Shown here: one piece after another, positions 1 through 64,000 of the stretch
Position numbering within the stretch: the first letter of the stretch is position 1
Layout: each line of letters begins with the position of its first letter
Assembly (NCBI GenBank): GCA_020073165.1
Contig: JAIQFP010000012.1
Span: 62,001-126,000, forward strand
DNA: 64,000 nt
Source: Terriglobia bacterium
GTDB lineage: Bacteria > Acidobacteriota > Terriglobia > Terriglobales > Acidobacteriaceae
Reading direction: 5' to 3'
The notes under the pieces: generated by a model
What the model was told of the DNA's origin: nothing
Databases searched by the model: none
The model's input: the letters and a program-made list of their open reading frames with translations, nothing else
Translations under genes and position numbers: made by a program

Positions 1-411
1 ATCGAAGTTACCTGGGACGCTTTGCCGGGCCGCATCTGGGATGGGACGGTGAACACTGTTCCCGCAGCCGTCAAGCTACGTGGCACGCGCAACGTGGGGG
101 AAACTACCTGTGTAGTGGACAATCGAGACCTCAAGTTGCTCCCCAACGTCAACGTAGGCGTGACTGTTATCACGGCGGAGCATAGGGGGGTGCTTACGGT
201 TCCGCGCGAGGCGGTTCGGCAGAGCGACAGCAAGACTTATGTTTTCCGGATCGTGGACGACCAGTTGCAGCGTCATGAAGTGCAGACCTCCATCTCCAAT
301 CTGACTCAGGTGGAAGTCACCAGCGGTCTGGCAGAAAACGCGCTGGTGGCGCTGACTTCCCTCAATTCCAAGCCGTTGCGCAACGGGTTGGCGGTGAAGG
401 TAGTTCGCTAA
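1..411 (+). CDS. RND efflux periplasmic adaptor (HlyD/MFP family), C-terminal part
   Basis: The reading frame is open from the first base, so the true start lies outside the window; about 136 residues are visible. The end has the beta-barrel and membrane-proximal domains of a membrane fusion protein: a VTVITAEHRGVLTVPREAV stretch, where such adaptors place the loop leading to the exit domain, and a tail ending in GLAVKVVR. Adaptors of this kind bridge an inner-membrane RND pump and a TolC channel in the periplasm. A TolC-like gene lies 1.2 kb downstream on the same strand, which fits an efflux operon. The pump gene itself is not in view. Substrate unknown. Confidence 0.8.
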   Translation: MEVTWDALPGRIWDGTVNTVPAAVKLRGTRNVGETTCVVDNRDLKLLPNVNVGVTVITAEHRGVLTVPREAVRQSDSKTYVFRIVDDQLQRHEVQTSISNLTQVEVTSGLAENALVALTSLNSKPLRNGLAVKVVR

Positions 412-414
412 GCG

Positions 415-1380
415 ATGATTTCGATGAGGAACGCATTTGTCGTGATTTTGTTGGCGCTGCTGCCGGGCGTCGCTGGGGCTGCCCAAACCGCCCACGAGTT
501 GCTGGCCGCGGGGCGGGTGGATGACGCGATTACCTCCTTGCAAAGCCGCATCAACACGACTCCCAACGATGCCGAGTCCTACAACCTGTTGTGTCGCGCC
601 TATTTTGCCTTGCAGTCCTGGGACCGCGGCATCAATGCCTGCCAGAAGGCGGTGTCGCTGCAGCCGGACAATGGCTGGTATCACCTTTGGCTGGGACGGA
701 TCTATGGGGAAAAGGCGGACCGTGCCAACTTTTTCTCGGCTGCCTCCCTGGCCGGCAAAGTCCGCACTGAGTTTGAGACTGCGGTGCGTTTGAGCCCGCA
801 GAGTGCGATCGCCCGCACCGATCTGGCGGAATTCTATCTCGAAGCTCCCGGCATCGTGGGTGGCGGTCGGGACAAGGCTGCGGCCCAGGCTGAGACCCTG
901 GACAAACTCGATCCTTCCAAGGCCCACTGGGTCAGGGGCCGCATCGCGGAAAAGAAGAAGGACCCGGTCACCGCCGAGCGCGAGTATCGTGCTGCCATTG
1001 AAGCCAGCCACGGCAGCGCCAACTCGTGGTTGAATCTGGCCCTGTTCTTCCGCCACGTGGGGCGCTTGGATGAGATGGAAGACGCCCTCAGCCATGCCAG
1101 TTCCGCGCAGATGGATCAGCCGGAAGTTCTGGTGGACGCAGCCGAGACGCTGATCCGCGCCGGAAGAAATTTTCCCGGGGCAATCGGGCTGCTTCGTCGC
1201 TACCTCTCGTCCAGTTCGACGGTGGAAGAGGCGCCTGCCTTCAAGGCCCACTACCTGCTGGGCACGCTGTTGGAGAAGCAGGGCGACAAGCAGGCGGCGG
1301 CCCAGGAGTATCGCGCCGCGCTGTCCATGGCCAGAGGCTTTTCTCAAGCGCAGGATGCGCTCAACCGGCTGAACCGCTAG
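415..1380 (+). CDS. exported TPR-repeat protein
   Basis: A 321-residue protein with an N-terminal signal peptide (hydrophobic FVVILLALLPGVAGA, cleavage near residue 23) followed by several tetratricopeptide repeats, for example AESYNLLCRAYFALQSWDRG and GWYHLWLGRIYGEKA, and a final repeat HYLLGTLLEKQGDKQAAAQEY. It starts 3 bp after the stop of the efflux adaptor, so the two are almost certainly co-transcribed. A second ATG three codons later would also give a good signal peptide. TPR proteins mediate protein-protein contacts; here it is probably periplasmic and may help assemble or regulate the adaptor/TolC system. The partner cannot be read from sequence. Confidence 0.8.
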   Translation: MISMRNAFVVILLALLPGVAGAAQTAHELLAAGRVDDAITSLQSRINTTPNDAESYNLLCRAYFALQSWDRGINACQKAVSLQPDNGWYHLWLGRIYGEKADRANFFSAASLAGKVRTEFETAVRLSPQSAIARTDLAEFYLEAPGIVGGGRDKAAAQAETLDKLDPSKAHWVRGRIAEKKKDPVTAEREYRAAIEASHGSANSWLNLALFFRHVGRLDEMEDALSHASSAQMDQPEVLVDAAETLIRAGRNFPGAIGLLRRYLSSSSTVEEAPAFKAHYLLGTLLEKQGDKQAAAQEYRAALSMARGFSQAQDALNRLNR

Positions 1381-1567
1381 TTCGCACACAGACCAAGTTT
1401 CGACTGGACATCTCATTTGCCGCCGCATGCGCGATGGTCTTGGACAGAATTTGCGCTCCTCTTTCTGTTCCTTATGGTAAGTACGGACTGTCGGTTATTC
1501 CGCCAAAGTCTTCCAATCTCGTTCTCAGTACCCGGTACTTGCTACTCGGTACTCCTAAGGTGAAGAG

Positions 1568-2887
1568 ATGAAACATGCTTCACGCGGTGTGTCGTTCCTC
1601 TCGGTTCTGCTGCTGGTCACTCTCTTTTCCCTGGCCGCACGACTGGCGGCTGAGCCCGTGCCCTTGCAGCGCGTGGTTCAGTTGGCGCTGAGCCACAGCA
1701 GCACCGTGGCGGCGGCTGGGGCTGACGAGCAGCGTGCCTATGCCGCCTACCGCGAGGCTCACAACCAGTACATTCCGCAGTTCATACTGGGCTCGGGCCT
1801 GGGGCAGTCTTGGGGGTTTCCGCTTAGCCTGGAAGGGGCGGCGCCCTCCATTGTGAATCTGAACACCCAGTCGGCACTGCTCAATCCGTCGCTGCGGGAT
1901 TTTGTGCGTGCCGCCAAGACCGACTGGCAGGCCGCCACCGTCCAGTCCAAGGACCAGCGCAACCAGCTCCTGCAGGAGGCGGTCCTCAGCTACGCCGAAC
2001 TCAGCAAGTGGGAAGGCTCGCTGCACCACCTGCAGCAAGAGCAAGAGGACGCACTCAAGATGGAGCAGATCGTCAACCAGCGCATCCAGGAAGGCGTGGA
2101 CAGTGAACTGGCCCGGAATAAGGCCCGCTTGGCCACGGCCCGGGTCCGGTACCGCATGGCGGAAGCCCTGGGGGCGATGGATGTCCTACGCAACCGCTTG
2201 GCGCAAATGACCGGGCTTCCCGCCTCCTCGATCGAGACCGTGGCGGAATCCATCCCTGCCTTGCCCGAGATCAAGCGCGACGACGATCTGGCGGCCAAGG
2301 CGGTGCAGCTCAGTCCGGCGGTGCTAGCCGCGGACACTCGCTCCATCGCCCAGGCTTTCCGGGCTCGTGCTGAGCACAAGGCCCTGTGGCCGAGCGCAGA
2401 CTTCGCCGGCCAGTACGCGCTTCTGTCCACTACCTTGGCGAATTATCAGCAGTTCTTTACACCGGGGAGCTTTCAGCGCCACAACGGCAGTGTGGGGTTG
2501 GTTCTGCGCTTTCCCTTCCTGAACGAATCTCAACGCGCGCGAGCACGGGCCGCTGACGCGGAAGCGTTGCGGGCCAAGAAAGACGCCGAGACCGCCAAGA
2601 ACCAGGTTTCCCAGGAGACTTTGAAGCTGCAGCGCGCAGTCGAACAACTGGCAGCGGCGCAGCAGGTCGCCGACCTCGAATACCAGGTCTCGCAGTCGAA
2701 CCTCGAAGCTGTACAGGTTCGGGCGGACGCGGGCACCGCCAGCCTGCACGACGTGGAAGATGCGCGCGGCCAGACCAACCAGCTCTACGATGCCTTGCAG
2801 GATGCCAACTTCGAGCTGCAACGGGCCCGCATTGCGCTCTTGCGGGCCACCGGGGACTTGGAGGGCTGGGTAGGGGGGAGCCGCTAA
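1568..2887 (+). CDS. TolC-family outer membrane efflux protein
   Basis: The 439 residues have a signal peptide (SVLLLVTLFSLAARLAA) and two similar halves of long heptad-rich helices, the pattern of the OEP domain that makes the TolC alpha-barrel tunnel. Helical segments include ALSYAELSKWEGSLHHLQQEQED and the C-terminal EDARGQTNQLYDALQDANFELQRARIALLRATGDLEGW, the usual ending of this family. Length matches TolC proteins (about 420-490 residues). It lies downstream of the adaptor and TPR genes on the same strand, 187 bp after the TPR gene. Probable role: outer-membrane exit duct for the adaptor-linked pump. Confidence 0.85.
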   Translation: MKHASRGVSFLSVLLLVTLFSLAARLAAEPVPLQRVVQLALSHSSTVAAAGADEQRAYAAYREAHNQYIPQFILGSGLGQSWGFPLSLEGAAPSIVNLNTQSALLNPSLRDFVRAAKTDWQAATVQSKDQRNQLLQEAVLSYAELSKWEGSLHHLQQEQEDALKMEQIVNQRIQEGVDSELARNKARLATARVRYRMAEALGAMDVLRNRLAQMTGLPASSIETVAESIPALPEIKRDDDLAAKAVQLSPAVLAADTRSIAQAFRARAEHKALWPSADFAGQYALLSTTLANYQQFFTPGSFQRHNGSVGLVLRFPFLNESQRARARAADAEALRAKKDAETAKNQVSQETLKLQRAVEQLAAAQQVADLEYQVSQSNLEAVQVRADAGTASLHDVEDARGQTNQLYDALQDANFELQRARIALLRATGDLEGWVGGSR

Positions 2888-2934
2888 AAAATCGGCGGGT
2901 TGGCGGAGTCCTGCCGGATCAAGATGTAGGGGCG

Positions 2935-2949
2935 GGACGCCGGCGCTAC
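2935..2949. repeat. dispersed 15-bp palindromic element
   Basis: The element GGACGCCGGCGCTAC sits in the 262-bp gap between the TolC-like gene and hpnJ. Close copies occur at 5985-5999, 17840-17884 (paired and inverted), 25350-25393 and 38094-38107. It contains the palindrome CGCCGGCG. I see no gene in the rest of the 2888-3149 gap. Confidence 0.6.
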
Positions 2950-3149
2950 TGTCGCTTCCAAGGGCCGTTCTTGCGCCTCAAGGTGCGGAAAATCCCATTC
3001 GCCGTAAAGCCTTTGCGACCCTTCGCCCGCTCGACTAGATTCAGTTAAGCTGGGGGTGTATTGTCGGTCGAACCTGCTCTTGCACCCAAGGAATGCAGCC
3101 GGATACTGGGGAAATCGGTCCCGGAATGTTAGTATAGGTTATTCACCCT

Positions 3150-4652
3150 ATGCCTTTAAAAACACTGTTCTTAAATCCGCCCTCGTTTGAGAATTTCGAC
3201 GGGGGGGCCGGGTCGCGTTGGCCAGCCACACGTGAAATCGAATCGTATTGGTACCCGGTGTGGCTCGCCTATCCCACCGGAATGCTGGAGGGCGCGCGCC
3301 TGCTGGACGCCCCACCCCACTACGTGTCTGCGGAGCAGACTATCGATATTGCCCGCGACTACGAGTTCCTGGTGCTGTTTACCAGTACCCCGGGCTTCCC
3401 GGGCGACATCCGCCTGGCCCAGGCAATTAAGGATGCAAATCCCAACATCAAGATCGCCTTCGTGGGCCCGCACGTGACCGTGCTACCGGAAAAATCCTTG
3501 CGCGATTGTCGGGCGATTGATTTTGTCTGCCGCAAGGAATTTGACTACGCGGTGGTTGACTTTGCCAAAGGCAAGCCGTTGCACGAGATCGCCGGCGTTT
3601 CCTACCTCCAGGATGGCAAGGTTGTCCATACCCCCGACGCTCCCCAGATTCAGGACCTGGACGCACTCCCGCACGTAACCGATATTTACAAGCGGGACCT
3701 CGACGTCACGCGGTATAACGTTCCCTTCCTGCTCAATCCTTATGTTTCGCTCTACACCACTCGCGGCTGCCCGGCGCAATGCACATTCTGCCTGTGGCCG
3801 CAGACGTTGAGCGGACATCCGTGGCGCAAGCGCTCCACCGACGACGTAGCGCAGGAGATGGCCAAGGCCAAGGAATACTGGCCGTTGGTGAAGGAATTCT
3901 TTTTCGACGATGACACCTTCAACATCCAGAAAGCGCGCACCATCGAGCTGTGCGCCAAGTTGAAGCCGCTGAAGCTCACCTGGTCATGCACCTCGCGCGT
4001 CACCACCGACTACGAAACCCTCAAAGCCATGAAGGAAGCCGGGTGCCGCCTGCTCATCGTGGGCTATGAGTCGGGCGATCAGCAGATTCTCAAGAACATC
4101 AAGAAAGGCGCTACGGTTGAACGCGCCCGCGAGTTCACCCGGGACTGTCACAAGCTCGGTTTGGTCATCCACGGCGATTTCATCCTCGGACTCCCCGGCG
4201 AGACGCGGGCGACCATCAACAACACGATCGCTTTCGCCAAAGAATTGGACGTGGAGACCATTCAAGTCTCCGTGGCGCATGCCTACCCGGGCACCGAGCT
4301 CTACGAGTACGCAACGAAGAATGGCTTTATGGTAGCCGGGAACAAGATGGTGGACGACGGCGGTCACCAGCTCGCCCACATTCAGTATCCGGGCCTGCCG
4401 GCGGACGAGATTCTTGATTCGGTACACCGCTTCTACGACGAGTACTACTTCCGTCCCAAGGCGGTCTTCCGCATCTTGCGAAAAGCCGCATTCGACAGCA
4501 ATGATCGCAAGCGCCTGTACCGCGAAGCCAAGACGTTCCTGAAAGTGCGGGCCATGCGGCACAAATTGGTCCAGCAGAAGCGAAATGAGGACCCGCAAGC
4601 TCCCCCTCCCACGGCGGCGGAGCCGGCCAAGGCCTGGGGTAAGAGCGTTTGA
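3150..4652 (+). CDS. hpnJ: hopanoid biosynthesis radical SAM protein HpnJ
   Basis: The 500 residues comprise an N-terminal B12-binding-like domain (about 1-170) and a radical SAM domain with the cluster motif in TTRGCPAQCTFC (CxxxCxxC, around residue 205-213). The opening MPLKTLFLNPPSFENFDGG and the WYPVWLAYPTGMLEGARLL segment are characteristic of HpnJ. In other bacteria HpnJ is required for the ring contraction that makes the bacteriohopanetetrol cyclitol ether head group. The glycosyltransferase and deacetylase usually needed before it (HpnI, HpnK) are not in this window. It is followed by two overlapping DMT genes and faces the main hopanoid operon. A TAGTAT sequence close upstream (3130-3135) could be a -10 element, giving a very short leader. 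Confidence 0.92.
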   Translation: MPLKTLFLNPPSFENFDGGAGSRWPATREIESYWYPVWLAYPTGMLEGARLLDAPPHYVSAEQTIDIARDYEFLVLFTSTPGFPGDIRLAQAIKDANPNIKIAFVGPHVTVLPEKSLRDCRAIDFVCRKEFDYAVVDFAKGKPLHEIAGVSYLQDGKVVHTPDAPQIQDLDALPHVTDIYKRDLDVTRYNVPFLLNPYVSLYTTRGCPAQCTFCLWPQTLSGHPWRKRSTDDVAQEMAKAKEYWPLVKEFFFDDDTFNIQKARTIELCAKLKPLKLTWSCTSRVTTDYETLKAMKEAGCRLLIVGYESGDQQILKNIKKGATVERAREFTRDCHKLGLVIHGDFILGLPGETRATINNTIAFAKELDVETIQVSVAHAYPGTELYEYATKNGFMVAGNKMVDDGGHQLAHIQYPGLPADEILDSVHRFYDEYYFRPKAVFRILRKAAFDSNDRKRLYREAKTFLKVRAMRHKLVQQKRNEDPQAPPPTAAEPAKAWGKSV

Positions 4653-5089
4653 CTTTTCGTAAGTATCTGGTGCTGGCCGGGGTGACGATCTTCGCCGCGA
4701 TGGGTGATTCCCTGCTGGCGTACGGCATGCGGCAAGTGGGTAGCCTCTCCTGGCACCACTTACCCGAGGTCATTCTCGCCGTTTTCAACCCCTGGGTCGC
4801 CGTCGGGATTCTTCTTCTCCTCGGATTCTTCGCTTCCTACATGGCGGCTCTTTCCTGGGCCGACCTCACTTATGTGCTGCCCGCTACTTCGCTTGGTTAC
4901 GTCCTGCTGGCGCTGATCGCCAAATTCTGGCTGCACGAAATTGTCTCCCCCACCCGCTGGTTGGGCATTGTCCTCATCTCCGCGGGCGTCGGCTTCGTAA
5001 CCCAAGGTCCGGCGCTGACGCACCGCCCGTCAGCCTTAGTTGCAGAGGAGTGCTTGCCGGCAGTGGCTTCGACGAGGGCGGAGCCATGA
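4649..5089 (+). CDS. half-size DMT (EamA/SMR-like) membrane protein, first of a pair
   Basis: The 146 residues have four hydrophobic segments (LVLAGVTIFAAMG, VAVGILLLLGFFASYM, LPATSLGYVLLALIA, LGIVLISAGVGF), the layout of four-helix DMT proteins such as EmrE and ArnE/ArnF. The start is a TTG that overlaps the hpnJ stop (TTGA), preceded by a weak AAGAG. The helix 3 motif LTYVLPATSLGYVLLAL resembles the SWADLTYVLP signature of EamA-type half transporters. It overlaps the next gene by 4 bp. Translational coupling to hpnJ suggests transport of a hopanoid or its carrier-linked head group, but substrate is inference. Confidence 0.8.
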   Translation: MTFRKYLVLAGVTIFAAMGDSLLAYGMRQVGSLSWHHLPEVILAVFNPWVAVGILLLLGFFASYMAALSWADLTYVLPATSLGYVLLALIAKFWLHEIVSPTRWLGIVLISAGVGFVTQGPALTHRPSALVAEECLPAVASTRAEP

Positions 5090-5466
5090 AGCACTTGTAT
5101 ACCTGGAGCGCAATCGCGCTCATCGTGCTGGCCTCCACCGCCGGTGATGTGCTGCTCTCGCGCGCCATGAAGCAAATCGGGGATGTGGGAGAACTTCGTC
5201 GCCGTTCTGGGCTGCTGACTGTGGTCGGCAACATCCTGCGTCATCCCAGCTTCCTGCTCGGAGTGTTGGCCATGACAGTGGCTTTCTACAGCCTGCTGTT
5301 CGCGCTCTCCTGGGGCGATGTCAGCCTGGTCGCACCTGCTTCTGCGTCTCTGACCTTCGTGGCTACCGCCGTCGCCGCCCAGATCTTCCTGCACGAGCAC
5401 GTGGATCACCGCCGCTGGCTGGCCGCGGTGCTGGTGGCCGCCGGAGTTTTGTTGCTGGCGGCGTAA
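5086..5466 (+). CDS. half-size DMT (EamA/SMR-like) membrane protein, second of a pair
   Basis: The 126 residues have four hydrophobic segments and are clearly related to the preceding gene: both contain an LSWxDx(S/T)xVxPA segment followed by a C-terminal helix and EHVDHRRWLAAVLVAAGVLLL, matching EIVSPTRWLGIVLISAGV in the partner. The ATG at 5086 overlaps the stop of the first gene (ATGA). Tandem, unequal half transporters of this kind usually form antiparallel heterodimers; ArnE/ArnF, which flips a lipid-linked aminosugar, is the closest functional analogue. It ends 29 bp before the converging stop of hpnE. Confidence 0.8.
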   Translation: MKHLYTWSAIALIVLASTAGDVLLSRAMKQIGDVGELRRRSGLLTVVGNILRHPSFLLGVLAMTVAFYSLLFALSWGDVSLVAPASASLTFVATAVAAQIFLHEHVDHRRWLAAVLVAAGVLLLAA

Positions 5467-5495
5467 CGCCGGCCACTGTGCTTGAGGCCCCCGGC

Positions 5496-6986
5496 CTACC
5501 CGCGAAACAACCGCATGAACCCGCTAGGGGGAAGGTTCGGCACCACGAAGGTTGCCTCACGCTGCCCAGTCACCCGGGCAACACATTCCGCTGCCCGATA
5601 GCCGCTGCGCACCGCCCCTTCCATGGTGGCGGGCCACCCGGTGGCCGTCCAGTCTCCAGCCAGAAAGACCCGCGGCCATACCGTTTCCGGCCTTGGCCGA
5701 TGCAGGTCCACGCCGGGTCGCGGTGAATAAGTGGCATGCACTTCTTTGATCACCGTGGACTTCACCAGCTTCGCGGCGCGCGACTCGGGGAAGAACTCAT
5801 GCAGTTCGTTCAATGCCAGATCAATGATTTCCGCGCGAGATCTCTCGACCAGGGTCTTGGAAGAACTGACCACGAGTTCGACGTAGCTGCCGTTGCTTTC
5901 TTCCCTGCCAGCGAGTTGCCGCGCTCCCCCGGCGGGGATGGGATGCCCCCGCCCTTCGACCGGGCTCAGGGCAGGTTGCCGGCTGGATGCCGGCGCTACG
6001 AGCTTTGACTTGTGGAACATCCACTGAATGGTGCGGTCGAGCAGCACGGCGTGGTCCAGGTCGGTAATCTGGCGGTCGAACCAGAGGTGGATGCCGGTGA
6101 TCGGCGAGGTCTCCAGTTGATCAAGCGTCTGCCGCAGCGGCTCGGCTGCCGAGGTTTGTGGAAGCATGCGTGACAGCACGTCGAAGGGCACAGCAAGTAC
6201 GACGAAGTCGAAGCCTTCTTCCCCGCCCGGAGTTAGCAGCCTCACCCCGGCAACCTCGGCCCGGAATCCATCCACTCCCGAGCGCAGGCGCACTTCACCG
6301 CTGCGCGCACTGAGGTAGCCCCCCGCCACGCTGTAAAGCTCGGTCAAGGGGACGGTGGGGACGCCCATGCGCCCCGCGGACGGCGATTTCAGGAACGACT
6401 CACGCATTACCTGAGCTGCGGAGGGAACTGAGACGCGGTCGATGTCCTCGTTCAGCGCGCTGACCAGCACGGTTCTCCAGAAGCGCGCGATGGCGCGCTC
6501 CGTCTGGCCGTGACGGCGCAGCCAAGTCAGAAAAGATTCTCCCCGGTCGCGCGGCGTCATGGGCACCAGGGCCGCCATGGCCCCGGCAATCGCCAGCTTG
6601 TCGGGCCAGTCGAGGCAAGCCGCGCGCAGAAACGCCGGTGTTGTGTGCAAGGGCGCAGGCAGAGAGGAAGGCTCGATCAACGAAGCGCGGCCGCCCGGCT
6701 CCAGAAAGGTCAGGCGGTCATACCAGCGAATTTTCCCTTCGACGCCAAGGCGGCGGTAAAACTCCACCAAGTTGGTGCAGCAGCCGAGCAGGACGTGCTG
6801 GCAGTTGTCTACTACTTCGCCAGTGCCGGGATGCTGGTAGGAGGAAGCGCGCCCGCCCAGAAACGGGCGGCGCTCAAACAAGGTCACACGAAAGCCAGCG
6901 TCGGCCAGCGCGCAGCCGCCGGCCAGTCCTGCCAGGCCGCCTCCGACCACCGCCACTCTGGGAGCTTGTGTCCAGCGTTCGCTCAT
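5496..6986 (-). CDS. hpnE: hydroxysqualene dehydroxylase HpnE (squalene-associated FAD desaturase)
   Basis: An FAD-dependent amine-oxidase/desaturase-type protein of 496 residues. The N-terminus carries the dinucleotide-binding motif VVGGGLAGLAGGCALADAG, then RPFLGGRASSY; the C-terminus has VFLAGDWTATGWPATMEGAVRSG, the second FAD contact. HpnE reduces hydroxysqualene to squalene, the last step of the HpnC/D/E route. The gene overlaps hpnD by 1 bp. Unusual: about residues 328-358 form a proline- and arginine-rich insertion (SRQPALSPVEGRGHPIPAGG...) encoded by a dispersed repeat element (5954-5999) that is otherwise intergenic here. The frame stays open, so the gene is probably functional. Confidence 0.92.
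   Translation of the reverse strand: MSERWTQAPRVAVVGGGLAGLAGGCALADAGFRVTLFERRPFLGGRASSYQHPGTGEVVDNCQHVLLGCCTNLVEFYRRLGVEGKIRWYDRLTFLEPGGRASLIEPSSLPAPLHTTPAFLRAACLDWPDKLAIAGAMAALVPMTPRDRGESFLTWLRRHGQTERAIARFWRTVLVSALNEDIDRVSVPSAAQVMRESFLKSPSAGRMGVPTVPLTELYSVAGGYLSARSGEVRLRSGVDGFRAEVAGVRLLTPGGEEGFDFVVLAVPFDVLSRMLPQTSAAEPLRQTLDQLETSPITGIHLWFDRQITDLDHAVLLDRTIQWMFHKSKLVAPASSRQPALSPVEGRGHPIPAGGARQLAGREESNGSYVELVVSSSKTLVERSRAEIIDLALNELHEFFPESRAAKLVKSTVIKEVHATYSPRPGVDLHRPRPETVWPRVFLAGDWTATGWPATMEGAVRSGYRAAECVARVTGQREATFVVPNLPPSGFMRLFRG
5954..5999. repeat. REP-like composite element inside hpnE
   Basis: The element joins TTCGACCGGGCTCAGGGCAG (5954 onward) to GGATGCCGGCGCTAC (5985-5999). The same two parts, in the same order and about the same spacing, occur in the gap at 38061-38107. 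Here the copy lies in the hpnE coding frame and encodes a low-complexity insertion. Confidence 0.6.
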
Positions 6987-7927
6987 CAGGCCAGGCGTTT
7001 CAGCAAGCCCTTTCCCAGGATGCTCAGCTTCTGGGGCACTGTGAGACTGACCTTGCCGCTGAACACATCATACTGACGGTTGGCAATCTTCTCCAGCAGA
7101 CGCCGGTAGATGTTGACCAGCACCCACAAGGCGGGCTGGCTGTCCTCGTCAATGAGCGGAATCAACTCGTCGCCCGCGGCGTAGTACTCGCGCGCCCGGT
7201 TCGCTTCCATGGTGAGGATCTCGCGGAAGCGAGCGGGATCGCCGGCTGAGCTGAGTTCGCTGGGAGCGATGCCAAATTTCGCCAGGTCCTCTTCGGGCAG
7301 ATAGACCCGGCCCACAGCGGCATCTTCTTTCACGTCGCGAATGATGTTGGTGAGTTGGAAGGCCAGTCCCAGGCGTTCGGCCAGGGGCTCGGCGGAAGGA
7401 TCGCGGTAGCCAAAGACCCGGATGCAGACCAGCCCGACGACCGAAGCCACCCGGTAGCAATAGAGATAGAGATCGTCGAAGGTCTTGTAATGGACAACCA
7501 CATCCTGCTGCCCGGACGCAGCCGACTCGGTCTGTTCCTGCACGTCCATCGCCGTGCCGTAGGCCAGTTGGTCGAGCAGTTCGCCGGGAATCTTGTAGCG
7601 ACGTTGCGCATCCGTAAGCGCCAGCAGCACGGCGTCGTCTGTCGCGTGGCCAGCCTGAGCACGATGCAGGGCATCCAACCAATCGGTCAGCTTCTGCCGC
7701 CGCTCCTGCAACGGCAACCCGGGATCATCCGCAATGTCGTCGCAGCGCCGCATGAACGCATAGACAGCACACAGGGCCTGGCGCTTGGGCTTTGGCAAGA
7801 CCAGAAATGCATAGTAGAAATTCCTGGCCGCCGCGCGGGTAATGCCGCGACACACCGAGTAGGCAACCGCCAGTTGCGACTCCGTCGGAGCAAACGGGTT
7901 GGGCGCTGGTCGCACGGCGGTACTCAT
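6986..7927 (-). CDS. hpnD: presqualene diphosphate synthase HpnD
   Basis: A trans-isoprenyl diphosphate synthase of the squalene/phytoene synthase family, 313 residues. The first aspartate-rich motif is in AFMRRCDDIADD, the second in LTNIIRDVKEDAAVGRVYLP. HpnD joins two farnesyl diphosphates into presqualene diphosphate. It overlaps hpnC by 4 bp and hpnE by 1 bp, so the three squalene genes are translationally coupled. The assignment as HpnD rather than HpnC rests on the gene order and on the usual HpnD wording of the second motif; both proteins are homologous. Confidence 0.92.
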   Translation of the reverse strand: MSTAVRPAPNPFAPTESQLAVAYSVCRGITRAAARNFYYAFLVLPKPKRQALCAVYAFMRRCDDIADDPGLPLQERRQKLTDWLDALHRAQAGHATDDAVLLALTDAQRRYKIPGELLDQLAYGTAMDVQEQTESAASGQQDVVVHYKTFDDLYLYCYRVASVVGLVCIRVFGYRDPSAEPLAERLGLAFQLTNIIRDVKEDAAVGRVYLPEEDLAKFGIAPSELSSAGDPARFREILTMEANRAREYYAAGDELIPLIDEDSQPALWVLVNIYRRLLEKIANRQYDVFSGKVSLTVPQKLSILGKGLLKRLA

Positions 7928-8856
7928 AGCAGCTTCCCCAGCGCGGCTCGCGCCACCAGCGCCAGTTTGCGGGTCCTGGAGATGGCCGGCCGGCGCCCCA
8001 GGACGGCGTATCCCTGGCGCTCGATGGCGTTCAGAATTTCCTGTCCCCCGCGGCTGAAAAGCTCGATATCAACGGCCAGTTCGCGATCGACTTTTCCTGG
8101 CAGCGGCAACCCTTGCCGGAACCAGTCGCGGGCGCGTCCCACCTCAAAGCCCATCATTTCGCAGAATGCCGGCGTATTTTTCGCGGCAGCAATCTCTTCC
8201 TCGCTCACCCCGTGGCGGTCGAGGTCCTCCAGTGGGAGGTAGATGCGCCCCTTGGCATAATCGACGCTCACATCCTGCCAGAAGTTTGCCAGTTGCAGCG
8301 CGGTACAAGTGAAGTCGGAAAGCGCCTGACGCTCGGCATCACGATATCCGCACACATACAGCACCAGGTGGCCGACGGGATTGGCGGAATAGCGGCAATA
8401 GCCGAGCAAATCCTCGAATGTCGGATAGCGAGTGGTCGTCTGATCCTGACGGAAGGCCTTGAGCAAGTCGGAAAAGGGCTGTTTGGGAATGTCGCAGGCG
8501 CGCACGGTCTCCGTCAGCGCCACGAAAACCGGGTGCCGCGGTGAGCCCTGGTAACAGGCCTCCAGCTCGGCTTCCCATTCATCGAGCAGGGCCAGGGAGG
8601 CGCGGGGGGCGCCGACTTCGTCGCCCAAATCATCAGAGATACGGCAATACGCGTACACGTTGAAGAAGTGTTGGCGTAAGCGTTGCGGAAGGAACCAAGT
8701 CGCGACCGAGAAGTTCTCGTAATGCGTGCGGGCCAGACGACGGCAATAGTCGCGGGCTTCGGCTTCCGACGGGGCATGGTCGGGTATGGCGTATTCCGGC
8801 GGTAGACTGCTCCAGCCAAGACCAACCGGGGATTTTCCGTTGGCAATCACTGACAC
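7924..8856 (-). CDS. hpnC: hydroxysqualene synthase HpnC
   Basis: A squalene/phytoene synthase homologue of 310 residues. Motifs AYCRISDDLGDE and LANFWQDVSVDYAKGRIYLP are the two aspartate-rich sites; LTETVRACDIPKQPFSDLL is typical of HpnC. It converts presqualene diphosphate to hydroxysqualene, which HpnE then reduces. The start codon appears to be GTG. The 137-bp space to the upstream dehydrogenase gene holds a large inverted repeat, so transcription of hpnC-D-E may be partly separated from the genes before it. Confidence 0.92.
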   Translation of the reverse strand: MSVIANGKSPVGLGWSSLPPEYAIPDHAPSEAEARDYCRRLARTHYENFSVATWFLPQRLRQHFFNVYAYCRISDDLGDEVGAPRASLALLDEWEAELEACYQGSPRHPVFVALTETVRACDIPKQPFSDLLKAFRQDQTTTRYPTFEDLLGYCRYSANPVGHLVLYVCGYRDAERQALSDFTCTALQLANFWQDVSVDYAKGRIYLPLEDLDRHGVSEEEIAAAKNTPAFCEMMGFEVGRARDWFRQGLPLPGKVDRELAVDIELFSRGGQEILNAIERQGYAVLGRRPAISRTRKLALVARAALGKLL

Positions 8857-8886
8857 TTGGTTACTCCATCCTCACAGCCCACTCTG

Positions 8887-8970
8887 ACCACAAAGGACAC
8901 GGCGGAACACGAAGGAACTTCAAAATCTCTGGGTTGCCGATCCCTTCGTGACCTTCGTGTCCTGAGTGGT
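8887..8970. repeat. large inverted repeat of the ACCACAAAGGACAC family
   Basis: The left arm (8887-8915, begins ACCACAAAGGACACGG) pairs with the right arm (8943-8970, CCTTCGTGTCCTGAGTGGT). It fills most of the gap between hpnC and the dehydrogenase gene and could form a long hairpin. Related inverted repeats lie at 36934-36970 and 41498-41554. Confidence 0.65.
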
Positions 8971-8993
8971 GTCCGATTCTGTGTCTTCCCGGG

Positions 8994-10043
8994 TCAATGC
9001 CCAGGAATAATAGCGGTCTTGATGTCGCCGTTGCGGTTGAGCATGTGGCGCAGCACCTGTTGCAAGCGTGAAAGCGGCGCTTCGCCGGTGATGTAGTCGG
9101 TGGAGCGCACTTTCTTTTCCGCAATCAGCGCGAACGCCCGGCGCACCGTTTCCGGGGTGTGATGGAACGTAGCCCTGAGCGTGACCTCGGAGTAGTGCAA
9201 GCGATTGGTATCGAGCTGAACTTTTGTCCCGCTGGCACAGCCGCCGAAGAAATTCACCGTGCCGCCCTTGCGCACCATATCAATGGCCCACTCCCAGGCC
9301 TCGGGACGACCCACCGCTTCGATGACCACGTCGCCGCCGCGTTTGTCTGGCGACAGCATGCGTACCGCTTCGACGGGATCTTTGACCTGGGTGATCTGCA
9401 CCACCTCATGGGCGCCCATGCGCCTAGCGGCATCCACCTGGGAATCCCGTTTGACCACCGAGATCACGTTGCAGCCCGTCGCCTTGGCCACTTGCACGAA
9501 CATCAAACCGATAGGGCCGCCGCCGATGACGGTCACGGTATCGCCGATCTCCACGCCGGTCTCGTGCAGCCCGCGCAGCACGCACGCCAGCGGCTCCACC
9601 ATCGCAGCTTCTTCGTAGGTCACGTCCGGTGGGACCGCCAGCATGTTGGTTTCGACAATGCGCCGCGGGATCTTTATGTACTCCGCATACGCTCCGTTGT
9701 TAAACAGCAGGTCTTCGCAGAGATTCTCCTGGTGCTTGGAGCAGTAAAAGCACATTTGGCAGGGGGCGGAGTTCAACGCCACTACCCGCATCCCCTTCTT
9801 GAAGCCACGCACACCGGCGCCGACTTCTTCGATCACGCCCGCCAGTTCGTGACCGAACAAAGCCGGGGGAACGATCATGCGCGCGTGATAGCCGCGCTGG
9901 TAAACCTTCAAATCAGTGCCGCAGGTCAGGGCCACTTGCACCTTGACCAGCACTTCTCCATCCCCCACGCGGGGAATCGGCACTCGTTCGATTTTCACGT
10001 CCTCTTTGCCGTAGAGGACGGCTGCTGTCATCTTTCCGCTCAC
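8994..10043 (-). CDS. zinc-type MDR dehydrogenase (polyol/threonine dehydrogenase-like), hopanoid locus copy 2
   Basis: A medium-chain dehydrogenase of 349 residues. The catalytic zinc site is in LTCGTDLKVY and LFGHELAGVIEEVG; the structural zinc lobe has four cysteines in CQMCFYCSKHQENLC; the Rossmann motif is VIGGGPIGLMFVQVAK. I chose GTG at 10043, which overlaps the TAG stop of the preceding gene by one base and has AAGGA eight bases upstream; GTG at 10061 and ATG at 10031 are alternatives. The family oxidises or reduces sugar alcohols and similar substrates with NAD(P). Coupling to a paralogue and to hpnG suggests work on the ribose-derived hopanoid side chain; this is inference. Confidence 0.85.
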   Translation of the reverse strand: MSGKMTAAVLYGKEDVKIERVPIPRVGDGEVLVKVQVALTCGTDLKVYQRGYHARMIVPPALFGHELAGVIEEVGAGVRGFKKGMRVVALNSAPCQMCFYCSKHQENLCEDLLFNNGAYAEYIKIPRRIVETNMLAVPPDVTYEEAAMVEPLACVLRGLHETGVEIGDTVTVIGGGPIGLMFVQVAKATGCNVISVVKRDSQVDAARRMGAHEVVQITQVKDPVEAVRMLSPDKRGGDVVIEAVGRPEAWEWAIDMVRKGGTVNFFGGCASGTKVQLDTNRLHYSEVTLRATFHHTPETVRRAFALIAEKKVRSTDYITGEAPLSRLQQVLRHMLNRNGDIKTAIIPGH

Positions 10044-11182
10044 TAGGGATTTCCTTCCCACGAGCTGCCCGGTTGAACCACGATTTTCATGGAATCCGGT
10101 TGGGGGTGGGCAGCCAGGTTTAGGGCCTCCACGCTGCTGGAGAGAGAGAAGCGGTGACTGATCAGACGTTCCAATTCCATTTCACGGCGCATCACGAATT
10201 GCACCGATTCCTCTTGCAGCTCGACGGAAGCGCTGTAAGACCCCAACAATGTTTTCTCGTCTACACAAACGGCCGCGGGATCGATGCTGGCCTCCCCGCG
10301 CACAGTCTGCGCAAATAACAACACCCGGCCGCCCGGACGTACCGCATCCAAACAGGTTCGGATCAGGGCGTTACTGCCGACTGCCAAAATGGCTGCATCG
10401 GCGCCGCGCCCTTCGGTCTGCTCGCGCACCGCCCTCACCGCATCGGTGCACGAAGCGTCAATAACGTTCCCCAAGCCGAATGTTTTACATATTGTAAGCC
10501 TCTGGGGATACAAATCGGAAGTAATTACCGTGGCCCCTGTCCTTTTGGCCAATACACTCAGTATGATGCCGATAGGCCCTTGACCTATCACTAGAACAGT
10601 CTCGTCCGCTTGCAAGCGCAAGCTCTCGATTCCCTTCATGCAGGTATTCACCGGCTCCACAAAGCAGGCCTGTTCGAAAGAGATATTGTCGGGGATGCGA
10701 ACGGTTCCGCCGCGCACAATCCAGTCCATCACTCGCACGTATTCCGCAAAGCCACCGCCACTCGGTTCAAAGCCGGCGGTGCAACCCACTTTCTTGTAGG
10801 TTTCACACTGGGCGAATGTCTTGTGGCGGCAGTAAAAGCACTGGCCGCACGGAATGTGATGAAAGACGACTACTCGGTCCCCAGGATTGAAGTCGCGCAC
10901 TCTTTTCCCGACCGCCGCGACCACGCCGGAGGTTTCGTGCCCAAAGATGCGGGGCGCGGAGTGCGAACCGGTGGCGATCTTCTTCAAGTCCGTGCCACAA
11001 ATGCCGCAGGTGTGCACGCGCACCAGCAACTCCCCCGGACCGATCTCGGGGACGGGGACGGTTTCGAGGCGAACATCGTTGACCCCGCGATAGACCGCCG
11101 CGAGCATGGTGGCAGGCAGATCCTGCCGGGTCTCTCCCAGCGCACCTGGTCCGGCAATCGCCATACTTGATAACCTTGTCAC
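10043..11182 (-). CDS. zinc-type MDR dehydrogenase (polyol dehydrogenase-like), hopanoid locus copy 1
   Basis: A medium-chain dehydrogenase of 379 residues. It carries GICGTDLKKI and IFGHETSGVVAAVG for the catalytic zinc, IPCGQCFYCRHKTFAQC for the structural zinc, and LVIGQGPIGIILSVLAKRTGA for NAD(P) binding. The GTG start overlaps the stop of hpnG (GTGA), and its own stop overlaps the next dehydrogenase, so three genes are translationally coupled. Sequence is clearly different from the second copy, so this is not a recent duplication; the two may form a heteromer or act in series. Substrate is not shown by sequence. See the finding on ribosylhopane reduction. Confidence 0.85.
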   Translation of the reverse strand: MTRLSSMAIAGPGALGETRQDLPATMLAAVYRGVNDVRLETVPVPEIGPGELLVRVHTCGICGTDLKKIATGSHSAPRIFGHETSGVVAAVGKRVRDFNPGDRVVVFHHIPCGQCFYCRHKTFAQCETYKKVGCTAGFEPSGGGFAEYVRVMDWIVRGGTVRIPDNISFEQACFVEPVNTCMKGIESLRLQADETVLVIGQGPIGIILSVLAKRTGATVITSDLYPQRLTICKTFGLGNVIDASCTDAVRAVREQTEGRGADAAILAVGSNALIRTCLDAVRPGGRVLLFAQTVRGEASIDPAAVCVDEKTLLGSYSASVELQEESVQFVMRREMELERLISHRFSLSSSVEALNLAAHPQPDSMKIVVQPGSSWEGNP

Positions 11183-11910
11183 TTTATGACACCCAGCGGA
11201 ATTGCATCGGCAGGATTCTCTTCCCGCTCCAACATGCGGCTTTGCTCCTCAAGCGAAAGGCCGAGGGCTCGCGCCGCCTTCATGGTGTCGCGCGCCAACC
11301 TGCGCACGGCCGCCCACCGCCAGGGCCGTACCGCAATGTGCAGAACAAATCGGAGCGTGTCGAAGCGCCCGTCCTTACCGATGAAGCGGGTCAGCGGCGG
11401 CAAGGCCGACTCGCTGGCATCGGAGATCACCTTGCAGGCCATGAACTTCACCCCGTGCGCCTGGGCGCTGCGGGCGACGGCAGCCGCTTCCATGTCAATG
11501 GCGTGGGCCCCGAAGGCTTTGGCAAATCGAGCCTTCTGTTCCACGTCGGCCACGCTGTCGAAGGTGATGAGCACGCCTTCGCCCATGCCGGCATCCACGC
11601 GGCTGCCGTCCCCGACGTCGATGACGTGGCGGGGCACCAGCGCATGCCCCACGGGAAGGGCGGGATCGAGCGCCCCGGCAAATCCCGCGGAGATGACCAG
11701 CGCGGGATGGTATAGGTTGATCACGGCCTCGGCGGCGCGACGCGCGGCTTCCGCCCCCACCCCTCCGCAAACCAGGACGTTCCCCGGTTTTTCATAGAAT
11801 CTGAAGCTGCGTCCGTCGTAGTCGCGGACGGTCTGCGGCCAGTCCTTCACAAAGGGGGAAACCTCGCGCTCCAGGGCGGCGACGACGGCGATTTTGGCTG
11901 ACGCGATCAT
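11179..11910 (-). CDS. hpnG: HpnG-type adenosylhopane nucleosidase/phosphorylase
   Basis: The 243 residues belong to the purine nucleoside phosphorylase/MTA-SAH nucleosidase fold. Family features are VISAGFAGALDPALPVGHALVP and AIDMEAAAVARSAQAHGVKFMACKVISD, the latter holding the conserved ME base-binding pair and acid D. I start at the ATG at 11908-11910 (MIASAKIAVVAALEREV), since the open frame upstream overlaps hpnA and is not protein-like. In hopanoid synthesis HpnG removes adenine from adenosylhopane made by HpnH, giving a ribosyl or phosphoribosyl hopane. It overlaps the next gene by 4 bp and lies 50 bp after hpnA. Confidence 0.88.
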   Translation of the reverse strand: MIASAKIAVVAALEREVSPFVKDWPQTVRDYDGRSFRFYEKPGNVLVCGGVGAEAARRAAEAVINLYHPALVISAGFAGALDPALPVGHALVPRHVIDVGDGSRVDAGMGEGVLITFDSVADVEQKARFAKAFGAHAIDMEAAAVARSAQAHGVKFMACKVISDASESALPPLTRFIGKDGRFDTLRFVLHIAVRPWRWAAVRRLARDTMKAARALGLSLEEQSRMLEREENPADAIPLGVIK

Positions 11911-11960
11911 ACAAGGCTTTCTGTCGAACCTAGTCCCGCCACCCAGACGACGAGCCCGAC

Positions 11961-12947
11961 CTACACGTACCCATTTTCCTGGAACCACTCGACTGCACGG
12001 CGCAGGGCTCCCTCGACGGGGACGGTTTTCCAGCCCAGCTCCCGCTCGGCTTTGGCCGAAGTGACGAACATTTTCTTGCGCCCCATGCGGACCGCATCCA
12101 AGGTGACGCGGGGCTCGCGACGCAGCAACATCCCCGTCACGACTGTATCCACCAGGCCGCTGGCCAGTGCCACTGCATAGGGGAGCTTCACCCTTGGCGA
12201 GGGCAGTCCGGTAATCCCGGCCAGCTTGTCGAGAATCTGTTTTAAGGTCAGGTTCTCCCCGCCCAGAATATAGCGTTCGCCGCTCCGCCCACGCTCCAGC
12301 GCGGCTACATGGCCGCGGGCACATTCCTTCACGTCCACCAGATTCAGGCCCGTATCCACATAGGCAGGAAACTTCTTCTTCAGGAAGTCCACAATAATCC
12401 TTCCCGTGGGGGTCGGCTTGATGTCTTGCTCACCGACCGGCGTGGTGGGGTTCACCACCACCACATCCATCCCGCTCCTGCCTGCCTTGAGCGCCTGTTC
12501 TTCAGCCATGAACTTCGAGCGTTTGTAGTGGCCGATCATGCTGTCAAGCGAGACCGGAGAGCTCTCGTCTGCAGGCTGACTATCGGACGTGAAACCCATG
12601 GTCGCCACGCTCGAGGTGTAAACCACCCGGCGCACTCGATTGGCGCGCGCGGCCTGCAGAATGGCCCGCGTGCCGTCGACGTTGGCGCGATACATCTGCT
12701 CGGGATCGCGAATCCAGAGTCGGTAATCGGCGGCAACGTGAAACAGCACGTCACAGCCCGCCATTACCTTTTCGAGCGACGCCGGATCGCGCAGGTCGCC
12801 GATCACGCGCTCCGCTTTCAACCCCTGGATATTCTTCGGATCGCTGTTGGCGCGCACCAGCAGCCGCAAGTCGGCTCCCTGCTCGGCCAAGACCTGGGCG
12901 ACGTGGCTGCCTACAAACCCGGTCGCGCCTGTGACGAAAACCAGCAT
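11961..12947 (-). CDS. hpnA: hopanoid-associated sugar epimerase HpnA
   Basis: A short-chain extended dehydrogenase of 328 residues. The N-terminal VTGATGFVGSHVAQVL binds NAD(P); the catalytic pair is in IGHYKRSKFMAEEQ (YxxxK); TSSVATMG supplies the active-site serine. The sequence is that of the HpnA family, which is found in nearly all hopanoid clusters though its exact reaction remains unsettled. It lies between the unknown gene at 13039-13485 and hpnG, same strand, with the upstream gap filled by an inverted repeat. Confidence 0.9.
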   Translation of the reverse strand: MLVFVTGATGFVGSHVAQVLAEQGADLRLLVRANSDPKNIQGLKAERVIGDLRDPASLEKVMAGCDVLFHVAADYRLWIRDPEQMYRANVDGTRAILQAARANRVRRVVYTSSVATMGFTSDSQPADESSPVSLDSMIGHYKRSKFMAEEQALKAGRSGMDVVVVNPTTPVGEQDIKPTPTGRIIVDFLKKKFPAYVDTGLNLVDVKECARGHVAALERGRSGERYILGGENLTLKQILDKLAGITGLPSPRVKLPYAVALASGLVDTVVTGMLLRREPRVTLDAVRMGRKKMFVTSAKAERELGWKTVPVEGALRRAVEWFQENGYV

Positions 12948-12949
12948 TT

Positions 12950-13037
12950 AGCAATTAGCATTTAGCATTTAGCCCACCCATTTTCTTCCTGACCCCGAAG
13001 CGGTTGGCTAAATGCCAAGTGCTAAGTGCTAATTGCT
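12950..13037. repeat. inverted repeat filling the hpnA upstream gap
   Basis: AGCAATTAGCATTTAGC (12950 onward, arm to 12973) is matched in inverted form by GGCTAAATGCC...GCTAATTGCT (13006-13037). The arms themselves are made of tandem copies of a seven-base unit (TTAGCAn). The whole space between hpnA and the preceding gene is this repeat, so it may form a hairpin in the transcript. Confidence 0.6.
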
Positions 13038-13038
13038 G

Positions 13039-13485
13039 CTATTCCAGTTTCTCCGGCTGCAGCGAAATGTCGCTTTCTCCGGCCGCTTTCTTCTCCCAAT
13101 ACTGGCGGACCCACGTTTCCCAGCTTCTGCCGGCGGCCATGTCGCGGCCGGTAAAGACCAAGGCGGCGATGTCGGCGTAGCAAACAGAAGTCTTCGGGCT
13201 CCCATCTTTGGGCAACAAACGCACGATAGAGTCGGCGAGCGTTTTCCCGGCGCGTCGATCGAAAACGTAGCCTTCAATCTTGCTGCCGTCTTTGCGGGTG
13301 ATCAGGACATCTCCGCGGTAGTCGAAGGCGTGTTCCAGGGCCGCGAGCAACTCTTGCGCAGTCGCCAGTTCCGGCACCCATCCTTCCAGTTTGTCCCGGG
13401 TCGCGCCCGGTACCACCTCTAGCGCGTCTGGATTCGTGATCTCGGTCGCGGCTGCAGGAGTCCGACCTGATTCTCTTCCGCTCAA
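13039..13485 (-). CDS. uncharacterised protein of the hopanoid operon
   Basis: The 148-residue protein is not one I recognise. I choose TTG at 13485, which overlaps the hpnH stop (TTGA) and has AGGAG eight bases upstream; no ATG is better placed. The N-terminal 25 residues look disordered. The core (about 35-135) has a pattern of short strands: RGDVLITRKDGSKIEGYVFDRR then RLLPKDGSPKTSVCYADIAALVFTGRDMA, reminiscent of small beta-barrel (Sm/PilZ-like) folds with a GxxIEGYVFD strand-turn-strand. The tail is charged. No signal peptide or membrane helix. Coupling to hpnH suggests a role in hopanoid synthesis or its control. Confidence 0.7.
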   Translation of the reverse strand: MSGRESGRTPAAATEITNPDALEVVPGATRDKLEGWVPELATAQELLAALEHAFDYRGDVLITRKDGSKIEGYVFDRRAGKTLADSIVRLLPKDGSPKTSVCYADIAALVFTGRDMAAGRSWETWVRQYWEKKAAGESDISLQPEKLE

Positions 13486-14603
13486 ACCCGGGTCTCCTCG
13501 GCAACATCGGTGTTGATCTGCACCAGAGGGTTGAAAGCGTGGACAGGGCGCACCGGTTCGTTCAACAATTCTGCGGCAGATGGATCTTTGTAGCTGCTGC
13601 CGACCATGGCGCGTACCGTTTGCCACAAGCCACCCAGCGAACTGAAGGTATGGTCCACTGCGGAAGCTTCGTATCCGCTGTGCACCATGCAATTGGCACA
13701 CTTGGGATTGCCGGATTCGGTTCCGTAGCGCTCCCATTCCGTGGTCGCCAACAGTTCTGCAAAACTGTCAGCATAGCCGTCTTGCAGCAGATAGCAGGGC
13801 TTTTGCCACCCGAAGACGTTGAATGTCGGCATGCCCCAGGGAGTACAGGCATAATCACGCTTGCCCATCAGGAATTCCAGAAAAAGCGGCGACATGTTGA
13901 AGCGCCAGTCGGGCTTGCGGTTGGACAAGATGGCGCGAAACAGCCGCCGGGTGCGCGCGCGTCCCAGGAAGTGGCTCTGGTCGGGCGCCTTTTCGTAGGA
14001 GTAGCCGGGCGAGAGCATCATGCCTTCGACCCCGAGTTCCATCATCTCGTCGAAGAAGGCACGCACACTCTTGGGGTCGGCGCCGTCGAACAGCGTGGTA
14101 TTGGTGGTAACGCGGAACCCGCGCGCCAGCGCTTCCTTGATCCCTTCCAGGGCTTTGTCGTACCCGCCTTCCAGGCAAACCGAAAAATCATGGTGCTCGC
14201 GCTGGCCGTCCATGTGCACCGAGAAGGTCAAGTACTTGCTTGGAGCAAAGAGATGGATTTTCTCCTTCAGCAGCAGCGCATTGGTGCAAAGGTAGATGTA
14301 TTTCTTGCGTGCCACGAGGCCGGCGACGATTTCGTCGATCTGCGGATGCAGCAGCGGCTCGCCGCCCGGAATCGCCACCGTGGGAGTGCCGCACTCGTCT
14401 ACCGCGCGGAAGCACTCCTCGGGAGTAAGCTGCATTTTGAGCACGTGGCCGGGATACTGTATTTTGCCGCAACCCGCGCAGGCCAGATTGCAGCGGAACA
14501 GCGGCTCCAGCATGAGCACGAGCGGGTACTGCTTGCGTCCTTTGAGCTTCTGTTTGAGGACGTAAGTGGCTACCGTCCACATTTGCGAAACTGGTACGGC
14601 CAT
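13482..14603 (-). CDS. hpnH: adenosylhopane synthase, radical SAM protein HpnH
   Basis: A radical SAM enzyme of 373 residues, starting MAVPVSQMWTVATYVL. The cluster motif is in CNLACAGCGKIQYPGH (CxxxCxxC, about residues 38-45), followed by PTVAIPGGEPLLHPQ. A C-terminal cysteine set (CYLLQDGYADSF, CANCMVHSGYEA) is part of the SPASM-like region of this family. HpnH adds a 5'-deoxyadenosyl group from S-adenosylmethionine to diploptene, giving adenosylhopane. It follows shc, 107 bp away, with an inverted repeat between them, and overlaps the next gene by 4 bp. Confidence 0.94.
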   Translation of the reverse strand: MAVPVSQMWTVATYVLKQKLKGRKQYPLVLMLEPLFRCNLACAGCGKIQYPGHVLKMQLTPEECFRAVDECGTPTVAIPGGEPLLHPQIDEIVAGLVARKKYIYLCTNALLLKEKIHLFAPSKYLTFSVHMDGQREHHDFSVCLEGGYDKALEGIKEALARGFRVTTNTTLFDGADPKSVRAFFDEMMELGVEGMMLSPGYSYEKAPDQSHFLGRARTRRLFRAILSNRKPDWRFNMSPLFLEFLMGKRDYACTPWGMPTFNVFGWQKPCYLLQDGYADSFAELLATTEWERYGTESGNPKCANCMVHSGYEASAVDHTFSSLGGLWQTVRAMVGSSYKDPSAAELLNEPVRPVHAFNPLVQINTDVAEETRV

Positions 14604-14636
14604 TGGTTCTCTCTATCCTTCGCGGCACCTGGAATT

Positions 14637-14708
14637 GTTGATTTCGTGATTGTTGATTGAAAACCTTGGGGCTTGCTACGTTTCAATCAACAATCAAAAA
14701 TCAACAAC
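14637..14708. repeat. inverted repeat between shc and hpnH
   Basis: The arms TGATTGTTGATTGAAA (from 14637-14662) and TTTCAATCAACAATCA (14681-14708) are near-perfect inverted copies, AT-rich compared with the genes. In the transcript running from shc to hpnH this would be a long hairpin and may attenuate hpnH relative to shc. Confidence 0.6.
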
Positions 14709-14710
14709 TC

Positions 14711-16675
14711 TCATGTCGTTCCCGCCATCACCTTCTTGTACGTGGTCAGCGCGAGCAGCGGGAAGTATTGCCGGTACATGTGATACATCAGGTAAAACAC
14801 GCGTGGGAAGCCGGTTCCGGTGAAATAAGGCTCATCCCACGAGCCGTCTTTTTTCTGCGTGCGCAACAGGTAGGCGATTCCGCGCGCTACACAATCGCTG
14901 CGCGTGTCATTGGCGGCCAGCAGGCCCATGACCGCCCACGCGGTCTGCGATGGTGTGCTCGGTCCCACACCCTTGGTGGTGGGATCGTCGTAGGAACCGC
15001 AGGTCTCTCCCCAACCGCCGTCGGCATTCTGCACCATACGCAGCCACTCGGCAGCCTGCTGGATGTAAGGCTCGTGGTGGTCCACGCCCATGGCTTCCAG
15101 GCCGCGTAATACCTGCATGGTGCCGTAAACGTAGTTCACGCCCCAGCGCCCGAACCAGGAGCCGTCGGGTTCCTGCTCGTCACGGATAAACTTCAGCGCC
15201 TTCTCCACTGCGGGATGGTTCTTGTCATAACCGTAGGCGGCCAACATCTCCAGGATGCGCCCGGTAATATCCACCGTCGCCGGATCGAGCATGGCGTTGT
15301 GGTCGGCAAACGGGATGTACTGGAACACCATGCGGTTGTTGTTCTTGTCGAACGACGCCCAGCCTCCGTTGCGGCATTGCATGGAGAAGATCCAATCAAT
15401 GGCCCGCTGCACCGACTCGCGCTGGTAGCGGCCGTTGGGATGCTCCACCTGGCCTAGGGCAAGGCACACCATGGCGCTGTCATCCACGTCGGGATAAAAC
15501 TCGTTGTTGAACTCGAAGTACCAGCCACCGGGCTGTCCCTTCTTGTTTTTCACTTTCCAGTCACCGACGGTGCGTACCTGCTTCTGCAAAATCCAATCTG
15601 CGCACTTCACCATGCGGGGATCGTTGGCCGGGACTCCGCTCTCGCCCAAAGCGTACAAGGCGTATGCCGTGTCCCAGACCGGCGACATGCAAGGCTGCAT
15701 GCGGAAGGTGTCCCCTTCCTCGATGCCCAGTTTTTCGAATTCATCCAGAGCGCGGATCACCTGGGGATCGTCCACGGAATAGCCGAGGCAGCGCAGCGCA
15801 ATGATGGCATTCATCATGGAGGGATAAATCGCGCCCAGCCCGTCGCTCATCTCGAAGTGCTCGAGCAGCCACTTCTCCGCGCTCTTCAACGCGATCGAGC
15901 GCAGCGGCCGGATGTGTACCCGCTCCGCCCAGTGGGCCAAGCGGTCCAGCACCAGGAAGAAGTTGCGCCACGAGACCAGCTTCTGGCTCCAGTGCAAGTG
16001 CATGCGCGACTTGTCGCGCCCGCCCACGAAGAGCTCTTCCACGCCCATCTCGTCGGGAATTTTCTTGAACGGCTTCTTGGCGTAGCAAATCGAGAGCGGC
16101 ACCAGGATGGCCCGCGACCATGAAGAAATCTCGTAGATGTTGAACCAGAACCAGTTGGGAAACAGCACGATTTCCGGCGGGATGGCAGGAACTGCGTCGT
16201 AGTCGTACTGCCCGAAGAAGCACAGATAGATCTTGGTAAAAGTGTTGACTTCGGTGACGCCGCCCATCTCCAGAATCTTCTTGCGGGCACGCACCAGCGC
16301 GGGATGATCGGCGGTGTAGCCAGCCAGCTTCAGCCCGAAGTAGGCCTTGACCGAGGCGCTGATATTCGATGGCCCAGCGGCATAGATGCTCCAGCCGCCG
16401 TCTTCGTTCTGGTGTTGCAGAATGTAGTTCGCAGCTTTGCGAAAGCGCTCAGGGTTACCCGTACCCAGCAAGGTATGCAGCAGGATGTAGTCGGATTCGA
16501 GCGTCGTATCTGCTTCCAGTTCGCCGCACCAGTAGCCCTGTTCATGCTGCTGCGAGAACAGGTGCTTACGGGCACCATCGACCGCGGCCGCGACTCGGCT
16601 GGCAAGATCGTCGATTCTTCCGAAACGCAGTTGCGGCGGTGCAGAACTGGATGGCGACGGGGAGGTCTCGTCCAT
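14711..16675 (-). CDS. shc: squalene-hopene cyclase
   Basis: The 654-residue protein has the catalytic DxDD motif in FYPDVDDSAMV (around residue 395) and several QW repeats such as QNEDGGWSIY, QCRNGGWASF and QNADGGWGETCGSYDDP. Length matches bacterial squalene-hopene cyclases. It folds squalene into hopene/diplopterol at the inner membrane. The gene is 9 bp downstream of ispH, so precursor supply and cyclisation are in one transcript. A short N-terminal stretch rich in Ser/Pro precedes the first helix. ATG at 16675 is the natural start. Confidence 0.95.
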   Translation of the reverse strand: MDETSPSPSSSAPPQLRFGRIDDLASRVAAAVDGARKHLFSQQHEQGYWCGELEADTTLESDYILLHTLLGTGNPERFRKAANYILQHQNEDGGWSIYAAGPSNISASVKAYFGLKLAGYTADHPALVRARKKILEMGGVTEVNTFTKIYLCFFGQYDYDAVPAIPPEIVLFPNWFWFNIYEISSWSRAILVPLSICYAKKPFKKIPDEMGVEELFVGGRDKSRMHLHWSQKLVSWRNFFLVLDRLAHWAERVHIRPLRSIALKSAEKWLLEHFEMSDGLGAIYPSMMNAIIALRCLGYSVDDPQVIRALDEFEKLGIEEGDTFRMQPCMSPVWDTAYALYALGESGVPANDPRMVKCADWILQKQVRTVGDWKVKNKKGQPGGWYFEFNNEFYPDVDDSAMVCLALGQVEHPNGRYQRESVQRAIDWIFSMQCRNGGWASFDKNNNRMVFQYIPFADHNAMLDPATVDITGRILEMLAAYGYDKNHPAVEKALKFIRDEQEPDGSWFGRWGVNYVYGTMQVLRGLEAMGVDHHEPYIQQAAEWLRMVQNADGGWGETCGSYDDPTTKGVGPSTPSQTAWAVMGLLAANDTRSDCVARGIAYLLRTQKKDGSWDEPYFTGTGFPRVFYLMYHMYRQYFPLLALTTYKKVMAGTT

Positions 16676-16684
16676 AATAAGCTT

Positions 16685-17659
16685 TTACTCCGCGGTCACT
16701 CCCGTGGGGGCACTGGCAATGGCCTCCACGATCTCTGGGGGCAGACCGAAGCGCACGTTCTCGGGCATGACCTCGACTTCCTTCACGTTGTCAAAGCCCT
16801 TGCTGCCGAGGAACGTCACAACTTCTTCCACTAAGCATTCCGGCGCCGAAGCCCCCGCCGTCAGGGCGATGGTCTTCACCCCGTCCAGCCACTCCGGCTT
16901 GATGTTGCGGAAGCTATCAATCAGATGCGAACTCGTGCCCAGGTTGCGCGCCACTTCCACCAGGCGGTTCGAATTGGAGCTGTTATCCGAGCCCACCACC
17001 AGCAACAGGTCGGCATCGGAAGCCACCTGCTTCACCGCGACCTGGCGATTTTCTGTGGCGTAGCAGATGTCCTGCGCCGCTGGTCCCTTGATGTTCGGGA
17101 ACCGCTCGCGAAGCGCGGCAATGATGTCCTTGGTTTCATCCAAGCTGAGAGTAGTCTGGGTCAGGTAGGCGACCCGGTCAGGGTCGGGCACAGTCAAGGA
17201 CTTCACCTGCTCGGGTGAGCCCACGACCTGGGTCACAATCGGAGCCTCACCCAGCGTGCCGATCACCTCATCGTGGTCGCGGTGGCCGATCAGGATGAGC
17301 GAGTACCCTTCCTTGGCAAACTTCACTGCCTCAACGTGGACCTTGGTCACCAGTGGGCAGGTGGCGTCAATCACCCGCAGCTTGCGCTGCTCGCTGGCCT
17401 CGCGGACCTCGGGCGATACACCGTGGGCGCTGTAAATCACCCGTTCACCCGCCGGGACCTCTTCTACGCTGTCCACAAAGATCGCGCCTTTACCTTGTAG
17501 TTCTTCGACCACAAAGCGGTTGTGCACGATTTCTTTGCGGACGTAGATCGGCGGGCCGAAGGCCTCCAGCGCGATGCGGACGATGTCAATCGCGCGTACC
17601 ACACCCGCGCAGAAGCCCCTTGGCTTCAACAGCAATAATGTCTTCCCATCCTCAAACAC
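16685..17659 (-). CDS. ispH: 4-hydroxy-3-methylbut-2-enyl diphosphate reductase IspH
   Basis: This is the last enzyme of the MEP isoprenoid pathway, giving IPP and DMAPP. The three iron-sulfur cysteines are in PRGFCAGVVRAIDI, VIDATCPLVTKVH and GASAPECLVEEV. The open frame extends to a TTG at 17740, but I prefer GTG at 17659: it has AAGGA seven bases upstream, gives the usual N-terminus (KTLLLLKPRGFCAGV) at 324 residues, and leaves the earlier stretch free as a promoter. Being first in the hopanoid run, it links precursor flux to hopanoid synthesis. Confidence 0.9.
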   Translation of the reverse strand: MFEDGKTLLLLKPRGFCAGVVRAIDIVRIALEAFGPPIYVRKEIVHNRFVVEELQGKGAIFVDSVEEVPAGERVIYSAHGVSPEVREASEQRKLRVIDATCPLVTKVHVEAVKFAKEGYSLILIGHRDHDEVIGTLGEAPIVTQVVGSPEQVKSLTVPDPDRVAYLTQTTLSLDETKDIIAALRERFPNIKGPAAQDICYATENRQVAVKQVASDADLLLVVGSDNSSNSNRLVEVARNLGTSSHLIDSFRNIKPEWLDGVKTIALTAGASAPECLVEEVVTFLGSKGFDNVKEVEVMPENVRFGLPPEIVEAIASAPTGVTAE

Positions 17660-17711
17660 AGTGATGTCCTTGCTCCTTAGGCTACACTTTTCCCACGGAA
17701 GGTTAGTTAAT

Positions 17712-17740
17712 AAACTACCGGAAAGTACCCTTTTGGTCAA
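17712..17740 (-). promoter_or_regulatory. possible promoter of the ispH-shc-hpn operon
   Basis: Read on the - strand, TTGACC is followed after 17 bases by TAGTTT. The -35 match is good and the -10 weak. The position fits the ispH start I chose, about 50 bases downstream. Sequence match only. Confidence 0.3.
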
Positions 17741-17839
17741 TGTAAGCCGCTGAAAGAGAGAGGATTAGCAGCGGTTGGGGAGAATTGCGGGGTGAATGGG
17801 AGGCCGGGGAGCCAGCCCCGCGGTTCTGGACGATGATCC

Positions 17840-17884
17840 GGACGTCGGCGCTACCGTCAACCCCTCGGCGTAGCGCCGGCGTCC
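17840..17884. repeat. hairpin made of two inverted copies of the 15-bp element
   Basis: GGACGTCGGCGCTAC (17840-17854) is followed 15 bases later by GTAGCGCCGGCGTCC (17870-17884), a 15-bp inverted repeat with one mismatch. It lies just past the stop of the DUF1761 gene, between it and the hopanoid operon, where it could act as a transcription terminator or boundary. I see no gene in 17660-17915. Confidence 0.65.
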
Positions 17885-17915
17885 CTGCGGGTCCCGGGAG
17901 AACTCGCCCGCGAAG

Positions 17916-18317
17916 CTAACGCCACGCCCCCAGAATCAATCCCATGATCACGAACGACACCGTCATGTAGCCACCGTTGATCAGGACGTATTTTCCGGAG
18001 CGGCGTTCGAAGAGGGCAATGGTGGCCAGTCCCAGGGTGACCCAGCCGAATCCCGCAAGAAAACCGGCAGTGGCTCCCCATGCTGTCGTGGTTTTGGGTT
18101 CAGCAAGAAAAGCGGCAAGGTTTGCAGACATGACAAGCGCGCAGAGGAAGGAGAGGCCGAAAATCTTCGCCATATTCCCCTTGCTCAGATCGGCTTGAGA
18201 AAAACCATTGGCTGACATCCAGGCGCGGCCGAACACCGCGGGAGAATACCAGAGTCCGCCCAGCACGAAGGTTGAAACAGCAGCGGCCAAAACGGCCAGC
18301 CAGTTAATGTGCGGCAT
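17916..18317 (-). CDS. DUF1761 membrane protein
   Basis: The 133-residue protein has four hydrophobic helices. The opening MPHINWLAVLAAAVSTFVLGGLWYSP and SANGFSQADLSKGN are characteristic of the DUF1761 family, whose function is unknown. I start at the ATG at 18315-18317 because it gives the family's usual N-terminus; an in-frame upstream extension adds 13 unlikely residues. The gene is 97 bp downstream of an AraC-type regulator on the same strand, and may be under its control. Confidence 0.8.
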   Translation of the reverse strand: MPHINWLAVLAAAVSTFVLGGLWYSPAVFGRAWMSANGFSQADLSKGNMAKIFGLSFLCALVMSANLAAFLAEPKTTTAWGATAGFLAGFGWVTLGLATIALFERRSGKYVLINGGYMTVSFVIMGLILGAWR

Positions 18318-18414
18318 TGAAATTGTCCTCGCAACAGGAGTTTGGTAAAGCAGCACCAGACTCGCCGAAGCGCCGCGGGAAGTATTGTAAGAATTTGCCG
18401 GGAAAGAACGACCC

Positions 18415-19233
18415 TCAGGCTACCGAGACGTAGTGGGGATAGTCGGTACGGTTGCGCAGGTACTCGACCGGGGTCAGGCCGGCAAACTGTTGGAACTCGT
18501 GGATCAGGTGGGCTTGGTCGTAATAGCCGCTGGCGAGGGCGAGATCCGGCCAATCCGGTTCCGATGTAGCCTGGTATGTAGCCATCAGGGCCCTTTGGAA
18601 ACGGAACAGTCGCGAAGTGAACTTGGGGGTGAGGCCGACGCGGCAATCGAAGCGGGCGATCATTCCCTTATGGCTAAGTCCGAGGCGGGCAGCCAGTTCC
18701 GGGAGCGGGAGTGCCGGCCATGAGCGCAGGGTCGTGAGCGCTGCGGTAATAGCCTTGTCGGGCTCCAGGCGTGATTCTGCCTTACGGATAAGGTAGCTCT
18801 CGAGGAGGTCGAACTTACCCTCGATCGTTGGAGACTCCAGTAATTGTTCGCGCAACGCGAGCACTTCGCGCTTCCAGATCAGCTCCAACTCCACGACACT
18901 GCCACCCAGTTCAGAGAGCGGAAAGCCAAAGAAGGGCGCTGCGCCCCCGGTGTGAAAACGGGCACCCATCATGGAGGAGCCTACCTCGGTCCCGATGACG
19001 ATGAACTGGCGTTGCATGCCACTGATCCAGCACCGGTTGTAACTGTCGAAGCGGCTCAGGTCATTCCGCTTGTAGAGCCGCTTGGGGCCGTCCTTGAGAT
19101 CGATGATCAGCTCTATGGCTGCGTTAGGCAGCAGCTTCTCTTTGTTGTGATCGACCTCAAGATCCCGATAGAACCACAGGCTCTCGACAAAGTACGAGAG
19201 AGGTGGCTGGGGAACTCGCGCGCGATAGATCAT
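18415..19233 (-). CDS. AraC-family transcriptional regulator
   Basis: A 272-residue protein. The N-terminal half (about 1-150) resembles the DUF6597-type sensor domain seen in many AraC regulators (PPLSYFVESLWFY, LLPNAAIELIIDL). The C-terminal half holds two helix-turn-helix units: LPELAARLGLSHKGMIARFDCRVGLTPKFTSRLFRFQRAL and DLALASGYYDQAHLIHEFQQFAGLTPVEYLRN. It binds DNA; the ligand is not known. Its nearest downstream gene is the DUF1761 membrane protein. Confidence 0.85.
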   Translation of the reverse strand: MIYRARVPQPPLSYFVESLWFYRDLEVDHNKEKLLPNAAIELIIDLKDGPKRLYKRNDLSRFDSYNRCWISGMQRQFIVIGTEVGSSMMGARFHTGGAAPFFGFPLSELGGSVVELELIWKREVLALREQLLESPTIEGKFDLLESYLIRKAESRLEPDKAITAALTTLRSWPALPLPELAARLGLSHKGMIARFDCRVGLTPKFTSRLFRFQRALMATYQATSEPDWPDLALASGYYDQAHLIHEFQQFAGLTPVEYLRNRTDYPHYVSVA

Positions 19234-19318
19234 CGGTCAGGAGGCTACCACGGCGGAAACTACCCAGCAAGGCCACTGCGGGGAACAAGAAGATAGTGGC
19301 ACCCCAGCCCGGAACCCA

Positions 19319-21019
19319 TCACGCGTTGGCCTTCAGCATCTGCTCAGCATGCTTTCGTGACGTCTCGGTCAGCTTGGCCCCGCTCAGCATGCGGGCGACC
19401 TCTTCAGTGCGTTCTTCGCCGGCGATGAGGCGCACGGTAACGCGAGTTCGTCCGGAGGATTCCTTCTTCGCAATCAGGTAATGCTGGTCAGCGAAGGTGG
19501 CAATCTGCGGCAAGTGCGTGACGCAGAGCACCTGGTTCGCTTTCGACAGCTCCTTCAGTTTTTTGCCCACCGCTTCGGCGGCGCGGCCCCCGATACCGGA
19601 GTCAATTTCGTCGAACACCAGCGTGCGTTCTGCGCCGGTACCGCGCTTCCGGGCGTGATGGGCGGAGCCGGCTTCTACGCTGGCTTTGAGCGCCAGCATG
19701 ACCCGCGACAGCTCCCCTCCGGACGCAATCTGCTCCAAGCGCCGCAGCGGCTCGCCGGGGTTGGTGGAGATCAAGTACACCACCTGGTCGAAGCCCCATG
19801 CCGTCCAGCTCCCTGCTTCGTCCCTGCCGCTGACTTCAATATGAAAGTGGGTCTTCATGGCCAGGTCGTTGATCTCCGCCTCCACCAACTTCTCCAGCTT
19901 CCGCGCCGCCTCGTACCGCTTCTTTGAAATGGCGCGGGCAGCAAGCAGGTACTGCTCCGCCGCCTGGCCCAGTTCCGCCCGCAGTTGGCGAAGCACTTCG
20001 TCTTTGTTCTCCATCTCGGAAAGCTTGCGGCTGACCTCTTCGCCGAAGCGAATCATGTCCTCCAGCGTGGGGCCATATTTGCGTTTGAGCCGATCCATGG
20101 CCGCCAGGCGATCTTCCACTTCCGCCAGGTGCTCCGGGGAAGCATGAATGCCGCCGGCATAGTCGCGCACGGTTGCGCCGACATCCTCCACGCTGATGCG
20201 GGCCGATTCCAGCGCGGCCGCAGCCTCCTGAAACTTCGGTTCATAGCGGGCGAGTTCCTCGATCTGCTTTTGCGCCGCCCGCAACGAGGCCGAGGTGGAA
20301 GCGTTACCTTCATAAAGCAGGTCGAAGGCATTCATGGCCGCGCCGTAGATCTTCTCGGCGTTGGCGAGAACACGCTTTTCGGTTTCTAAGCGCTCGTCTT
20401 CACCCGGTTGGAGCTTGGCGTCTTCAATTTCGCGCTTTTGGAAGGTCCAGAGATCGAGCAAGCGCAGGCGGTCTTGCTCGTCGTGCTCCAATTCCTGGAT
20501 GCGCGTCGCGATGCACTTCCACTTGGAGAAGGCTTCGGTTATGGCATCCAGTTGGCTTCCCGCGAAAGCATCCAGCAAACCCAGGCGGGCGGCCGCATCG
20601 AACGACAGCAGCGATTCGTTCTGCGCGTGGATGGTCGCCAGATGCGGCGCCAGCTGCCGTAACACCGCCACGGTGGCCGGCTGATTGTTGACGAAAACCC
20701 GACCCTTGCCGCCCGTGGCAAGCTCGCGCCGCAGGATGATGGATTCGTCTTCGCAATCCAACCCGTTGGTTTCGAGGATTTGTTCGACGGCCTTCTCCGC
20801 CCCGCTCTCCACCTCGAACACCGCTGAAATCACGGCCCGGTCCGTGCCGGCACGAATCAGGTCCGTAGAAGCTTTCTCACCAAGCAGAAGCGCAAGGGCG
20901 TCAATGAGGATGGACTTACCGGCGCCGGTTTCGCCGGTCAGCAGGTTCAGGCCCGGGGCGAACTCCACCGCCAGGTTATCGATGACCGCGTAGTTCTCCA
21001 GCCGCAGTTCGACCAGCAC
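19319..21019 (-). CDS. recN: DNA repair protein RecN
   Basis: An SMC-like ATPase of 566 residues. Walker A is in LLTGETGAGKSILIDAL near residue 33; the Walker B region is RTLVFDEIDSGIGGRAAEAVG, preceded by the signature ASGGELSRVMLALK. The middle (about 160-370) is coiled coil. RecN acts early in double-strand break repair, bringing ends together with RecA. Size is standard. The start appears to be GTG at 21019. It stands alone, divergent from the Tol-Pal operon. Confidence 0.94.
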   Translation of the reverse strand: MLVELRLENYAVIDNLAVEFAPGLNLLTGETGAGKSILIDALALLLGEKASTDLIRAGTDRAVISAVFEVESGAEKAVEQILETNGLDCEDESIILRRELATGGKGRVFVNNQPATVAVLRQLAPHLATIHAQNESLLSFDAAARLGLLDAFAGSQLDAITEAFSKWKCIATRIQELEHDEQDRLRLLDLWTFQKREIEDAKLQPGEDERLETEKRVLANAEKIYGAAMNAFDLLYEGNASTSASLRAAQKQIEELARYEPKFQEAAAALESARISVEDVGATVRDYAGGIHASPEHLAEVEDRLAAMDRLKRKYGPTLEDMIRFGEEVSRKLSEMENKDEVLRQLRAELGQAAEQYLLAARAISKKRYEAARKLEKLVEAEINDLAMKTHFHIEVSGRDEAGSWTAWGFDQVVYLISTNPGEPLRRLEQIASGGELSRVMLALKASVEAGSAHHARKRGTGAERTLVFDEIDSGIGGRAAEAVGKKLKELSKANQVLCVTHLPQIATFADQHYLIAKKESSGRTRVTVRLIAGEERTEEVARMLSGAKLTETSRKHAEQMLKANA

Positions 21020-21176
21020 CGGGAGTCCTGAGTTACGGGATTTGAGGCGAGGATAGCACGAATATCAGGTGTCAGTTGACAGTGGCTATTGCGAGTCCGA
21101 AGTCCTGCTTGCAGCGAACAGTCCTCTTAAGCCCGCGGTTACTCCTGAGGATTCGCCGGCCCAACCCGCCCGCTCC

Positions 21177-21194
21177 CTTGGTCTATAATCCAAG
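21177..21194 (+). promoter_or_regulatory. TATAAT inside an inverted repeat upstream of tolQ
   Basis: The perfect -10 sequence TATAAT (21184-21189) is flanked by CTTGG (21177-21181) and CCAAG (21190-21194), a 5-bp inverted repeat. No clear -35 is seen. The predicted start of transcription would be about 20 bases before the tolQ ATG. The repeat could be an operator; that is inference. Confidence 0.45.
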
Positions 21195-21215
21195 AAAGGC
21201 ATTCTCCTAATTCCA

Positions 21216-21922
21216 ATGCATGTAGCCCAATTGCTGAGTTTATTCGTCGGCGGCGAAATCGTTGACTTGGTACAGGAAACCGGGGCGGTCGCCAAGGTGG
21301 TGCTGCTGTTTTTGTTGGCCTTCAGCGTAGTTTCCTGGGCCATCATTCTTTCCAAGTGGCGCCTGCTGCGCCGGGCGCGGGTGCAGAGCGGACGTTTTCA
21401 GCGGGCCTTCCGCAAGGCCCAGCGTTTGCAGGATGTGGCCGCCGTGGCCGAACAGTTCCGTCCCAGCCCGCTGGTAGGGGTGTTTGAAGGCGGCTTCGAG
21501 GAATACCGCCGCCAGGGGGGCATCGTACGCAGCCTGCTCGCCATCCAGCGCGCCATGCAGATTGCCGCCTCCGAGGAATTAACCCGCTTCGAGCGCAATC
21601 TACCCTGGCTCGCTATTACTGGCGCAGTCACACCGTTCGTCGGGCTCTTCGGCACGGTCTGGGGGATCATCGACGCCTTTCATGGACTGGGCACGGCCGG
21701 AGCGGCCACATTGCGTGCGGTCGCGCCTGGCATCTCGGAGGCGCTGATCACCACCGCTGCCGGACTCGCTGCCGCCATTCCCGCGGTGATCGCCTACAAC
21801 CTGATTGGCGGCTCGGTCCGTGAATTTGCCGCGCGCGGCGATGACTTCGCGCTGGAGGTGCTGAACGCGGTGGAACGCCAGCAACCGCAAGTCCGGGCGG
21901 ATGCAGCGGAGGGGCGGCGCTG

Positions 21923-21923
<1 letters not shown>
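21216..21923 (+). CDS. tolQ: TolQ, proton channel subunit of the Tol-Pal system
   Basis: A MotA/TolQ/ExbB protein of 235 residues with three membrane segments: VVLLFLLAFSVVSWAIILSKW, LAITGAVTPFVGLFGTVWGIIDAF and TAAGLAAAIPAVIAYNLIGG. The last two contain the family's conserved Thr/Pro/Gly pattern (APGISEALITTAAGLAAAIPA). With TolR it converts proton flow into movement of the TolA/TonB arm for outer-membrane constriction at division. It overlaps tolR by one base and begins the tolQ-R-A-B-pal-cpoB run. Confidence 0.92.
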
Positions 21924-22334
<411 letters not shown>

Positions 22335-22351
<17 letters not shown>

Positions 22352-23123
22352 GATTTTTCTTGAGCACGGTGACTGGGGCAAGCCTCTGGCTTGGTCGGTC
22401 GCGCTGCATGTCGGGCTGACCGGGCTGATTGTCCTATATGCCTGGCTGGCACCGGGCCGTGGCACCGGAATCTGGGGGACAGGCGGCGGTGGAGACGCTA
22501 TTGGCGTCACCTTGGTGGCCACCGTTCCTCTGCCCGCCAGTCTGGTACAAACCCAGAACGTGCTGGCCAACGAGTCTAAGGGCCTCACTCAATCCTTACC
22601 CAAGGTAGAGGAGAAAGAACCGGAAGCGATTCCCATCCCGGATAAGGCCTCGAAGAAGAAACCGCAGAAAGAGACCAGCGCCAGTAAGCAGAAGCCGCAA
22701 CCGGAGCCGGCCGAGGAAGCCAACAACGTGGTTCCCTTCGGGCAGGGCGGCCCCGTAAGCGGACCGTACGGCATGTTTAACGCTGGCGGCGCTAAGGGCG
22801 GGTTCGGATTTACCGGCGGAGGCGGCGATTTCGGCAACCGCTACGCCTGGTATGTGCGGGTGGTGCAGCAAAAAGTCTCTGAGAACTGGCTCAAGTACGA
22901 GGTCGACCCGCGCATCACCGAGGCCCGGCGGGTTTACGTTACCTTTGATGTGGTGCGCGATGGACATCCGACGAATGTCCAAGTCGAACAGTCCAGCGGC
23001 GTGCCCTCCCTGGACCAGTCGGCGGTCCGAGCCATCCAGCGTATTGATACCTTTGGTCCGCTGCCGGGGGATTATTCCGGCAACAAGGTTTCGGTTGAGT
23101 TCTGGTTCGATTACAAAAGATAG
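22335..23123 (+). CDS. TonB/TolA-like energy-transducing protein
   Basis: A single-pass inner-membrane protein of 262 residues: a membrane helix near residues 17-40 (LAWSVALHVGLTGLIVLYAWL), a Pro/Lys/Glu-rich spacer (KVEEKEPEAIPIPDKASKKK), a glycine-rich linker, and a C-terminal TonB domain (YAWYVRVVQQKVSENWLKYEV ... VSVEFWFDY). In this locus it fills the TolA position, spanning the periplasm from TolQR to Pal/TolB. The short spacer is closer to TonB than to the long helical TolA of enterobacteria. It begins inside tolR. Confidence 0.88.
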
Positions 23124-23157
23124 CTCACAGGTCCTAGATTTTCATAAAGGAAGCGGC

Positions 23158-24480
23158 ATGATGAAGTGGCTTTCAGCTCTGTTCCTTCTCCTGCTGACGC
23201 CGGTCTTCGCCCAACAGGACTGGATTCGTACTGGTACGGGGTTGGGCGTGGAGAAAGTTCGCCTGGCCGTTCCCGACTTCAAGCCGTCCAACCAAGACCC
23301 CAGGAACGCCGACCTGCTCAAAGTCTTTAACGACACGCTCTGGAATGACCTGGACAACGCGGGCATTTTCGACATGGTGTCGAAGAGCTTCATGCCGACG
23401 GACACCCCGGCAAACCCCACTGATGTGCGGTTCGACGCCTGGAATACCCCGCCGCCCAATGCCTCCATGCTTGCCTTTGGGAACCTCGGCGTTCTGGGAA
23501 ACACTCTCACGGTGCAGGGCTGGCTGTATGACGTGAAGAACGTCACCTCGCCCCAGGTGCTGGGGAAGCAGTACCAGGATGCGCCAACGTCCGACGCCGC
23601 CCGTATTACTGCCCACAAGTTTGCCGACGAGATCATTTTCCGGTTGGGCGGGGGCATTCCGGGTGTGGCCGAGAGTTCGATTTATTTTGTCAGCAGCCGC
23701 AGCGGACACAAGGAAATCTGGGCCATGGATTACGATGGGGTCAACCAGCATCAACTGACGCATCTCGATTCCATTTCCTTGTCGCCGCGAATCTCGCCCG
23801 ACGGCGCGCGCCTGGCCTTCAGTTCTATGACCAAGAACGGGTGGGACATCCTGATGTACTCCCTGGATCTGAACCGCCTGGTCACTTTTCCCAGGTTTGG
23901 CGGCACCAACCTTTCTCCAGCATGGTCGCCAGATGGAACGAAGCTGGCTTTCTCGTCCTCGCGCAGTGGCGATTCCGAGATTTACTTGTCAGACTCTTCG
24001 GGCGCGAATCTCAAGCGTCTGACCGCGTTCAAGGGCCCTGATGTTTCCCCCGTCTGGAACCGCAAGACCGGCTCCCAGATCTCGTGGGTCAGTGGCCGTA
24101 CCGGGCTACCCCAGATCTACACCATGGAGGCCGATGGCACCAACGACCAGCGCCTGACCGACGAAGGCTATGCGGTCTCCCCCGCCTGGTCCCCAAATGG
24201 GCAATTCCTGGTTTTTTCCTGGATTCGGCACTATGGTCCGGGGGCTCCGGGGGCGCAAGATATATACATCATGGACATTGCCAGCAGGCAGTGGGTACAG
24301 TTAACTCATGATGGCGGCCGCAATGATTTTCCCTGCTGGTCGCCCGACGGACGGCACATCATTTTTCAATCCAGCCGCTCCGGAGGGGAACAGATCTGGA
24401 CTATGCTGGCTGATGGCAGTAATCAGAAGCAGTTGACGTTCGTTGGGAGTAATACTCAACCTAACTGGAGTTGGAAGTAG
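23158..24480 (+). CDS. tolB: TolB, periplasmic beta-propeller of the Tol-Pal system
   Basis: The 440-residue protein has a signal peptide (KWLSALFLLLLTPVFAQ), an N-terminal alpha/beta domain (KVRLAVPDFKPSN... to about residue 165), and a six-bladed propeller with repeated SRSGxxEIxxMDxDG and LTxxxxxxxSPAWSPDGxxLxFSS units. I place the start at the double ATG at 23158 after AAAGGA; the open frame upstream overlaps the TonB-like gene. TolB binds Pal and is displaced by TolA. Position and sequence both fit. Confidence 0.94.
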   Translation: MMKWLSALFLLLLTPVFAQQDWIRTGTGLGVEKVRLAVPDFKPSNQDPRNADLLKVFNDTLWNDLDNAGIFDMVSKSFMPTDTPANPTDVRFDAWNTPPPNASMLAFGNLGVLGNTLTVQGWLYDVKNVTSPQVLGKQYQDAPTSDAARITAHKFADEIIFRLGGGIPGVAESSIYFVSSRSGHKEIWAMDYDGVNQHQLTHLDSISLSPRISPDGARLAFSSMTKNGWDILMYSLDLNRLVTFPRFGGTNLSPAWSPDGTKLAFSSSRSGDSEIYLSDSSGANLKRLTAFKGPDVSPVWNRKTGSQISWVSGRTGLPQIYTMEADGTNDQRLTDEGYAVSPAWSPNGQFLVFSWIRHYGPGAPGAQDIYIMDIASRQWVQLTHDGGRNDFPCWSPDGRHIIFQSSRSGGEQIWTMLADGSNQKQLTFVGSNTQPNWSWK

Positions 24481-24609
24481 GATCACACTTATGTTTGGCG
24501 TGTCTTCAATTCAATCCAGTCCCCGCGAGGCGGAGACGTTGGCCCGCCCTCGGCGGACTCGAGCCGCGCGCCGGTGTGTAAGGGCGCGTGCTTCTGCACG
24601 GAGGAGAAG

Positions 24610-25344
24610 GTGAAGCAGCAAAGACTGAAGTGGATTACGCTCATATTCGCATTGGGCGCCGTCATGATGCTGGGCGCCTGCAAGAAGAAAGTGGCGCCGC
24701 CGCCCCCGCCCCCGCCCCCACCGCCCGCCGCTCCCACCGCTTCGTTGAGCGCGTACCCCGATGCTATTCAAAAGGGGCAGTCCACCACCCTGACCTGGCA
24801 GACCAGCAACGCCACCGATGTCAGCATTGACGGGATCGGCGCGGTGCAGGCCAATGGTTCGCAGCAGGTGACCCCGGCGGATTCAACCACCTATCACCTG
24901 ACCGCCAAGGGACCGGGCGGAACGCAGGATGCCACGGCACGCGTCACGGTGACCGCGCCCCCTCCGCCACCGCCACCTGCGCCATCGCCCACCGAAGAAG
25001 AATTGTTTGCGCGCAACGTGCACGACATCTACTTCGATTACGACAAATACGACGTTCGCGCCGACCAGCAGTCCACGCTGCAAGGGGATATTGATTTCCT
25101 GCGGCAGCATCCCAATGTCCAATTCACCATCGAAGGGCACTGCGACGAGCGCGGTTCCACCGAATACAACTTGGCCTTGGGCGATAACCGCGCCAACTCG
25201 GTCAAGAGCGCGCTGGTGCAGGGTGGCGTGAGTGCCGGCAACATCAAGACCATCAGCTACGGCAAGGAAAAGCCGGTCTGCACCGAGTCCAACGAACAGT
25301 GCTGGCAGCAAAACCGGCGCGGCCACTTCGTATACGGGAAGTAG
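24610..25344 (+). CDS. pal: Pal-type OmpA lipoprotein with an extra Ig-like domain
   Basis: The 244-residue protein starts at GTG 24610 behind GGAGGAGAAG. A lipoprotein signal ends in MMLGAC (lipobox LGAC, Cys about 24). Next comes a run of ten prolines, an Ig/PKD-like domain (about 45-115; TLTWQTSNATDVSIDGIG), a second proline run, and the OmpA C-terminal peptidoglycan-binding domain (IYFDYDKYDVRADQQ ... IEGHCDERGSTEYNLALGDNRAN). Pal links the outer membrane to peptidoglycan. The Ig-like insert is unusual compared with proteobacterial Pal (about 170 residues), and lengthens the tether. The 129-bp gap before it has no gene. Confidence 0.9.
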   Translation: MKQQRLKWITLIFALGAVMMLGACKKKVAPPPPPPPPPPAAPTASLSAYPDAIQKGQSTTLTWQTSNATDVSIDGIGAVQANGSQQVTPADSTTYHLTAKGPGGTQDATARVTVTAPPPPPPPAPSPTEEELFARNVHDIYFDYDKYDVRADQQSTLQGDIDFLRQHPNVQFTIEGHCDERGSTEYNLALGDNRANSVKSALVQGGVSAGNIKTISYGKEKPVCTESNEQCWQQNRRGHFVYGK

Positions 25345-25349
25345 CAGTT

Positions 25350-25393
25350 CGCAGCGCCGGCGTCCCGCAGGCCACCTGAGCGCCGGCGCTACG
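25350..25393. repeat. two copies of the 15-bp palindromic element
   Basis: Just after the pal stop, CAGCGCCGGCGTCCCGC and GAGCGCCGGCGCTACG are spaced by about 10 bases and can pair in inverted form. This is the family seen at 2935 and 17840. It lies between pal and cpoB and may lower read-through. Confidence 0.55.
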
Positions 25394-25487
25394 TTCAAGC
25401 TGTGGAATCTTGCAAGAGAGCTGCGTCCAAAGCAGGAGATTGTGCGAGGCATTTTGTTGGACGCGGGGTTGGGAGGGATACGAAACC

Positions 25488-26336
25488 ATGAGAATCGGAC
25501 GCTATTCCAGCATCTTTGGTATCGTCACGTTGCTGTGGGCCGGGCTAACGCCCGCCTGGGGAGTTAGTAAGGAAATCGTGCAGTTGCAAACCCAGGTGCA
25601 GGCGCTGCAGGACCAGATGGCGCAGATGAAGCAGTCCTTCGACGAGCGCATGGGTGTAATGCAGCATCTGGTGGAGCAGAGCACCGACAACGTGAACAAG
25701 GTCGCTGCCTCGATTGCCAACCTGCAGAATACGCTGCAGAAGCAGCAGGCCGACCAGGGCTCCCACGTGGACCAGCTGTCCGGGCAGATCCAGGCGCTCA
25801 ACGACACGCTGGACGAGCTAAAGGCCCGCTTGGCCAAGGTCAGCAAGCAACTGGAGGATATGCAGTCTGCTCAACAGTCGCTGGCGGCCCAGCAGGCCCA
25901 GCAGCAGGCCCAGGCCCAGGCGCCCCCGCCCGACGTCCTCTATAACAATGCCTTGCGCGATTTCAACGCCGGTAAGAATGACCTTGCTACCCAGGAGTTC
26001 AACGACTACATCAAGTTCTATCCCAACACCGATCTGGCAGGAAATTCCTATTTCTATTTGGCTGACATGGAATACCGGCAAGGCAATTTTCAGAAGGCGG
26101 TCAAAGACTACGACCAGGTAATCCAGAACTTTCCCACCGGGAACAAGGCACCTTCGGCCCAGCTGAAGAAAGGCCTCGCGCTGCTCGAACTGGGCCAGAC
26201 CGAGGACGGCGTGGCCGAACTCCGTCACGTCATCCAGCGCTATCCCCGCTCCAGCGAGGCGCTGCAGGCCAAGGAACGATTGCGCAAGATGGGAGTATCG
26301 ACGACGGGGACTACGGCGAAGAAGGCGCCGCAGTAA
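25488..26336 (+). CDS. cpoB: CpoB/YbgF, Tol-Pal associated TPR protein
   Basis: A 282-residue periplasmic protein: signal peptide (GIVTLLWAGLTPAWG), a coiled-coil trimerisation region (about 30-150, with QTQVQALQDQMAQMKQSFDE), a Gln/Ala-rich hinge, then three TPR units (YNNALRDFNAGKNDLATQEFNDYIKFYP, SYFYLADMEYRQGNFQKAVKDYDQVIQNFP, AQLKKGLALLELGQTEDG). CpoB coordinates outer-membrane constriction with peptidoglycan synthesis. ATG at 25488 is preceded by GGAGGG, which decides the start. It is the last gene of the Tol-Pal run. Confidence 0.92.
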   Translation: MRIGRYSSIFGIVTLLWAGLTPAWGVSKEIVQLQTQVQALQDQMAQMKQSFDERMGVMQHLVEQSTDNVNKVAASIANLQNTLQKQQADQGSHVDQLSGQIQALNDTLDELKARLAKVSKQLEDMQSAQQSLAAQQAQQQAQAQAPPPDVLYNNALRDFNAGKNDLATQEFNDYIKFYPNTDLAGNSYFYLADMEYRQGNFQKAVKDYDQVIQNFPTGNKAPSAQLKKGLALLELGQTEDGVAELRHVIQRYPRSSEALQAKERLRKMGVSTTGTTAKKAPQ

Positions 26337-26382
26337 GAATTACTTCCAATTGCCGATTGAAGATCAACAATCCTCTGGGTTT

Positions 26383-26697
26383 CTATTTGTCCAGCTTCAA
26401 CGTTCTCAAGCAGTACTTGATCTCCGTTGTCACTTCTTTCACCCGTATGCCCTCCTGCACCATCAGCTTGCAGGAGATTGCGGTCCGAGTGGGAGTGCCA
26501 TCCCCCAGGTCGTAGCTCACGCGGCAGTATTGGCAATCCTCGTTCCAGCAGAAACGCCCGTAGGAGACCGGCTCGGGCGCCAGGTATTGGAGACAACGCA
26601 GCAGCGGGTTGTTCTCTGGGACCTCGAATTCCCTGCCCAGAATGATGATCTTGACCAGGCGAGTAAACGGTCGGAAGAGCGTGGCCGGGGCAGTCAT
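26383..26697 (-). CDS. small [2Fe-2S] ferredoxin-like protein
   Basis: The 104 residues resemble the N-terminal ferredoxin domain of NuoG-type proteins: VKIIILGREFEVPENNPLLRCLQYL, then RFCWNEDCQYCRVSYDL (CxxxxCxxC), and a fourth cysteine in AISCKLMVQEG. Four cysteines in this spacing would ligate a [2Fe-2S] cluster. The C-terminal part (VKEVTTEIKYCLRTLKLDK) is charged. No partner enzyme lies next to it, though a 2-oxoacid:ferredoxin oxidoreductase begins 0.8 kb away. It converges with cpoB. Family name not certain. Confidence 0.7.
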   Translation of the reverse strand: MTAPATLFRPFTRLVKIIILGREFEVPENNPLLRCLQYLAPEPVSYGRFCWNEDCQYCRVSYDLGDGTPTRTAISCKLMVQEGIRVKEVTTEIKYCLRTLKLDK

Positions 26698-26730
26698 CCT
26701 GGAAGCATTCTAGGATGGCTTCCACTGGAC

Positions 26731-26781
26731 AGAAAAAACGAAGGTGGTTGTACGGCGGGGAGACGCCCGCACAACCACCTT
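26731..26781 (-). terminator. intrinsic terminator after the small secreted protein gene
   Basis: On the - strand an 11-bp perfect stem (AAGGTGGTTGT at 26741-26751 with ACAACCACCTT at 26771-26781), with a further GCGGG/CCCGC pairing inside the loop, is followed by CG and six T. This is a textbook Rho-independent terminator, 25 bp past the stop at 26806. Confidence 0.85.
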
Positions 26782-26805
26782 GCCAATGTCCCGACTGGAG
26801 TGGGC

Positions 26806-27060
26806 TTACCTGCCCGCGCGACCAAAACCTGTGACTGGCGGCAATGCCGCAAAACGACTACGCCGTCCGATGCCGCCGGTGATGCCGGCGCACCCGGCGG
26901 CGGTAGTGCCGCCGCCTCCGCTCCCGGCGCTCTCGCTCCGCTCCTCCGCTCTGGCGCCCGGAACAGCTGGACTCGGGCTGGCCGCCGGCGCTCCCGTCTG
27001 TGCCCATAAGCCCATCCCGAACAGCAGCACGCTGGCCAAAACCAGCATTATTCGCTTCAT
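26806..27060 (-). CDS. small secreted Gly/Ala/Pro-rich protein
   Basis: An 84-residue protein starting at the ATG at 27058-27060, with AAGGAG eight bases upstream. It has a signal peptide (KRIMLVLASVLLFGMGLWAQ) followed by a low-complexity segment rich in Ala, Pro, Ser and Gly, then an Arg-rich end. No domain recognised. The good ribosome site, signal peptide and strong terminator right behind it show a genuine single-gene unit. Similar small exported proteins without known function are common in acidobacteria. The C-terminal arginines may indicate nucleic-acid or surface binding, but nothing shows this directly. Confidence 0.6.
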   Translation of the reverse strand: MKRIMLVLASVLLFGMGLWAQTGAPAASPSPAVPGARAEERSESAGSGGGGTTAAGCAGITGGIGRRSRFAALPPVTGFGRAGR

Positions 27061-27170
27061 ATCTGCTCCTTCATCGTCGCGGCCTATGCTGATGATAAAC
27101 ACCTTTCCTCAGGGGAAGTTTCGTCGTAGCCTAGACCTGTAGGGGGTCTAGCCTACGGGAGCATTCATAT

Positions 27171-27377
27171 ATGACCGATCACAGGGACCAGGACCGTTCG
27201 AAAGGGGCTTTGGAGAAGGAAGATCCTAGCCAAGCCGGCAATACATCCATGCAGGGCCAACTCGGACATCGCGACCAGGACCCCATGCTCAAAGCCGCAG
27301 ACACGGACTTTCCCGAACCAGGGGAGAGTCCGGAGCACACGGGAGAGCCGGAAACGCACTTGAATGAAGTAGCGTAA
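27171..27377 (+). CDS. small acidic hydrophilic hypothetical protein
   Basis: The 68 residues are charged and without hydrophobic segments (DHRDQDRSKGALEKED...; DTDFPEPGESPEHTGEP), probably disordered. GGGAG lies nine bases before the ATG, and an intrinsic terminator begins 14 bp after the stop, supporting a real gene. A short inverted repeat TAGACC/GGTCTA is just upstream (about 27131-27151). I do not recognise the family. It resembles small stress-related hydrophilins in composition only. Confidence 0.5.
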   Translation: MTDHRDQDRSKGALEKEDPSQAGNTSMQGQLGHRDQDPMLKAADTDFPEPGESPEHTGEPETHLNEVA

Positions 27378-27390
27378 ATTTGCAAAATGA

Positions 27391-27421
27391 AAAGGCCCAT
27401 CCCTGAGGAGGGCCTTCTTCT
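27391..27421. terminator. bidirectional intrinsic terminator
   Basis: AAGGCCC (27392-27398) and GGGCCTT (27410-27416) form a 7-bp stem with an 11-base loop. T-rich sequence follows on + and the A-run before it gives T on -. It sits between the small + gene and the converging end of korB. Confidence 0.75.
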
Positions 27422-27457
27422 CAGCAACTGAGAACCGGGAACTCAGAAACTGGTCTA

Positions 27458-28504
27458 CTACCGCAATTCTTCCATCGCCTTCTCCAGCACTTCCCGTCCC
27501 GGCCGAGTCACGGATTCTGGAAGCGTGGCCAGCGGCTCATCGGTTATGTTGAGCATCTCGATGAAATTTGGCGCCTGGGTGTTGACGTAGAACACTCCAG
27601 TCAGGACTTCGTTCTTATCGTGCGCTTCTCCTAGGCGCTTAATCGCATTGATTTTGTCGGTGGGATCGTAGTCCTCCTCCAGCTTGCGCAGGCGCAGGTG
27701 GGAGCCGTCGTGCATAGTGACTTCAACCGTAGCGCCCGGGTCGTACTCCACGTTAATCTCCTCGAAGGCCGGCACAAAGCTGATGTCCTGCAGCGGTTCT
27801 TCATGGTCCTTCATGTACTTGTAGGACTTGGTCGAGCCCTCGTGATCGTTGAAAGTCACACAAGGGGAAACCACGTCGAGCATCACCGTACCGTTGTGTG
27901 CAATCGCAGCTTTCAGCATGCTGTGCAGTTGCTTCTTGTCACCCGAGAACGAACGCCCCACGAAGGTAGCTCCCAGGGTGATGGCCATCGCGCAGGTGTC
28001 AATCGGTGGGAGGTCGTTAATCACCCCGGTCTTCAGCTTCGAACCAAGGTCCGCCGTCGCGGAGAATTGCCCTTTGGTGAGCCCGTACACTCCGTTGTCT
28101 TCGATGATGTAGATGATGGGCAAATTGCGCCGCATCAGGTGTACGAACTGCCCGATTCCGATAGAGGCGGTGTCACCGTCGCCGCTCACACCCAGCGCGA
28201 TCAGCCTGCGGTTCGCCAGCACCGCGCCGGTGGCCACCGACGGCATGCGGCCGTGTACGGCGTTGAAGCTGTGCGAGCGGCTCATGAAGTATGCCGGGCT
28301 CTTCGATGAGCAGCCGATGCCGCTGGGCTTGATCACGCGCTCCGGCGGCACGCCCATTTCGTACATGGCGTCAATGATGCGCTCGGAGATGGCGTTGTGA
28401 CCGCAACCGGCGCACAGCGTGGTCTTGCCGCCGCGATAATCGAGTACGGTCAGGCCGATGCGGTTGGTCTTGGGCGGCGGCGTGCGGCTCGGCGTGCTCG
28501 CCAT
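27458..28504 (-). CDS. korB: 2-oxoacid:ferredoxin oxidoreductase, beta subunit
   Basis: A thiamine diphosphate-binding subunit of 348 residues. The TPP motif is in GVSGDGDTASIGIGQFVHLMRRNLPIIYIIEDNGVYGLTKG; cysteines in TLCAGCGHNAISE and GIGCSSKSPAYF are typical of the [4Fe-4S]-carrying beta subunit. With the alpha subunit it oxidatively decarboxylates a 2-oxoacid (2-oxoglutarate or pyruvate) to the acyl-CoA, reducing ferredoxin. It begins 1 bp after the alpha gene. Which oxoacid is preferred cannot be read safely from sequence; the 2-oxoglutarate form is most usual for this arrangement. Confidence 0.9.
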   Translation of the reverse strand: MASTPSRTPPPKTNRIGLTVLDYRGGKTTLCAGCGHNAISERIIDAMYEMGVPPERVIKPSGIGCSSKSPAYFMSRSHSFNAVHGRMPSVATGAVLANRRLIALGVSGDGDTASIGIGQFVHLMRRNLPIIYIIEDNGVYGLTKGQFSATADLGSKLKTGVINDLPPIDTCAMAITLGATFVGRSFSGDKKQLHSMLKAAIAHNGTVMLDVVSPCVTFNDHEGSTKSYKYMKDHEEPLQDISFVPAFEEINVEYDPGATVEVTMHDGSHLRLRKLEEDYDPTDKINAIKRLGEAHDKNEVLTGVFYVNTQAPNFIEMLNITDEPLATLPESVTRPGREVLEKAMEELR

Positions 28505-28505
28505 G

Positions 28506-30344
28506 TTACTTCCCCTCCATACTGATGAGTTCGTCGGTCACTGAGCGGGCGTCCAGAGGCAGCCCGTGGATATGCGCGATGCTGCGCAGCCGCGTTACCA
28601 GTTCCGGCCTCACGTCCAGCTTGAGCAGGCTCAGCATCTGGGCGTCGCGGTTCTGCTCCACCACGTAAACCCGGTCGTGCTGTTCGATGAATTCGTGCAC
28701 CTCGCGGGTAAAGGGGTAGGCGCGAATCCGGAGGTAGTCGGCCTCGATGTTGTATTCCTTACGCAACTGGTCGCGGGATTCCAGGATCGCCCAATGAGAG
28801 GTCCCATAGGCGATGATCCCCACCTTGGTCTTGGCGTTGCTGATCAGCTCCGGCCGGGGCACGAACGAGCGCGCCGTCTCAAACTTGCGGTTGATGCGCT
28901 CCATGTTGTGTTCGAAATCGTCGGGACGCTCGCTGTATTGCGATTTTTCGTTGTGGCCGGTGCCGCGGGTGAAGTACGCCGCTGCCGGATGGTCGGTTCC
29001 CGGCAGGGTACGATAACCAATGCCATCGCCATCCACGTCTTTGTAGCGGGCGAATCCGCCCAGGCGGTCGAGATCTTCCTTGGTCAGCACCTTGCCACGC
29101 TTGATCGGCGTTGTCGGGTATTCGAACGGGTCCGACATCCAGTTGTTCATGCCCAGATCCAGGTCCGACATCACGAAGACCAACGTCTGAAACTGCTCGG
29201 CAAGATTGAAGGCGTCCTGGGCCATGCTGAAGCACTCGGCCACCGAGTTCGGAATCAGCAGGATGTGCTTGGTGTCGCCGTGAGAGAGAAATGCCGTCGA
29301 AAGAATGTCGCCCTGCGAAGTGCGCGTAGGCAAACCGGTCGAAGGTCCGACGCGCTGGATGTCCCAGATCACTCCCGGAACCTCAGCGTAATAGGCAAGG
29401 CCACCAAACTCGGACATGAGCGAGATGCCTGGACCGGCTGTGGCAGTCATGCTCCGCGCACCCGCCCAGCCGGCGCCAACCACCATGCCAATCGCCGCCA
29501 GCTCATCCTCGGCTTGCACCACGGCAAAAGTCGCTTTGCCGTCCGGTCCAATGCGGTGCTCTTTTAAGTAGTCAATCAAGGTCTCCACCAGCGAGGACGA
29601 TGGGGTAATTGGATACCAGGTCACCACGGTCACTCCGGCGAACATGCAGCCCAGGGCCGCGGCCGAGTTGCCGTCCACGATGATCTTGCCTCTGGTCTTG
29701 TCCATGCGCTGGATGAAGTAGGGATCCTGTTTGGTCAGGCTGGCCGCGGCGTAATCGAAACCGGCCTGCACCGCTGCCATGTTGAGATTGGCTGCTTTCA
29801 CCTTCTTGGCAAATTGCTTGCGGATGGCCTTCTCCACTTCGGCCATATCAATTTCCAGCAGCCGGGCCACTACTCCCACGTAAATCATGTTGCGCACCAG
29901 CTTGCGCAGCTTGGCTTCGGGACAGACGGGGGCCACCAGCTTGTCGTATGGAACGGAATAGAAAATGAGATCGTTACGCAGCTTGCTGAGGTTCAGTGGC
30001 TCGTCGTAGAGCACGACGGCGCCGGGGTCCAGCGACATCACATCTTCCTGCGCCGTCTCCGGGTTCATCGCGATTACGAAATCGATTTCCTTCTTGCGCG
30101 CGATGTACCCGTCCTTGTTGGCGCGAATGGTGTACCAGGTCGGCAACCCGGCAATATTTGATGGGAACAGGTTCTTGCCCGAAACCGGCACCCCCATCTG
30201 AAAAATGCTGCGCAGAAGTACGGTATTGGAGCTCTGCGAGCCGCTGCCGTTCACCGTCGCCACCTGCAGACTCATATTGTTGACGACGCGCTTGGGCTGC
30301 ACCCCTCCCGTGGCTTGGTGGGGTGCTACATCGGTTGTGGCCAT
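28506..30344 (-). CDS. korA: 2-oxoacid:ferredoxin oxidoreductase, fused gamma-alpha subunit
   Basis: The 612 residues comprise a gamma domain (about 28-215; GSGSQSSNTVLLRSIFQMGVPVSGKNLFPSNIAGLPTWY) and an alpha domain (about 225-600; GNSAAALGCMFAGVTVVTWYPITPSSSLVETL, and TATAGPGISLMSEFGGLAYYAEVPGV). This fused form is common in aerobic and acidobacterial KorA. A strong ribosome site (GGAAGGAAGAGGG) lies directly before the ATG. It is upstream of and nearly contiguous with korB. The complex gives reduced ferredoxin in an oxygen-tolerant TCA variant. Confidence 0.9.
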   Translation of the reverse strand: MATTDVAPHQATGGVQPKRVVNNMSLQVATVNGSGSQSSNTVLLRSIFQMGVPVSGKNLFPSNIAGLPTWYTIRANKDGYIARKKEIDFVIAMNPETAQEDVMSLDPGAVVLYDEPLNLSKLRNDLIFYSVPYDKLVAPVCPEAKLRKLVRNMIYVGVVARLLEIDMAEVEKAIRKQFAKKVKAANLNMAAVQAGFDYAAASLTKQDPYFIQRMDKTRGKIIVDGNSAAALGCMFAGVTVVTWYPITPSSSLVETLIDYLKEHRIGPDGKATFAVVQAEDELAAIGMVVGAGWAGARSMTATAGPGISLMSEFGGLAYYAEVPGVIWDIQRVGPSTGLPTRTSQGDILSTAFLSHGDTKHILLIPNSVAECFSMAQDAFNLAEQFQTLVFVMSDLDLGMNNWMSDPFEYPTTPIKRGKVLTKEDLDRLGGFARYKDVDGDGIGYRTLPGTDHPAAAYFTRGTGHNEKSQYSERPDDFEHNMERINRKFETARSFVPRPELISNAKTKVGIIAYGTSHWAILESRDQLRKEYNIEADYLRIRAYPFTREVHEFIEQHDRVYVVEQNRDAQMLSLLKLDVRPELVTRLRSIAHIHGLPLDARSVTDELISMEGK

Positions 30345-30489
30345 CCCTCTTCCTTCCTTTGATAGAGGCGGGTCCCCGCCCGCCTTAGGCTGTGGAGTGG
30401 TAGTGCGAAACTGTCAATTATACGGCACGGAAGTGGCGGCGAACAGGTGCGGATGCCTTGCTGCAACGCCCGGGAACCAGCCTGGCCAA

Positions 30490-31446
30490 CTAGGGTTCGA
30501 CGCGCAGGAACTGGGCCATGTGACGGAACTTGTTATATCGTGACGCGACTAATTCCCCGGACGGGAGCTTGCGCAGTTCCGCGAAGTGCTTACTCAGGGC
30601 CGCATCCAGCAAGGCCGCAGCCGCTTCGTGGTCCACGTGGGCGCCGCCTTCGGGCTCTGGCACAATGTCGTCAATGCAGCCCAGTTCGCTCAGGTCGGAG
30701 GCGGTGATGCGCAGCGCCTGGGCCGCCAGTTCTTTCTTGGCGGCGTCGCGCCACATGATCGAAGCGCAGCCCTCAGGCGAGATCACCGAGTAGATTGCGT
30801 TTTCCATCATCAGCACGCGGTCGGCCACCGCGATGGCCAGCGCGCCTCCGCTGCCCCCTTCGCCGGTGATAGCCGTGATGATGGGAACTCTCAGCCGCGC
30901 CATTTCCCGCAGGTTGCGGGCGATGGCTTCTGCTTGACCGCGCTCCTCGGCGCCGACCCCGGGGTTCGCTCCTGTCACATCCACGAAGGTAAAGATGGGC
31001 CGGGAAAACTTCTCGGCGATTTTCATCACACGCAAGGCCTTGCGGTAGCCTTCCGGGTTGGGCAGACCGAAGTTGCGGTAAACCTTTTGTTTCATGTCCC
31101 GCTCCTTCTGCGTGCCCAGCACCACCACCTGTTCGCCGTGAAACCGTGCCATGCCACACACCATGGCGGGATCGTCACCAAAGCCGCGGTCGCCGTGAAT
31201 CTCGCTCCAGTCCGTGAAGATGCGTTCGACGTAATCCAGGGTATGAGGACGCTGGGGATGACGCGCCAGCTCGGTTTTCTCCCAGGCGCCGAGGTGGGCG
31301 GATACCTGTTCGCGCAAGGCATGGACGCGAGCATGCAGCTCTTCGATCTGGTGGCGGGTACCTTCGTCGGGGGTCACCGCTTCCAGCTTGGCGATCTGCT
31401 GCTCGATTCTCTCCAGTTCCTGCTGCGCCCTCAGTCCAGATTCCAT
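30490..31446 (-). CDS. accA: acetyl-CoA carboxylase carboxyltransferase subunit alpha
   Basis: The protein has HLGAWEKTELARHPQRPHTLDYV, NFGLPNPEGYRKALRVMKIAEKF, NPGVGAEERGQAEAIARNLREM and ITGEGGSGGALAIAVADRVLMMENAIYSVISPEGCASIMW, all standard for AccA. It transfers CO2 from carboxybiotin to acetyl-CoA with AccD in fatty acid synthesis. I start at ATG 31446 (MESGLRAQQELERIEQQ; 318 residues), matching the family length; the frame is open to 31602, which would add an Ala-rich 52-residue extension without a ribosome site. It follows dnaE on the same strand, an order seen in many bacteria. Confidence 0.93.
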   Translation of the reverse strand: MESGLRAQQELERIEQQIAKLEAVTPDEGTRHQIEELHARVHALREQVSAHLGAWEKTELARHPQRPHTLDYVERIFTDWSEIHGDRGFGDDPAMVCGMARFHGEQVVVLGTQKERDMKQKVYRNFGLPNPEGYRKALRVMKIAEKFSRPIFTFVDVTGANPGVGAEERGQAEAIARNLREMARLRVPIITAITGEGGSGGALAIAVADRVLMMENAIYSVISPEGCASIMWRDAAKKELAAQALRITASDLSELGCIDDIVPEPEGGAHVDHEAAAALLDAALSKHFAELRKLPSGELVASRYNKFRHMAQFLRVEP

Positions 31447-31605
31447 CGTGCTGTTATCACCGTTCCGGGCGGACCATCGGGTCTCGACCATGGACAGGAG
31501 GAATTCCGCGCTCGCCACCACCAGCTTGGCATTGGCCACCGCCGGTGCGGCCGCCGCTTGCGCCCGGGGACTCCTGTGAGTGGAAGGTCTCATCCGCCGC
31601 ACAAT

Positions 31606-34600
31606 TCAGTCAATAATTCGCACCGCGCCGCGTCCGCAGAGCTCTTCCACGCGCGCGATAAAGGAGCGATCCGGCTGTACATTATAGCCTTCCGCTTCCA
31701 TCACCACCATGAAATCGCCCTGGCGTTCCAGGTCGAACAACACCTTGGCGTCGCCCTTGCGCTCCACAAACAACGTGTGCAGCGCGTCCACCGTAGAGTC
31801 GGCCGCCGCTTCGAGGGGGATGCGGATGCGCAGCGAGCGCGGCAGAGGGACCTTGGCGTCCTCGAGCGGGAGGATATCGTTCACCGTCAGCTTGGGGTTG
31901 GCGCCTTCTTCCAGCCGCACTCCGCCGCGTACCAGCACCGGCACTTCCAGCTTCACCTTCTCCTGCAGCTTGCGATAGGCGTCGGGAAAAACCAGCATGT
32001 CCACCGAGCCTGCCATGTCCTCGAGGCTGGCCTGGGCGTAAAAGTCACCTTTCTTCGACTTCAGCACCCGCAGGTTGGTGATGATTCCCGCAGTGGTGAT
32101 GCTCTCATCTTTGCCGGTCGAGGACTTGAGCGCCGCAATTTCTTCGGTGCTCAGAGCGCGCAGATCTTCCAGTTTGTCCTTGTACTTCTCCAGCGGATGC
32201 CCGGTGATGAAAAAGCCGAGAATCTCTTTCTCGCTGGCCAGCCGCTGGTGTTCATCCCAGTCAGGGGTATCCGGCAGGGTGTCGTTGTGGTTGTGGACTT
32301 CCTCTTCCTGGAAAACACCGAACAACCCGTGCTGGCCGGACTCGGCATCGCGCTGGGTCTTCTGGGCGCGATCGATCGCTTTATCCAGGACAGCCATGAG
32401 CTGGGCCCGGCGCCCCAGGGAGTCCATGGCACCACTCTTGATCAGTGACTCCAGCACCCGCTTGTTGAGCAGTCGCAGGTCCACGGTCTCACAGAATTCG
32501 AAAATTGAGCGATAGCGTCCCCGCTTCTGCCGACCGGTCACGATGGATTCGATGGCGTTGTGGCCCACATTCTTGACCGCCGCCAGCCCGAAGCGGATCG
32601 CGGCCCCGTGGGGCGTGAAGTTCGCGTCGCTGACGTTGATGTCGGGAGCTTCGACCGCGATCCCCATCTCGCGGCATTCGTTGATGTACTTCACCACATC
32701 GTCGGTGTTGCCGGTCACGGAGGTCAGCAGGGCCGCCATAAACTCCACGGGGTAGTGAGTCTTGAGGTAGGCCGTGTGATAGGCCAGCAGCGCATAAGCT
32801 GCGGAGTGGGACTTGTTGAAACCGTATCCCGCGAACTGCGCCATCAGATCGAATATCCTCTCGATTTTTCGTGGAGGATATCCGCGCTGGGTTGCACCCG
32901 TCACGAAGCGTTCGCGCTGCGCCGCCATTTCCTCGGGCTTCTTCTTGCCCATCGCGCGCCGCAACAGATCAGCATCGCCGAGGGAGTAGCCCGCCAGCCG
33001 GTTGGCGATCTGCATCACCTGTTCCTGATAGACGATGACTCCCAGTGTCTCCTGCAGGATCTCCTGCAGCTCCGGCAGTTCGTACTCGATTCGCTTGCGT
33101 CCGTGCTTGCGATCAATGAAATCATCAATCATCCCGCCCTGAATGGGTCCCGGACGGTACAGGGCGTTGAGCGCCGTCAGGTCCTCGATTGAGCTGGGCA
33201 AGTGTCGGCGCAAGACATCGCGCATACCGTGGGATTCAAACTGAAACACTCCAGAAGTCAGCCCCCGGTGGAAGACCTTCTGGTATGTTTCGTGGTCCTC
33301 GAGCGGGATACCCGCCAGCGTGATGTGTTCGTCGCGAGTCTGCGCAATCAGCTTGAGTGTGTCATCGAGAATGGTCAGCGTCGTCAGGCCGAGGAAGTCC
33401 ATCTTCAGCAGTCCCATCTTCTCGATGGCGACCATGTCGAAGGCGGTGACGATTTCGTCGTTTTTCGTTTTGTGCAGCGGTACCAGTTCGATCAGCGGCC
33501 GCGGAGAAATCACCACCCCGGCCGCATGCACGCCGGCGTTGCGCACCAACCCCTCGAGCTTGCGCGCGGTGTCGAGCAGTTGGCGCACTTGCGGGTCGCT
33601 CTCGTAGGCCTGCTGCAACGCGGGAGAATCCTTGATCGCCTGCTCCAGCTTGATGTTGAGCGTGGTGGGCACCATCTTGGCGATGCGGTCGACGTCGCTG
33701 TAGGGAATGTCCATGGCTCGGCCTACGTCCTTGATCGCCGCCTTGGCGGCCATGGTGCCGAAGGTGATGATCTGCGCCACGTTTTCCCGGCCGTACTTGC
33801 GGGTGACGTAGTCAATAACCTCGTCGCGCCGGTTCATGCAGAAGTCAATGTCGATGTCGGGCAAGGAGACGCGCTCGGGATTCAGGAAACGCTCGAAGAT
33901 CAGTTCGTGCTGCAGCGGGTCTAGGTCGGTGATGCCCATGGAAAACGACACCAGCGACCCGGCCGCCGAACCGCGGCCCGGCCCCACCGGAATGTTGTGC
34001 TCCTTGGCGTAGCGGATGAAATCCCAAACAATCAGGAAGTAGCCGGAAAATTGCATCTGCTGGATGATCGCCAGTTCTCGCGCCAGTCGCTGTTCATAAT
34101 CCGCCATGCTGTGCTTCAGCCGACCTTGCGCTTCCAGCGCGCGCAAGACCTCCTGACGGCGGGCAAAACCCTCGCGAGTCACGTGCTCGAAATAGCTGTC
34201 GAGGGTGTAGCCGGCGGGCACGTCAAAGTGGGGGAACGGGTTGCTGACCTTTTCCAGCCGCATGTTGCAGCGTTCGGCAATGTCCACGGTGCGCTTCAGC
34301 ACCTCGGGCGCATCCTTGAAGACGCGGTACATCTCGTCGTGGCTTTTGACGTAGAAGTCCGTCCCCTGGAACTTCATGCGGTTGGCGTCCTGGATGGACT
34401 TGCCGGTCTGAATGCACACCATCACATCCTGGGCGTGGGCGTCATCTTCGCAAAGATAGTGGCTGTCGTTGGTGGCCACCAGCGGCAGGCCGAGATCCTT
34501 CTCCAGCCGGAACAGCGCGGGATGGATGCGGCGTTCCGCCTCCAACCCCTGGTCCTGGATCTCGAGATAGAAGTTTTCTTTGCCAAAAATGTCGCGGTAA

Positions 34601-35088
34601 GTCGCGGCCGTCTCGCGCGCCGCCTCGTACTTGTCATCCGTCAAGCGCTCGGCCACCTCCCCTTTCAAGCAGCCGGAGAGTCCAATCAATCCCTTCGCAT
34701 GCTCGGCCAGAAATTTCTTGCTGACCCGCGGCTTGTAGTAGAAGCCGTGCAGCGAGGCCTCGGACGTGATCTTCGCCAGGTTGCGATAGCCTTCGTCGTT
34801 CTCGGCCAGCACCAGCAGGTGGTTGTAGGTGTCACCTTCCGGTGGCGTCCGTTCGATGTTATGGTCTGCCTTCTTGCAGATGTACAACTCACAACCGACG
34901 ATGGGCTTCACGCCCACCTTGTGGGCCGCGTTCACGAAGTGCACCGCGCCAAAAATATTGCCGTGGTCGGTCATGGCGACGGCGGGCATGCCCAGCTCTT
35001 TCACGCGCTGGACAAGCTTTTCCACGTCGCAGGCGCCATCCAGCATGGAATAGTCGGTGTGCAGGTGCAGGTGGACGAATTGGGACAT
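31606..35088 (-). CDS. dnaE: DNA polymerase III alpha subunit
   Basis: The 1160-residue protein has an N-terminal PHP domain (FVHLHLHTDYSMLDGACDVEKLV, MTDHGNIFGAVHF), the catalytic palm with PDIDIDFCMNRRDEVIDYV, YGFNKSHSAAYALLAYHTAYLKTHYP, a helix-hairpin-helix region, and an OB fold near the end (TTAGIITNLRVLKSKKGDFYAQASLEDMAGSVDMLVFPDAY). This is the replicative polymerase of the DnaE1 type. Size and motif order are normal. The last three bases of the reading frame lie 160 bp upstream of the accA start I chose. Confidence 0.96.
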   Translation of the reverse strand: MSQFVHLHLHTDYSMLDGACDVEKLVQRVKELGMPAVAMTDHGNIFGAVHFVNAAHKVGVKPIVGCELYICKKADHNIERTPPEGDTYNHLLVLAENDEGYRNLAKITSEASLHGFYYKPRVSKKFLAEHAKGLIGLSGCLKGEVAERLTDDKYEAARETAATYRDIFGKENFYLEIQDQGLEAERRIHPALFRLEKDLGLPLVATNDSHYLCEDDAHAQDVMVCIQTGKSIQDANRMKFQGTDFYVKSHDEMYRVFKDAPEVLKRTVDIAERCNMRLEKVSNPFPHFDVPAGYTLDSYFEHVTREGFARRQEVLRALEAQGRLKHSMADYEQRLARELAIIQQMQFSGYFLIVWDFIRYAKEHNIPVGPGRGSAAGSLVSFSMGITDLDPLQHELIFERFLNPERVSLPDIDIDFCMNRRDEVIDYVTRKYGRENVAQIITFGTMAAKAAIKDVGRAMDIPYSDVDRIAKMVPTTLNIKLEQAIKDSPALQQAYESDPQVRQLLDTARKLEGLVRNAGVHAAGVVISPRPLIELVPLHKTKNDEIVTAFDMVAIEKMGLLKMDFLGLTTLTILDDTLKLIAQTRDEHITLAGIPLEDHETYQKVFHRGLTSGVFQFESHGMRDVLRRHLPSSIEDLTALNALYRPGPIQGGMIDDFIDRKHGRKRIEYELPELQEILQETLGVIVYQEQVMQIANRLAGYSLGDADLLRRAMGKKKPEEMAAQRERFVTGATQRGYPPRKIERIFDLMAQFAGYGFNKSHSAAYALLAYHTAYLKTHYPVEFMAALLTSVTGNTDDVVKYINECREMGIAVEAPDINVSDANFTPHGAAIRFGLAAVKNVGHNAIESIVTGRQKRGRYRSIFEFCETVDLRLLNKRVLESLIKSGAMDSLGRRAQLMAVLDKAIDRAQKTQRDAESGQHGLFGVFQEEEVHNHNDTLPDTPDWDEHQRLASEKEILGFFITGHPLEKYKDKLEDLRALSTEEIAALKSSTGKDESITTAGIITNLRVLKSKKGDFYAQASLEDMAGSVDMLVFPDAYRKLQEKVKLEVPVLVRGGVRLEEGANPKLTVNDILPLEDAKVPLPRSLRIRIPLEAAADSTVDALHTLFVERKGDAKVLFDLERQGDFMVVMEAEGYNVQPDRSFIARVEELCGRGAVRIID

Positions 35089-35172
35089 TGGGCTCTTTGG
35101 TAATTTTACGTTGGCGACATTGTAATGGGGAACCGCGGCGGCGGAGGCGGAGAGTTATCCACAGCTGCGAGA

Positions 35173-35622
35173 TCACTTGTGAATCAAGGTGGTGTGGCTG
35201 GCGACGCACTGCCACTGCTCATTCTGGAAGATCCAGGTGTCCGTGAACCGCCCGCGATGATCGATCGGTTTGCCCTTATAGGTTCCCTTGGTGTGGTAGG
35301 TCCCCGTGACCACCGCGGCATTGGGATAGACATCTACCTTGACGTCCTCATTGGCGATCAGGCTGGCCCGGAAGTCCGGATCCCTAATGTCGGCCAGGAA
35401 TCTGGCCTTGTTCATGACCGTGCCGTCCGTGTCGGTGTAGACGAACCGGTCGCCGATCAGGGTGTCGAGGGCCTTGGCGTCGTGGTGCAATTGCGCCAGG
35501 TTCCATGCGTTTTCCAGAGCGATGAGCTTGCTCTCCTGGGCGACTGAACCGCTCGCCTGGCCTTGTGCACAGGCCACAGCCATAAACACTGAGAACAGCA
35601 GCAGGCAGAACGAGGCCTTCAC
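35173..35622 (-). CDS. exported NTF2-like (SnoaL/DUF4440) protein
   Basis: A 149-residue protein with a signal peptide (KASFCLLLFSVFMAVACAQG) and an NTF2-like cone domain: LIALENAWNLAQLHHDAKALDTLIGDRFVYTDTDGTVMNKARFLADI and TGTYHTKGTYKGKPIDHRGRFTDTWIFQNEQWQCVASHTTLI, the DUF4440 pattern. I prefer GTG at 35622 behind GAGGAGG, although the spacing is short; an ATG 13 codons earlier is possible. The fold binds small ligands or works as a hydrolase/isomerase, but here the function is unknown. It is probably periplasmic. Confidence 0.75.
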   Translation of the reverse strand: MKASFCLLLFSVFMAVACAQGQASGSVAQESKLIALENAWNLAQLHHDAKALDTLIGDRFVYTDTDGTVMNKARFLADIRDPDFRASLIANEDVKVDVYPNAAVVTGTYHTKGTYKGKPIDHRGRFTDTWIFQNEQWQCVASHTTLIHK

Positions 35623-35727
35623 GATCCTCCTCCGTCGCGTAAACACAAGGAATTGTCGCAACGACCGGCTGTCAAACGTCGCCGTGTTGCAGGCAGACTA
35701 TCTCTCAAGCTGGATCAGACCGGGGAC

Positions 35728-36117
35728 TTACTTCACGGCGTCGTCGGTCTTCTCGGCCGCCTTTTTCGTGGCATGCCCCACACCTTTCACGCCTTTCTTG
35801 ATTCCATGCCCGGTCTTCTTGGCGGCGTGCTCGGTGGTGTCCGCGGTCTTGTCGGCGGCTTTCTCGGTGCCTTTGGCAGTCTTGTCGGCCACCTTCTCGG
35901 TGCCCTTGGCAGTCTTGTCAGCGGCCTTCTCTGTGCCCTTGGCGGTCTTGTCAGCCACCTTTGCGGTGCCGTGGGAGGTTTTCTTGGCGGCCGTGTCGGT
36001 GGTCTTCGCCGTGTCTTTCGCGGCCTTGTCGACGTCGCTCGCGACGCCCTGCGCATACAGCAACGAGACTGAGGTGAGTAACACGGCTGCCAGAATGGTT
36101 GCCAGTTTCGATCTCAT
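35728..36117 (-). CDS. exported LEA-like protein of 11-residue repeats
   Basis: A 129-residue protein with a signal peptide (KLATILAAVLLTSVSLLYAQG) followed by about eight tandem 11-residue units of the type KTAKGTEKAAD, near-identical in the middle (33-base DNA repeats) and diverging at the ends (KTGHGIKKGVK, KTDDAVK). Lysine, threonine, alanine and acidic residues alternate so that a helix would be amphipathic, as in group 3 LEA proteins, which protect against drying. The family match is by pattern, not by clear homology. Likely periplasmic or secreted. A variable repeat number between strains would be expected. Confidence 0.7.
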   Translation of the reverse strand: MRSKLATILAAVLLTSVSLLYAQGVASDVDKAAKDTAKTTDTAAKKTSHGTAKVADKTAKGTEKAADKTAKGTEKVADKTAKGTEKAADKTADTTEHAAKKTGHGIKKGVKGVGHATKKAAEKTDDAVK

Positions 36118-36194
36118 GGTGTGTTTCCTTTGGTGGATTGGGATGATTCTGGGGAGTATGCAGCATCTTGGACGCGAAGGCAACCGACTCCCGC

Positions 36195-36890
36195 CTATCT
36201 TGGCAGCCGGAAGCCTACCCCACGTTCGTCGTTCAACTGGGTGGTCGCCGGAATATCGAGGTCGGCAACGGCAACTTTCCTTGCCCGCGTCTCGTCGAAG
36301 ATCCACAACGTGGGTCCCACCACCGCATAGTTCTGCACCTCCTGGGTGCGCTTGTCGCGGAAGACAAGCACCGTCGAAGTATGCGTGTCAGGCTTTGCCG
36401 CGTGCGGCTGAAGCGGAGCCGGAGGCCGGGGTGGGGTGGGCGGCGCAGCGGAACGTGTTTCCAACTCCTCCCGCAGGCGTTCGACTTCGTTGCTGAGCTG
36501 GCTGACCTGGTCCGTTAGTTCACGATTCTGATCGTAATATGCTCCCGATGAATCGTAGGAAGAGTAAGCATCTCCGTACAGCGGGTAGGAATAGGCTCCG
36601 TAATACCCGCTGGGATAGTAGCCGTAATACCCCCACGGGAAACTTGCAAACAAGAACCGGCGATGGTGGAAGCGGTGGGGAAAGAAGGGCCGCCGAAAGC
36701 TGGTCGTGAAACGTACGCCCGCGCGCGGGCCTGGCGCAAAAACCGGGCGACGGCTGACCATCACCGGGCCTCGCGCAACCATTCCGGGCCGGGCAACCCC
36801 TACTGAGGGCCGACCACCTCGCATCTGAGCCCAGGATGGGGTGACCGCGAAAGCCGCCACCAACGCCGCAACCGACAACCGGCGCCACAT
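36195..36890 (-). CDS. exported Tyr/Gly/Arg-rich protein with coiled coil
   Basis: The 231-residue protein starts at the ATG at 36888-36890 with a signal peptide (RRLSVAALVAAFAVTPSWAQ). Next come an Arg/Pro/Val-rich segment, a His/Arg/Phe stretch (RPFFPHRFHHRRF), a Tyr/Gly-rich stretch (WGYYGYYPSGYYGAYSYP), a short coiled coil (ELTDQVSQLSNEVERLREELE) and a C-terminal beta-rich domain (STVLVFRDKRTQEVQNYAVVGPTLWIFDETRARKVAVADLDIPATTQLND). The last domain recurs in acidobacterial exported proteins of unknown role. Probably cell-surface or periplasmic. Function not known. Confidence 0.7.
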   Translation of the reverse strand: MWRRLSVAALVAAFAVTPSWAQMRGGRPSVGVARPGMVARGPVMVSRRPVFAPGPRAGVRFTTSFRRPFFPHRFHHRRFLFASFPWGYYGYYPSGYYGAYSYPLYGDAYSSYDSSGAYYDQNRELTDQVSQLSNEVERLREELETRSAAPPTPPRPPAPLQPHAAKPDTHTSTVLVFRDKRTQEVQNYAVVGPTLWIFDETRARKVAVADLDIPATTQLNDERGVGFRLPR

Positions 36891-36933
36891 ACTCGAATTA
36901 TAGCGCCGCTTTCCTCCGACCCGCACACCTATT

Positions 36934-36970
36934 CACCACAGAGACACAGAGGCTCCGTGTCGCTGTGGTG
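36934..36970. repeat. back-to-back inverted repeat of the CACCACAGAGACAC family
   Basis: CACCACAGAGACACAGAGG (36934-36952) meets CTCCGTGTCGCTGTGGTG (36953-36970) with no loop. It lies between the cytochrome gene stop (36976) and the next gene and may act as a terminator or boundary. Related repeats are at 8887-8970 and 41498-41554. Confidence 0.6.
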
Positions 36971-36975
36971 GACTT

Positions 36976-37992
36976 TCAGTTCTGGTCGCCGCCGCCATGT
37001 TTCATACGGCACAGCTTGCAGTAGGTGGGCGGCAGGCTGTTGTCCACGCGGTGCTTGACCGGCGTCAGGGTCCGCAGGTAGGCGAACATCGCTTTCAGAT
37101 CATCATCGCTCAGGTTCTTATACACGTCGATGGGCATGAGCGGACTTAGCTTCCTGGCCTTCACGTAACCGGTGCGCAATGCCTGGATGAAGAGCGCCTC
37201 ATCGTAGTAGCTGATCCCGGAGGCGTCCGACGTGAGGTTGGCGGTGGCGGCGCTCAACCCCGATTCTGCGACGGTGAAACCGCCGGCCAGCTCCATCCCG
37301 GGTACAGCCTGTCCTTTCTCCTGCGGGGTGTGGCACTCCCGACAACTACCGAGAGTCACCAGGTACCTTCCGTATTTCACTGGATCGCTGCGGTCCGGCG
37401 CGGCGACCGCTTCCGTTATCGGCTCGGGCGCGCTGCGCATCAGGTACTTGACCGGGAAAATGATCTCCGTTGCCGGTAGCTCGTGGTGCACCGGAGGCAG
37501 CGATCGCAGGTACACGATCACGGATGCAAGGTCCTCGTCAGACATGCTTCTGAAGTTGGGATAAGGCATGAACGGAAACAGAGTTCGTCCGTCGTGCCCG
37601 ATGCCTTCGCGAATCGCTCTTGCCAGTTGGTCGTCGGTCCAGTTGCCGGCTCCAGTCTGCGGGTCGGGAGTGAGATTGGGGGCCACAACCCGGCCGGGCA
37701 GTGTGGGGATGGGCATTACCTGGCCGGCGCCCTCCATGCCGGGCGCCACGAAGCCCCCGGCGGCACTCAAGTTGCGCGGCGCATGGCATCCGGTGGTGCA
37801 ACCGGACAACGCTGTCGCGATGTAGTGGCCACGCTGCAACCGCTGCGGCGTGGCTTCGAACTGCCGCGCGGTTAGGGGTCGCGCCTTGGGACCCAGGATG
37901 GGCCGCCAACCGATGGTCAGGCTGATGCCCACAACCAGCAAGACGACCAGTGTTAGCAGCGCGTAAGACAGAAATTTGCAGAGTTTTTTCAT
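36976..37992 (-). CDS. membrane-anchored two-haem cytochrome c
   Basis: A 338-residue protein with an N-terminal membrane anchor (LSYALLTLVVLLVVGISLTIGW) and two class I cytochrome domains. The second haem site is canonical, LGSCRECHTPQ. The first reads SGCTTGCHAPRN, with three residues between the cysteines (CxxxCH, residues 65-70) in place of two. DNA at 37783-37800 confirms it. Methionine ligands are plausible in SPLMPIDVYKN and TLFPFMPYPNF. A late CKLC pair (YCKLCRMKHGG) has no histidine. Such proteins pass electrons from periplasmic dehydrogenases. No partner gene is adjacent. Confidence 0.85.
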   Translation of the reverse strand: MKKLCKFLSYALLTLVVLLVVGISLTIGWRPILGPKARPLTARQFEATPQRLQRGHYIATALSGCTTGCHAPRNLSAAGGFVAPGMEGAGQVMPIPTLPGRVVAPNLTPDPQTGAGNWTDDQLARAIREGIGHDGRTLFPFMPYPNFRSMSDEDLASVIVYLRSLPPVHHELPATEIIFPVKYLMRSAPEPITEAVAAPDRSDPVKYGRYLVTLGSCRECHTPQEKGQAVPGMELAGGFTVAESGLSAATANLTSDASGISYYDEALFIQALRTGYVKARKLSPLMPIDVYKNLSDDDLKAMFAYLRTLTPVKHRVDNSLPPTYCKLCRMKHGGGDQN

Positions 37993-38060
37993 GTCCTATT
38001 TGTTCCAGAAGAGATATTCGTGGCCTCCGGCCAGGATGTCGGGACAAGAGGCCCCCACCC

Positions 38061-38107
38061 TGTTCGACTCCGCTCAACACAGTCGTCGTCGGGGGACGCC
38101 GGCGCTA
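38061..38107. repeat. REP-like composite element
   Basis: GTTCGACTCCGCTCAACACA (from 38061) and GGACGCCGGCGCTA (38094-38107) recur in the same order as in hpnE (5954-5999). It lies in the 120-bp gap between the cytochrome gene start and the CCA enzyme stop. No gene seen there. Confidence 0.55.
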
Positions 38108-38112
38108 TTTTT

Positions 38113-39651
38113 TCATCGCCGTTTCTTGCCCTTCGCTTTCTTGCTTATTGCCTTGGCTGCTTTCCTGGCGGCTTGCTTCGCGGGTTTGTGCTTGGGAGGC
38201 GCGGCTATCTCGACTTTGGCCATAGGCTGCGGCGCCGGCGGGGCCGCAACCGCTGCCTTGCCCTTTTTCTTGCCCGCCGCCGGAGTGGCAACCACCGCCT
38301 GAGCAGCAGCCGCCGCTGCTGCCGCCTTGGCTGCCCGCCCACGCTTCGCCGGTGGTGGCGGTGGCGGCGGAGGAGGCGGAGGCGCTAATGGCTTCAGGAA
38401 TTTCAGAATCTCAGTGCGCGACCGCAGCTTGCCATCCAGCAACAACATGAACACGTCCTGCGCGATCTTCAGATACGTCGGCAGCTGCGGCGTGATATGC
38501 AACTCCGTCATCTCTGCCAGCGGAATCTTCTGCTGCAGCTGCCGCCACTTAGTGAAAAAGTTCTTGACCTTCTGCGCCACCGCCTGTTGCCGCGCGGTCA
38601 CAGCCAGGAACAGCACCATCTCTGGCCGCGCCTCCGACAGCAGCTTCCAGGTCCGCGAGGGAGTCGCCGCTTCCTTGCTGGTTAGCCGCTTGGCCAGGTC
38701 TTTGGCGTTGTCCTCCAAGTCGCGCCAGGCCTCGACCAGACCCTTGCGCGGGATGAGCTTGCGCATGTCAGCGATGTCTTTGTCGCCCAGCCGCGCCGTC
38801 AGGAAATGCAACACCGCGGGCGCCGGATCCGGCATATAACCCAATTCGTTCATCTGCTGCCGCGTTTTCAGAAGCTGGGCCAGCCCCGCGCTGTCCACCT
38901 TGGCAGTAGTCCAGTGCGAACTGAGCACCTTCAACCATTCCTCCTTTTCCAGGACGCGAACGATGTGCAGCGGGTCTTCCTCGTAGGCCAATTGCTCGGT
39001 CTCGTATCCGATAGCGCGGTCGGTGATGTACTCGATGTAGCTATTCTCTTTTGCCGACGCGTACCGCGCCTGGGTGCGCTCCTCCAGCGGCCAGTGGAAA
39101 CGCGCCGCAAACCGGGTGGCACGAATCAGCCGTGATGGATCTTCCACGAACGCGTAGTTGTGCAGCACACGCAGTAGCTTAGCCTCGATGTCCGCGGCGC
39201 CATTGAAGGGATCCATGAGCAAGCCACGCGATCCTGGATTTAGCGACAAGGCCATCGCGTTTACCGTGAAATCCCGGCGGCGCAAGTCTTCAATAATGGT
39301 GGCAGGCGCAATGATCGGGGGCTTGCCGGTCTTCTCATAGCGCTCGATCCGCGCCATGCTGATTTCCGAGCGCACGTTGCCCGGCAGCACGAGGTACAAG
39401 GTCTTCAGGTCGTCGTCTGCGGCCGCGATTGTCGCCCCGGCACGTTCCAGATCCTTCTGCAGCTTGAGGGGATTGCCCTGCACGGTGAAATCGAGGTCAC
39501 GAATGGGAAGGCCGCTGATGATGTCGCGTACCGCCCCCCCGGTCAGGTAGATGTTCATGCCCGCGGCGCGGGCAATGTCTTGCACCAGGGTGACGCCGCG
39601 CTGCTGATCCGGCGTCAGCCGGATCTCCATGGTGTAGATGTAATCAGCCAT
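38113..39651 (-). CDS. cca: CCA tRNA nucleotidyltransferase / poly(A) polymerase family, with basic tail
   Basis: The 512-residue protein has the class II nucleotidyltransferase site YLTGGAVRDIISGLPIRDLDFTVQG (GG and DxD), the flexible-loop and RRDFTVNAMAL motifs, and RFAARFHWPLEERT. This core (to about 420) adds or repairs CCA on tRNA. Residues about 423-512 are a low-complexity tail: ten prolines, then Ala/Lys-rich sequence ending in KAISKKAKGKKRR, strongly basic and histone H1-like. This is not part of the usual family. It may bind RNA or DNA. The start is ATG 39651. Confidence 0.88.
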   Translation of the reverse strand: MADYIYTMEIRLTPDQQRGVTLVQDIARAAGMNIYLTGGAVRDIISGLPIRDLDFTVQGNPLKLQKDLERAGATIAAADDDLKTLYLVLPGNVRSEISMARIERYEKTGKPPIIAPATIIEDLRRRDFTVNAMALSLNPGSRGLLMDPFNGAADIEAKLLRVLHNYAFVEDPSRLIRATRFAARFHWPLEERTQARYASAKENSYIEYITDRAIGYETEQLAYEEDPLHIVRVLEKEEWLKVLSSHWTTAKVDSAGLAQLLKTRQQMNELGYMPDPAPAVLHFLTARLGDKDIADMRKLIPRKGLVEAWRDLEDNAKDLAKRLTSKEAATPSRTWKLLSEARPEMVLFLAVTARQQAVAQKVKNFFTKWRQLQQKIPLAEMTELHITPQLPTYLKIAQDVFMLLLDGKLRSRTEILKFLKPLAPPPPPPPPPPPAKRGRAAKAAAAAAAAQAVVATPAAGKKKGKAAVAAPPAPQPMAKVEIAAPPKHKPAKQAARKAAKAISKKAKGKKRR

Positions 39652-39938
39652 GCCTTGTTCGCGACTACTGGGCCCGGAGCGGCGGCGACGCCATTTGATC
39701 CGAGATTTCCACAGGGCAGAAGCCCGGCAAATCAGCGGCCGCGGTGCCTTCCACGTAACCTGCTCTATACACTAGGCTTAGACTTATTGAGATGGGTAGC
39801 AGCAAGCTACAGAAAATAACACAAGGTTAGCATTTTGGCTACTGTCTGGCAGATGTCGCCTCGGCTTCCCCGGAAAAGTGCGAGAATCTGCTTAAGGTCG
39901 GCTGCGAAAACCCGCAGCCAGACGCGACTTTGACCAGC

Positions 39939-40418
39939 ATGCCCTCGACCCACAAGAAAGTCGTTGTCCGCAAGATGGACCGGGATTCCATCAACGGCTA
40001 CGTCGCTCCCGCCAATTTTGTCCACGAGGGCAAGCTGGAGCTGTTGAATACCTCCGGCAACGTGGTGGCCATCGATCTGCGCGATATCAAGGGTGTGTAC
40101 TTCGTCCGCGAGTTCAGCGACTCCGACACCGTCAGCCGCAAGACCTTTACCAGCCGCCCCCGCACTGAGGGCCTCTGGGTGCGGCTCAAGTTCAAGGATA
40201 ATGAGGTACTCGAGGGCATGATGCCCAACGACCTCAGCCTGACCACGGCTGAGGGTTTCCTGATCAACCCTCCTGATCTGCGTTCCAACACCCAGCGCAT
40301 CTTTGTGCCGCGGAGCGCGCTGGCCTCACTGACCGTGCTCTCGGTGATCGGAGCCACGCGGCGGCGGCGCAAGGAGCTAGCGGCCGACACGCGACAGGTA
40401 CCGATGTTTGGGGAATAG
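39939..40418 (+). CDS. conserved small cytoplasmic protein, unknown function
   Basis: A 159-residue protein starting at ATG 39939. The core (about 5-125) alternates strands and turns: VVVRKMDRDSINGYVAPANFVHEGKLELLNTSGNVVAIDLRDIKGVYFVREF and RPRTEGLWVRLKFKDNEVLEGMMPNDLSLTTAEGFLINPPD, an Sm/PilZ-like small barrel with RNA- or ligand-binding potential. The C-terminal end is basic (GATRRRRKEL). I recall similar proteins in acidobacteria without assigned role. It lies 64 bp before lpxD on the same strand. The 287-bp gap upstream (39652-39938) has no other gene I can support. Confidence 0.65.
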   Translation: MPSTHKKVVVRKMDRDSINGYVAPANFVHEGKLELLNTSGNVVAIDLRDIKGVYFVREFSDSDTVSRKTFTSRPRTEGLWVRLKFKDNEVLEGMMPNDLSLTTAEGFLINPPDLRSNTQRIFVPRSALASLTVLSVIGATRRRRKELAADTRQVPMFGE

Positions 40419-40482
40419 CGGTCGCCATACTCGCATCTCGAGCTTCCATTACAATCACCCTCTTATTACTCGAGAACTGCCT

Positions 40483-41487
40483 ATGAAACTCGCACAGATC
40501 GCTTCTACCCTGGGCGCGCGCCTGGAAAATGGTTCGCCCGAAACAGAAATTACGGGCGTCGCCGGAATCGAAGAGGCCGGCCCTGGCCAGATGACCTTCG
40601 TCGCCAACCCCAAGTATGCGCCGGCCGCGCGCACCACCGCCGCCTCGGCCGTCATTGTGGCCGAGGACTTCCCCGTCCTTGCCACCGCAACTCTGCGTAG
40701 CAAGAATCCATATCTGGCCTTCGCGCACGCGATTGAGCTCTTTTACCAGCCGCCGCACTACGAACCTGCTGTTCACCCCACGGCCGTGATTCATCCGTCT
40801 GCGAAGGTCGGAGAGAAGGCTCACATCGGCCCCTACGTGGTGATCGACCAGGACGTCGCGATCGGCGACCATGCGGTGCTGCTAGCGCACGTAGTGATCT
40901 ATCGCGGCGCGCAGATTGGAGACAACTTCTTTGCTCACGCTCACGCCGTCGTGCGTGAGCACTGTCGCGTCGGCAACAACGTCATTTTGCAAAACGGAGT
41001 GGTCATTGGCACCGACGGCTTCGGCTTCGCCAAGGACGATTCCGGGCACTGGTACAAGATCGTCCAGTCCGGCCCGGCGGTCGTGGAAGACGACGTGGAG
41101 GTCCAGGCTAATGCCTGTGTGGACCGCGCCAGCGTGGGCGAAACCCACATTGCCCGCGGCGTCAAGATCGACAACCTGGTCCAGGTCGGGCACGGCTCGC
41201 GGGTCGGACAGGACACGCTACTCTGCGCCCAAGTCGGCCTGGCGGGTTCGACCGAGGTGGGAAACAAGGTGATTCTGGCGGGACAGGTGGGCGTGGCTGG
41301 CCATTGCAAGATCGGCGACGGCGTCATTGTTACCGCGCAGAGCGGGACCCACGGCGATATCCCCGCCGGCGCGATGGTCAGCGGCTCTCCCGCCTTCGAC
41401 CACAAGCAGTGGCTGCGCTGCTCGGCGGCCTTCCCCAGGTTGCCGGAAATTGCGAAGGCGATCCGGACGAAGGTGTCCAAATCGTGA
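40483..41487 (+). CDS. lpxD: UDP-3-O-(3-hydroxymyristoyl)glucosamine N-acyltransferase
   Basis: A hexapeptide-repeat acyltransferase of 334 residues. An N-terminal uridine-binding domain (to about 100; VAGIEEAGPGQMTFVANPKY) is followed by left-handed beta-helix repeats (VGEKAHIGPYVVIDQDVAIGDHAVL, VGNNVILQNGVVIGTDGFGFA) and the catalytic histidine in DNLVQVGHGSRVG. It makes the third step of lipid A, so the organism has LPS. ATG 40483 is the standard start. A TACAAT sequence at 40450-40455 is a possible -10. Confidence 0.94.
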   Translation: MKLAQIASTLGARLENGSPETEITGVAGIEEAGPGQMTFVANPKYAPAARTTAASAVIVAEDFPVLATATLRSKNPYLAFAHAIELFYQPPHYEPAVHPTAVIHPSAKVGEKAHIGPYVVIDQDVAIGDHAVLLAHVVIYRGAQIGDNFFAHAHAVVREHCRVGNNVILQNGVVIGTDGFGFAKDDSGHWYKIVQSGPAVVEDDVEVQANACVDRASVGETHIARGVKIDNLVQVGHGSRVGQDTLLCAQVGLAGSTEVGNKVILAGQVGVAGHCKIGDGVIVTAQSGTHGDIPAGAMVSGSPAFDHKQWLRCSAAFPRLPEIAKAIRTKVSKS

Positions 41488-41497
41488 GCGACATCAG

Positions 41498-41554
41498 GAC
41501 ACGAAGTCGCACCAAGGCACTCAGGCCGAAGCAGTTCCTTCGCGTCCCTTCGTG
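41498..41554. repeat. inverted repeat at the lpxD/plsC convergence
   Basis: GACACGAAG (41498-41506) and CTTCGTGTC (41546-41554) are perfect 9-bp inverted copies. The right arm lies in the last codons of plsC, whose C-terminal residues (DTKGREGT) are therefore repeat-encoded. It may terminate both genes. Confidence 0.5.
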
Positions 41555-42276
41555 TCTCTTGGGGTGATCAGTTCCCGGTATTCTTCCGGCAGTCCGCTGT
41601 TCATCGCTCGTCTCACCTGCTCCATCAGGCATTCCCGGCTGCCGAAGTCTTTCGGCTCGATGGGCTCGTGAAAAATGACCTCCACTGTTCCCGGCTTGAT
41701 GGCAAATCTTCGCTTCGGCATTACGTAGTGCGTGCCCGCAATGGTGATGGGCACCACCGGCACACTGCACTCCATGGCCAGATAGAACGGCCCCTTCTTG
41801 AAGGGCAGGAGCTTGCCATCGAAGGAGCGCTTGCCCTCGATGTAGATGGTCATATTGATGCCCTTGCGTATGACCCCGGCCGCCGCCCTCACCGCGGCGA
41901 TGCCAGCGTCACGATTCCCGCGATCCACCGGAACCAGTGAGCCCAGGCGCATCACTTTCCCCAGCAGGGGGTAGCTGAACAGCTCCTTCTTGGCCATGAC
42001 CGAGGTGCGGTGGGGGATCAACGGCAGCAGCAGCGGCGGATCAATGTTCGATACGTGGTTGCACATGAAGATGTAGCTGCGCCCCGGATCCAGCTTGTCC
42101 AGACCGATCGTCTGAACTCTCACACCTGCCAAATGCACCCCTGCCGACGCGCCCCACATGCACACCTTGTAAAGAAAGCTGATGTCACCGGTGATGAACG
42201 TCCAGGGAAAGCAGACGAGCGCCGCCACGGGCAGCGCCACTCCCCAGAATGTCAGCATCACAACGGTGCGGATCAC
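41521..42276 (-). CDS. plsC: 1-acyl-sn-glycerol-3-phosphate acyltransferase (PlsC type)
   Basis: The 251-residue protein has a membrane-associated N-terminus (VVMLTFWGVALPVAALVCFPW), the catalytic FMCNHVSNIDPPLL (HxxxxD), the binding motif TIYIEGKRSFDGKLLPFKKGPFYLA (EGxRS) and SVPVVPITIAGTHYVMP. It acylates lysophosphatidic acid to phosphatidic acid in membrane lipid synthesis. It overlaps the M61 gene by 4 bp at the end of the operon. Other acyltransferases of the family take different acceptors, so the substrate is the family default. Confidence 0.88.
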   Translation of the reverse strand: MIRTVVMLTFWGVALPVAALVCFPWTFITGDISFLYKVCMWGASAGVHLAGVRVQTIGLDKLDPGRSYIFMCNHVSNIDPPLLLPLIPHRTSVMAKKELFSYPLLGKVMRLGSLVPVDRGNRDAGIAAVRAAAGVIRKGINMTIYIEGKRSFDGKLLPFKKGPFYLAMECSVPVVPITIAGTHYVMPKRRFAIKPGTVEVIFHEPIEPKDFGSRECLMEQVRRAMNSGLPEEYRELITPRDTKGREGTASA

Positions 42277-44126
42277 GGGCGCGCAACTCCTTGCGCTTCG
42301 CCTCCGAGCCAGGCGTCGCGGCGGGCTTTCTGCTGTGGGGTGATATTGTCCACATCTGCCAGCTCAAACTCAACTTCTTCCCGGCTGCCCAGCTTCCAAT
42401 GCAATTCGCGCTCGCCCCGCCGACCTCGTGTCCGCAGACGCAGCGTGTCCCCCGGCCGCAACAGGGCCAGCCACTGCTGGAAGTCAGGTCCGGCGCTATG
42501 GCCGTTGATTTCCACGATAACGTCTCCCCCCGCCAGCCCGGCGCGCGCGGCCTCGCTGTTGGGCGCAACCCAGGGCACCGTGGACGCTGCCCCAAGATCG
42601 CTGGAGGCGCCGAACCCCAAGTCGGCAACTGGCACAAGCCGCCGCACCAGGCGCAGACCGACGCTCCGGAAGACATCATCCCAGGGAATTTCCGCGGTGC
42701 CCGCGACGTACTTTTGGAAGAACCACTCCAGGTCGGTGTGTCCGACTGCCTCCGCCGCCCGGCGCACTCCCTCGGAGTCGGGAAAGAACCGCCCTTGCCG
42801 GGCATAGTTCTGGTTCATCCACCGGAACATGTTGCGCAGCGATGCTGAACCGCTGCTGGCATCGCGCAGCGCCAAGTCGAGCATGACCCCCAGCAGTTCG
42901 CCCTTGTTGTAGTAGGAAATGCTGCGCTCGGGCGCGTGGTAGTTCGGATACTTCTCCAGCCATGCATCCAGACTGGATTCCTCCGCCGACTGGGTCAGGT
43001 GAGCCGGACGGCTCTCGAGCGTCGCGATCTGATCTGCCAGTCGCTCCAGGTAACGTTGCTCGCTGATCGACCCCGCGCGCAGCAGGATGTAGTCCTGCAC
43101 CGTGCTGGTCACCCCTTCGCTGAACCACAGCGCCCGAGTGTAGTTCTCTTGGGTGTAGTCCACGGGCTCCAGCGACTGCGGGCGGATGCGTTTCACGTTC
43201 CACAGATGGAAGAACTCGTGCGCCGTGACCTCGGCCAGCGCCTCGGGATCGCTCGTCAGAGTTTGCGCCCTGACATCGATCGCGGTCGAATAAGCGTGCT
43301 CCATGCCTCCGCCTCTCGCAGCGTGCGGAAAATGGTACACAAACAAATATGTGCTAAACGGACGGTCGTCCATCCAACTGGTGGCCGCACTCACAATCCG
43401 CCGCACCGTGGGCACGATCTTCTGCAAGTTGTAGTCGCTGGGATCGGCATCCACGACGACGCGGTAGTGCCCGCCATCCTCATCGAAATCTGCTTCCTGG
43501 AACGCGCTGACTTCCACTGGGGCATCCACCAGCCGGTCATAATTGTCCGCGGCAAAACACGCAGGGGCAGGTGTCCTCGCCTGCCCGGAAACCGTGTTGC
43601 AAGCCGCCAACGAGGTCGCATACCTCCAACTGGAGGGAACGTCGGCAAAGGTCACTTGCATGGGCGACGTCCGTGCGTCTACGGGGTACATCAGAATCTC
43701 CGCCAGATTGAAGAACGCATGCTGTGGGTTCAGCTGCGCGCCATAGGGTCCGGGCAAGTCGGCCATGATCTCGTACTCCACCTCTGCACCGCCTTCTGTA
43801 CCGCTGATGTGCCAGTGGCTCTTGTCTGCTGTGAGCACATCCAGCGACTGTCCTGTCCCCTTTCGGGCTCGCACCCAGTTCACGTATTGAGAAAAATCGC
43901 GGACCTGATACAGGGCGTTCCACACCGGCAGTTGCAGATCGCGCTCCGCGGCGCCGGCTGGAATGTCGATCTTGACGTGAACCAGGTGTGCCGTCGAATC
44001 CTTCAGTGAAACCGCGTAGCGGATCGCGGCGGGTTGTAAGGTGTCCTCCGGTGTCTGTGCCCAGATGCAAACCGCACCGAGCGCCAGCACTACGCAAGCA
44101 AGAGGGGGTCCGTTTCGCAGGATCAC
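42273..44126 (-). CDS. M61-family glycyl aminopeptidase-like protease with PDZ domain
   Basis: The 617-residue protein has a signal peptide (ACVVLALGAVCIWAQ), an N-terminal beta domain, a thermolysin-like zinc domain with HEFFHLWNVKRIRP (HExxH) and the downstream glutamate in ALWFSEGVTSTVQDY, and a C-terminal PDZ domain (PWVAPNSEAARAGLAGGDVIVEINGHSAG). This is the M61/glycyl aminopeptidase layout. It probably cleaves peptides in the periplasm. It overlaps mpl and plsC by 4 bp each, placing it in the cell-wall operon; a link to murein peptides is possible but not shown. Confidence 0.9.
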   Translation of the reverse strand: MILRNGPPLACVVLALGAVCIWAQTPEDTLQPAAIRYAVSLKDSTAHLVHVKIDIPAGAAERDLQLPVWNALYQVRDFSQYVNWVRARKGTGQSLDVLTADKSHWHISGTEGGAEVEYEIMADLPGPYGAQLNPQHAFFNLAEILMYPVDARTSPMQVTFADVPSSWRYATSLAACNTVSGQARTPAPACFAADNYDRLVDAPVEVSAFQEADFDEDGGHYRVVVDADPSDYNLQKIVPTVRRIVSAATSWMDDRPFSTYLFVYHFPHAARGGGMEHAYSTAIDVRAQTLTSDPEALAEVTAHEFFHLWNVKRIRPQSLEPVDYTQENYTRALWFSEGVTSTVQDYILLRAGSISEQRYLERLADQIATLESRPAHLTQSAEESSLDAWLEKYPNYHAPERSISYYNKGELLGVMLDLALRDASSGSASLRNMFRWMNQNYARQGRFFPDSEGVRRAAEAVGHTDLEWFFQKYVAGTAEIPWDDVFRSVGLRLVRRLVPVADLGFGASSDLGAASTVPWVAPNSEAARAGLAGGDVIVEINGHSAGPDFQQWLALLRPGDTLRLRTRGRRGERELHWKLGSREEVEFELADVDNITPQQKARRDAWLGGEAQGVARP

Positions 44127-45571
44127 GCTTGAGCGGGCGCCTCCGCCGGATGGTTGCTGCTTCCGGCGAGCGATTGCAGGCGTTGCGGCAGCTTTTCGTA
44201 GATTCCTCCGAAGCCGCCGTTGGACAGAATGGCAACCACATCGCCCGGCCGCATTTCGGGCGCCACCAGTTGCACGATGCCATCCACCTCGGGGACGATG
44301 CGAGCCCGCCGCCCGTGCTTCTGCACCTGCGCCGCCATCGCCGCCAGGTCCAGGCGCTCGGCGGCGGGAATTGCGTCCGACTTGAACACATTTGCCACCA
44401 CTACTTCATCCGCCAGCGCCAGACTCTGAGCTAACTCGTTCTGCAGCACATTGCGCCGCAGCGTGTTTGAACGAGGCTCCAGGATGGCCCATATCCGCGC
44501 TCCGGGAAAGCGCGAACGCAACGCGGTCAGGGTGCCAGCAATCGCCGTGGGATGGTGCGCAAAATCATCAATGATGGTGATTCCATTCACCTGCGCGCGC
44601 ACTTCCAGGCGCCGCTTCACGCTCTTGAAGGTCTTCAGCGCGGCGGCGATTTCTTCTTTCGAGATTTCGTAATGGGCCGCGATCACCGCCGCCGCCGTCG
44701 CGTTCCACACGTTATACTCGCCTCCGAGCGTGAACTCGAAGTCAGCCCACGGCTCACCATGCTGTACCACCGTCCACGTCGTGCGTGTTGGCTCCAGGCG
44801 CACGTTCGTGACCCGCCACTCGGACTTCGCTGCCGCCCCGTACCGTTCCACCGGGCAGAACGCTCGCGCCAGACAGCGCTCCAGGCTCTCCCCTGTATCA
44901 AAGGCCACAATCCGCCCGCGCTGGGGCACCAGGTTCACCAGCCGCTTGAACGCGGTCTCCACCGCATCCAAATCCTTGTAGATGTCTGCGTGGTCGAACT
45001 CCACCGAGGTCAGAATGGCGGCGTCTGGAAAATAATGGAGGAACTTCGGCCCTTTGTCGAAGAACGCCGTGTCGTACTCGTCGCCTTCCAGGATGAAGTG
45101 CTTACCCTGCCCCAGACGAAAACTGCTGCCAAAATTCTCGGCAATCCCGCCAATCAGAAATGAAGGCTGCTGGCCGGCGGTATGAAAAATCCACGCCAGC
45201 ATCGAAGTCGTGGTCGTCTTCCCGTGGGTTCCCGCCACCACCAGCACTTCCTTGCCGCGCAGGAACTCGTCGTGCAGGATCTGGGGGAGGGAGCAGAACG
45301 GAATGCGCTGGTTGAGAATGTATTCCAATTCCATGTTGCCGCGCGAGATTGCATTGCCCACTACCACCAGATCCGGACGCGGATTCAAGTTCTTGGCGTC
45401 GAAGGGCTGCGCAACCGGAATGCCCAGCGACAGCAGGAACTCCGACATCGGCGGGTAGGCCGCCGCATCTGATCCGGTGACGCGGAAGCCGCGCTGCTGC
45501 AACATCCCTGCCAGAGAGGCCATCGCGGTGCCGCAAATCCCGATCAGGTGAATGTGCTTCTTGTCGCTCAT
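44123..45571 (-). CDS. mpl: UDP-N-acetylmuramate:L-alanyl-gamma-D-glutamyl-meso-DAP ligase Mpl
   Basis: A Mur-ligase family protein of 482 residues. The N-terminus has HLIGICGTAMASLAGMLQQRGFRVTGSD; the ATP loop is VVAGTHGKTTTTSMLAWIFH; EGDEYDTAFFDKGPKFLHY and DDFAHHPTAIAGTLTAL are characteristic of Mpl rather than MurC. It reattaches recycled murein tripeptide to UDP-MurNAc. The neighbours ldcA and a dapF homologue fit a murein-recycling cluster. Start ATG at 45571; it overlaps ldcA by 4 bp. Confidence 0.92.
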   Translation of the reverse strand: MSDKKHIHLIGICGTAMASLAGMLQQRGFRVTGSDAAAYPPMSEFLLSLGIPVAQPFDAKNLNPRPDLVVVGNAISRGNMELEYILNQRIPFCSLPQILHDEFLRGKEVLVVAGTHGKTTTTSMLAWIFHTAGQQPSFLIGGIAENFGSSFRLGQGKHFILEGDEYDTAFFDKGPKFLHYFPDAAILTSVEFDHADIYKDLDAVETAFKRLVNLVPQRGRIVAFDTGESLERCLARAFCPVERYGAAAKSEWRVTNVRLEPTRTTWTVVQHGEPWADFEFTLGGEYNVWNATAAAVIAAHYEISKEEIAAALKTFKSVKRRLEVRAQVNGITIIDDFAHHPTAIAGTLTALRSRFPGARIWAILEPRSNTLRRNVLQNELAQSLALADEVVVANVFKSDAIPAAERLDLAAMAAQVQKHGRRARIVPEVDGIVQLVAPEMRPGDVVAILSNGGFGGIYEKLPQRLQSLAGSSNHPAEAPAQA

Positions 45572-46551
45572 CTTTTCAAATTTCGTGGCGCAGTAGCGGC
45601 TGTGGTCGCGGCTTCCAGAATCTTCAGGCTCACTCCTGTACTGCTTACGCTCAGCGCCGCGTGCACGCCCAGCGGCAGAGTAATATTGCGCCGGGAAACG
45701 TGCCCTGAGCGCAGCCCATAAGCCACCGGAACTCCCAGGTCGCCCACTACGCGCAACACTACTTCTTCCAGCGTGTACCCCTGATCTTTCGCCTGCACGC
45801 AGTCCAGCATTTCGCCAAAGATGATCCCCTTTACCCCAGCCAGCTTTCCCGCCAGCTTCAATTGCATGAGCATACGGTCAATCTGGTAAGGCTTGGCTGC
45901 AACGTCCTCCACGAACAAAATCGTGCCTGCAGTGTGAATGTCATGCGGGGTGCCCAACGATGCCACCAGCATTGACAGGCACCCGCCATACAGATTCCCT
46001 TCCGCCCGGCCTTCCATCAGCGGCTTCACACCCGAGTCCGGCCCCAACTCGATCGCCCACTCCGCAAGCCCGGTCAGCGCGGCTTCCCAGGAAGCGAGTT
46101 CCACCCCGTCGGGGTGGGCAAAATCCTTGGTGACCATGGGGCCGTGGAAGGTCACGAATCCCGCCGAGTCCAGAAAGCAGGTAAGCAGGGTGGTGATGTC
46201 GCTGTAACCGACAAAGATCTTCGGGTGCATGACAATCTTCTGCGGATCCAGCTTTCCCAGAAGGTAGTTCGCGCCGTAGCCTCCGCGCGCGCACACGATG
46301 GCCCGCACATCTTCACGCACGAACATCTCTTCCAGTTCCCGCGCTCGCCGCTCCACCGATCCCGCAAAGTAGAGATCCTGCTCCAGGATCGAATCGAAAT
46401 AGAACGGCTTGTATCCAAGCTGCTGCAGTCCCTCGCAGCCCGCTTCCAGTAGATGCCGCTGGATGTTGCTCGCCGGAGCCACAATGCCCACAGTGTCGCC
46501 CGCTTGCAGCGCCAACGGCTTGACCCGCGAGATCGGTGCCGCGTTCTGCAT
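45568..46551 (-). CDS. ldcA: LD-carboxypeptidase (S66 family)
   Basis: The 327-residue protein has DTVGIVAPASNIQRHLLEAG, ARGGYGANYLLGKLDP, the nucleophile serine region FVGYSDITTLLTCF, the catalytic glutamate in ILFVEDVAAKPYQIDRML, and the histidine in GLRSGHVSRRNITLPLG. LdcA removes the terminal D-Ala from murein tetrapeptides, giving the tripeptide that Mpl uses. I start at ATG 46551 (MQNAAPISRVKPLALQAGD), since the open frame upstream runs through the preceding gene. It overlaps mpl by 4 bp. Confidence 0.9.
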   Translation of the reverse strand: MQNAAPISRVKPLALQAGDTVGIVAPASNIQRHLLEAGCEGLQQLGYKPFYFDSILEQDLYFAGSVERRARELEEMFVREDVRAIVCARGGYGANYLLGKLDPQKIVMHPKIFVGYSDITTLLTCFLDSAGFVTFHGPMVTKDFAHPDGVELASWEAALTGLAEWAIELGPDSGVKPLMEGRAEGNLYGGCLSMLVASLGTPHDIHTAGTILFVEDVAAKPYQIDRMLMQLKLAGKLAGVKGIIFGEMLDCVQAKDQGYTLEEVVLRVVGDLGVPVAYGLRSGHVSRRNITLPLGVHAALSVSSTGVSLKILEAATTAATAPRNLKR

Positions 46552-46562
46552 GGAGTCCAATG

Positions 46563-47357
46563 TTAAACGAAAAACTCTCCCCGGCAGACAAGTTGCGCCG
46601 GACCCCGCAAAAAGACCTGCTGCTCCCAGCGCACCGTCTGCACTCCACCCGGTGTCGCCACCCGCACCGGCGACTGGGCGCGTTGGGCGCTGATCGCGGC
46701 CACCGCGGCAGCGCACGACCCGGTTCCCGAGGATTGTGTTTCTCCCACCCCGCGTTCGAAAAACCGCGCCTCAATCTCCTGCGCGTTCTTGACCTTGACC
46801 AGTTCGACGTTAATGCCGTATTTGAAGTCGTGGTGCCGCCCGATCTCGGCCCCCTCGCCCTGCCATCCCGGGGCAAATTCATCCACAAAGACAACATAGT
46901 GCGGATTGCCCATGGAGACCGGGACCCCGCGCACCTCGCGGAAGGCCAGCTTGATCGAAAACTCGTCTCCCACCTGCGGCTCGCCCATGGCGATCTCGAA
47001 CTCATACTGCACTCCGCTGCGCGCCGTGAGCATGCAGGTCTTCACTCCCGCCCCGGTTCGCACCGACACCTTCTCTTTGGGCTGTTCCGCGCATAAATAG
47101 GCCGCTACGCAGCGTGTCCCGTTGCCCGAGATCTCCGCCTCCGACCCGTCTGCGTTGAACAGGCGAGCGCGCACGTCGGCGTCCGTGGCCGGGAACAGCC
47201 ACTCCACCCCGTCGGCGCCTACCCCTTGGTGACGGTCGCAGATGCGACGACTGAAGACAACCATGTCCGCCGGGGCATGCATACCATCAATGATCAGGAA
47301 ATCGTTTCCGCAGGCGCTGGCCTTGGCGAAAGGGATCGCGGTGCTGGTCGCGTTCAT
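46563..47357 (-). CDS. dapF: DapF-like diaminopimelate epimerase homologue lacking both catalytic cysteines
   Basis: The 264-residue protein has the DapF fold markers ACGNDFLIIDG, RHQGVGADGVEW, FNADGSEAEISGNGTRC and ERGVGETQSSGTGSC. In true DAP epimerase two cysteines, one before GNG and one before GTG, remove and add the alpha proton. Here both are serine: residue 77 (codon 47127-47129, TCG) and residue 210 (codon 46728-46730, TCG). The rest of each motif is intact. It may therefore be a different isomerase or have lost epimerase activity. It lies between mgtC and ldcA with 4-bp and 11-bp junctions in the murein-recycling operon. Confidence 0.85.
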   Translation of the reverse strand: MNATSTAIPFAKASACGNDFLIIDGMHAPADMVVFSRRICDRHQGVGADGVEWLFPATDADVRARLFNADGSEAEISGNGTRCVAAYLCAEQPKEKVSVRTGAGVKTCMLTARSGVQYEFEIAMGEPQVGDEFSIKLAFREVRGVPVSMGNPHYVVFVDEFAPGWQGEGAEIGRHHDFKYGINVELVKVKNAQEIEARFFERGVGETQSSGTGSCAAAVAAISAQRAQSPVRVATPGGVQTVRWEQQVFLRGPAQLVCRGEFFV

Positions 47358-48061
47358 TCGCGTTCGGTGCCGCCCAGAGAGTTTACGCTGGAGAAAAGCG
47401 TGGATTGGTGCAAGTTCAAAGTGAGGGCCTCGTGTTCTGGACGAACGCAGTCCACGCCGAACACTACCCGCGAAAGTCCGTCCATCGAGACGGCACGAAC
47501 ATCCTGAAGTCCCAGCCTTTCCTCGTCCAGGATGCGGTTCAGTTCGCCCAGCATCGCCTCGGTGTTCTTGCCGACGACTTCAAAGGAATACCGCATGGAC
47601 TTCAGCGCGAATTGACGTTCCAGTTTGCCCAGCACCGCCAGCGCAATCAGAATGACCCCGGTGGCAAACGCCGCGGTGATGTAAAGCCCTCCCCCGGCCG
47701 CCATCCCAACCGACGCCACTACAAACAGCGTGGCTGCCGTGGTCAGGCCGGTCACCGATCCGCGCGAATGCAGAATCGAGCCCGCGCCGATGAAGCCGAT
47801 GCCGGGAATGATCTGCGCCGCCACCCGGGTGTGGTCTCCGCCAAAACTTGACGCTAACTCGTCTCCCAGCACCGTGAACATGGCCGCACCGAAGCAGATG
47901 AACATGTTGGTGCGCAAACCCGCAGGTTTGTGCCGCAGTTCCCGCTCCAGGCCAATGATTCCTCCCAGAATCGCCGCCACCAGCAAGCGGAACAGGGTGG
48001 AGGACAGCACTACCCCCATTTCGTTGCGGAGCAAATCCAGGCTGTGCTGGAGCGTTTGCAT
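47354..48061 (-). CDS. MgtC/SapB-family membrane protein
   Basis: A 235-residue protein with an N-terminal MgtC domain: LFRLLVAAILGGIIGLERELRHKPAGLRTNMFICFGAAMFTVLGDE, then AQIIPGIGFIGAGSILHSRGSVTGLTTAATLFVVASVGMAAGGG. Four or five membrane helices. The C-terminal part (about 155-235) is a small soluble domain (ALKSMRYSFEVVGKNTEAMLGELNRIL), ACT-like. Members affect magnesium stress and membrane potential. I start at the ATG at 48059-48061. It overlaps the dapF-like gene by 4 bp. Confidence 0.85.
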   Translation of the reverse strand: MQTLQHSLDLLRNEMGVVLSSTLFRLLVAAILGGIIGLERELRHKPAGLRTNMFICFGAAMFTVLGDELASSFGGDHTRVAAQIIPGIGFIGAGSILHSRGSVTGLTTAATLFVVASVGMAAGGGLYITAAFATGVILIALAVLGKLERQFALKSMRYSFEVVGKNTEAMLGELNRILDEERLGLQDVRAVSMDGLSRVVFGVDCVRPEHEALTLNLHQSTLFSSVNSLGGTERE

Positions 48062-48149
48062 AGCTTTTCTGGAATCTCGAGTAAGCAAATCTTATCACCG
48101 GAAAACGCGTGTTTCGGCGGGTTCCAGAGGGACAAGTTAACGCGTCTGA

Positions 48150-49796
48150 TTACCGTGCCGCGGGGCGGGCCTGGTAGATGGTAGCCGCTGGTTGGCCATT
48201 AACGTGGATTGCTGCGATCGGCAAGAGAGACTGGCTTGGCATTGCCGCGGCCACCGGGTCCCCATTCGTTGCAACCACGAAGTCGGCATATTGCGCGGGA
48301 TTTGCCAGCGCCAGCTCCCACTCCCCTTCGGGATCCGAGGGCTGCTTCCAGGTACGGTGGTTGCCTTCCTGGATTACGCGGCGGAGAGGGATTCCCGCCT
48401 GCTGCAAGGCCCCGGGGTGGTCGCCCAGGTACATCAGCAGGGTGGAATCGGGTGGCAGCTTTCTCAGCGTCGCTGCCAGCTCACTCTCCAATGCCAGGCG
48501 CGTCCGCGAGTTGATCCAGGCTTCGCGAAGACTGATGGGCTGCGCCCGCCACACTGATGCGTAGCTTCCAGCGACGACTAGAAGCATCGCTGCCGCAACG
48601 GCCGTTCGCCCCGCGAAGCTGCGCACCATGCTGCCGAGAAAGTAGAAGACCAGGGCGGCGAAGACCGCGAACGCCGGTAGCAGTTCTAGTCCGTAGCGCA
48701 CGTTGTAGTACGAGAACGGCCACCATACGGGCAGATAGATCGGCACCCCGCTGTAAGCCACCGAAAGCGTGTAGAACGGCAACGGAACCAGGAGGAGCAG
48801 CAGCGGCCATGCCCGGCGTTCGGAAAGCAGGCTTATCGCCACTCCTGCCAGCAACAGGGCTAGCCACAGCTTCTGCCAGCTTCCTTCTGCCAGGTTTAAC
48901 TCGGCCGACTTCAGGACATAGCTCCCTGCCACCGGCAAATCGTCGGCTCCGGGATGCGGCGCAACTCCTGCGTGGGAAGCCCTCTCCTCAATGGCCCGTG
49001 CCGAATAGTGGCCATTGGCGAACTCCAGCGGATTGCGATAGATGATTGCGTTGTATGCAAGCCAGAGCACCGGAGCAGTCAGCGCCAGAAAAACGAACTT
49101 TCCCCACCCACTACGCAAGCGGACGCCGCTTAGCCCGAATCGCAGAGACATGGGTACGGCGGCAGTGCCCAACACCGCCGCCAGGAACCATCCGTCGTAA
49201 CGCGTCAAGCAGGCCGCGAACAGGCAGAGACCGCATTTTGCCAGCGAAGACGAAGCCGGTTGCGGGTCGTGATCGGCCGCTCGCTCAACGTAATCGCTGA
49301 AGTACACCGCCGCCCAGATGAACAATGCCAGGTACAGCGGCTCGGTCATAGCTGTGGTCTGGAGATAAATGAGATTTGGGTTCGCGGCATAGATGATGGC
49401 TGCGATCCAGGCTGCGCTTCGTACCGCCGCGTCTGGTTCGGAGCGAAAACTCAAAACACTGCGCACCAGGCGAAAAATCCCCGCCACGCTGAACACGTAG
49501 GCCAGTAGCGACGGGATGGATCCGCCCACTCCCGTTCTCCACATCCAGCCGGAGAGCAGGAAAGGAATCATCAACAGGTGTGGCAGCGGCAGCCACACCG
49601 TGCCCAGTTGCAGTGGCCCGGGCGTACGCGAATCGAACACGCGCCGCGCAATGTTGATGTGCGCCACGGCATCGCCGTAGAGCAGCAACCCGCCATGGCG
49701 GAAATAGAAAAGGAAGGATACAGCCGATACGCAAGTCACCAAGGCCGCGACCAGTGCGGTCTCCGGGTCCCAGCGGCGGATGGCCGGGCCGGTCAT
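48150..49796 (-). CDS. multi-pass membrane glycosyltransferase-like protein (GT39/ArnT-like)
   Basis: A 548-residue protein with about eleven membrane helices. Near the N-terminus, YGDAVAHINIARRVFDSRTPGPLQLGTVWLPLPHLL holds the acidic residues of the first periplasmic loop where GT39/GT83 enzymes bind the lipid-linked sugar. LIYLQTTAMTEPLYLALFIWAAVYFS is also family-like. A soluble C-terminal end follows (SELAATLRKLPPDSTLLMYLGDHPGAL). It probably moves sugars from a lipid carrier to an acceptor on the periplasmic side. The acceptor is unknown. It overlaps the pfkB gene by 4 bp. Confidence 0.75.
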   Translation of the reverse strand: MTGPAIRRWDPETALVAALVTCVSAVSFLFYFRHGGLLLYGDAVAHINIARRVFDSRTPGPLQLGTVWLPLPHLLMIPFLLSGWMWRTGVGGSIPSLLAYVFSVAGIFRLVRSVLSFRSEPDAAVRSAAWIAAIIYAANPNLIYLQTTAMTEPLYLALFIWAAVYFSDYVERAADHDPQPASSSLAKCGLCLFAACLTRYDGWFLAAVLGTAAVPMSLRFGLSGVRLRSGWGKFVFLALTAPVLWLAYNAIIYRNPLEFANGHYSARAIEERASHAGVAPHPGADDLPVAGSYVLKSAELNLAEGSWQKLWLALLLAGVAISLLSERRAWPLLLLLVPLPFYTLSVAYSGVPIYLPVWWPFSYYNVRYGLELLPAFAVFAALVFYFLGSMVRSFAGRTAVAAAMLLVVAGSYASVWRAQPISLREAWINSRTRLALESELAATLRKLPPDSTLLMYLGDHPGALQQAGIPLRRVIQEGNHRTWKQPSDPEGEWELALANPAQYADFVVATNGDPVAAAMPSQSLLPIAAIHVNGQPAATIYQARPAAR

Positions 49797-50716
49797 TCCA
49801 GGTGGGTCAGCTCGCGAAAAACTTGAAAGCGAGCTTCAATTTCGGCGCGGGTCAGCGATTGCAGGCGCTCTGTCCCAAAGCGCTCCACGGCGAACGACCC
49901 CATCACTCCGCCGTAAAACAGCGCCCGTTTCAGCACTTCCCGGTTCAACTGCCCCTGGGAAGCGATGTAGCCCATGAAGCCTCCAGCAAACGAGTCGCCG
50001 GCACCCGTGGGGTCTTTCACTTCTTCCAGGGGCAGCGCGGGCGCACGAAAGGGATGGCTGCCAATGCCAAACGCTCCTTCGCGGAAAAAAATCGTCGCGC
50101 CGTACTCCCCGTGCTTGATGACCAGGGCCTGCGGCCCCAGCGCCAGTACCTTGCGCGCCGCCCGCGGCACGCTGCTGTCGCCTGCCAGCATTTTGGCCTC
50201 GGTGTCGTTGATCAACAGCACATTGATCAGCTTTAACGTCTCGATGAGTTCATTGCGCGTTCCCTGTATCCAGTAATTCATGGTGTCGCCGGCGGTCAGC
50301 TTCACTCCGTCCATCTCCAGCCGCACCGCCGCTTGCAAGTGGGGATGGATATTGCCCAGGAACAGGAACTGCGTGTCCGCGAACTCCGGTGGGATGCGCG
50401 GCTGGAATCGCTCAAATACATTCAGCTCGGTGAAGTCCGTTTTGGCTTCGTTCAGGTTGTCGTGGTACTGCCCGCCCCAGCGGAACGTTTTCCCCGGGGC
50501 GTGCTCAATGCCGCGAATGTCCACGTCCCGCTTGCGGAAGACGTTTTCATGCTCGGCGGTGAAGTCCTCTCCAACTACCGCCACCACGCGCACCGGAGTG
50601 AAATAGCTGGCCGCCAGCGAAAAATACGTGGCGGAGCCGCCCAGCACGTTGTCGGCCCGCCCCGAAGGCGTGGCGATGGAATCAAAGGCGATCGAACCTA
50701 CGGCGAGGATGCTCAT
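49793..50716 (-). CDS. PfkB-family carbohydrate/nucleoside kinase
   Basis: A ribokinase-fold protein of 307 residues with the N-terminal GGSATYFSLAASYFTPVRVVAVVGEDF and the C-terminal anion hole and catalytic base in DPTGAGDSFAGGFMGYIASQG. It phosphorylates a sugar or nucleoside using ATP. It is joined end to end with mtnP (1-bp overlap), so methylthioribose, adenosine or a ribose derivative is a likely substrate, but the kinase of the classical methionine-salvage pathway (MtnK) is from another family. Confidence 0.85.
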   Translation of the reverse strand: MSILAVGSIAFDSIATPSGRADNVLGGSATYFSLAASYFTPVRVVAVVGEDFTAEHENVFRKRDVDIRGIEHAPGKTFRWGGQYHDNLNEAKTDFTELNVFERFQPRIPPEFADTQFLFLGNIHPHLQAAVRLEMDGVKLTAGDTMNYWIQGTRNELIETLKLINVLLINDTEAKMLAGDSSVPRAARKVLALGPQALVIKHGEYGATIFFREGAFGIGSHPFRAPALPLEEVKDPTGAGDSFAGGFMGYIASQGQLNREVLKRALFYGGVMGSFAVERFGTERLQSLTRAEIEARFQVFRELTHLE

Positions 50717-51591
50717 TATTTGGCTTTGTGGTCCAGGTATTTTTCAAGAATGAGTTTCAGTTTCTCACGCGTGGCTGCGGGAATCTTGTCGCGTTCGGTA
50801 ATGATGGCATGCGCGAGGGCCGCGCCACACTTGCAGGAGCGCCTTTTCGGCATGGCAGCTACGGTTTCGCGCACCACATTGCAGGCGTTTTCCGCATTCT
50901 TCAACAGCACCGCGACAATCTGGTTCACCGTGACCGAATCATGCTCCGGATGCCAGCAGTCGTAGTCTGTGACCATGGCCACGGTGACGTAACATATCTC
51001 GGCCTCGCGCGCCAGCTTGGCTTCCTGCAGGTTCGTCATTCCGATCACGTCCATGCCCCAACTGCGGTAGAGATTCGACTCCGCCTTGGTAGAAAATTGC
51101 GGTCCCTCGATACACAGGTAGGTGCCGCCATGCTTGCCGGTCACGCCTGCCTTCTTGCAGGCGGCCTCCACCACTCTGGCAAGTTCGGGGCAGATGGGAT
51201 CGGCAAAGGCGACATGCGCCACCACGCCCCCGCCGAAAAACGTATCCACGCGATGCCGGGTACGATCGAAGAACTGGTCAGGGATTACGAAATCCAGCGG
51301 CTTGTGTTCTTCCTTGAGTGACCCTACTGCGGAAATGGAAACGATGCGCTCCACCCCCAGTTGTTTGAAGCCGTAAATGTTGGCGCGAAAGTTCAGTTCT
51401 GTAGGCATGAGCCGATGCCCGCGGCCATGCCGCGCCAGAAACGCGACCTTGCGGCCCTCCAGCGTGCCCAATACGTAAGCATCCGAAGGATCCCCAAATG
51501 GGGTCTGCTGGCGCAGTTCGCGCACCGCAGTAAGCCCAGGCATTGCGTACAGCCCGCTGCCGCCTATGATCCCTATCTCCGCGCTGGACAA
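50716..51591 (-). CDS. mtnP: S-methyl-5'-thioadenosine phosphorylase
   Basis: The 291-residue protein opens with [17 protein letters not shown] and has [49 protein letters not shown] and [30 protein letters not shown], typical of trimeric MTA phosphorylase. It splits methylthioadenosine to adenine and methylthioribose 1-phosphate. The start is TTG at 51591, shown by AGGAG six bases upstream. It heads the - strand run to plsC. Radical SAM chemistry in the hopanoid locus yields other adenosine by-products, but no direct link is seen. Confidence 0.9.
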
Positions 51592-51680
51592 GAATCTCTC
51601 CTGACTGAGAACCGAGACCTTGGAACTGGTGATTATACAAAAGCACTCCTCCTGTACTGTCAGTCCCGCTTCCTGCCCGG

Positions 51681-51692
51681 TACAATTTCTCT
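51681..51692 (+). promoter_or_regulatory. possible -10 element for a leaderless transcript
   Basis: TACAAT (51681-51686) ends six bases before the ATG at 51693, so a transcript starting at the usual distance would begin at or next to the start codon. CTGTCA 18 bases upstream is a 4/6 match to -35. Sequence match only. Confidence 0.3.
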
Positions 51693-52946
51693 ATGAAACT
51701 CGCTACCGCACCCTTTCTTCTTGGCCTGCTTACCGCTTCGGTTCTTGCCCAAACCGCTCCCAATTCCGTCACCGTTCCCATCACGCTCGATCACAATCGC
51801 ATCATCATCGACGTCCGCTTTCCCCTCCCTGACGGCAGCACCAAGCGGGTGCGCGCCTGGGTAGACAACGGAAACTCTGATATGTGGATCACCGGAGCGC
51901 TGGCCCAGAAGCTGGGGCTGGAGGTTTCTGGCGAACTCAAAGACACGCCTTTCGGAAAGGAGCAGACTGCGTCAGTACCGAGTGTGTTGCTTGTTGGCGG
52001 CATGGCGCTGCACGCCACCGGCCTGGAGCGGGCCCAGGTGGTGTTGGATCGGGACAGTATTGGTCCGGGCACGAGCGCAGAAATCAACTTGCCATCTACC
52101 GTTCTGCGAAACTACGCCGTGCTCGTGGATTACCCCAACCGCGAGTTGACCATCGCCGCCCCCGGTACGCTGCACTTCAAGGGCACAGCGGTCAAGGCTT
52201 CGCTCAATCCCGACAACGCACTAATTCAGCTTCCGGTGAAGATTGCGGGCGAAGATGTCAACCTCGCGCTCGATGTGGGCGCGCCGTTCGGGTTGATCTC
52301 ATCAGATCTGTTTGCCAAGCTGCGGCAGGCACATCCGCGATGGCCGCACATGACCGGCGGCCTCGGACCCGCTAATTTCTGGGGCTTGCCCGACGAAGCC
52401 CATTGGGAGTTGTTGCGCATTCCCAGCCTGCAGTATGGCGGCATCCCGCTCACCGATGTTGGCGTGGCGTCGTTCTCCAAGGAAATCATGGACTGGTTTG
52501 AGAAACGGGCCGGCATGCCGACGGCTGGGTTGATCGGCGCCAACGCGCTGCTGAACTACCGTGTGGGCATTGACTATGCACACAGCACGGTGTACTTCGA
52601 GCAGATTTCGAAGGGGCGCGCACCAGACATGGACGTCGTGGGCCTGACCCTGCGCCCTGAGCCGGACGGAAGGTACACCGTCATCGGAGTCGCAGAATTC
52701 GACGGCAAGCCGTCGGTGGCGGATGTGAAAGCGGGCGACCTGTTGATTGCGATTGACAAGGTCCCGGCGAAGGGCGGAACCATGGGGCAGGTGTGGTCTC
52801 TGCTAGACGGCAGTCCCGGCGAGATACGCACCCTGACCCTCGAACGTGACGGCAAGCAGTTCGCCGTGGAGGCGACGGTGCACCGGTTTCTAAGCGAGGA
52901 GCCTGCCATCGCGAGGAAATCGAAGACGAGAAAATCGTCGAAGTAG
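51693..52946 (+). CDS. exported retropepsin-like aspartyl protease with PDZ domain
   Basis: The 417-residue protein has a signal peptide (LATAPFLLGLLTASVLAQ), two retropepsin-like lobes and a C-terminal PDZ domain (about 320-405; GVAEFDGKPSVADVKAGDLLIAIDKVPAKGG). The lobes have RAWVDNGNSDMWITGALAQKLGL and NLALDVGAPFGLISSDLFAKL where active retropepsins have DTG or DSG. The aspartates are kept (D58 and one near residue 190), but Thr/Ser is Asn and Val. Activity is thus uncertain. It stands divergent from mtnP and converges with the HExxH gene. Confidence 0.8.
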   Translation: MKLATAPFLLGLLTASVLAQTAPNSVTVPITLDHNRIIIDVRFPLPDGSTKRVRAWVDNGNSDMWITGALAQKLGLEVSGELKDTPFGKEQTASVPSVLLVGGMALHATGLERAQVVLDRDSIGPGTSAEINLPSTVLRNYAVLVDYPNRELTIAAPGTLHFKGTAVKASLNPDNALIQLPVKIAGEDVNLALDVGAPFGLISSDLFAKLRQAHPRWPHMTGGLGPANFWGLPDEAHWELLRIPSLQYGGIPLTDVGVASFSKEIMDWFEKRAGMPTAGLIGANALLNYRVGIDYAHSTVYFEQISKGRAPDMDVVGLTLRPEPDGRYTVIGVAEFDGKPSVADVKAGDLLIAIDKVPAKGGTMGQVWSLLDGSPGEIRTLTLERDGKQFAVEATVHRFLSEEPAIARKSKTRKSSK

Positions 52947-52949
52947 TAT

Positions 52950-54470
52950 TTACTTCCCCTCCGCTGTGGCCGGCGCAAAGACGTCGTGGCCCAGTTTGTC
53001 CGTGGTGGCCTGATCGAGGCTTTCCGTCACCAGCACGGTGTCTCCTTGTACCACGATCACCACCGGACCCTCTTCGGTGAGCCAGGTATGTTTCCCCACA
53101 AGAGTCTCCAGCCCTCTCAGATCGAGTTCTGCATTGTTCGAGCCCTCCTGCACTTCGTGCGCCCGCTGGTAGCGTTTGGGGAGAGACTTTGCATAGATCG
53201 CGGCAAACTCCGCCGCGTGTTCTACAGTTGACCAGCGCGAGACGTACAGCAGTCCCAGCGGCGCCGACGCATCGCCCTTGGGTCGCGCCGCGTAGTAGTA
53301 GCCTCCGCGCCAATGCGGGTACAGTTCCCGCGAAGCTTCTACCCCCGCATACTGATCCACCAGCAGGGCGACATCGAACTCGCCCACTCCTCCGATATCG
53401 AAGCGGTCGTAGTTCTTGAACGCAGCGGCGAAGTCGGGCAGGCGCATGGGCTTGTTGCGCTCTCCGGATAGATACGTCTTCGGCTCCATGATCTGCCGCG
53501 TGGTATGCGGGGGATTGGCAAACGCCCCTGCGAACGCTTTCTGCTCCCCCCCGCTCGCCAGCAAATCCGCCTCGAAGTCCACCCCGTAGCGGTAGGGAAA
53601 GGTGAGCGCTTCTCGGAGATAGATGGGCGCATTGTGAAATTCAATCGCGTCCGGAGTGCCCACCAGCATGCCCTCTTTCAGCCTGTCCAGCAGCTCCCTG
53701 GAATTGGCCAGCGTTTGTCCCGAGGGGGCAAGCAAGTAATCCAGCATGACGGCCATGGCCTGCCCTTCTACCACCGCCGTCCGGGCAGTATTGATCTCAT
53801 CATTCTCGATGTCTTCCGGAGTGGGCTGTTTCTTGTCGGCCAGGTCGGCGTCGCCGGCTTTCATCCATTTTTCCAGGCCAAACGACTGGTCTTGCAGGGC
53901 GTGCGTCAACTCGTGCGCCATCACCGGGCGTTGCTGTTCAATCTCGAGCCAGTTCAGAAGATTCACGGTCTTGGTCTTGGGATCGTAGTAGCCAGCGACC
54001 TGCTCCTTCAGTAGCGCGACCAGGAAAGTCTCCAGGTTGAAGTCGCGCGGCAGCAGACCGAATTTCTTCAGCACCAGTTCGGACCGCCGCAGGCGCTGCG
54101 CGTCCTTGTCCTCCGACATGTTCTTTTGGAGGTAAGCCTCGACCTCGTCGCGGCTGGTGAGCCGTTTTTTCACTTCCTGCTTGATGGGCAAACCCGTGTC
54201 CCGGCTGACAAACTTCAGAATCTCATCCACCGAGCGGAAAAATTCTTCCGCCTCTTTGGGCGAGATCTTGGGTTCAGCCGTCGCGCTGGCTTGGGGTTGT
54301 GGAGGCCGGGCGTCCCCGCCCGGTGCGCTCTGCTGCTGGGCTGGCGAAGCCGGCTGCGCCTGGGTTTGCTGCTGCGTTTGCCCCCACCCCAACGTCGCCA
54401 GCAGCAGCAACACCCCAACTGTGGAAAGCCGCCACCCAAATTTCCTATAAAATTTCTTCGTTTCCATCAT
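52950..54470 (-). CDS. exported gluzincin-like HExxH zinc protease, uncharacterised family
   Basis: The 506-residue protein begins at the double ATG (54468-54470) with a signal peptide (LSTVGVLLLLATLGWGQ) and a Gln/Pro/Ala-rich linker. The core has VMAHELTHALQDQSFGLEKW (HExxH) and TAVVEGQAMAVMLDYLL about 60 residues later, whose glutamate fits as third zinc ligand. YYDPKTKTVNLLNWLE comes before it, as in many such enzymes. The C-terminal 250 residues are not recognised. No partner is evident. Its start is 10 bp from the divergent TPR gene, so the promoter regions of the two must overlap. Confidence 0.75.
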   Translation of the reverse strand: MMETKKFYRKFGWRLSTVGVLLLLATLGWGQTQQQTQAQPASPAQQQSAPGGDARPPQPQASATAEPKISPKEAEEFFRSVDEILKFVSRDTGLPIKQEVKKRLTSRDEVEAYLQKNMSEDKDAQRLRRSELVLKKFGLLPRDFNLETFLVALLKEQVAGYYDPKTKTVNLLNWLEIEQQRPVMAHELTHALQDQSFGLEKWMKAGDADLADKKQPTPEDIENDEINTARTAVVEGQAMAVMLDYLLAPSGQTLANSRELLDRLKEGMLVGTPDAIEFHNAPIYLREALTFPYRYGVDFEADLLASGGEQKAFAGAFANPPHTTRQIMEPKTYLSGERNKPMRLPDFAAAFKNYDRFDIGGVGEFDVALLVDQYAGVEASRELYPHWRGGYYYAARPKGDASAPLGLLYVSRWSTVEHAAEFAAIYAKSLPKRYQRAHEVQEGSNNAELDLRGLETLVGKHTWLTEEGPVVIVVQGDTVLVTESLDQATTDKLGHDVFAPATAEGK

Positions 54471-54480
54471 TGCGTCCGCT

Positions 54481-54966
54481 ATGTCCGAAACCGATCCGCG
54501 TGAGACCGCCGCCGAGTACTTCCGCAAAGCCTATGAACTGCAGATGTCCGGCGATTACCAGCAGGCCATCGAGTTTTACACCCGCTCCATCCAGGCCTTC
54601 CCCACCGCCGAGGCCTATACTTTCCGCGGCTGGACATACTCCTTCCTCGGCGACTACGACCGCGCCATCGCCGAATGCCTGGAGGCCATCAAAGTGGATC
54701 CGGAATTTGGCAATCCTTACAACGATATCGGGGCTTATCTGATTGAACAAGAAAAATGGGAGGACGCGATACCCTGGTTCAAGAAGGCGATGGTGGCCAA
54801 GCGCTACGAGGCGCGCTGCTATCCCCACTTCAATCTAGGGAGGGTATACGAACACCAATGCTTGTGGCAGAAGGCCAAGGAATGCTACGCGCGGGCCTTT
54901 GCGCTGGATCAACGGTACATGGCGGCGCTGGCGGGAATGCGAAGGTTGCGGGCGATGTTCAACTGA
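54481..54966 (+). CDS. cytoplasmic TPR protein
   Basis: The 161 residues hold four TPR-like units: AAEYFRKAYELQMSGDYQQAIEFYTRSIQAFP, AEAYTFRGWTYSFLGDYDRAIAECLEAIKVDP, GNPYNDIGAYLIEQEKWEDAIPWFKKAMVAKRY and PHFNLGRVYEHQCLWQKAKECYARAFAL. No signal peptide. TATAAAAT at 54446-54453, inside the first codons of the opposite gene, may be its -10. It is a compact scaffold; the partner is unknown. Confidence 0.82.
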   Translation: MSETDPRETAAEYFRKAYELQMSGDYQQAIEFYTRSIQAFPTAEAYTFRGWTYSFLGDYDRAIAECLEAIKVDPEFGNPYNDIGAYLIEQEKWEDAIPWFKKAMVAKRYEARCYPHFNLGRVYEHQCLWQKAKECYARAFALDQRYMAALAGMRRLRAMFN

Positions 54967-55051
54967 GTGGCCCGCGGCGGGTAGCGAGTAGTGAGGCAGG
55001 AAGAAGACCTTGTCGCTGCACGCAGGATACTTCATCTCGCTAGGGCGGGGT

Positions 55052-56119
55052 TCAGGATGCCAGCTTCTTGTTCACCCACTCCCCTGCTTCCCGCGTCCCC
55101 AGAGGCCCGCCAACATCTACAGTAGTTCTCTTCTCCCGCACCGCTGCCAGCACCGCCGCTTCAATCTTCTCCGCCTCCCCGCTCAGCCCAAGATGCCCCA
55201 GCATCATCGCCGCCGTCAGGATCGCCCCAAACGGGTTCGCCATGTTCTTCCCCGCGATTGTCGGGGCTGAACCGTGCACCGGCTCGAACATTGAGGTCTT
55301 CCCGGGGTGAATATTTCCGCTGGCAGCCATCCCCAGCCCGCCCTGCAGACCGGCAGCGAGGTCGGTGATGATGTCGCCAAACATGTTGTTGGTCACGATC
55401 ACGTCGAACTGCCGGGGATCGCGCACCATCTGCATGCACAGCGCGTCCACGTACATGTGCTCGGCGGTGATCTGCGGATACTCGCGGCTCACCTCATGAA
55501 ACACTCTCTGCCACAGGCCCCCCGCATGGGTCATGGCGTTTGATTTGTCGCACATCAGCACCTTGCGGCGCGGCGAGCCGTCCTGCTTCTTGTGGCGCTC
55601 GCAATACTCGAATGCATAGCGGATGATCCGCTCCACGCCCTTGCGCGTGTTGATATCTTCCTGAGTGGCGATTTCATCCGGTGTGCCCTGCTTGAAGACG
55701 CCACCCGCATCGGTGTATACGCCTTCGGTGTTCTCGCGGACCGCAACAAAGTCAATGTCCTTGGGATCGACTCCCTTCAGTGGACACAGGCTGGCATCCA
55801 GCAGGCGCACCGGACGCACGTTTGCGTAGAGGTCCATCTTGAAGCGCATACCCAGCAGAATTTCCTTGGCGTGGATGTTGGTCTTGACGCGGGGATCGCC
55901 AAACGCGCCCACCAGGATGGCGTCGAAGTCGCGACCCAGCATGGTGAAACCATCTGGGGGAACCGTGACGCCGTCTTTCAAATAGCGCTCGGCGCCCCAG
56001 TCAAACTCGCTCAGTTCCACCGGCGCTCCGGTGGCCTCGATGACTTTGACGGCCACGGGGATCACCTCGCGCCCGATGCCGTCGCCGGGAATGATGGCAA
56101 TTCGCTTCTTCGTGGTCAC
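55052..56119 (-). CDS. isopropylmalate/isocitrate dehydrogenase-family enzyme
   Basis: A 355-residue beta-decarboxylating dehydrogenase: [75 protein letters not shown] and the metal/substrate site [28 protein letters not shown], then [24 protein letters not shown]. It oxidises a 2-hydroxy acid with NAD. The RENTEGVY form and the length suit 3-isopropylmalate or tartrate/malate types; no other leucine genes are near. I place the start at GTG 56119 ([11 protein letters not shown]), as the upstream extension lacks family similarity, though no good ribosome site is seen. Confidence 0.85.
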
Positions 56120-56246
56120 GGGGAGAAGATACCAGAACGGTGGGACGGTGGCATCTGCCAGCGAGTGGGGTTGCCGCTGCACGCGAGGTCCTTCGCCGCA
56201 TGGCGGCTCAGGATGACGCCGTCCTCGATGGATCTCAACGCTTGGT

Positions 56247-56252
56247 TATAAT
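56247..56252 (+). promoter_or_regulatory. TATAAT -10 element upstream of ygfZ
   Basis: A perfect TATAAT ends 12 bases before the ATG at 56265; AAAGG lies between them as ribosome site. No good -35 is seen. Probably the promoter for the ygfZ to MFS run. Confidence 0.35.
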
Positions 56253-56264
56253 TGAAAGGTTACT

Positions 56265-57296
56265 ATGACCACGACGGCGCTCCATGACAAGCCAGGCTCG
56301 ACTCACGCCGATTTCGGCGACGTTGGCGCCGAATTCCGTGCACTGGTTGCCGATTGTGGCGTCTATGATCTCGGCGGACGCGCCAAGATCGCGCTCACCG
56401 GCGGCGACCGGGTACGCTGGCTCAACGGCATGATCACCAACAACGTCCGTGACCTCGCCACCGGACACGGGGTGTATGCCTTCCTGCTCAATCCCCAGGG
56501 GCACATACTCGGCGACTTGTACGCTTACAATCGCGGCGATTCCTTCCTGGTGGATACCGATCAGTCCCAACTGGAGAAACTCCTCCAGGTTTTCGACCAC
56601 TACATCATCATGGACGACGTCGAGGTCGCGAACGTCAGCGACAAGCTCATAGCGCTGGGAGTGGCCGGACCGCGAGCAAGAGAAGTTCTGAAGTCCGCTG
56701 GACTCGAAGTCCCCGACCTCAACCCGCTGCAGTCCGCCGACCTGACTTGGCAGGGACTCGGCTTGACTGTGGTTCGCGGCGACAACCCGGCCGTCGAGTC
56801 CTATGAACTGTGGCTTTCGCCGGCGAATGTCACCTCTCTCCGGCAAGCCCTGGTCAATGCAGGTGCCCGGCCCGGAGGCACGGCCGCGCTCGACCTGCTT
56901 CGCGTCGCTTCCGGTGTTCCCCGCTATAGTCAGGACATCCGCGAGCGCGACTTGCCGCAGGAGACCGAACAGCAGCGCGCCTTGCACTTTACCAAGGGAT
57001 GCTATATCGGACAGGAGATCGTGGAACGCATTCGTTCCCGTGGCAACGTGCACCGCAAGTTCACGGGCTTCGAAGTGCAGGGGGCGCTGCCAGCAGTTGG
57101 AGCGAAGATCCAGGCGAGCGGCAAGGACGTAGGGGAGATCACGAGCGCGGTTTCTTTGCCCCTAGCCAGGGGCGAGCAGGCAGTCGCGCTCGGCTACATC
57201 CGCCGTGAATTCGCAGAGCCAGGCAAAGAGCTCGAGGCCCCCGGCGCCAGGCTCAAGCCGACCGACTTGCCGTTTGCCGAAGTCTTCAAGCCGTGA
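56265..57296 (+). CDS. ygfZ: folate-binding YgfZ/GcvT-like protein
   Basis: The 343-residue protein has the GcvT-type folate-binding domain (VYDLGGRAKIALTGGDRVRWLNGMITNNV) and the YgfZ signature KGCYIGQEIVERIRSRGNVHRKFTGFEV (KGCYxGQE). YgfZ supports the repair or assembly of certain iron-sulfur enzymes such as MiaB, using tetrahydrofolate. Radical SAM enzymes are plentiful in this window, so the function suits the cell. It leads a co-directional run with DUF1844, MBL and ribF genes at 9, 2 and 48 bp spacing. Length is normal. Confidence 0.9.
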   Translation: MTTTALHDKPGSTHADFGDVGAEFRALVADCGVYDLGGRAKIALTGGDRVRWLNGMITNNVRDLATGHGVYAFLLNPQGHILGDLYAYNRGDSFLVDTDQSQLEKLLQVFDHYIIMDDVEVANVSDKLIALGVAGPRAREVLKSAGLEVPDLNPLQSADLTWQGLGLTVVRGDNPAVESYELWLSPANVTSLRQALVNAGARPGGTAALDLLRVASGVPRYSQDIRERDLPQETEQQRALHFTKGCYIGQEIVERIRSRGNVHRKFTGFEVQGALPAVGAKIQASGKDVGEITSAVSLPLARGEQAVALGYIRREFAEPGKELEAPGARLKPTDLPFAEVFKP

Positions 57297-57305
57297 GGAA
57301 AAACT

Positions 57306-57884
57306 ATGCCTGAAAAGAAACAGGACAGCTTCACCGTAACCGATCGGCGCTTGTTCACGCCTGAGGGTGAACTTCGCAAGGACGCTGCGGAAGAACAGCC
57401 TCCGGCTCCCAAGCCTGCGGCTCAGCCCGCGTCTGGCGCCCTGCAGGCCCCGGCTGCACCGGAAACGGCGGCGCTCGAACCGGAAACGCCGCCCGCGCCC
57501 TCGGCTGCCGAGCAGCAGGAGCAGGCCGACGCCTATCGCAAGTCGTCGAAAGACCTGGACCGGCGCGTCGAATTGGGCGGGCACTCCGCCAAAGACCTGG
57601 AAATGACGTTTGAACGCTTCATGGCTTCGCTTTACATGACCGCCATGTTGCAACTCGGGCTGATGCACGAAGAGGGTGGCCAGCCGCGCATTGACCTGAT
57701 CGGGGCTCGCCAGACGATTGACACGCTCAGCCTACTGTCGGAGAAGACCAAGGGCAATCTCACCGCCGCCGAAGCCAACTTCCTGCAAAACTGCCTCTAC
57801 GAGCTGCGCATGGCCTACGTCGAAGTCACCAACGCGCTGGCGCATCCGCCGCAAGCCCCGGTGAAGGGTACGGGGACCAGTTAA
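57306..57884 (+). CDS. DUF1844 protein
   Basis: A 192-residue protein: a charged, Pro/Ala-rich disordered N-terminal half (to about 95), then the DUF1844 domain (MTFERFMASLYMTAMLQLGLM, RIDLIGARQTIDTLSLLSEKTKGNLTAAEANFLQNCLYELRMAYVEVTNAL). The family is found in several deep bacterial lineages, including acidobacteria, and has no assigned role. It lies 9 bp after ygfZ and 2 bp before the MBL gene. Two amphipathic helices suggest membrane association or oligomer formation. Confidence 0.85.
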   Translation: MPEKKQDSFTVTDRRLFTPEGELRKDAAEEQPPAPKPAAQPASGALQAPAAPETAALEPETPPAPSAAEQQEQADAYRKSSKDLDRRVELGGHSAKDLEMTFERFMASLYMTAMLQLGLMHEEGGQPRIDLIGARQTIDTLSLLSEKTKGNLTAAEANFLQNCLYELRMAYVEVTNALAHPPQAPVKGTGTS

Positions 57885-57886
57885 CG

Positions 57887-58657
57887 ATGAAGGCTACGCT
57901 CACGGTGCTGGGCAGCGGGACGTCCATGGGCGTGCCCACCATCGGCTGCGACTGCGCGGTGTGCCACTCCTCCGACCCGCACGACCGGCGCACCCGGCCG
58001 TCCATTCTGGTCGAATACGCCGACAAGACAATTCTCATCGACACCACCCCGGATTTCCGCGAGCAGGCCATCCGCGAACAAATCCGCAAGCTCGATGCCG
58101 TGCTCTACACCCACGCTCACGCCGATCACATCCTGGGCATCGACGATCTGCGACCGCTCAGCTTCCACCGTCCCAGCAAGATTCCGTTGTACGCTCGGCC
58201 GGAAGCCGCCGAGTTCCTGCGCACCATGTTCCGCTACATCTTCGAAGCCGATTACAAGTTCGGCGGCCTGGCGCAAGTCGAGCTCAAGCCCATTAACGGC
58301 CCGGTGGAGCTGTTTGGCGCCTGCTTTGAGCCGGTGAAAGTAATTCACGGCGACGCGGAGATCATCGGTTTTCGCTTTGGGTCAGCAGCCTATTTGACTG
58401 ACTTCAGCGACATCCCCGAGGAGTCGTTCGCGCAGTTGAAGGGTCTGGACATCCTGTTCCTTGATGCGTTGCGGCACAAGCCGCATCCCACGCACTCCAC
58501 GGTGGATAACTCGCTGCGCATCGTGGAACGTGTAAAGCCCCAGCGCGCTTTTTTTACCCATATCTGTCATGACTTGCCGCATGAAGCGACCAACGCAGCG
58601 CTGCCAGCGCACGTGCGGCTTTCTTATGACGGGATGAAGCTGGAGTTTGAAATCTGA
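57887..58657 (+). CDS. metallo-beta-lactamase-fold hydrolase (PhnP-like)
   Basis: A 256-residue protein with the zinc motif LYTHAHADHILGIDDLRPL (HxHxDH), TPDFREQAIREQI, and the later ligands in VIHGDAEIIGFRFGSAAYLTDFSDIP and FFTHICHDLPHEA. LGSGTSMGVPTIGCDCAVCHSSDPHDRRTRPSILV is a strong family opening; the CDCAVC cysteines bind a structural zinc in PhnP. It is a phosphodiesterase or related hydrolase. The natural substrate is not known. Confidence 0.88.
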   Translation: MKATLTVLGSGTSMGVPTIGCDCAVCHSSDPHDRRTRPSILVEYADKTILIDTTPDFREQAIREQIRKLDAVLYTHAHADHILGIDDLRPLSFHRPSKIPLYARPEAAEFLRTMFRYIFEADYKFGGLAQVELKPINGPVELFGACFEPVKVIHGDAEIIGFRFGSAAYLTDFSDIPEESFAQLKGLDILFLDALRHKPHPTHSTVDNSLRIVERVKPQRAFFTHICHDLPHEATNAALPAHVRLSYDGMKLEFEI

Positions 58658-58705
58658 TTGCCATTTCCGGTTGAAACCAGGGTCAATCGGAAATTGAAGA
58701 TTCCG

Positions 58706-59653
58706 ATGCAGGTTTTTCACAAACTCGACGAGGTTCCCGCCGCCTTTGGTCCTACGCTGCTGAGTGTGGGGAACTTTGACGGCGTGCACCGGGCGCATAC
58801 TCACGTGCTGAAGGAGATCGTTGGCCGAGCGCGCCAACACGGCCTCAAGGCCATGGCCGTTACCTTTGAGCCGCATCCCATCCGCATTCTGCGCCCCGAC
58901 TCGGGCCTGAAACTCCTCACCCCGACTCCAGAGAAGCTCCGCCTGCTGGAAGCCAGCGGCCTGGACGCGGCGCTGCTTCTGCCCTTTACTCGTGACCTGT
59001 CACTTATGACGCCGCACCAGTTTGCGCACGACATTTTGCACAAGCGCCTCCACGCCCGCGAGGTGCACGAGGGCTACAACTTCCACTTCGGTCACAAAGC
59101 TGCGGGGGATGTGGAGATGCTGGGCACCTTCGGGCGGGAGATGGGTTTCGACGTGAAGGCCTATCCTGAGATGCGGTTGCGCGGCGAACCCGTCTCCAGC
59201 AGCCATATCCGAAAACTTCTGCGCGACGGCCGCGTGAGCCGTGCACGGCATCTGCTTGACCGCCCCTTTGCCATTCTTTCCACTCCCGGACGCGGGCGCG
59301 GCTACGGCTCCCGGTACACCGTACCCACCATCAACCTGAGCCGCTACGAAGAGCTCGCCCCCAAAGATGGCGTTTACGTCACCCGCACCCGCGTCGGCGA
59401 GGAATGCTTTGACTCGGTAACGAATGTGGGCAATCGTCCCACTTTCAGTGCCGAGTCGTACGCCATCGAGACCCACCTGCTGAACTTTCATCCTCTGGAA
59501 CTCGACCCCGACACCGAAGTCGAAATTCATTTCCTCGACCGCCTGCGTGACGAGATCAAGTTCCCTTCCATCGAAGCCCTGAAGGAACAAATCGGACGCG
59601 ACGTCAAGAAGGCGAAACGTTACTTTCAGCTGCTGTCCGGGTTGGGCACGTGA
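58706..59653 (+). CDS. ribF: bifunctional riboflavin kinase/FAD synthetase
   Basis: The 315-residue protein has the nucleotidyltransferase domain (LSVGNFDGVHRAHTHVLKEIV, VHEGYNFHFGHKAAGDVEML, SSSHIRKLLRDGRV) and the riboflavin kinase domain (RYTVPTINLSRYEELAPKDGVYVTR, VTNVGNRPTFSAESYAIETHLLNF). It makes FMN and FAD. I chose ATG 58706, which gives the family N-terminus (MQVFHKLDEVP); the open frame upstream starts at a TTG with no role. It overlaps the GNAT gene by 4 bp. Confidence 0.92.
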   Translation: MQVFHKLDEVPAAFGPTLLSVGNFDGVHRAHTHVLKEIVGRARQHGLKAMAVTFEPHPIRILRPDSGLKLLTPTPEKLRLLEASGLDAALLLPFTRDLSLMTPHQFAHDILHKRLHAREVHEGYNFHFGHKAAGDVEMLGTFGREMGFDVKAYPEMRLRGEPVSSSHIRKLLRDGRVSRARHLLDRPFAILSTPGRGRGYGSRYTVPTINLSRYEELAPKDGVYVTRTRVGEECFDSVTNVGNRPTFSAESYAIETHLLNFHPLELDPDTEVEIHFLDRLRDEIKFPSIEALKEQIGRDVKKAKRYFQLLSGLGT

Positions 59654-60501
59654 GCGTGCGCATCCGACGGATGACTCAAGCTGACGTCGCCGAGGCGGTG
59701 CGACTGAAGGATCTGGTTGGCTGGAACCAGACCACCACGGACTGGGAACGATTCCTTTCCGCCAGCCCCGAAGGCTGTTTCGCAGCGGAGCATGAAGGCC
59801 ACCTGATCGGAACCTCCGCAACCATCACCTACGAGGGCCGCTTTGCCTGGATCGGCATGGTGATTGTTCACCCCGATCATCGCGGGCAGGGTATCGGCGG
59901 CAGTCTTCTCGAGCGCGCTATCGAGTACGTCGATTCGCGCGGCGTGCCTTGCATGAAACTCGACGCCACGCCACAAGGCAAGCCGTTGTACGAGAAGTTT
60001 GGCTTCGTGAGCGAGTACGAGATCGAGCGCTGGATGCTCAAACGTCAAGCTGACGCGCGCAGCGCAGCGATGACTTCTGCCGGTCGCGACCAGCGGATTG
60101 ATGACGTACTGCAGCTCGATCGTGAAATGTTCGGCGCGGCCAGGGCCGGACTGTTGCGTTCCTTAGTCGAAGCTGCCCCGGAGTTCACTCTGGTGGCTCG
60201 GCGCGAGGCAGAGATTCTGGGCTACGCGTTTGGCCGAGAAGGTTCACTGGCTGACCAGTTAGGTCCCTGGATGGCCCGCAGACAGGAGGCAGCAGCCACA
60301 CTTCTGGATGAATTCCTGCGCCGCTCGCGGCGTGGACTTGTCTTTGCCGATTGCCCTCGTCCAAATCAGTGGGCCATGGCGCTCATGCAGGCGTGCGGAT
60401 TCGAATTCTCCCGCCCCCTGACCCGGATGTTCCGGGGAACCAATCAACATCCCGGATGCCCTGAGTCGCTGTTCGCCGTCCTCGGTCCCGAATTCGGCTG
60501 A
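59650..60501 (+). CDS. tandem-domain GNAT acetyltransferase
   Basis: The 283-residue protein starts at GTG 59650, overlapping the ribF stop (GTGA). The N-terminal GNAT domain has WIGMVIVHPDHRGQGIGGSLLERAIEYV and LDATPQGKPLYEKFGFV, the acetyl-CoA-binding and C-terminal motifs. The C-terminal half (about 145-280) is the weaker second GNAT copy seen in this subfamily (EFTLVARREAEILGYAFGREG). It acetylates an unknown amine. The coupling to ribF is probably positional only. Confidence 0.83.
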   Translation: MSVRIRRMTQADVAEAVRLKDLVGWNQTTTDWERFLSASPEGCFAAEHEGHLIGTSATITYEGRFAWIGMVIVHPDHRGQGIGGSLLERAIEYVDSRGVPCMKLDATPQGKPLYEKFGFVSEYEIERWMLKRQADARSAAMTSAGRDQRIDDVLQLDREMFGAARAGLLRSLVEAAPEFTLVARREAEILGYAFGREGSLADQLGPWMARRQEAAATLLDEFLRRSRRGLVFADCPRPNQWAMALMQACGFEFSRPLTRMFRGTNQHPGCPESLFAVLGPEFG

Positions 60502-60517
60502 AGCTCCTGCGCTTTTC

Positions 60518-60549
60518 GATTGCCAATTGGAAATCGGCAATTGACAATC
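60518..60549. repeat. AT-rich inverted repeat upstream of the MFS gene
   Basis: GATTGCCAATT (60518-60528) and AATTGACAATC (60539-60549) are inverted copies with one mismatch. Similar CCAATTG/GATTGAAG sequence lies near 26345 and 58680, so this is another dispersed intergenic element. Confidence 0.5.
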
Positions 60550-60555
60550 GTGCGA

Positions 60556-61824
60556 ATGGCAAGCCTCACCCTGACGCTTTCCCAGATCACTTCCGCTCAA
60601 CGCCGCACTCTGCTTGCCGCCGCTCTCGGCTGGATGCTTGATGCTTTTGACGCCATGCTCTACGCCCTGGTGCTGACGCATGTCATGCGCGATCTGGGCA
60701 TGAGCAAGGCTACCTCTGGATTTCTCTACACGCTCACGTTGCTCGCTTCGGGAATCGGCGGCGTGTTGTTCGGATTCATCGCCGACCGCATCGGACGCAA
60801 GCGCGCCCTCATGCTTAGCATCCTGACCTATTCGGTCTGCTCGTTCGCTTCCGGTCTCTCTACGACCGTGCTCATGCTGGCCGTATTCCGTTTCATCCTT
60901 GGCTTGGGAATGGGAGGCGAGTGGAACACCGGCGCAACCCTGGTCGCGGAAACCTGGCCCACCGAGTTGCGGGCCAAGGCCCTCGCCCTGGTACAGAGTT
61001 CGTGGGCCATCGGTTACGCGTTCGCGGCCCTCGTCGCCGGTATCGTGCTGCACTACGCTGACTGGCGGATGGTGTTCTTTGTTGGAATCCTGCCGGCGCT
61101 GGTAACGCTGTGGATTCAGAAAGGCGTCCCCGAATCCGAGATGTGGCAGGAGCATCACCGCATGGCCGAGGAGTCCAAGCGTGTTGCTTACGCCCAGCAA
61201 AAGTACGAGCACGACAGCTTTACCCGCATATTTCAGCCACCCTATGTGAAGCACACCTTTGCCCTGCTCTTCATGAATTTCTTTGGCATGTTCGCGTGGT
61301 GGGGACTGTTCACCTGGATTCCCCCGTATCTCTCGCTGCCCCCAGAGCAAGGCGGCCGCGGCTTCAGCGTGATGGGAACAACCACGCTGCTGTTGGTGCT
61401 GAACCTGGTGGGAATGTTCCCCGGATATGCCACCTTCGGCTGGGCGGCCGACTATTTTGGACGTCGTAAGTCTTTCATCCTCTATACGTTCTTGGCTGGT
61501 CTTCTAGTGCCGCTTTATGCCATGGCGCGAAGCCCCCAAGCCCTGCTCGTACTCGGCACCGTGGTTGCGTTTTTTGGTACGGGATTCTTTTCTGGGTCCT
61601 CCATCATCGGCAGCGAGATTTTTCCCACGCGGGTACGGGCCCGGGCTTTGGGTTTCACCTACAACGGTGCCCGTGCCATGAGTTCGGTGGCGCCCTGGGT
61701 GATCGGGCGAGCGGGGCAGGTCAAGGGTCTGAGTTGGGCGTTCTACCTTTGCGCAGCATCGTTCCTGCTGGCCGCATTGACGGCCACGCAGTTGCCGGAG
61801 ACGAAGGGCAAGACTTTGGAGTGA
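60556..61824 (+). CDS. major facilitator superfamily metabolite transporter
   Basis: A 422-residue protein with twelve predicted helices. Helix 1 has LGWMLDAFDAMLYALVLTHVM with the aspartate typical of the aromatic acid/organic acid:proton symporters (AAHS-like); the loop 2-3 motif is GFIADRIGRKRALML, and the repeat in the second half is GWAADYFGRRKSFILY. ATG 60556 is the natural start; it lies 54 bp after the GNAT gene with an inverted repeat in between. Likely uptake of a carboxylate or aromatic acid. The substrate is not indicated. Confidence 0.86.
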   Translation: MASLTLTLSQITSAQRRTLLAAALGWMLDAFDAMLYALVLTHVMRDLGMSKATSGFLYTLTLLASGIGGVLFGFIADRIGRKRALMLSILTYSVCSFASGLSTTVLMLAVFRFILGLGMGGEWNTGATLVAETWPTELRAKALALVQSSWAIGYAFAALVAGIVLHYADWRMVFFVGILPALVTLWIQKGVPESEMWQEHHRMAEESKRVAYAQQKYEHDSFTRIFQPPYVKHTFALLFMNFFGMFAWWGLFTWIPPYLSLPPEQGGRGFSVMGTTTLLLVLNLVGMFPGYATFGWAADYFGRRKSFILYTFLAGLLVPLYAMARSPQALLVLGTVVAFFGTGFFSGSSIIGSEIFPTRVRARALGFTYNGARAMSSVAPWVIGRAGQVKGLSWAFYLCAASFLLAALTATQLPETKGKTLE

Positions 61825-61887
61825 GTCCGTCGCAACACCGAGAACTGACAACTGAGAACTGGGAACTACTAAGTTATGGAAATCCCG

Positions 61888-62847
61888 CTACTCAATCGGC
61901 TCCACCACCGTCAGCTCTTCGTGCAGCTTCCGGTCCGGCATTTGCACTACGACAATCGCCGCTAGCACAATTACAATCCCGACGGTTTGCAAGGGCTTCA
62001 TGGTTTCTCCTAGGGCGACCGCCGCGATCACGATGGAAAACACCGGCTCCAGACAACTGGCCACAATCGCGCGTGTCGGCTCCAGATGCTGTAGTCCCGC
62101 GAAATACAGTGAAAATGGTCCCAGCACCGACAGCAGCGAAAATACCAGCAGGAACAGCCACTGCCCCGCGGCGTAATGCGCTGCAACCACTTTCCACGGC
62201 GGATTCACGATGATCCAAAAGGCCGAAGCCGCCACCAGCGTCCACAGGAGCACGACCCAGCGGTCGTAGCGCGCGAGAATGCTGTGCCCGCCCACGTTGT
62301 AAATAGCAAACGAAAACGCCGCCAGCAGTGCCGCCGTCACCCCGACCGTGTCCAGGCGCAGCTTGCCCGGCCCGATCACCCCGATCACCATCGCACTTCC
62401 CGCCACCGCCAAGCACACCGCAGCCACGCGCTGCACCGTTGCTTTCTGCAACCCGCGCAGGACCATGTAGAGCAGCACCCACACCGGCGCGGTGTATTGC
62501 AGGATGATCGCCGTGGCCACGTTCGTCCGCTGGATGGCGAGGTAATAAAAATAGTTCGAGGCGGCCACGCCCAGAATTCCCAGCAGGAAAATTCGCCCCA
62601 CATCTGCTGCCGGCAGCCGCAGTCGTCCCCAGCCCTGCCGGATGGCCAGCACCGGCAGCAGCACCAACAGCGAAAGCGTGGTGCGGCTCTGGGAAAGAAT
62701 CAGCGGATCGATGGGCTGCAGGGCTTGTCCACCAGGAAGCAAGCGGCCGGTGAAGGCGGCGCGTCCCAGGCTGGCCGCAACTCCCCACAGGAAAGTGGCA
62801 GCGGCGATGCAAACGTAGCCGCGGACGGGATGCGTTCTAGTGGCCAA
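61888..62847 (-). CDS. EamA-family (DMT) transporter
   Basis: The 319-residue protein has ten hydrophobic helices and two EamA repeats: CIAAATFLWGVAASLGRAAF ... YYLAIQRTNVATAIILQYTAPVWVLLYMVL, and ALLAAFSFAIYNVGGHSILARY ... YFAGLQHLEPTRAIVASCLEPVFSIVIAAVALGE. It probably exports a metabolite. The start is TTG at 62847, overlapping the last 11 bases of the glutaredoxin gene, so it may be translationally coupled to it. The shorter DMT pair near hpnJ is from the same superfamily but half-size. Confidence 0.83.
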   Translation of the reverse strand: MATRTHPVRGYVCIAAATFLWGVAASLGRAAFTGRLLPGGQALQPIDPLILSQSRTTLSLLVLLPVLAIRQGWGRLRLPAADVGRIFLLGILGVAASNYFYYLAIQRTNVATAIILQYTAPVWVLLYMVLRGLQKATVQRVAAVCLAVAGSAMVIGVIGPGKLRLDTVGVTAALLAAFSFAIYNVGGHSILARYDRWVVLLWTLVAASAFWIIVNPPWKVVAAHYAAGQWLFLLVFSLLSVLGPFSLYFAGLQHLEPTRAIVASCLEPVFSIVIAAVALGETMKPLQTVGIVIVLAAIVVVQMPDRKLHEELTVVEPIE

Positions 62848-63076
62848 GGAGCTGGTTGAGGCGTTCGCCGTCGAATCCTATCATCACCTCGTCTCCAATG
62901 ACGACGGTGGGGGTGGAACGGCTGCCGTACTTGTAGACTAGGTCCTGCACCGCATCCTGGTCACTACTGACATCGCGATCTTGGTACGCGATTCCTTTCC
63001 CCGAGAGGTACGCCCGGACTGTGTGGCACGGGGGTCAGCCGGGTTGAGTAAAGAGAACAATCTTTGGGTTCGTCAT
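62837..63076 (-). CDS. glutaredoxin-like protein with in-frame TGA at the first catalytic Cys: likely selenoprotein
   Basis: Read through one TGA, this 79-residue frame runs from ATG (63074-63076) to TAG (62837-62839): MTNPKIVLFTQPG, then TGA (63035-63037), then PPCHTVRAYLSGKGIAYQD, KYGSRSTPTVVIGDEVMIGFDGERLNQLL. The glutaredoxin markers are all there: TQPGxPPC, the TP cis-proline loop and GFD near the end. The stop falls exactly on the first Cys of CPPC, giving UPPC. No other stop or frame change is seen. Selenocysteine in this position is known for some bacterial glutaredoxins. Lying 25 bp after an OsmC gene fits redox defence. A sequencing error or pseudogene is the alternative. No sel genes are in the window. 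Confidence 0.78.
62999..63034 (-). promoter_or_regulatory. possible bacterial SECIS element
   Basis: Directly after the TGA, CCCCG (bases 2-6) can pair with CGGGG (bases 32-36), with an inner TGCC/GGCG stem and a ten-base apical loop holding GT at bases 16-17 after the TGA. A stem-loop with G in the loop at about this distance is what SelB requires. The 3' bulge is large, so the fold is only suggestive. Confidence 0.3.
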
Positions 63077-63101
63077 CGGGGTATGTCTCGGTATAACAAC
63101 C

Positions 63102-63500
63102 TTACTCAGCGTACTCGATCTCGAAGCTGATCTTCGCTGTCTTCTGCAGCATGGCCGAAACCGAGCAGTACTTTTCTTCCGACAGCCGCACTGCATCTTC
63201 CACTGCTTTATGGGATACTTTTCCGCCCACCCGGTAGATCAGCTTGATCTCAGTATAGACAGAAGGCGGATTGGCCGCCCGTTCCGCCAGGGCACGTACT
63301 TCCAGGCTGGTAAAGGGCTCACGCTTCTTGCGCAGAATGCTGGCGACGTCGTAACCGGTGCATCCACACAAACCGATTAACACCAGTTCCATCGGGCTGC
63401 CGGCAGTTCTCTTGTCTCCGTCCACCACAACACTGTGCCCGCTGCTCGCTTCCGCAACGAATCGGAAATTGTCTACCCAGATGGCTTTGGCTTCAGTCAT
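63102..63500 (-). CDS. OsmC-family peroxiredoxin-like protein
   Basis: The 132-residue protein has the OsmC fold with one active cysteine in MELVLIGLCGCTGYDVASILRKKREP, the start region AIWVDNFRFVAEASSGHSVVVD, and EKYCSVSAMLQKTAKISFEIEYAE with the second cysteine. This YhfA-like subgroup reduces organic hydroperoxides. Its neighbour is the selenocysteine-type glutaredoxin, which may act in the same pathway. Start ATG at 63500. Confidence 0.88.
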   Translation of the reverse strand: MTEAKAIWVDNFRFVAEASSGHSVVVDGDKRTAGSPMELVLIGLCGCTGYDVASILRKKREPFTSLEVRALAERAANPPSVYTEIKLIYRVGGKVSHKAVEDAVRLSEEKYCSVSAMLQKTAKISFEIEYAE

Positions 63501-63538
63501 GCAATGCTCCCGGTGTAGAAACTAAGTTCTGAGAAACC

Positions 63539-64000
63539 CTACCTCCGGTTGTCGGTCTGCGGTTCGGGATGAATGAGCACGCGGAACAATTCTGGCGCTT
63601 CCTGCTTGAAGCGGATCTCCAGTTCGGTCTGAATGTCGTGCACCCGTGAAAGCGGCATTTCGTCCGACAGGGTGCAGTGGCAGGAAACGTACAAGCGCCC
63701 GCGCACTCGCTTGAGCAGCACGTCGTGCATATCCAGGATTTCGGGGAATTCTTTCGCGGCGGCGGTTAAGCGCTTCTCCAATTTGGCGTCACGCACCATT
63801 TCATCGCCCGTCTCGATGGTCGCCGGCTCACTCTCAATGTGGGTCAGGATAGAGGAGATTTCCGGCACTTCCCGCTGGATTTCCGCTTCCAGCACAGTCA
63901 CCCGGTCATGCGCTTCCTTCAGACTCAGGCGCTCGTCCAGTTCCAGGTGCTGTTCCACGTGCAATTGACCGCTCAGGTCTTGCACGCTGACATCGTGCAC
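63539..64000 (-). CDS. cation diffusion facilitator (CDF) transporter, C-terminal part with two dimerisation domains
   Basis: The frame is open to the window edge, so the membrane part is missing. Visible are two copies of the cytoplasmic ZT-dimer domain: VQDLSGQLHVEQHLELDERLSLKEAHDRVTVLEAEIQREVPEISSILTHIE and LLKRVRGRLYVSCHCTLSDEMPLSRVHDIQTELEIRFKQEAPELFRVLIHPEP. CDF proteins export zinc, iron or manganese. Two dimer domains in tandem are less common than one. The stop is at 63539. Confidence 0.8.
   Translation of the reverse strand: MHDVSVQDLSGQLHVEQHLELDERLSLKEAHDRVTVLEAEIQREVPEISSILTHIESEPATIETGDEMVRDAKLEKRLTAAAKEFPEILDMHDVLLKRVRGRLYVSCHCTLSDEMPLSRVHDIQTELEIRFKQEAPELFRVLIHPEPQTDNRR

Follow-up and report, generated by a model that had tools for sequence, protein, structure and literature searches.

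The window, meaning the whole 64,000-nucleotide stretch of DNA analyzed here, closes with four genes on the minus strand. The first, a CDF-type cation transporter at 63539..64000, runs off the window and is represented by its C-terminal part (PF16916 ZT_dimer, 9.5e-21). It lies upstream of an OsmC/YhfA-family protein at 63102..63500 (PF02566, 4.1e-16), which has two conserved cysteines (GLCGCT and KYCSVS) and sits directly upstream of a small redoxin gene at 62837..63076. The last gene is an EamA-family transporter at 61888..62847 (PF00892, 3.1e-33), which, from its listed TTG start, overlaps the 3' end of the redoxin gene. An MFS transporter gene at 60520-61824 is convergent with the EamA gene, an arrangement kept in many relatives (e.g., L009, L012 and L016).

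The redoxin gene is composed of 79 codons and a TAG stop. It contains a single in-frame TGA at 63037-63035 on the minus strand, the predicted selenocysteine (Sec) codon, which is read directly from the sequence, is conserved in some homologues and is replaced by Cys in others. With TGA translated as U, the frame from 63076 to 62837 (-) gives MTNPKIVLFTQPG-U-PPCHTVRAYLSGKGIAYQDRDVSSDQDAVQDLVYKYGSRSTPTVVIGDEVMIGFDGERLNQLLGH, a product of 79 residues followed by TAG. The TGA occupies the first catalytic position of the active site (U14-P-P-C17), in the context TQPG-U-PPC. The mechanical ORF list of the window does not include this frame. Sequence and list therefore agree with the initial annotation, which had described a minus-strand frame interrupted by one TGA at the first catalytic Cys, which ordinary gene calling would split. 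When Cys is put in place of the TGA, the product matches PF00462 (Glutaredoxin) at 58.8 bits, against a Pfam gathering cut-off of 22.9. The AlphaFold2 model has a thioredoxin-type fold with a pLDDT of 93.4.

The initial annotation had called this protein a glutaredoxin. The PF00462 match and the UxxC site bear this out, but thioredoxin-like proteins of the YruB/BC3987 type are closer to it than the glutathione-dependent glutaredoxins. The nearest solved structure by profile is BC3987 of Bacillus cereus (1.1e-26), which is also the best PDB fold match of the model (3zij; TM-score 0.89, 51% identity over 73 columns). BC3987, which is thioredoxin-like and has a CPPC site, stands in a group of its own next to the NrdH and Cp9/YruB redoxins (PMC3720550). 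Both proteins have a thioredoxin fold and a Pro-Pro between the catalytic residues, whereas BC3987 (PDB 3ZIJ) has Cys where the window redoxin has Sec and comes from a different phylum. The best NCBIfam match is GlrX_YruB (TIGR02196), at 84.6 bits with C for U, under the curated 88.55. Like the YruB/Cp9 proteins, the window redoxin is a small single-domain protein, and TIGR02196 is matched by all 30 members; the commonest Cp9 motif, however, is CP[YW]C rather than UPPC. The Uxx-star families are likewise small glutaredoxin-like selenoproteins, and all three score under their curated cut-offs (NF041212, 58.1 vs 66; NF041211, 50.6 vs 100; NF041114, 32.1 vs 72). NrdH-redoxin (TIGR02194) also misses its cut-off, at 43.7 vs 85.75 bits, and the window protein has UPPC instead of C-[VMI]-Q-C. 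Judged by sequence and profile comparison, the redoxin is nearest to the CPPC BC3987 and YruB-type redoxins and not to the GSH-type glutaredoxins. Selenocysteine glutaredoxin (UxxC) is listed among the known prokaryotic selenoproteins (PMC1794560; PMC13188914). The window redoxin shares with it the PF00462 domain, a UGA-coded Sec first in UxxC and sel genes in the genome; it differs in its UPPC site, its YruB/BC3987-like sequence and its CDF-OsmC-EamA neighborhood in Acidobacteriota. It is thus very likely a selenoprotein of an already known kind. A search of open-licence papers found no description of the UPPC acidobacterial group.

The assembly that contains the window is 4.6 Mb in 35 contigs and is listed as 100% complete. 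It encodes SelA, SelB (370.7 bits by profile search), SelD (341.5 bits over both pieces) and a tRNA-Sec that scores 70.3 bits with Rfam and is called tRNA-SeC with anticodon tca by ARAGORN. The four genes selA, selB, selC and selD, whose presence had been predicted from the TGA, are all found. The Rfam tRNA-Sec and SelB profiles give a weak signal even in control genomes that have no Sec system. SelB was therefore counted solely above its cut-off, and the tRNA of this genome was checked with ARAGORN. The selD gene of the same genome has its own in-frame TGA near the N-terminus, AAG-U-ASKL (L067:1531-1533; G000:C2, about 127717), with a stable hairpin downstream. SelD is thus a probable second selenoprotein of this genome.

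The redoxin was followed through 101 genomes, composed of 100 relatives and the window genome itself. In 25 of them a close homologue has TGA, and in 7 it has Cys instead. The codons were read at 30 fetched loci, with the TGA in G015 and G081 taken from stop counts instead. Wherever the locus was fetched, TGA falls at the same active-site codon. A comparison of homologues at this position had been proposed at the outset, and it returned TGA or TGC/TGT, never TAA or TAG. Among named genomes, TGA is found in Terriglobia, Korobacter and Angelobacter MAGs, and Cys in Silvibacterium, Acidipila and Paracidobacterium. SelB scores above the curated cut-off in 25/25 TGA genomes vs 1/7 Cys genomes (G033), with a Fisher p of 7.7e-6 that ignores relatedness; all statistical tests here treat related sequences as independent. 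One Cys genome, G030, has SelA and a strong tRNA-Sec together with no SelB above the cut-off, and this absence may reflect a gap in the assembly. In two TGA genomes that are both about 90% complete (G002 and G008), SelA and SelB are present and the tRNA-Sec is not clearly above the tRNA-Ser-like background. No relatives were found in viral contigs.

In a tree of 67 rows and few columns, the Cys forms L022 (from G030), L088/L090 and L031 are nested among Sec forms, and a large Cys clade stands separate; L031 is a long branch whose placement is unsure. On these alignments, the nested Cys forms would fit about three Sec-to-Cys changes. More distant TGA redoxins with UIFC, UMFC, UHFC, UGAC and UAAC sites (L032, L110, L112, L123 and L124) belong to other Acidobacteriota families and Chloroflexota and lie outside the CDF-OsmC-EamA neighborhood. 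Another locus, L113:4001-4171 from a gp1 Acidobacteria MAG, has a redoxin with TGA whose site reads UPLS, without the second Cys, and whose frame closes at another in-frame TGA, beside intact CDF and OsmC genes. This redoxin is a decaying or misassembled copy.

In bacteria, the published bSECIS model has a loop of 3-9 nt with an early G, a spacing of 16-37 nt, a stem of 4-16 bp and an energy of -7.5 kcal/mol or lower (PMC13188914). The 34 distinct UPPC TGA sequences have a six-pair hairpin at a fixed place, with its loop 32 nt past the TGA. Of the resulting 204 cells (34 sequences, 6 pairs), 99% are paired, and three of the pairs have double-sided changes (CG to UA, UA to GC and CG to AU). The covariation score is 0.201 vs 0.078 +/- 0.013 for shuffled alignments; 0/500 shuffles reach it, and it lies above all slid controls. 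Synonymous resampling indicates that the pairing exceeds coding constraint in almost all relatives. Most relatives fall within the published model, and energies of -8 to -9 kcal/mol are found in most relatives. The hairpin is reduced and mostly lost in the Cys forms (Mann-Whitney p = 6e-14). L022, the Cys form within the Sec group, still folds a downstream hairpin, which is what a recent change from Sec to Cys would leave.

A bSECIS search of 62990-63037 had been proposed at the outset. The conserved hairpin of the TGA homologues does lie there, but the window's own copy falls short of the stem and energy limits. The predicted hairpin, CCUCUC-GGG-GAAAGG at 62994..63008 (-), places its apical loop 32 nt downstream of the TGA. 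The loop is GGG here and GGA, GGC or GGG among relatives. Loop and spacing lie within the bSECIS model, whereas stem and energy do not. An AGA to AAA change breaks the fourth pair, leaving a C-A mismatch of 63005 with 62997, so that the stem has 2 bp, a mismatch and 3 bp at -1.6 kcal/mol. The energy of this hairpin is no better than that of synonymous resampling (pMFE 0.67), and its fixed-register pairing is better (5/6 pairs, p 0.036). An energy test of 60 nt against dinucleotide shuffles was uninformative even for the sister species with its perfect stem, and reliance was therefore placed on fixed-register pairing with synonymous resampling and on covariation. An Rfam scan around the redoxin gene gave no match; its library may lack models of this hairpin type. 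An alternative fold of the window RNA, CCCCG/CGGGG, was set aside as a SECIS because its inner loop misfits the published model. The defect in the hairpin is regarded as a real weakness for how efficiently Sec is inserted in the window species, and the identity of the gene is not put in doubt by it.

Standard gene calling ends the frame at the TGA, and the case for a selenoprotein is built from sequence, so the TGA might be a true stop, a sequencing error or the mark of a pseudogene, with no full-length product. A true stop would leave the sequence beyond it unprotected. Compared with the sister species, the only other genome that represents the genus, the 60 codons 3' of the TGA have 4/3/11 substitutions by codon position, mostly at the third, with dN 0.052, dS 0.324 and dN/dS 0.16. 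This purifying selection makes a true stop unlikely. The same TGA also recurs in dozens of independently assembled genomes, with neither TAA nor TAG in the aligned codon, and it co-occurs with SelB and with a covarying hairpin; a stop, error or pseudogene is hardly credible. The frame would be equally open if TGA specified any other residue, such as Trp, through general recoding or suppression. Homologues, however, place Cys here instead of Trp, the genome has a tRNA-Sec with anticodon tca, and the distribution of SelB follows that of the TGA forms. Such a reading is just as improbable.

A further explanation accepts an ancestral selenoprotein and holds that the SECIS has decayed in the window species, with UGA mostly terminating and the redoxin poorly made or being lost. 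Within the UPPC TGA set no hairpin is weaker than that of the window, which has a C-A mismatch and -1.6 kcal/mol vs a perfect hairpin of -8.0 kcal/mol in the sister species. The two base changes affect the protein as well, replacing E-R by G-K. Against decay, the hairpin retains 5/6 pairs and the loop GG, and another intact gene, L011, likewise has an imperfect hairpin. The frame is otherwise intact under the constraint seen against the sister species, although a very recent loss would be compatible with that comparison. Decay is therefore quite unlikely. The redoxin gene encodes, with high probability, a genuine selenoprotein: the sel genes, the TGA-or-Cys homologues and the conserved hairpin all agree on the reading proposed by the initial annotation.

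The order CDF, OsmC, redoxin and EamA on one strand is shared by the window and most family members. EamA is downstream of the redoxin in 32/34 distinct UPPC TGA forms (all except L014 and L029), and OsmC, which keeps both cysteines throughout the relatives, is near it in 27/34. The other 7 have no OsmC nearby, so any partnership between the two is not obligate. EamA and CDF are retained beside the nested Cys forms L022, L088 and L090, and no CDF, OsmC or EamA lies near the redoxin in the main acidobacterial Cys clade (L025-L028, L030 and relatives). The proposal that OsmC and EamA form a redox module with the redoxin holds as conserved synteny, while their functional coupling is hypothetical.

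In the proposed mechanism, SelA, SelD and tRNA-Sec(UCA) would supply the Sec-tRNA, and SelB, docked on the hairpin immediately 3' of the UGA, would deliver it, so that UGA is read as Sec14. The resulting redoxin would have 79 residues and the active site U-P-P-C, with the selenolate as the attacking nucleophile and Cys17 as the residue that resolves the mixed selenenyl-sulfide. Electrons for re-reducing the oxidized redoxin would most likely come from NADPH-thioredoxin reductase, on the pattern of CPPC/NrdH-like redoxins, and not from glutathione. A thioredoxin reductase is present in the genome (376 bits), and a profile search for the glutathione synthetase ATP domain PF02955 found no match there. 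On these two grounds, thioredoxin reductase is preferred as the electron donor, an assignment that is somewhat favored. Cp9 relays electrons from a TrxR-like enzyme to peroxiredoxin (PMC3720550). The client of the window redoxin could plausibly be a thiol peroxidase such as the neighboring OsmC, though OsmC itself is a doubtful candidate. More speculative still is the combined picture of a UPPC BC3987/YruB-type selenoprotein subfamily, widespread in one acidobacterial family, that would serve as the dedicated reductant of the adjacent OsmC peroxidase in the CDF-OsmC-redoxin-EamA locus, with a SECIS that works despite its broken pair.

The gene escapes ordinary ORF calling, and a conserved redox protein is therefore probably absent from many acidobacterial annotations. 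The family spans Sec forms, recent replacements by Cys and an imperfect SECIS. This natural series is useful for testing how much SECIS structure is required by SelB, and for asking why some members retain Sec and others lose it.
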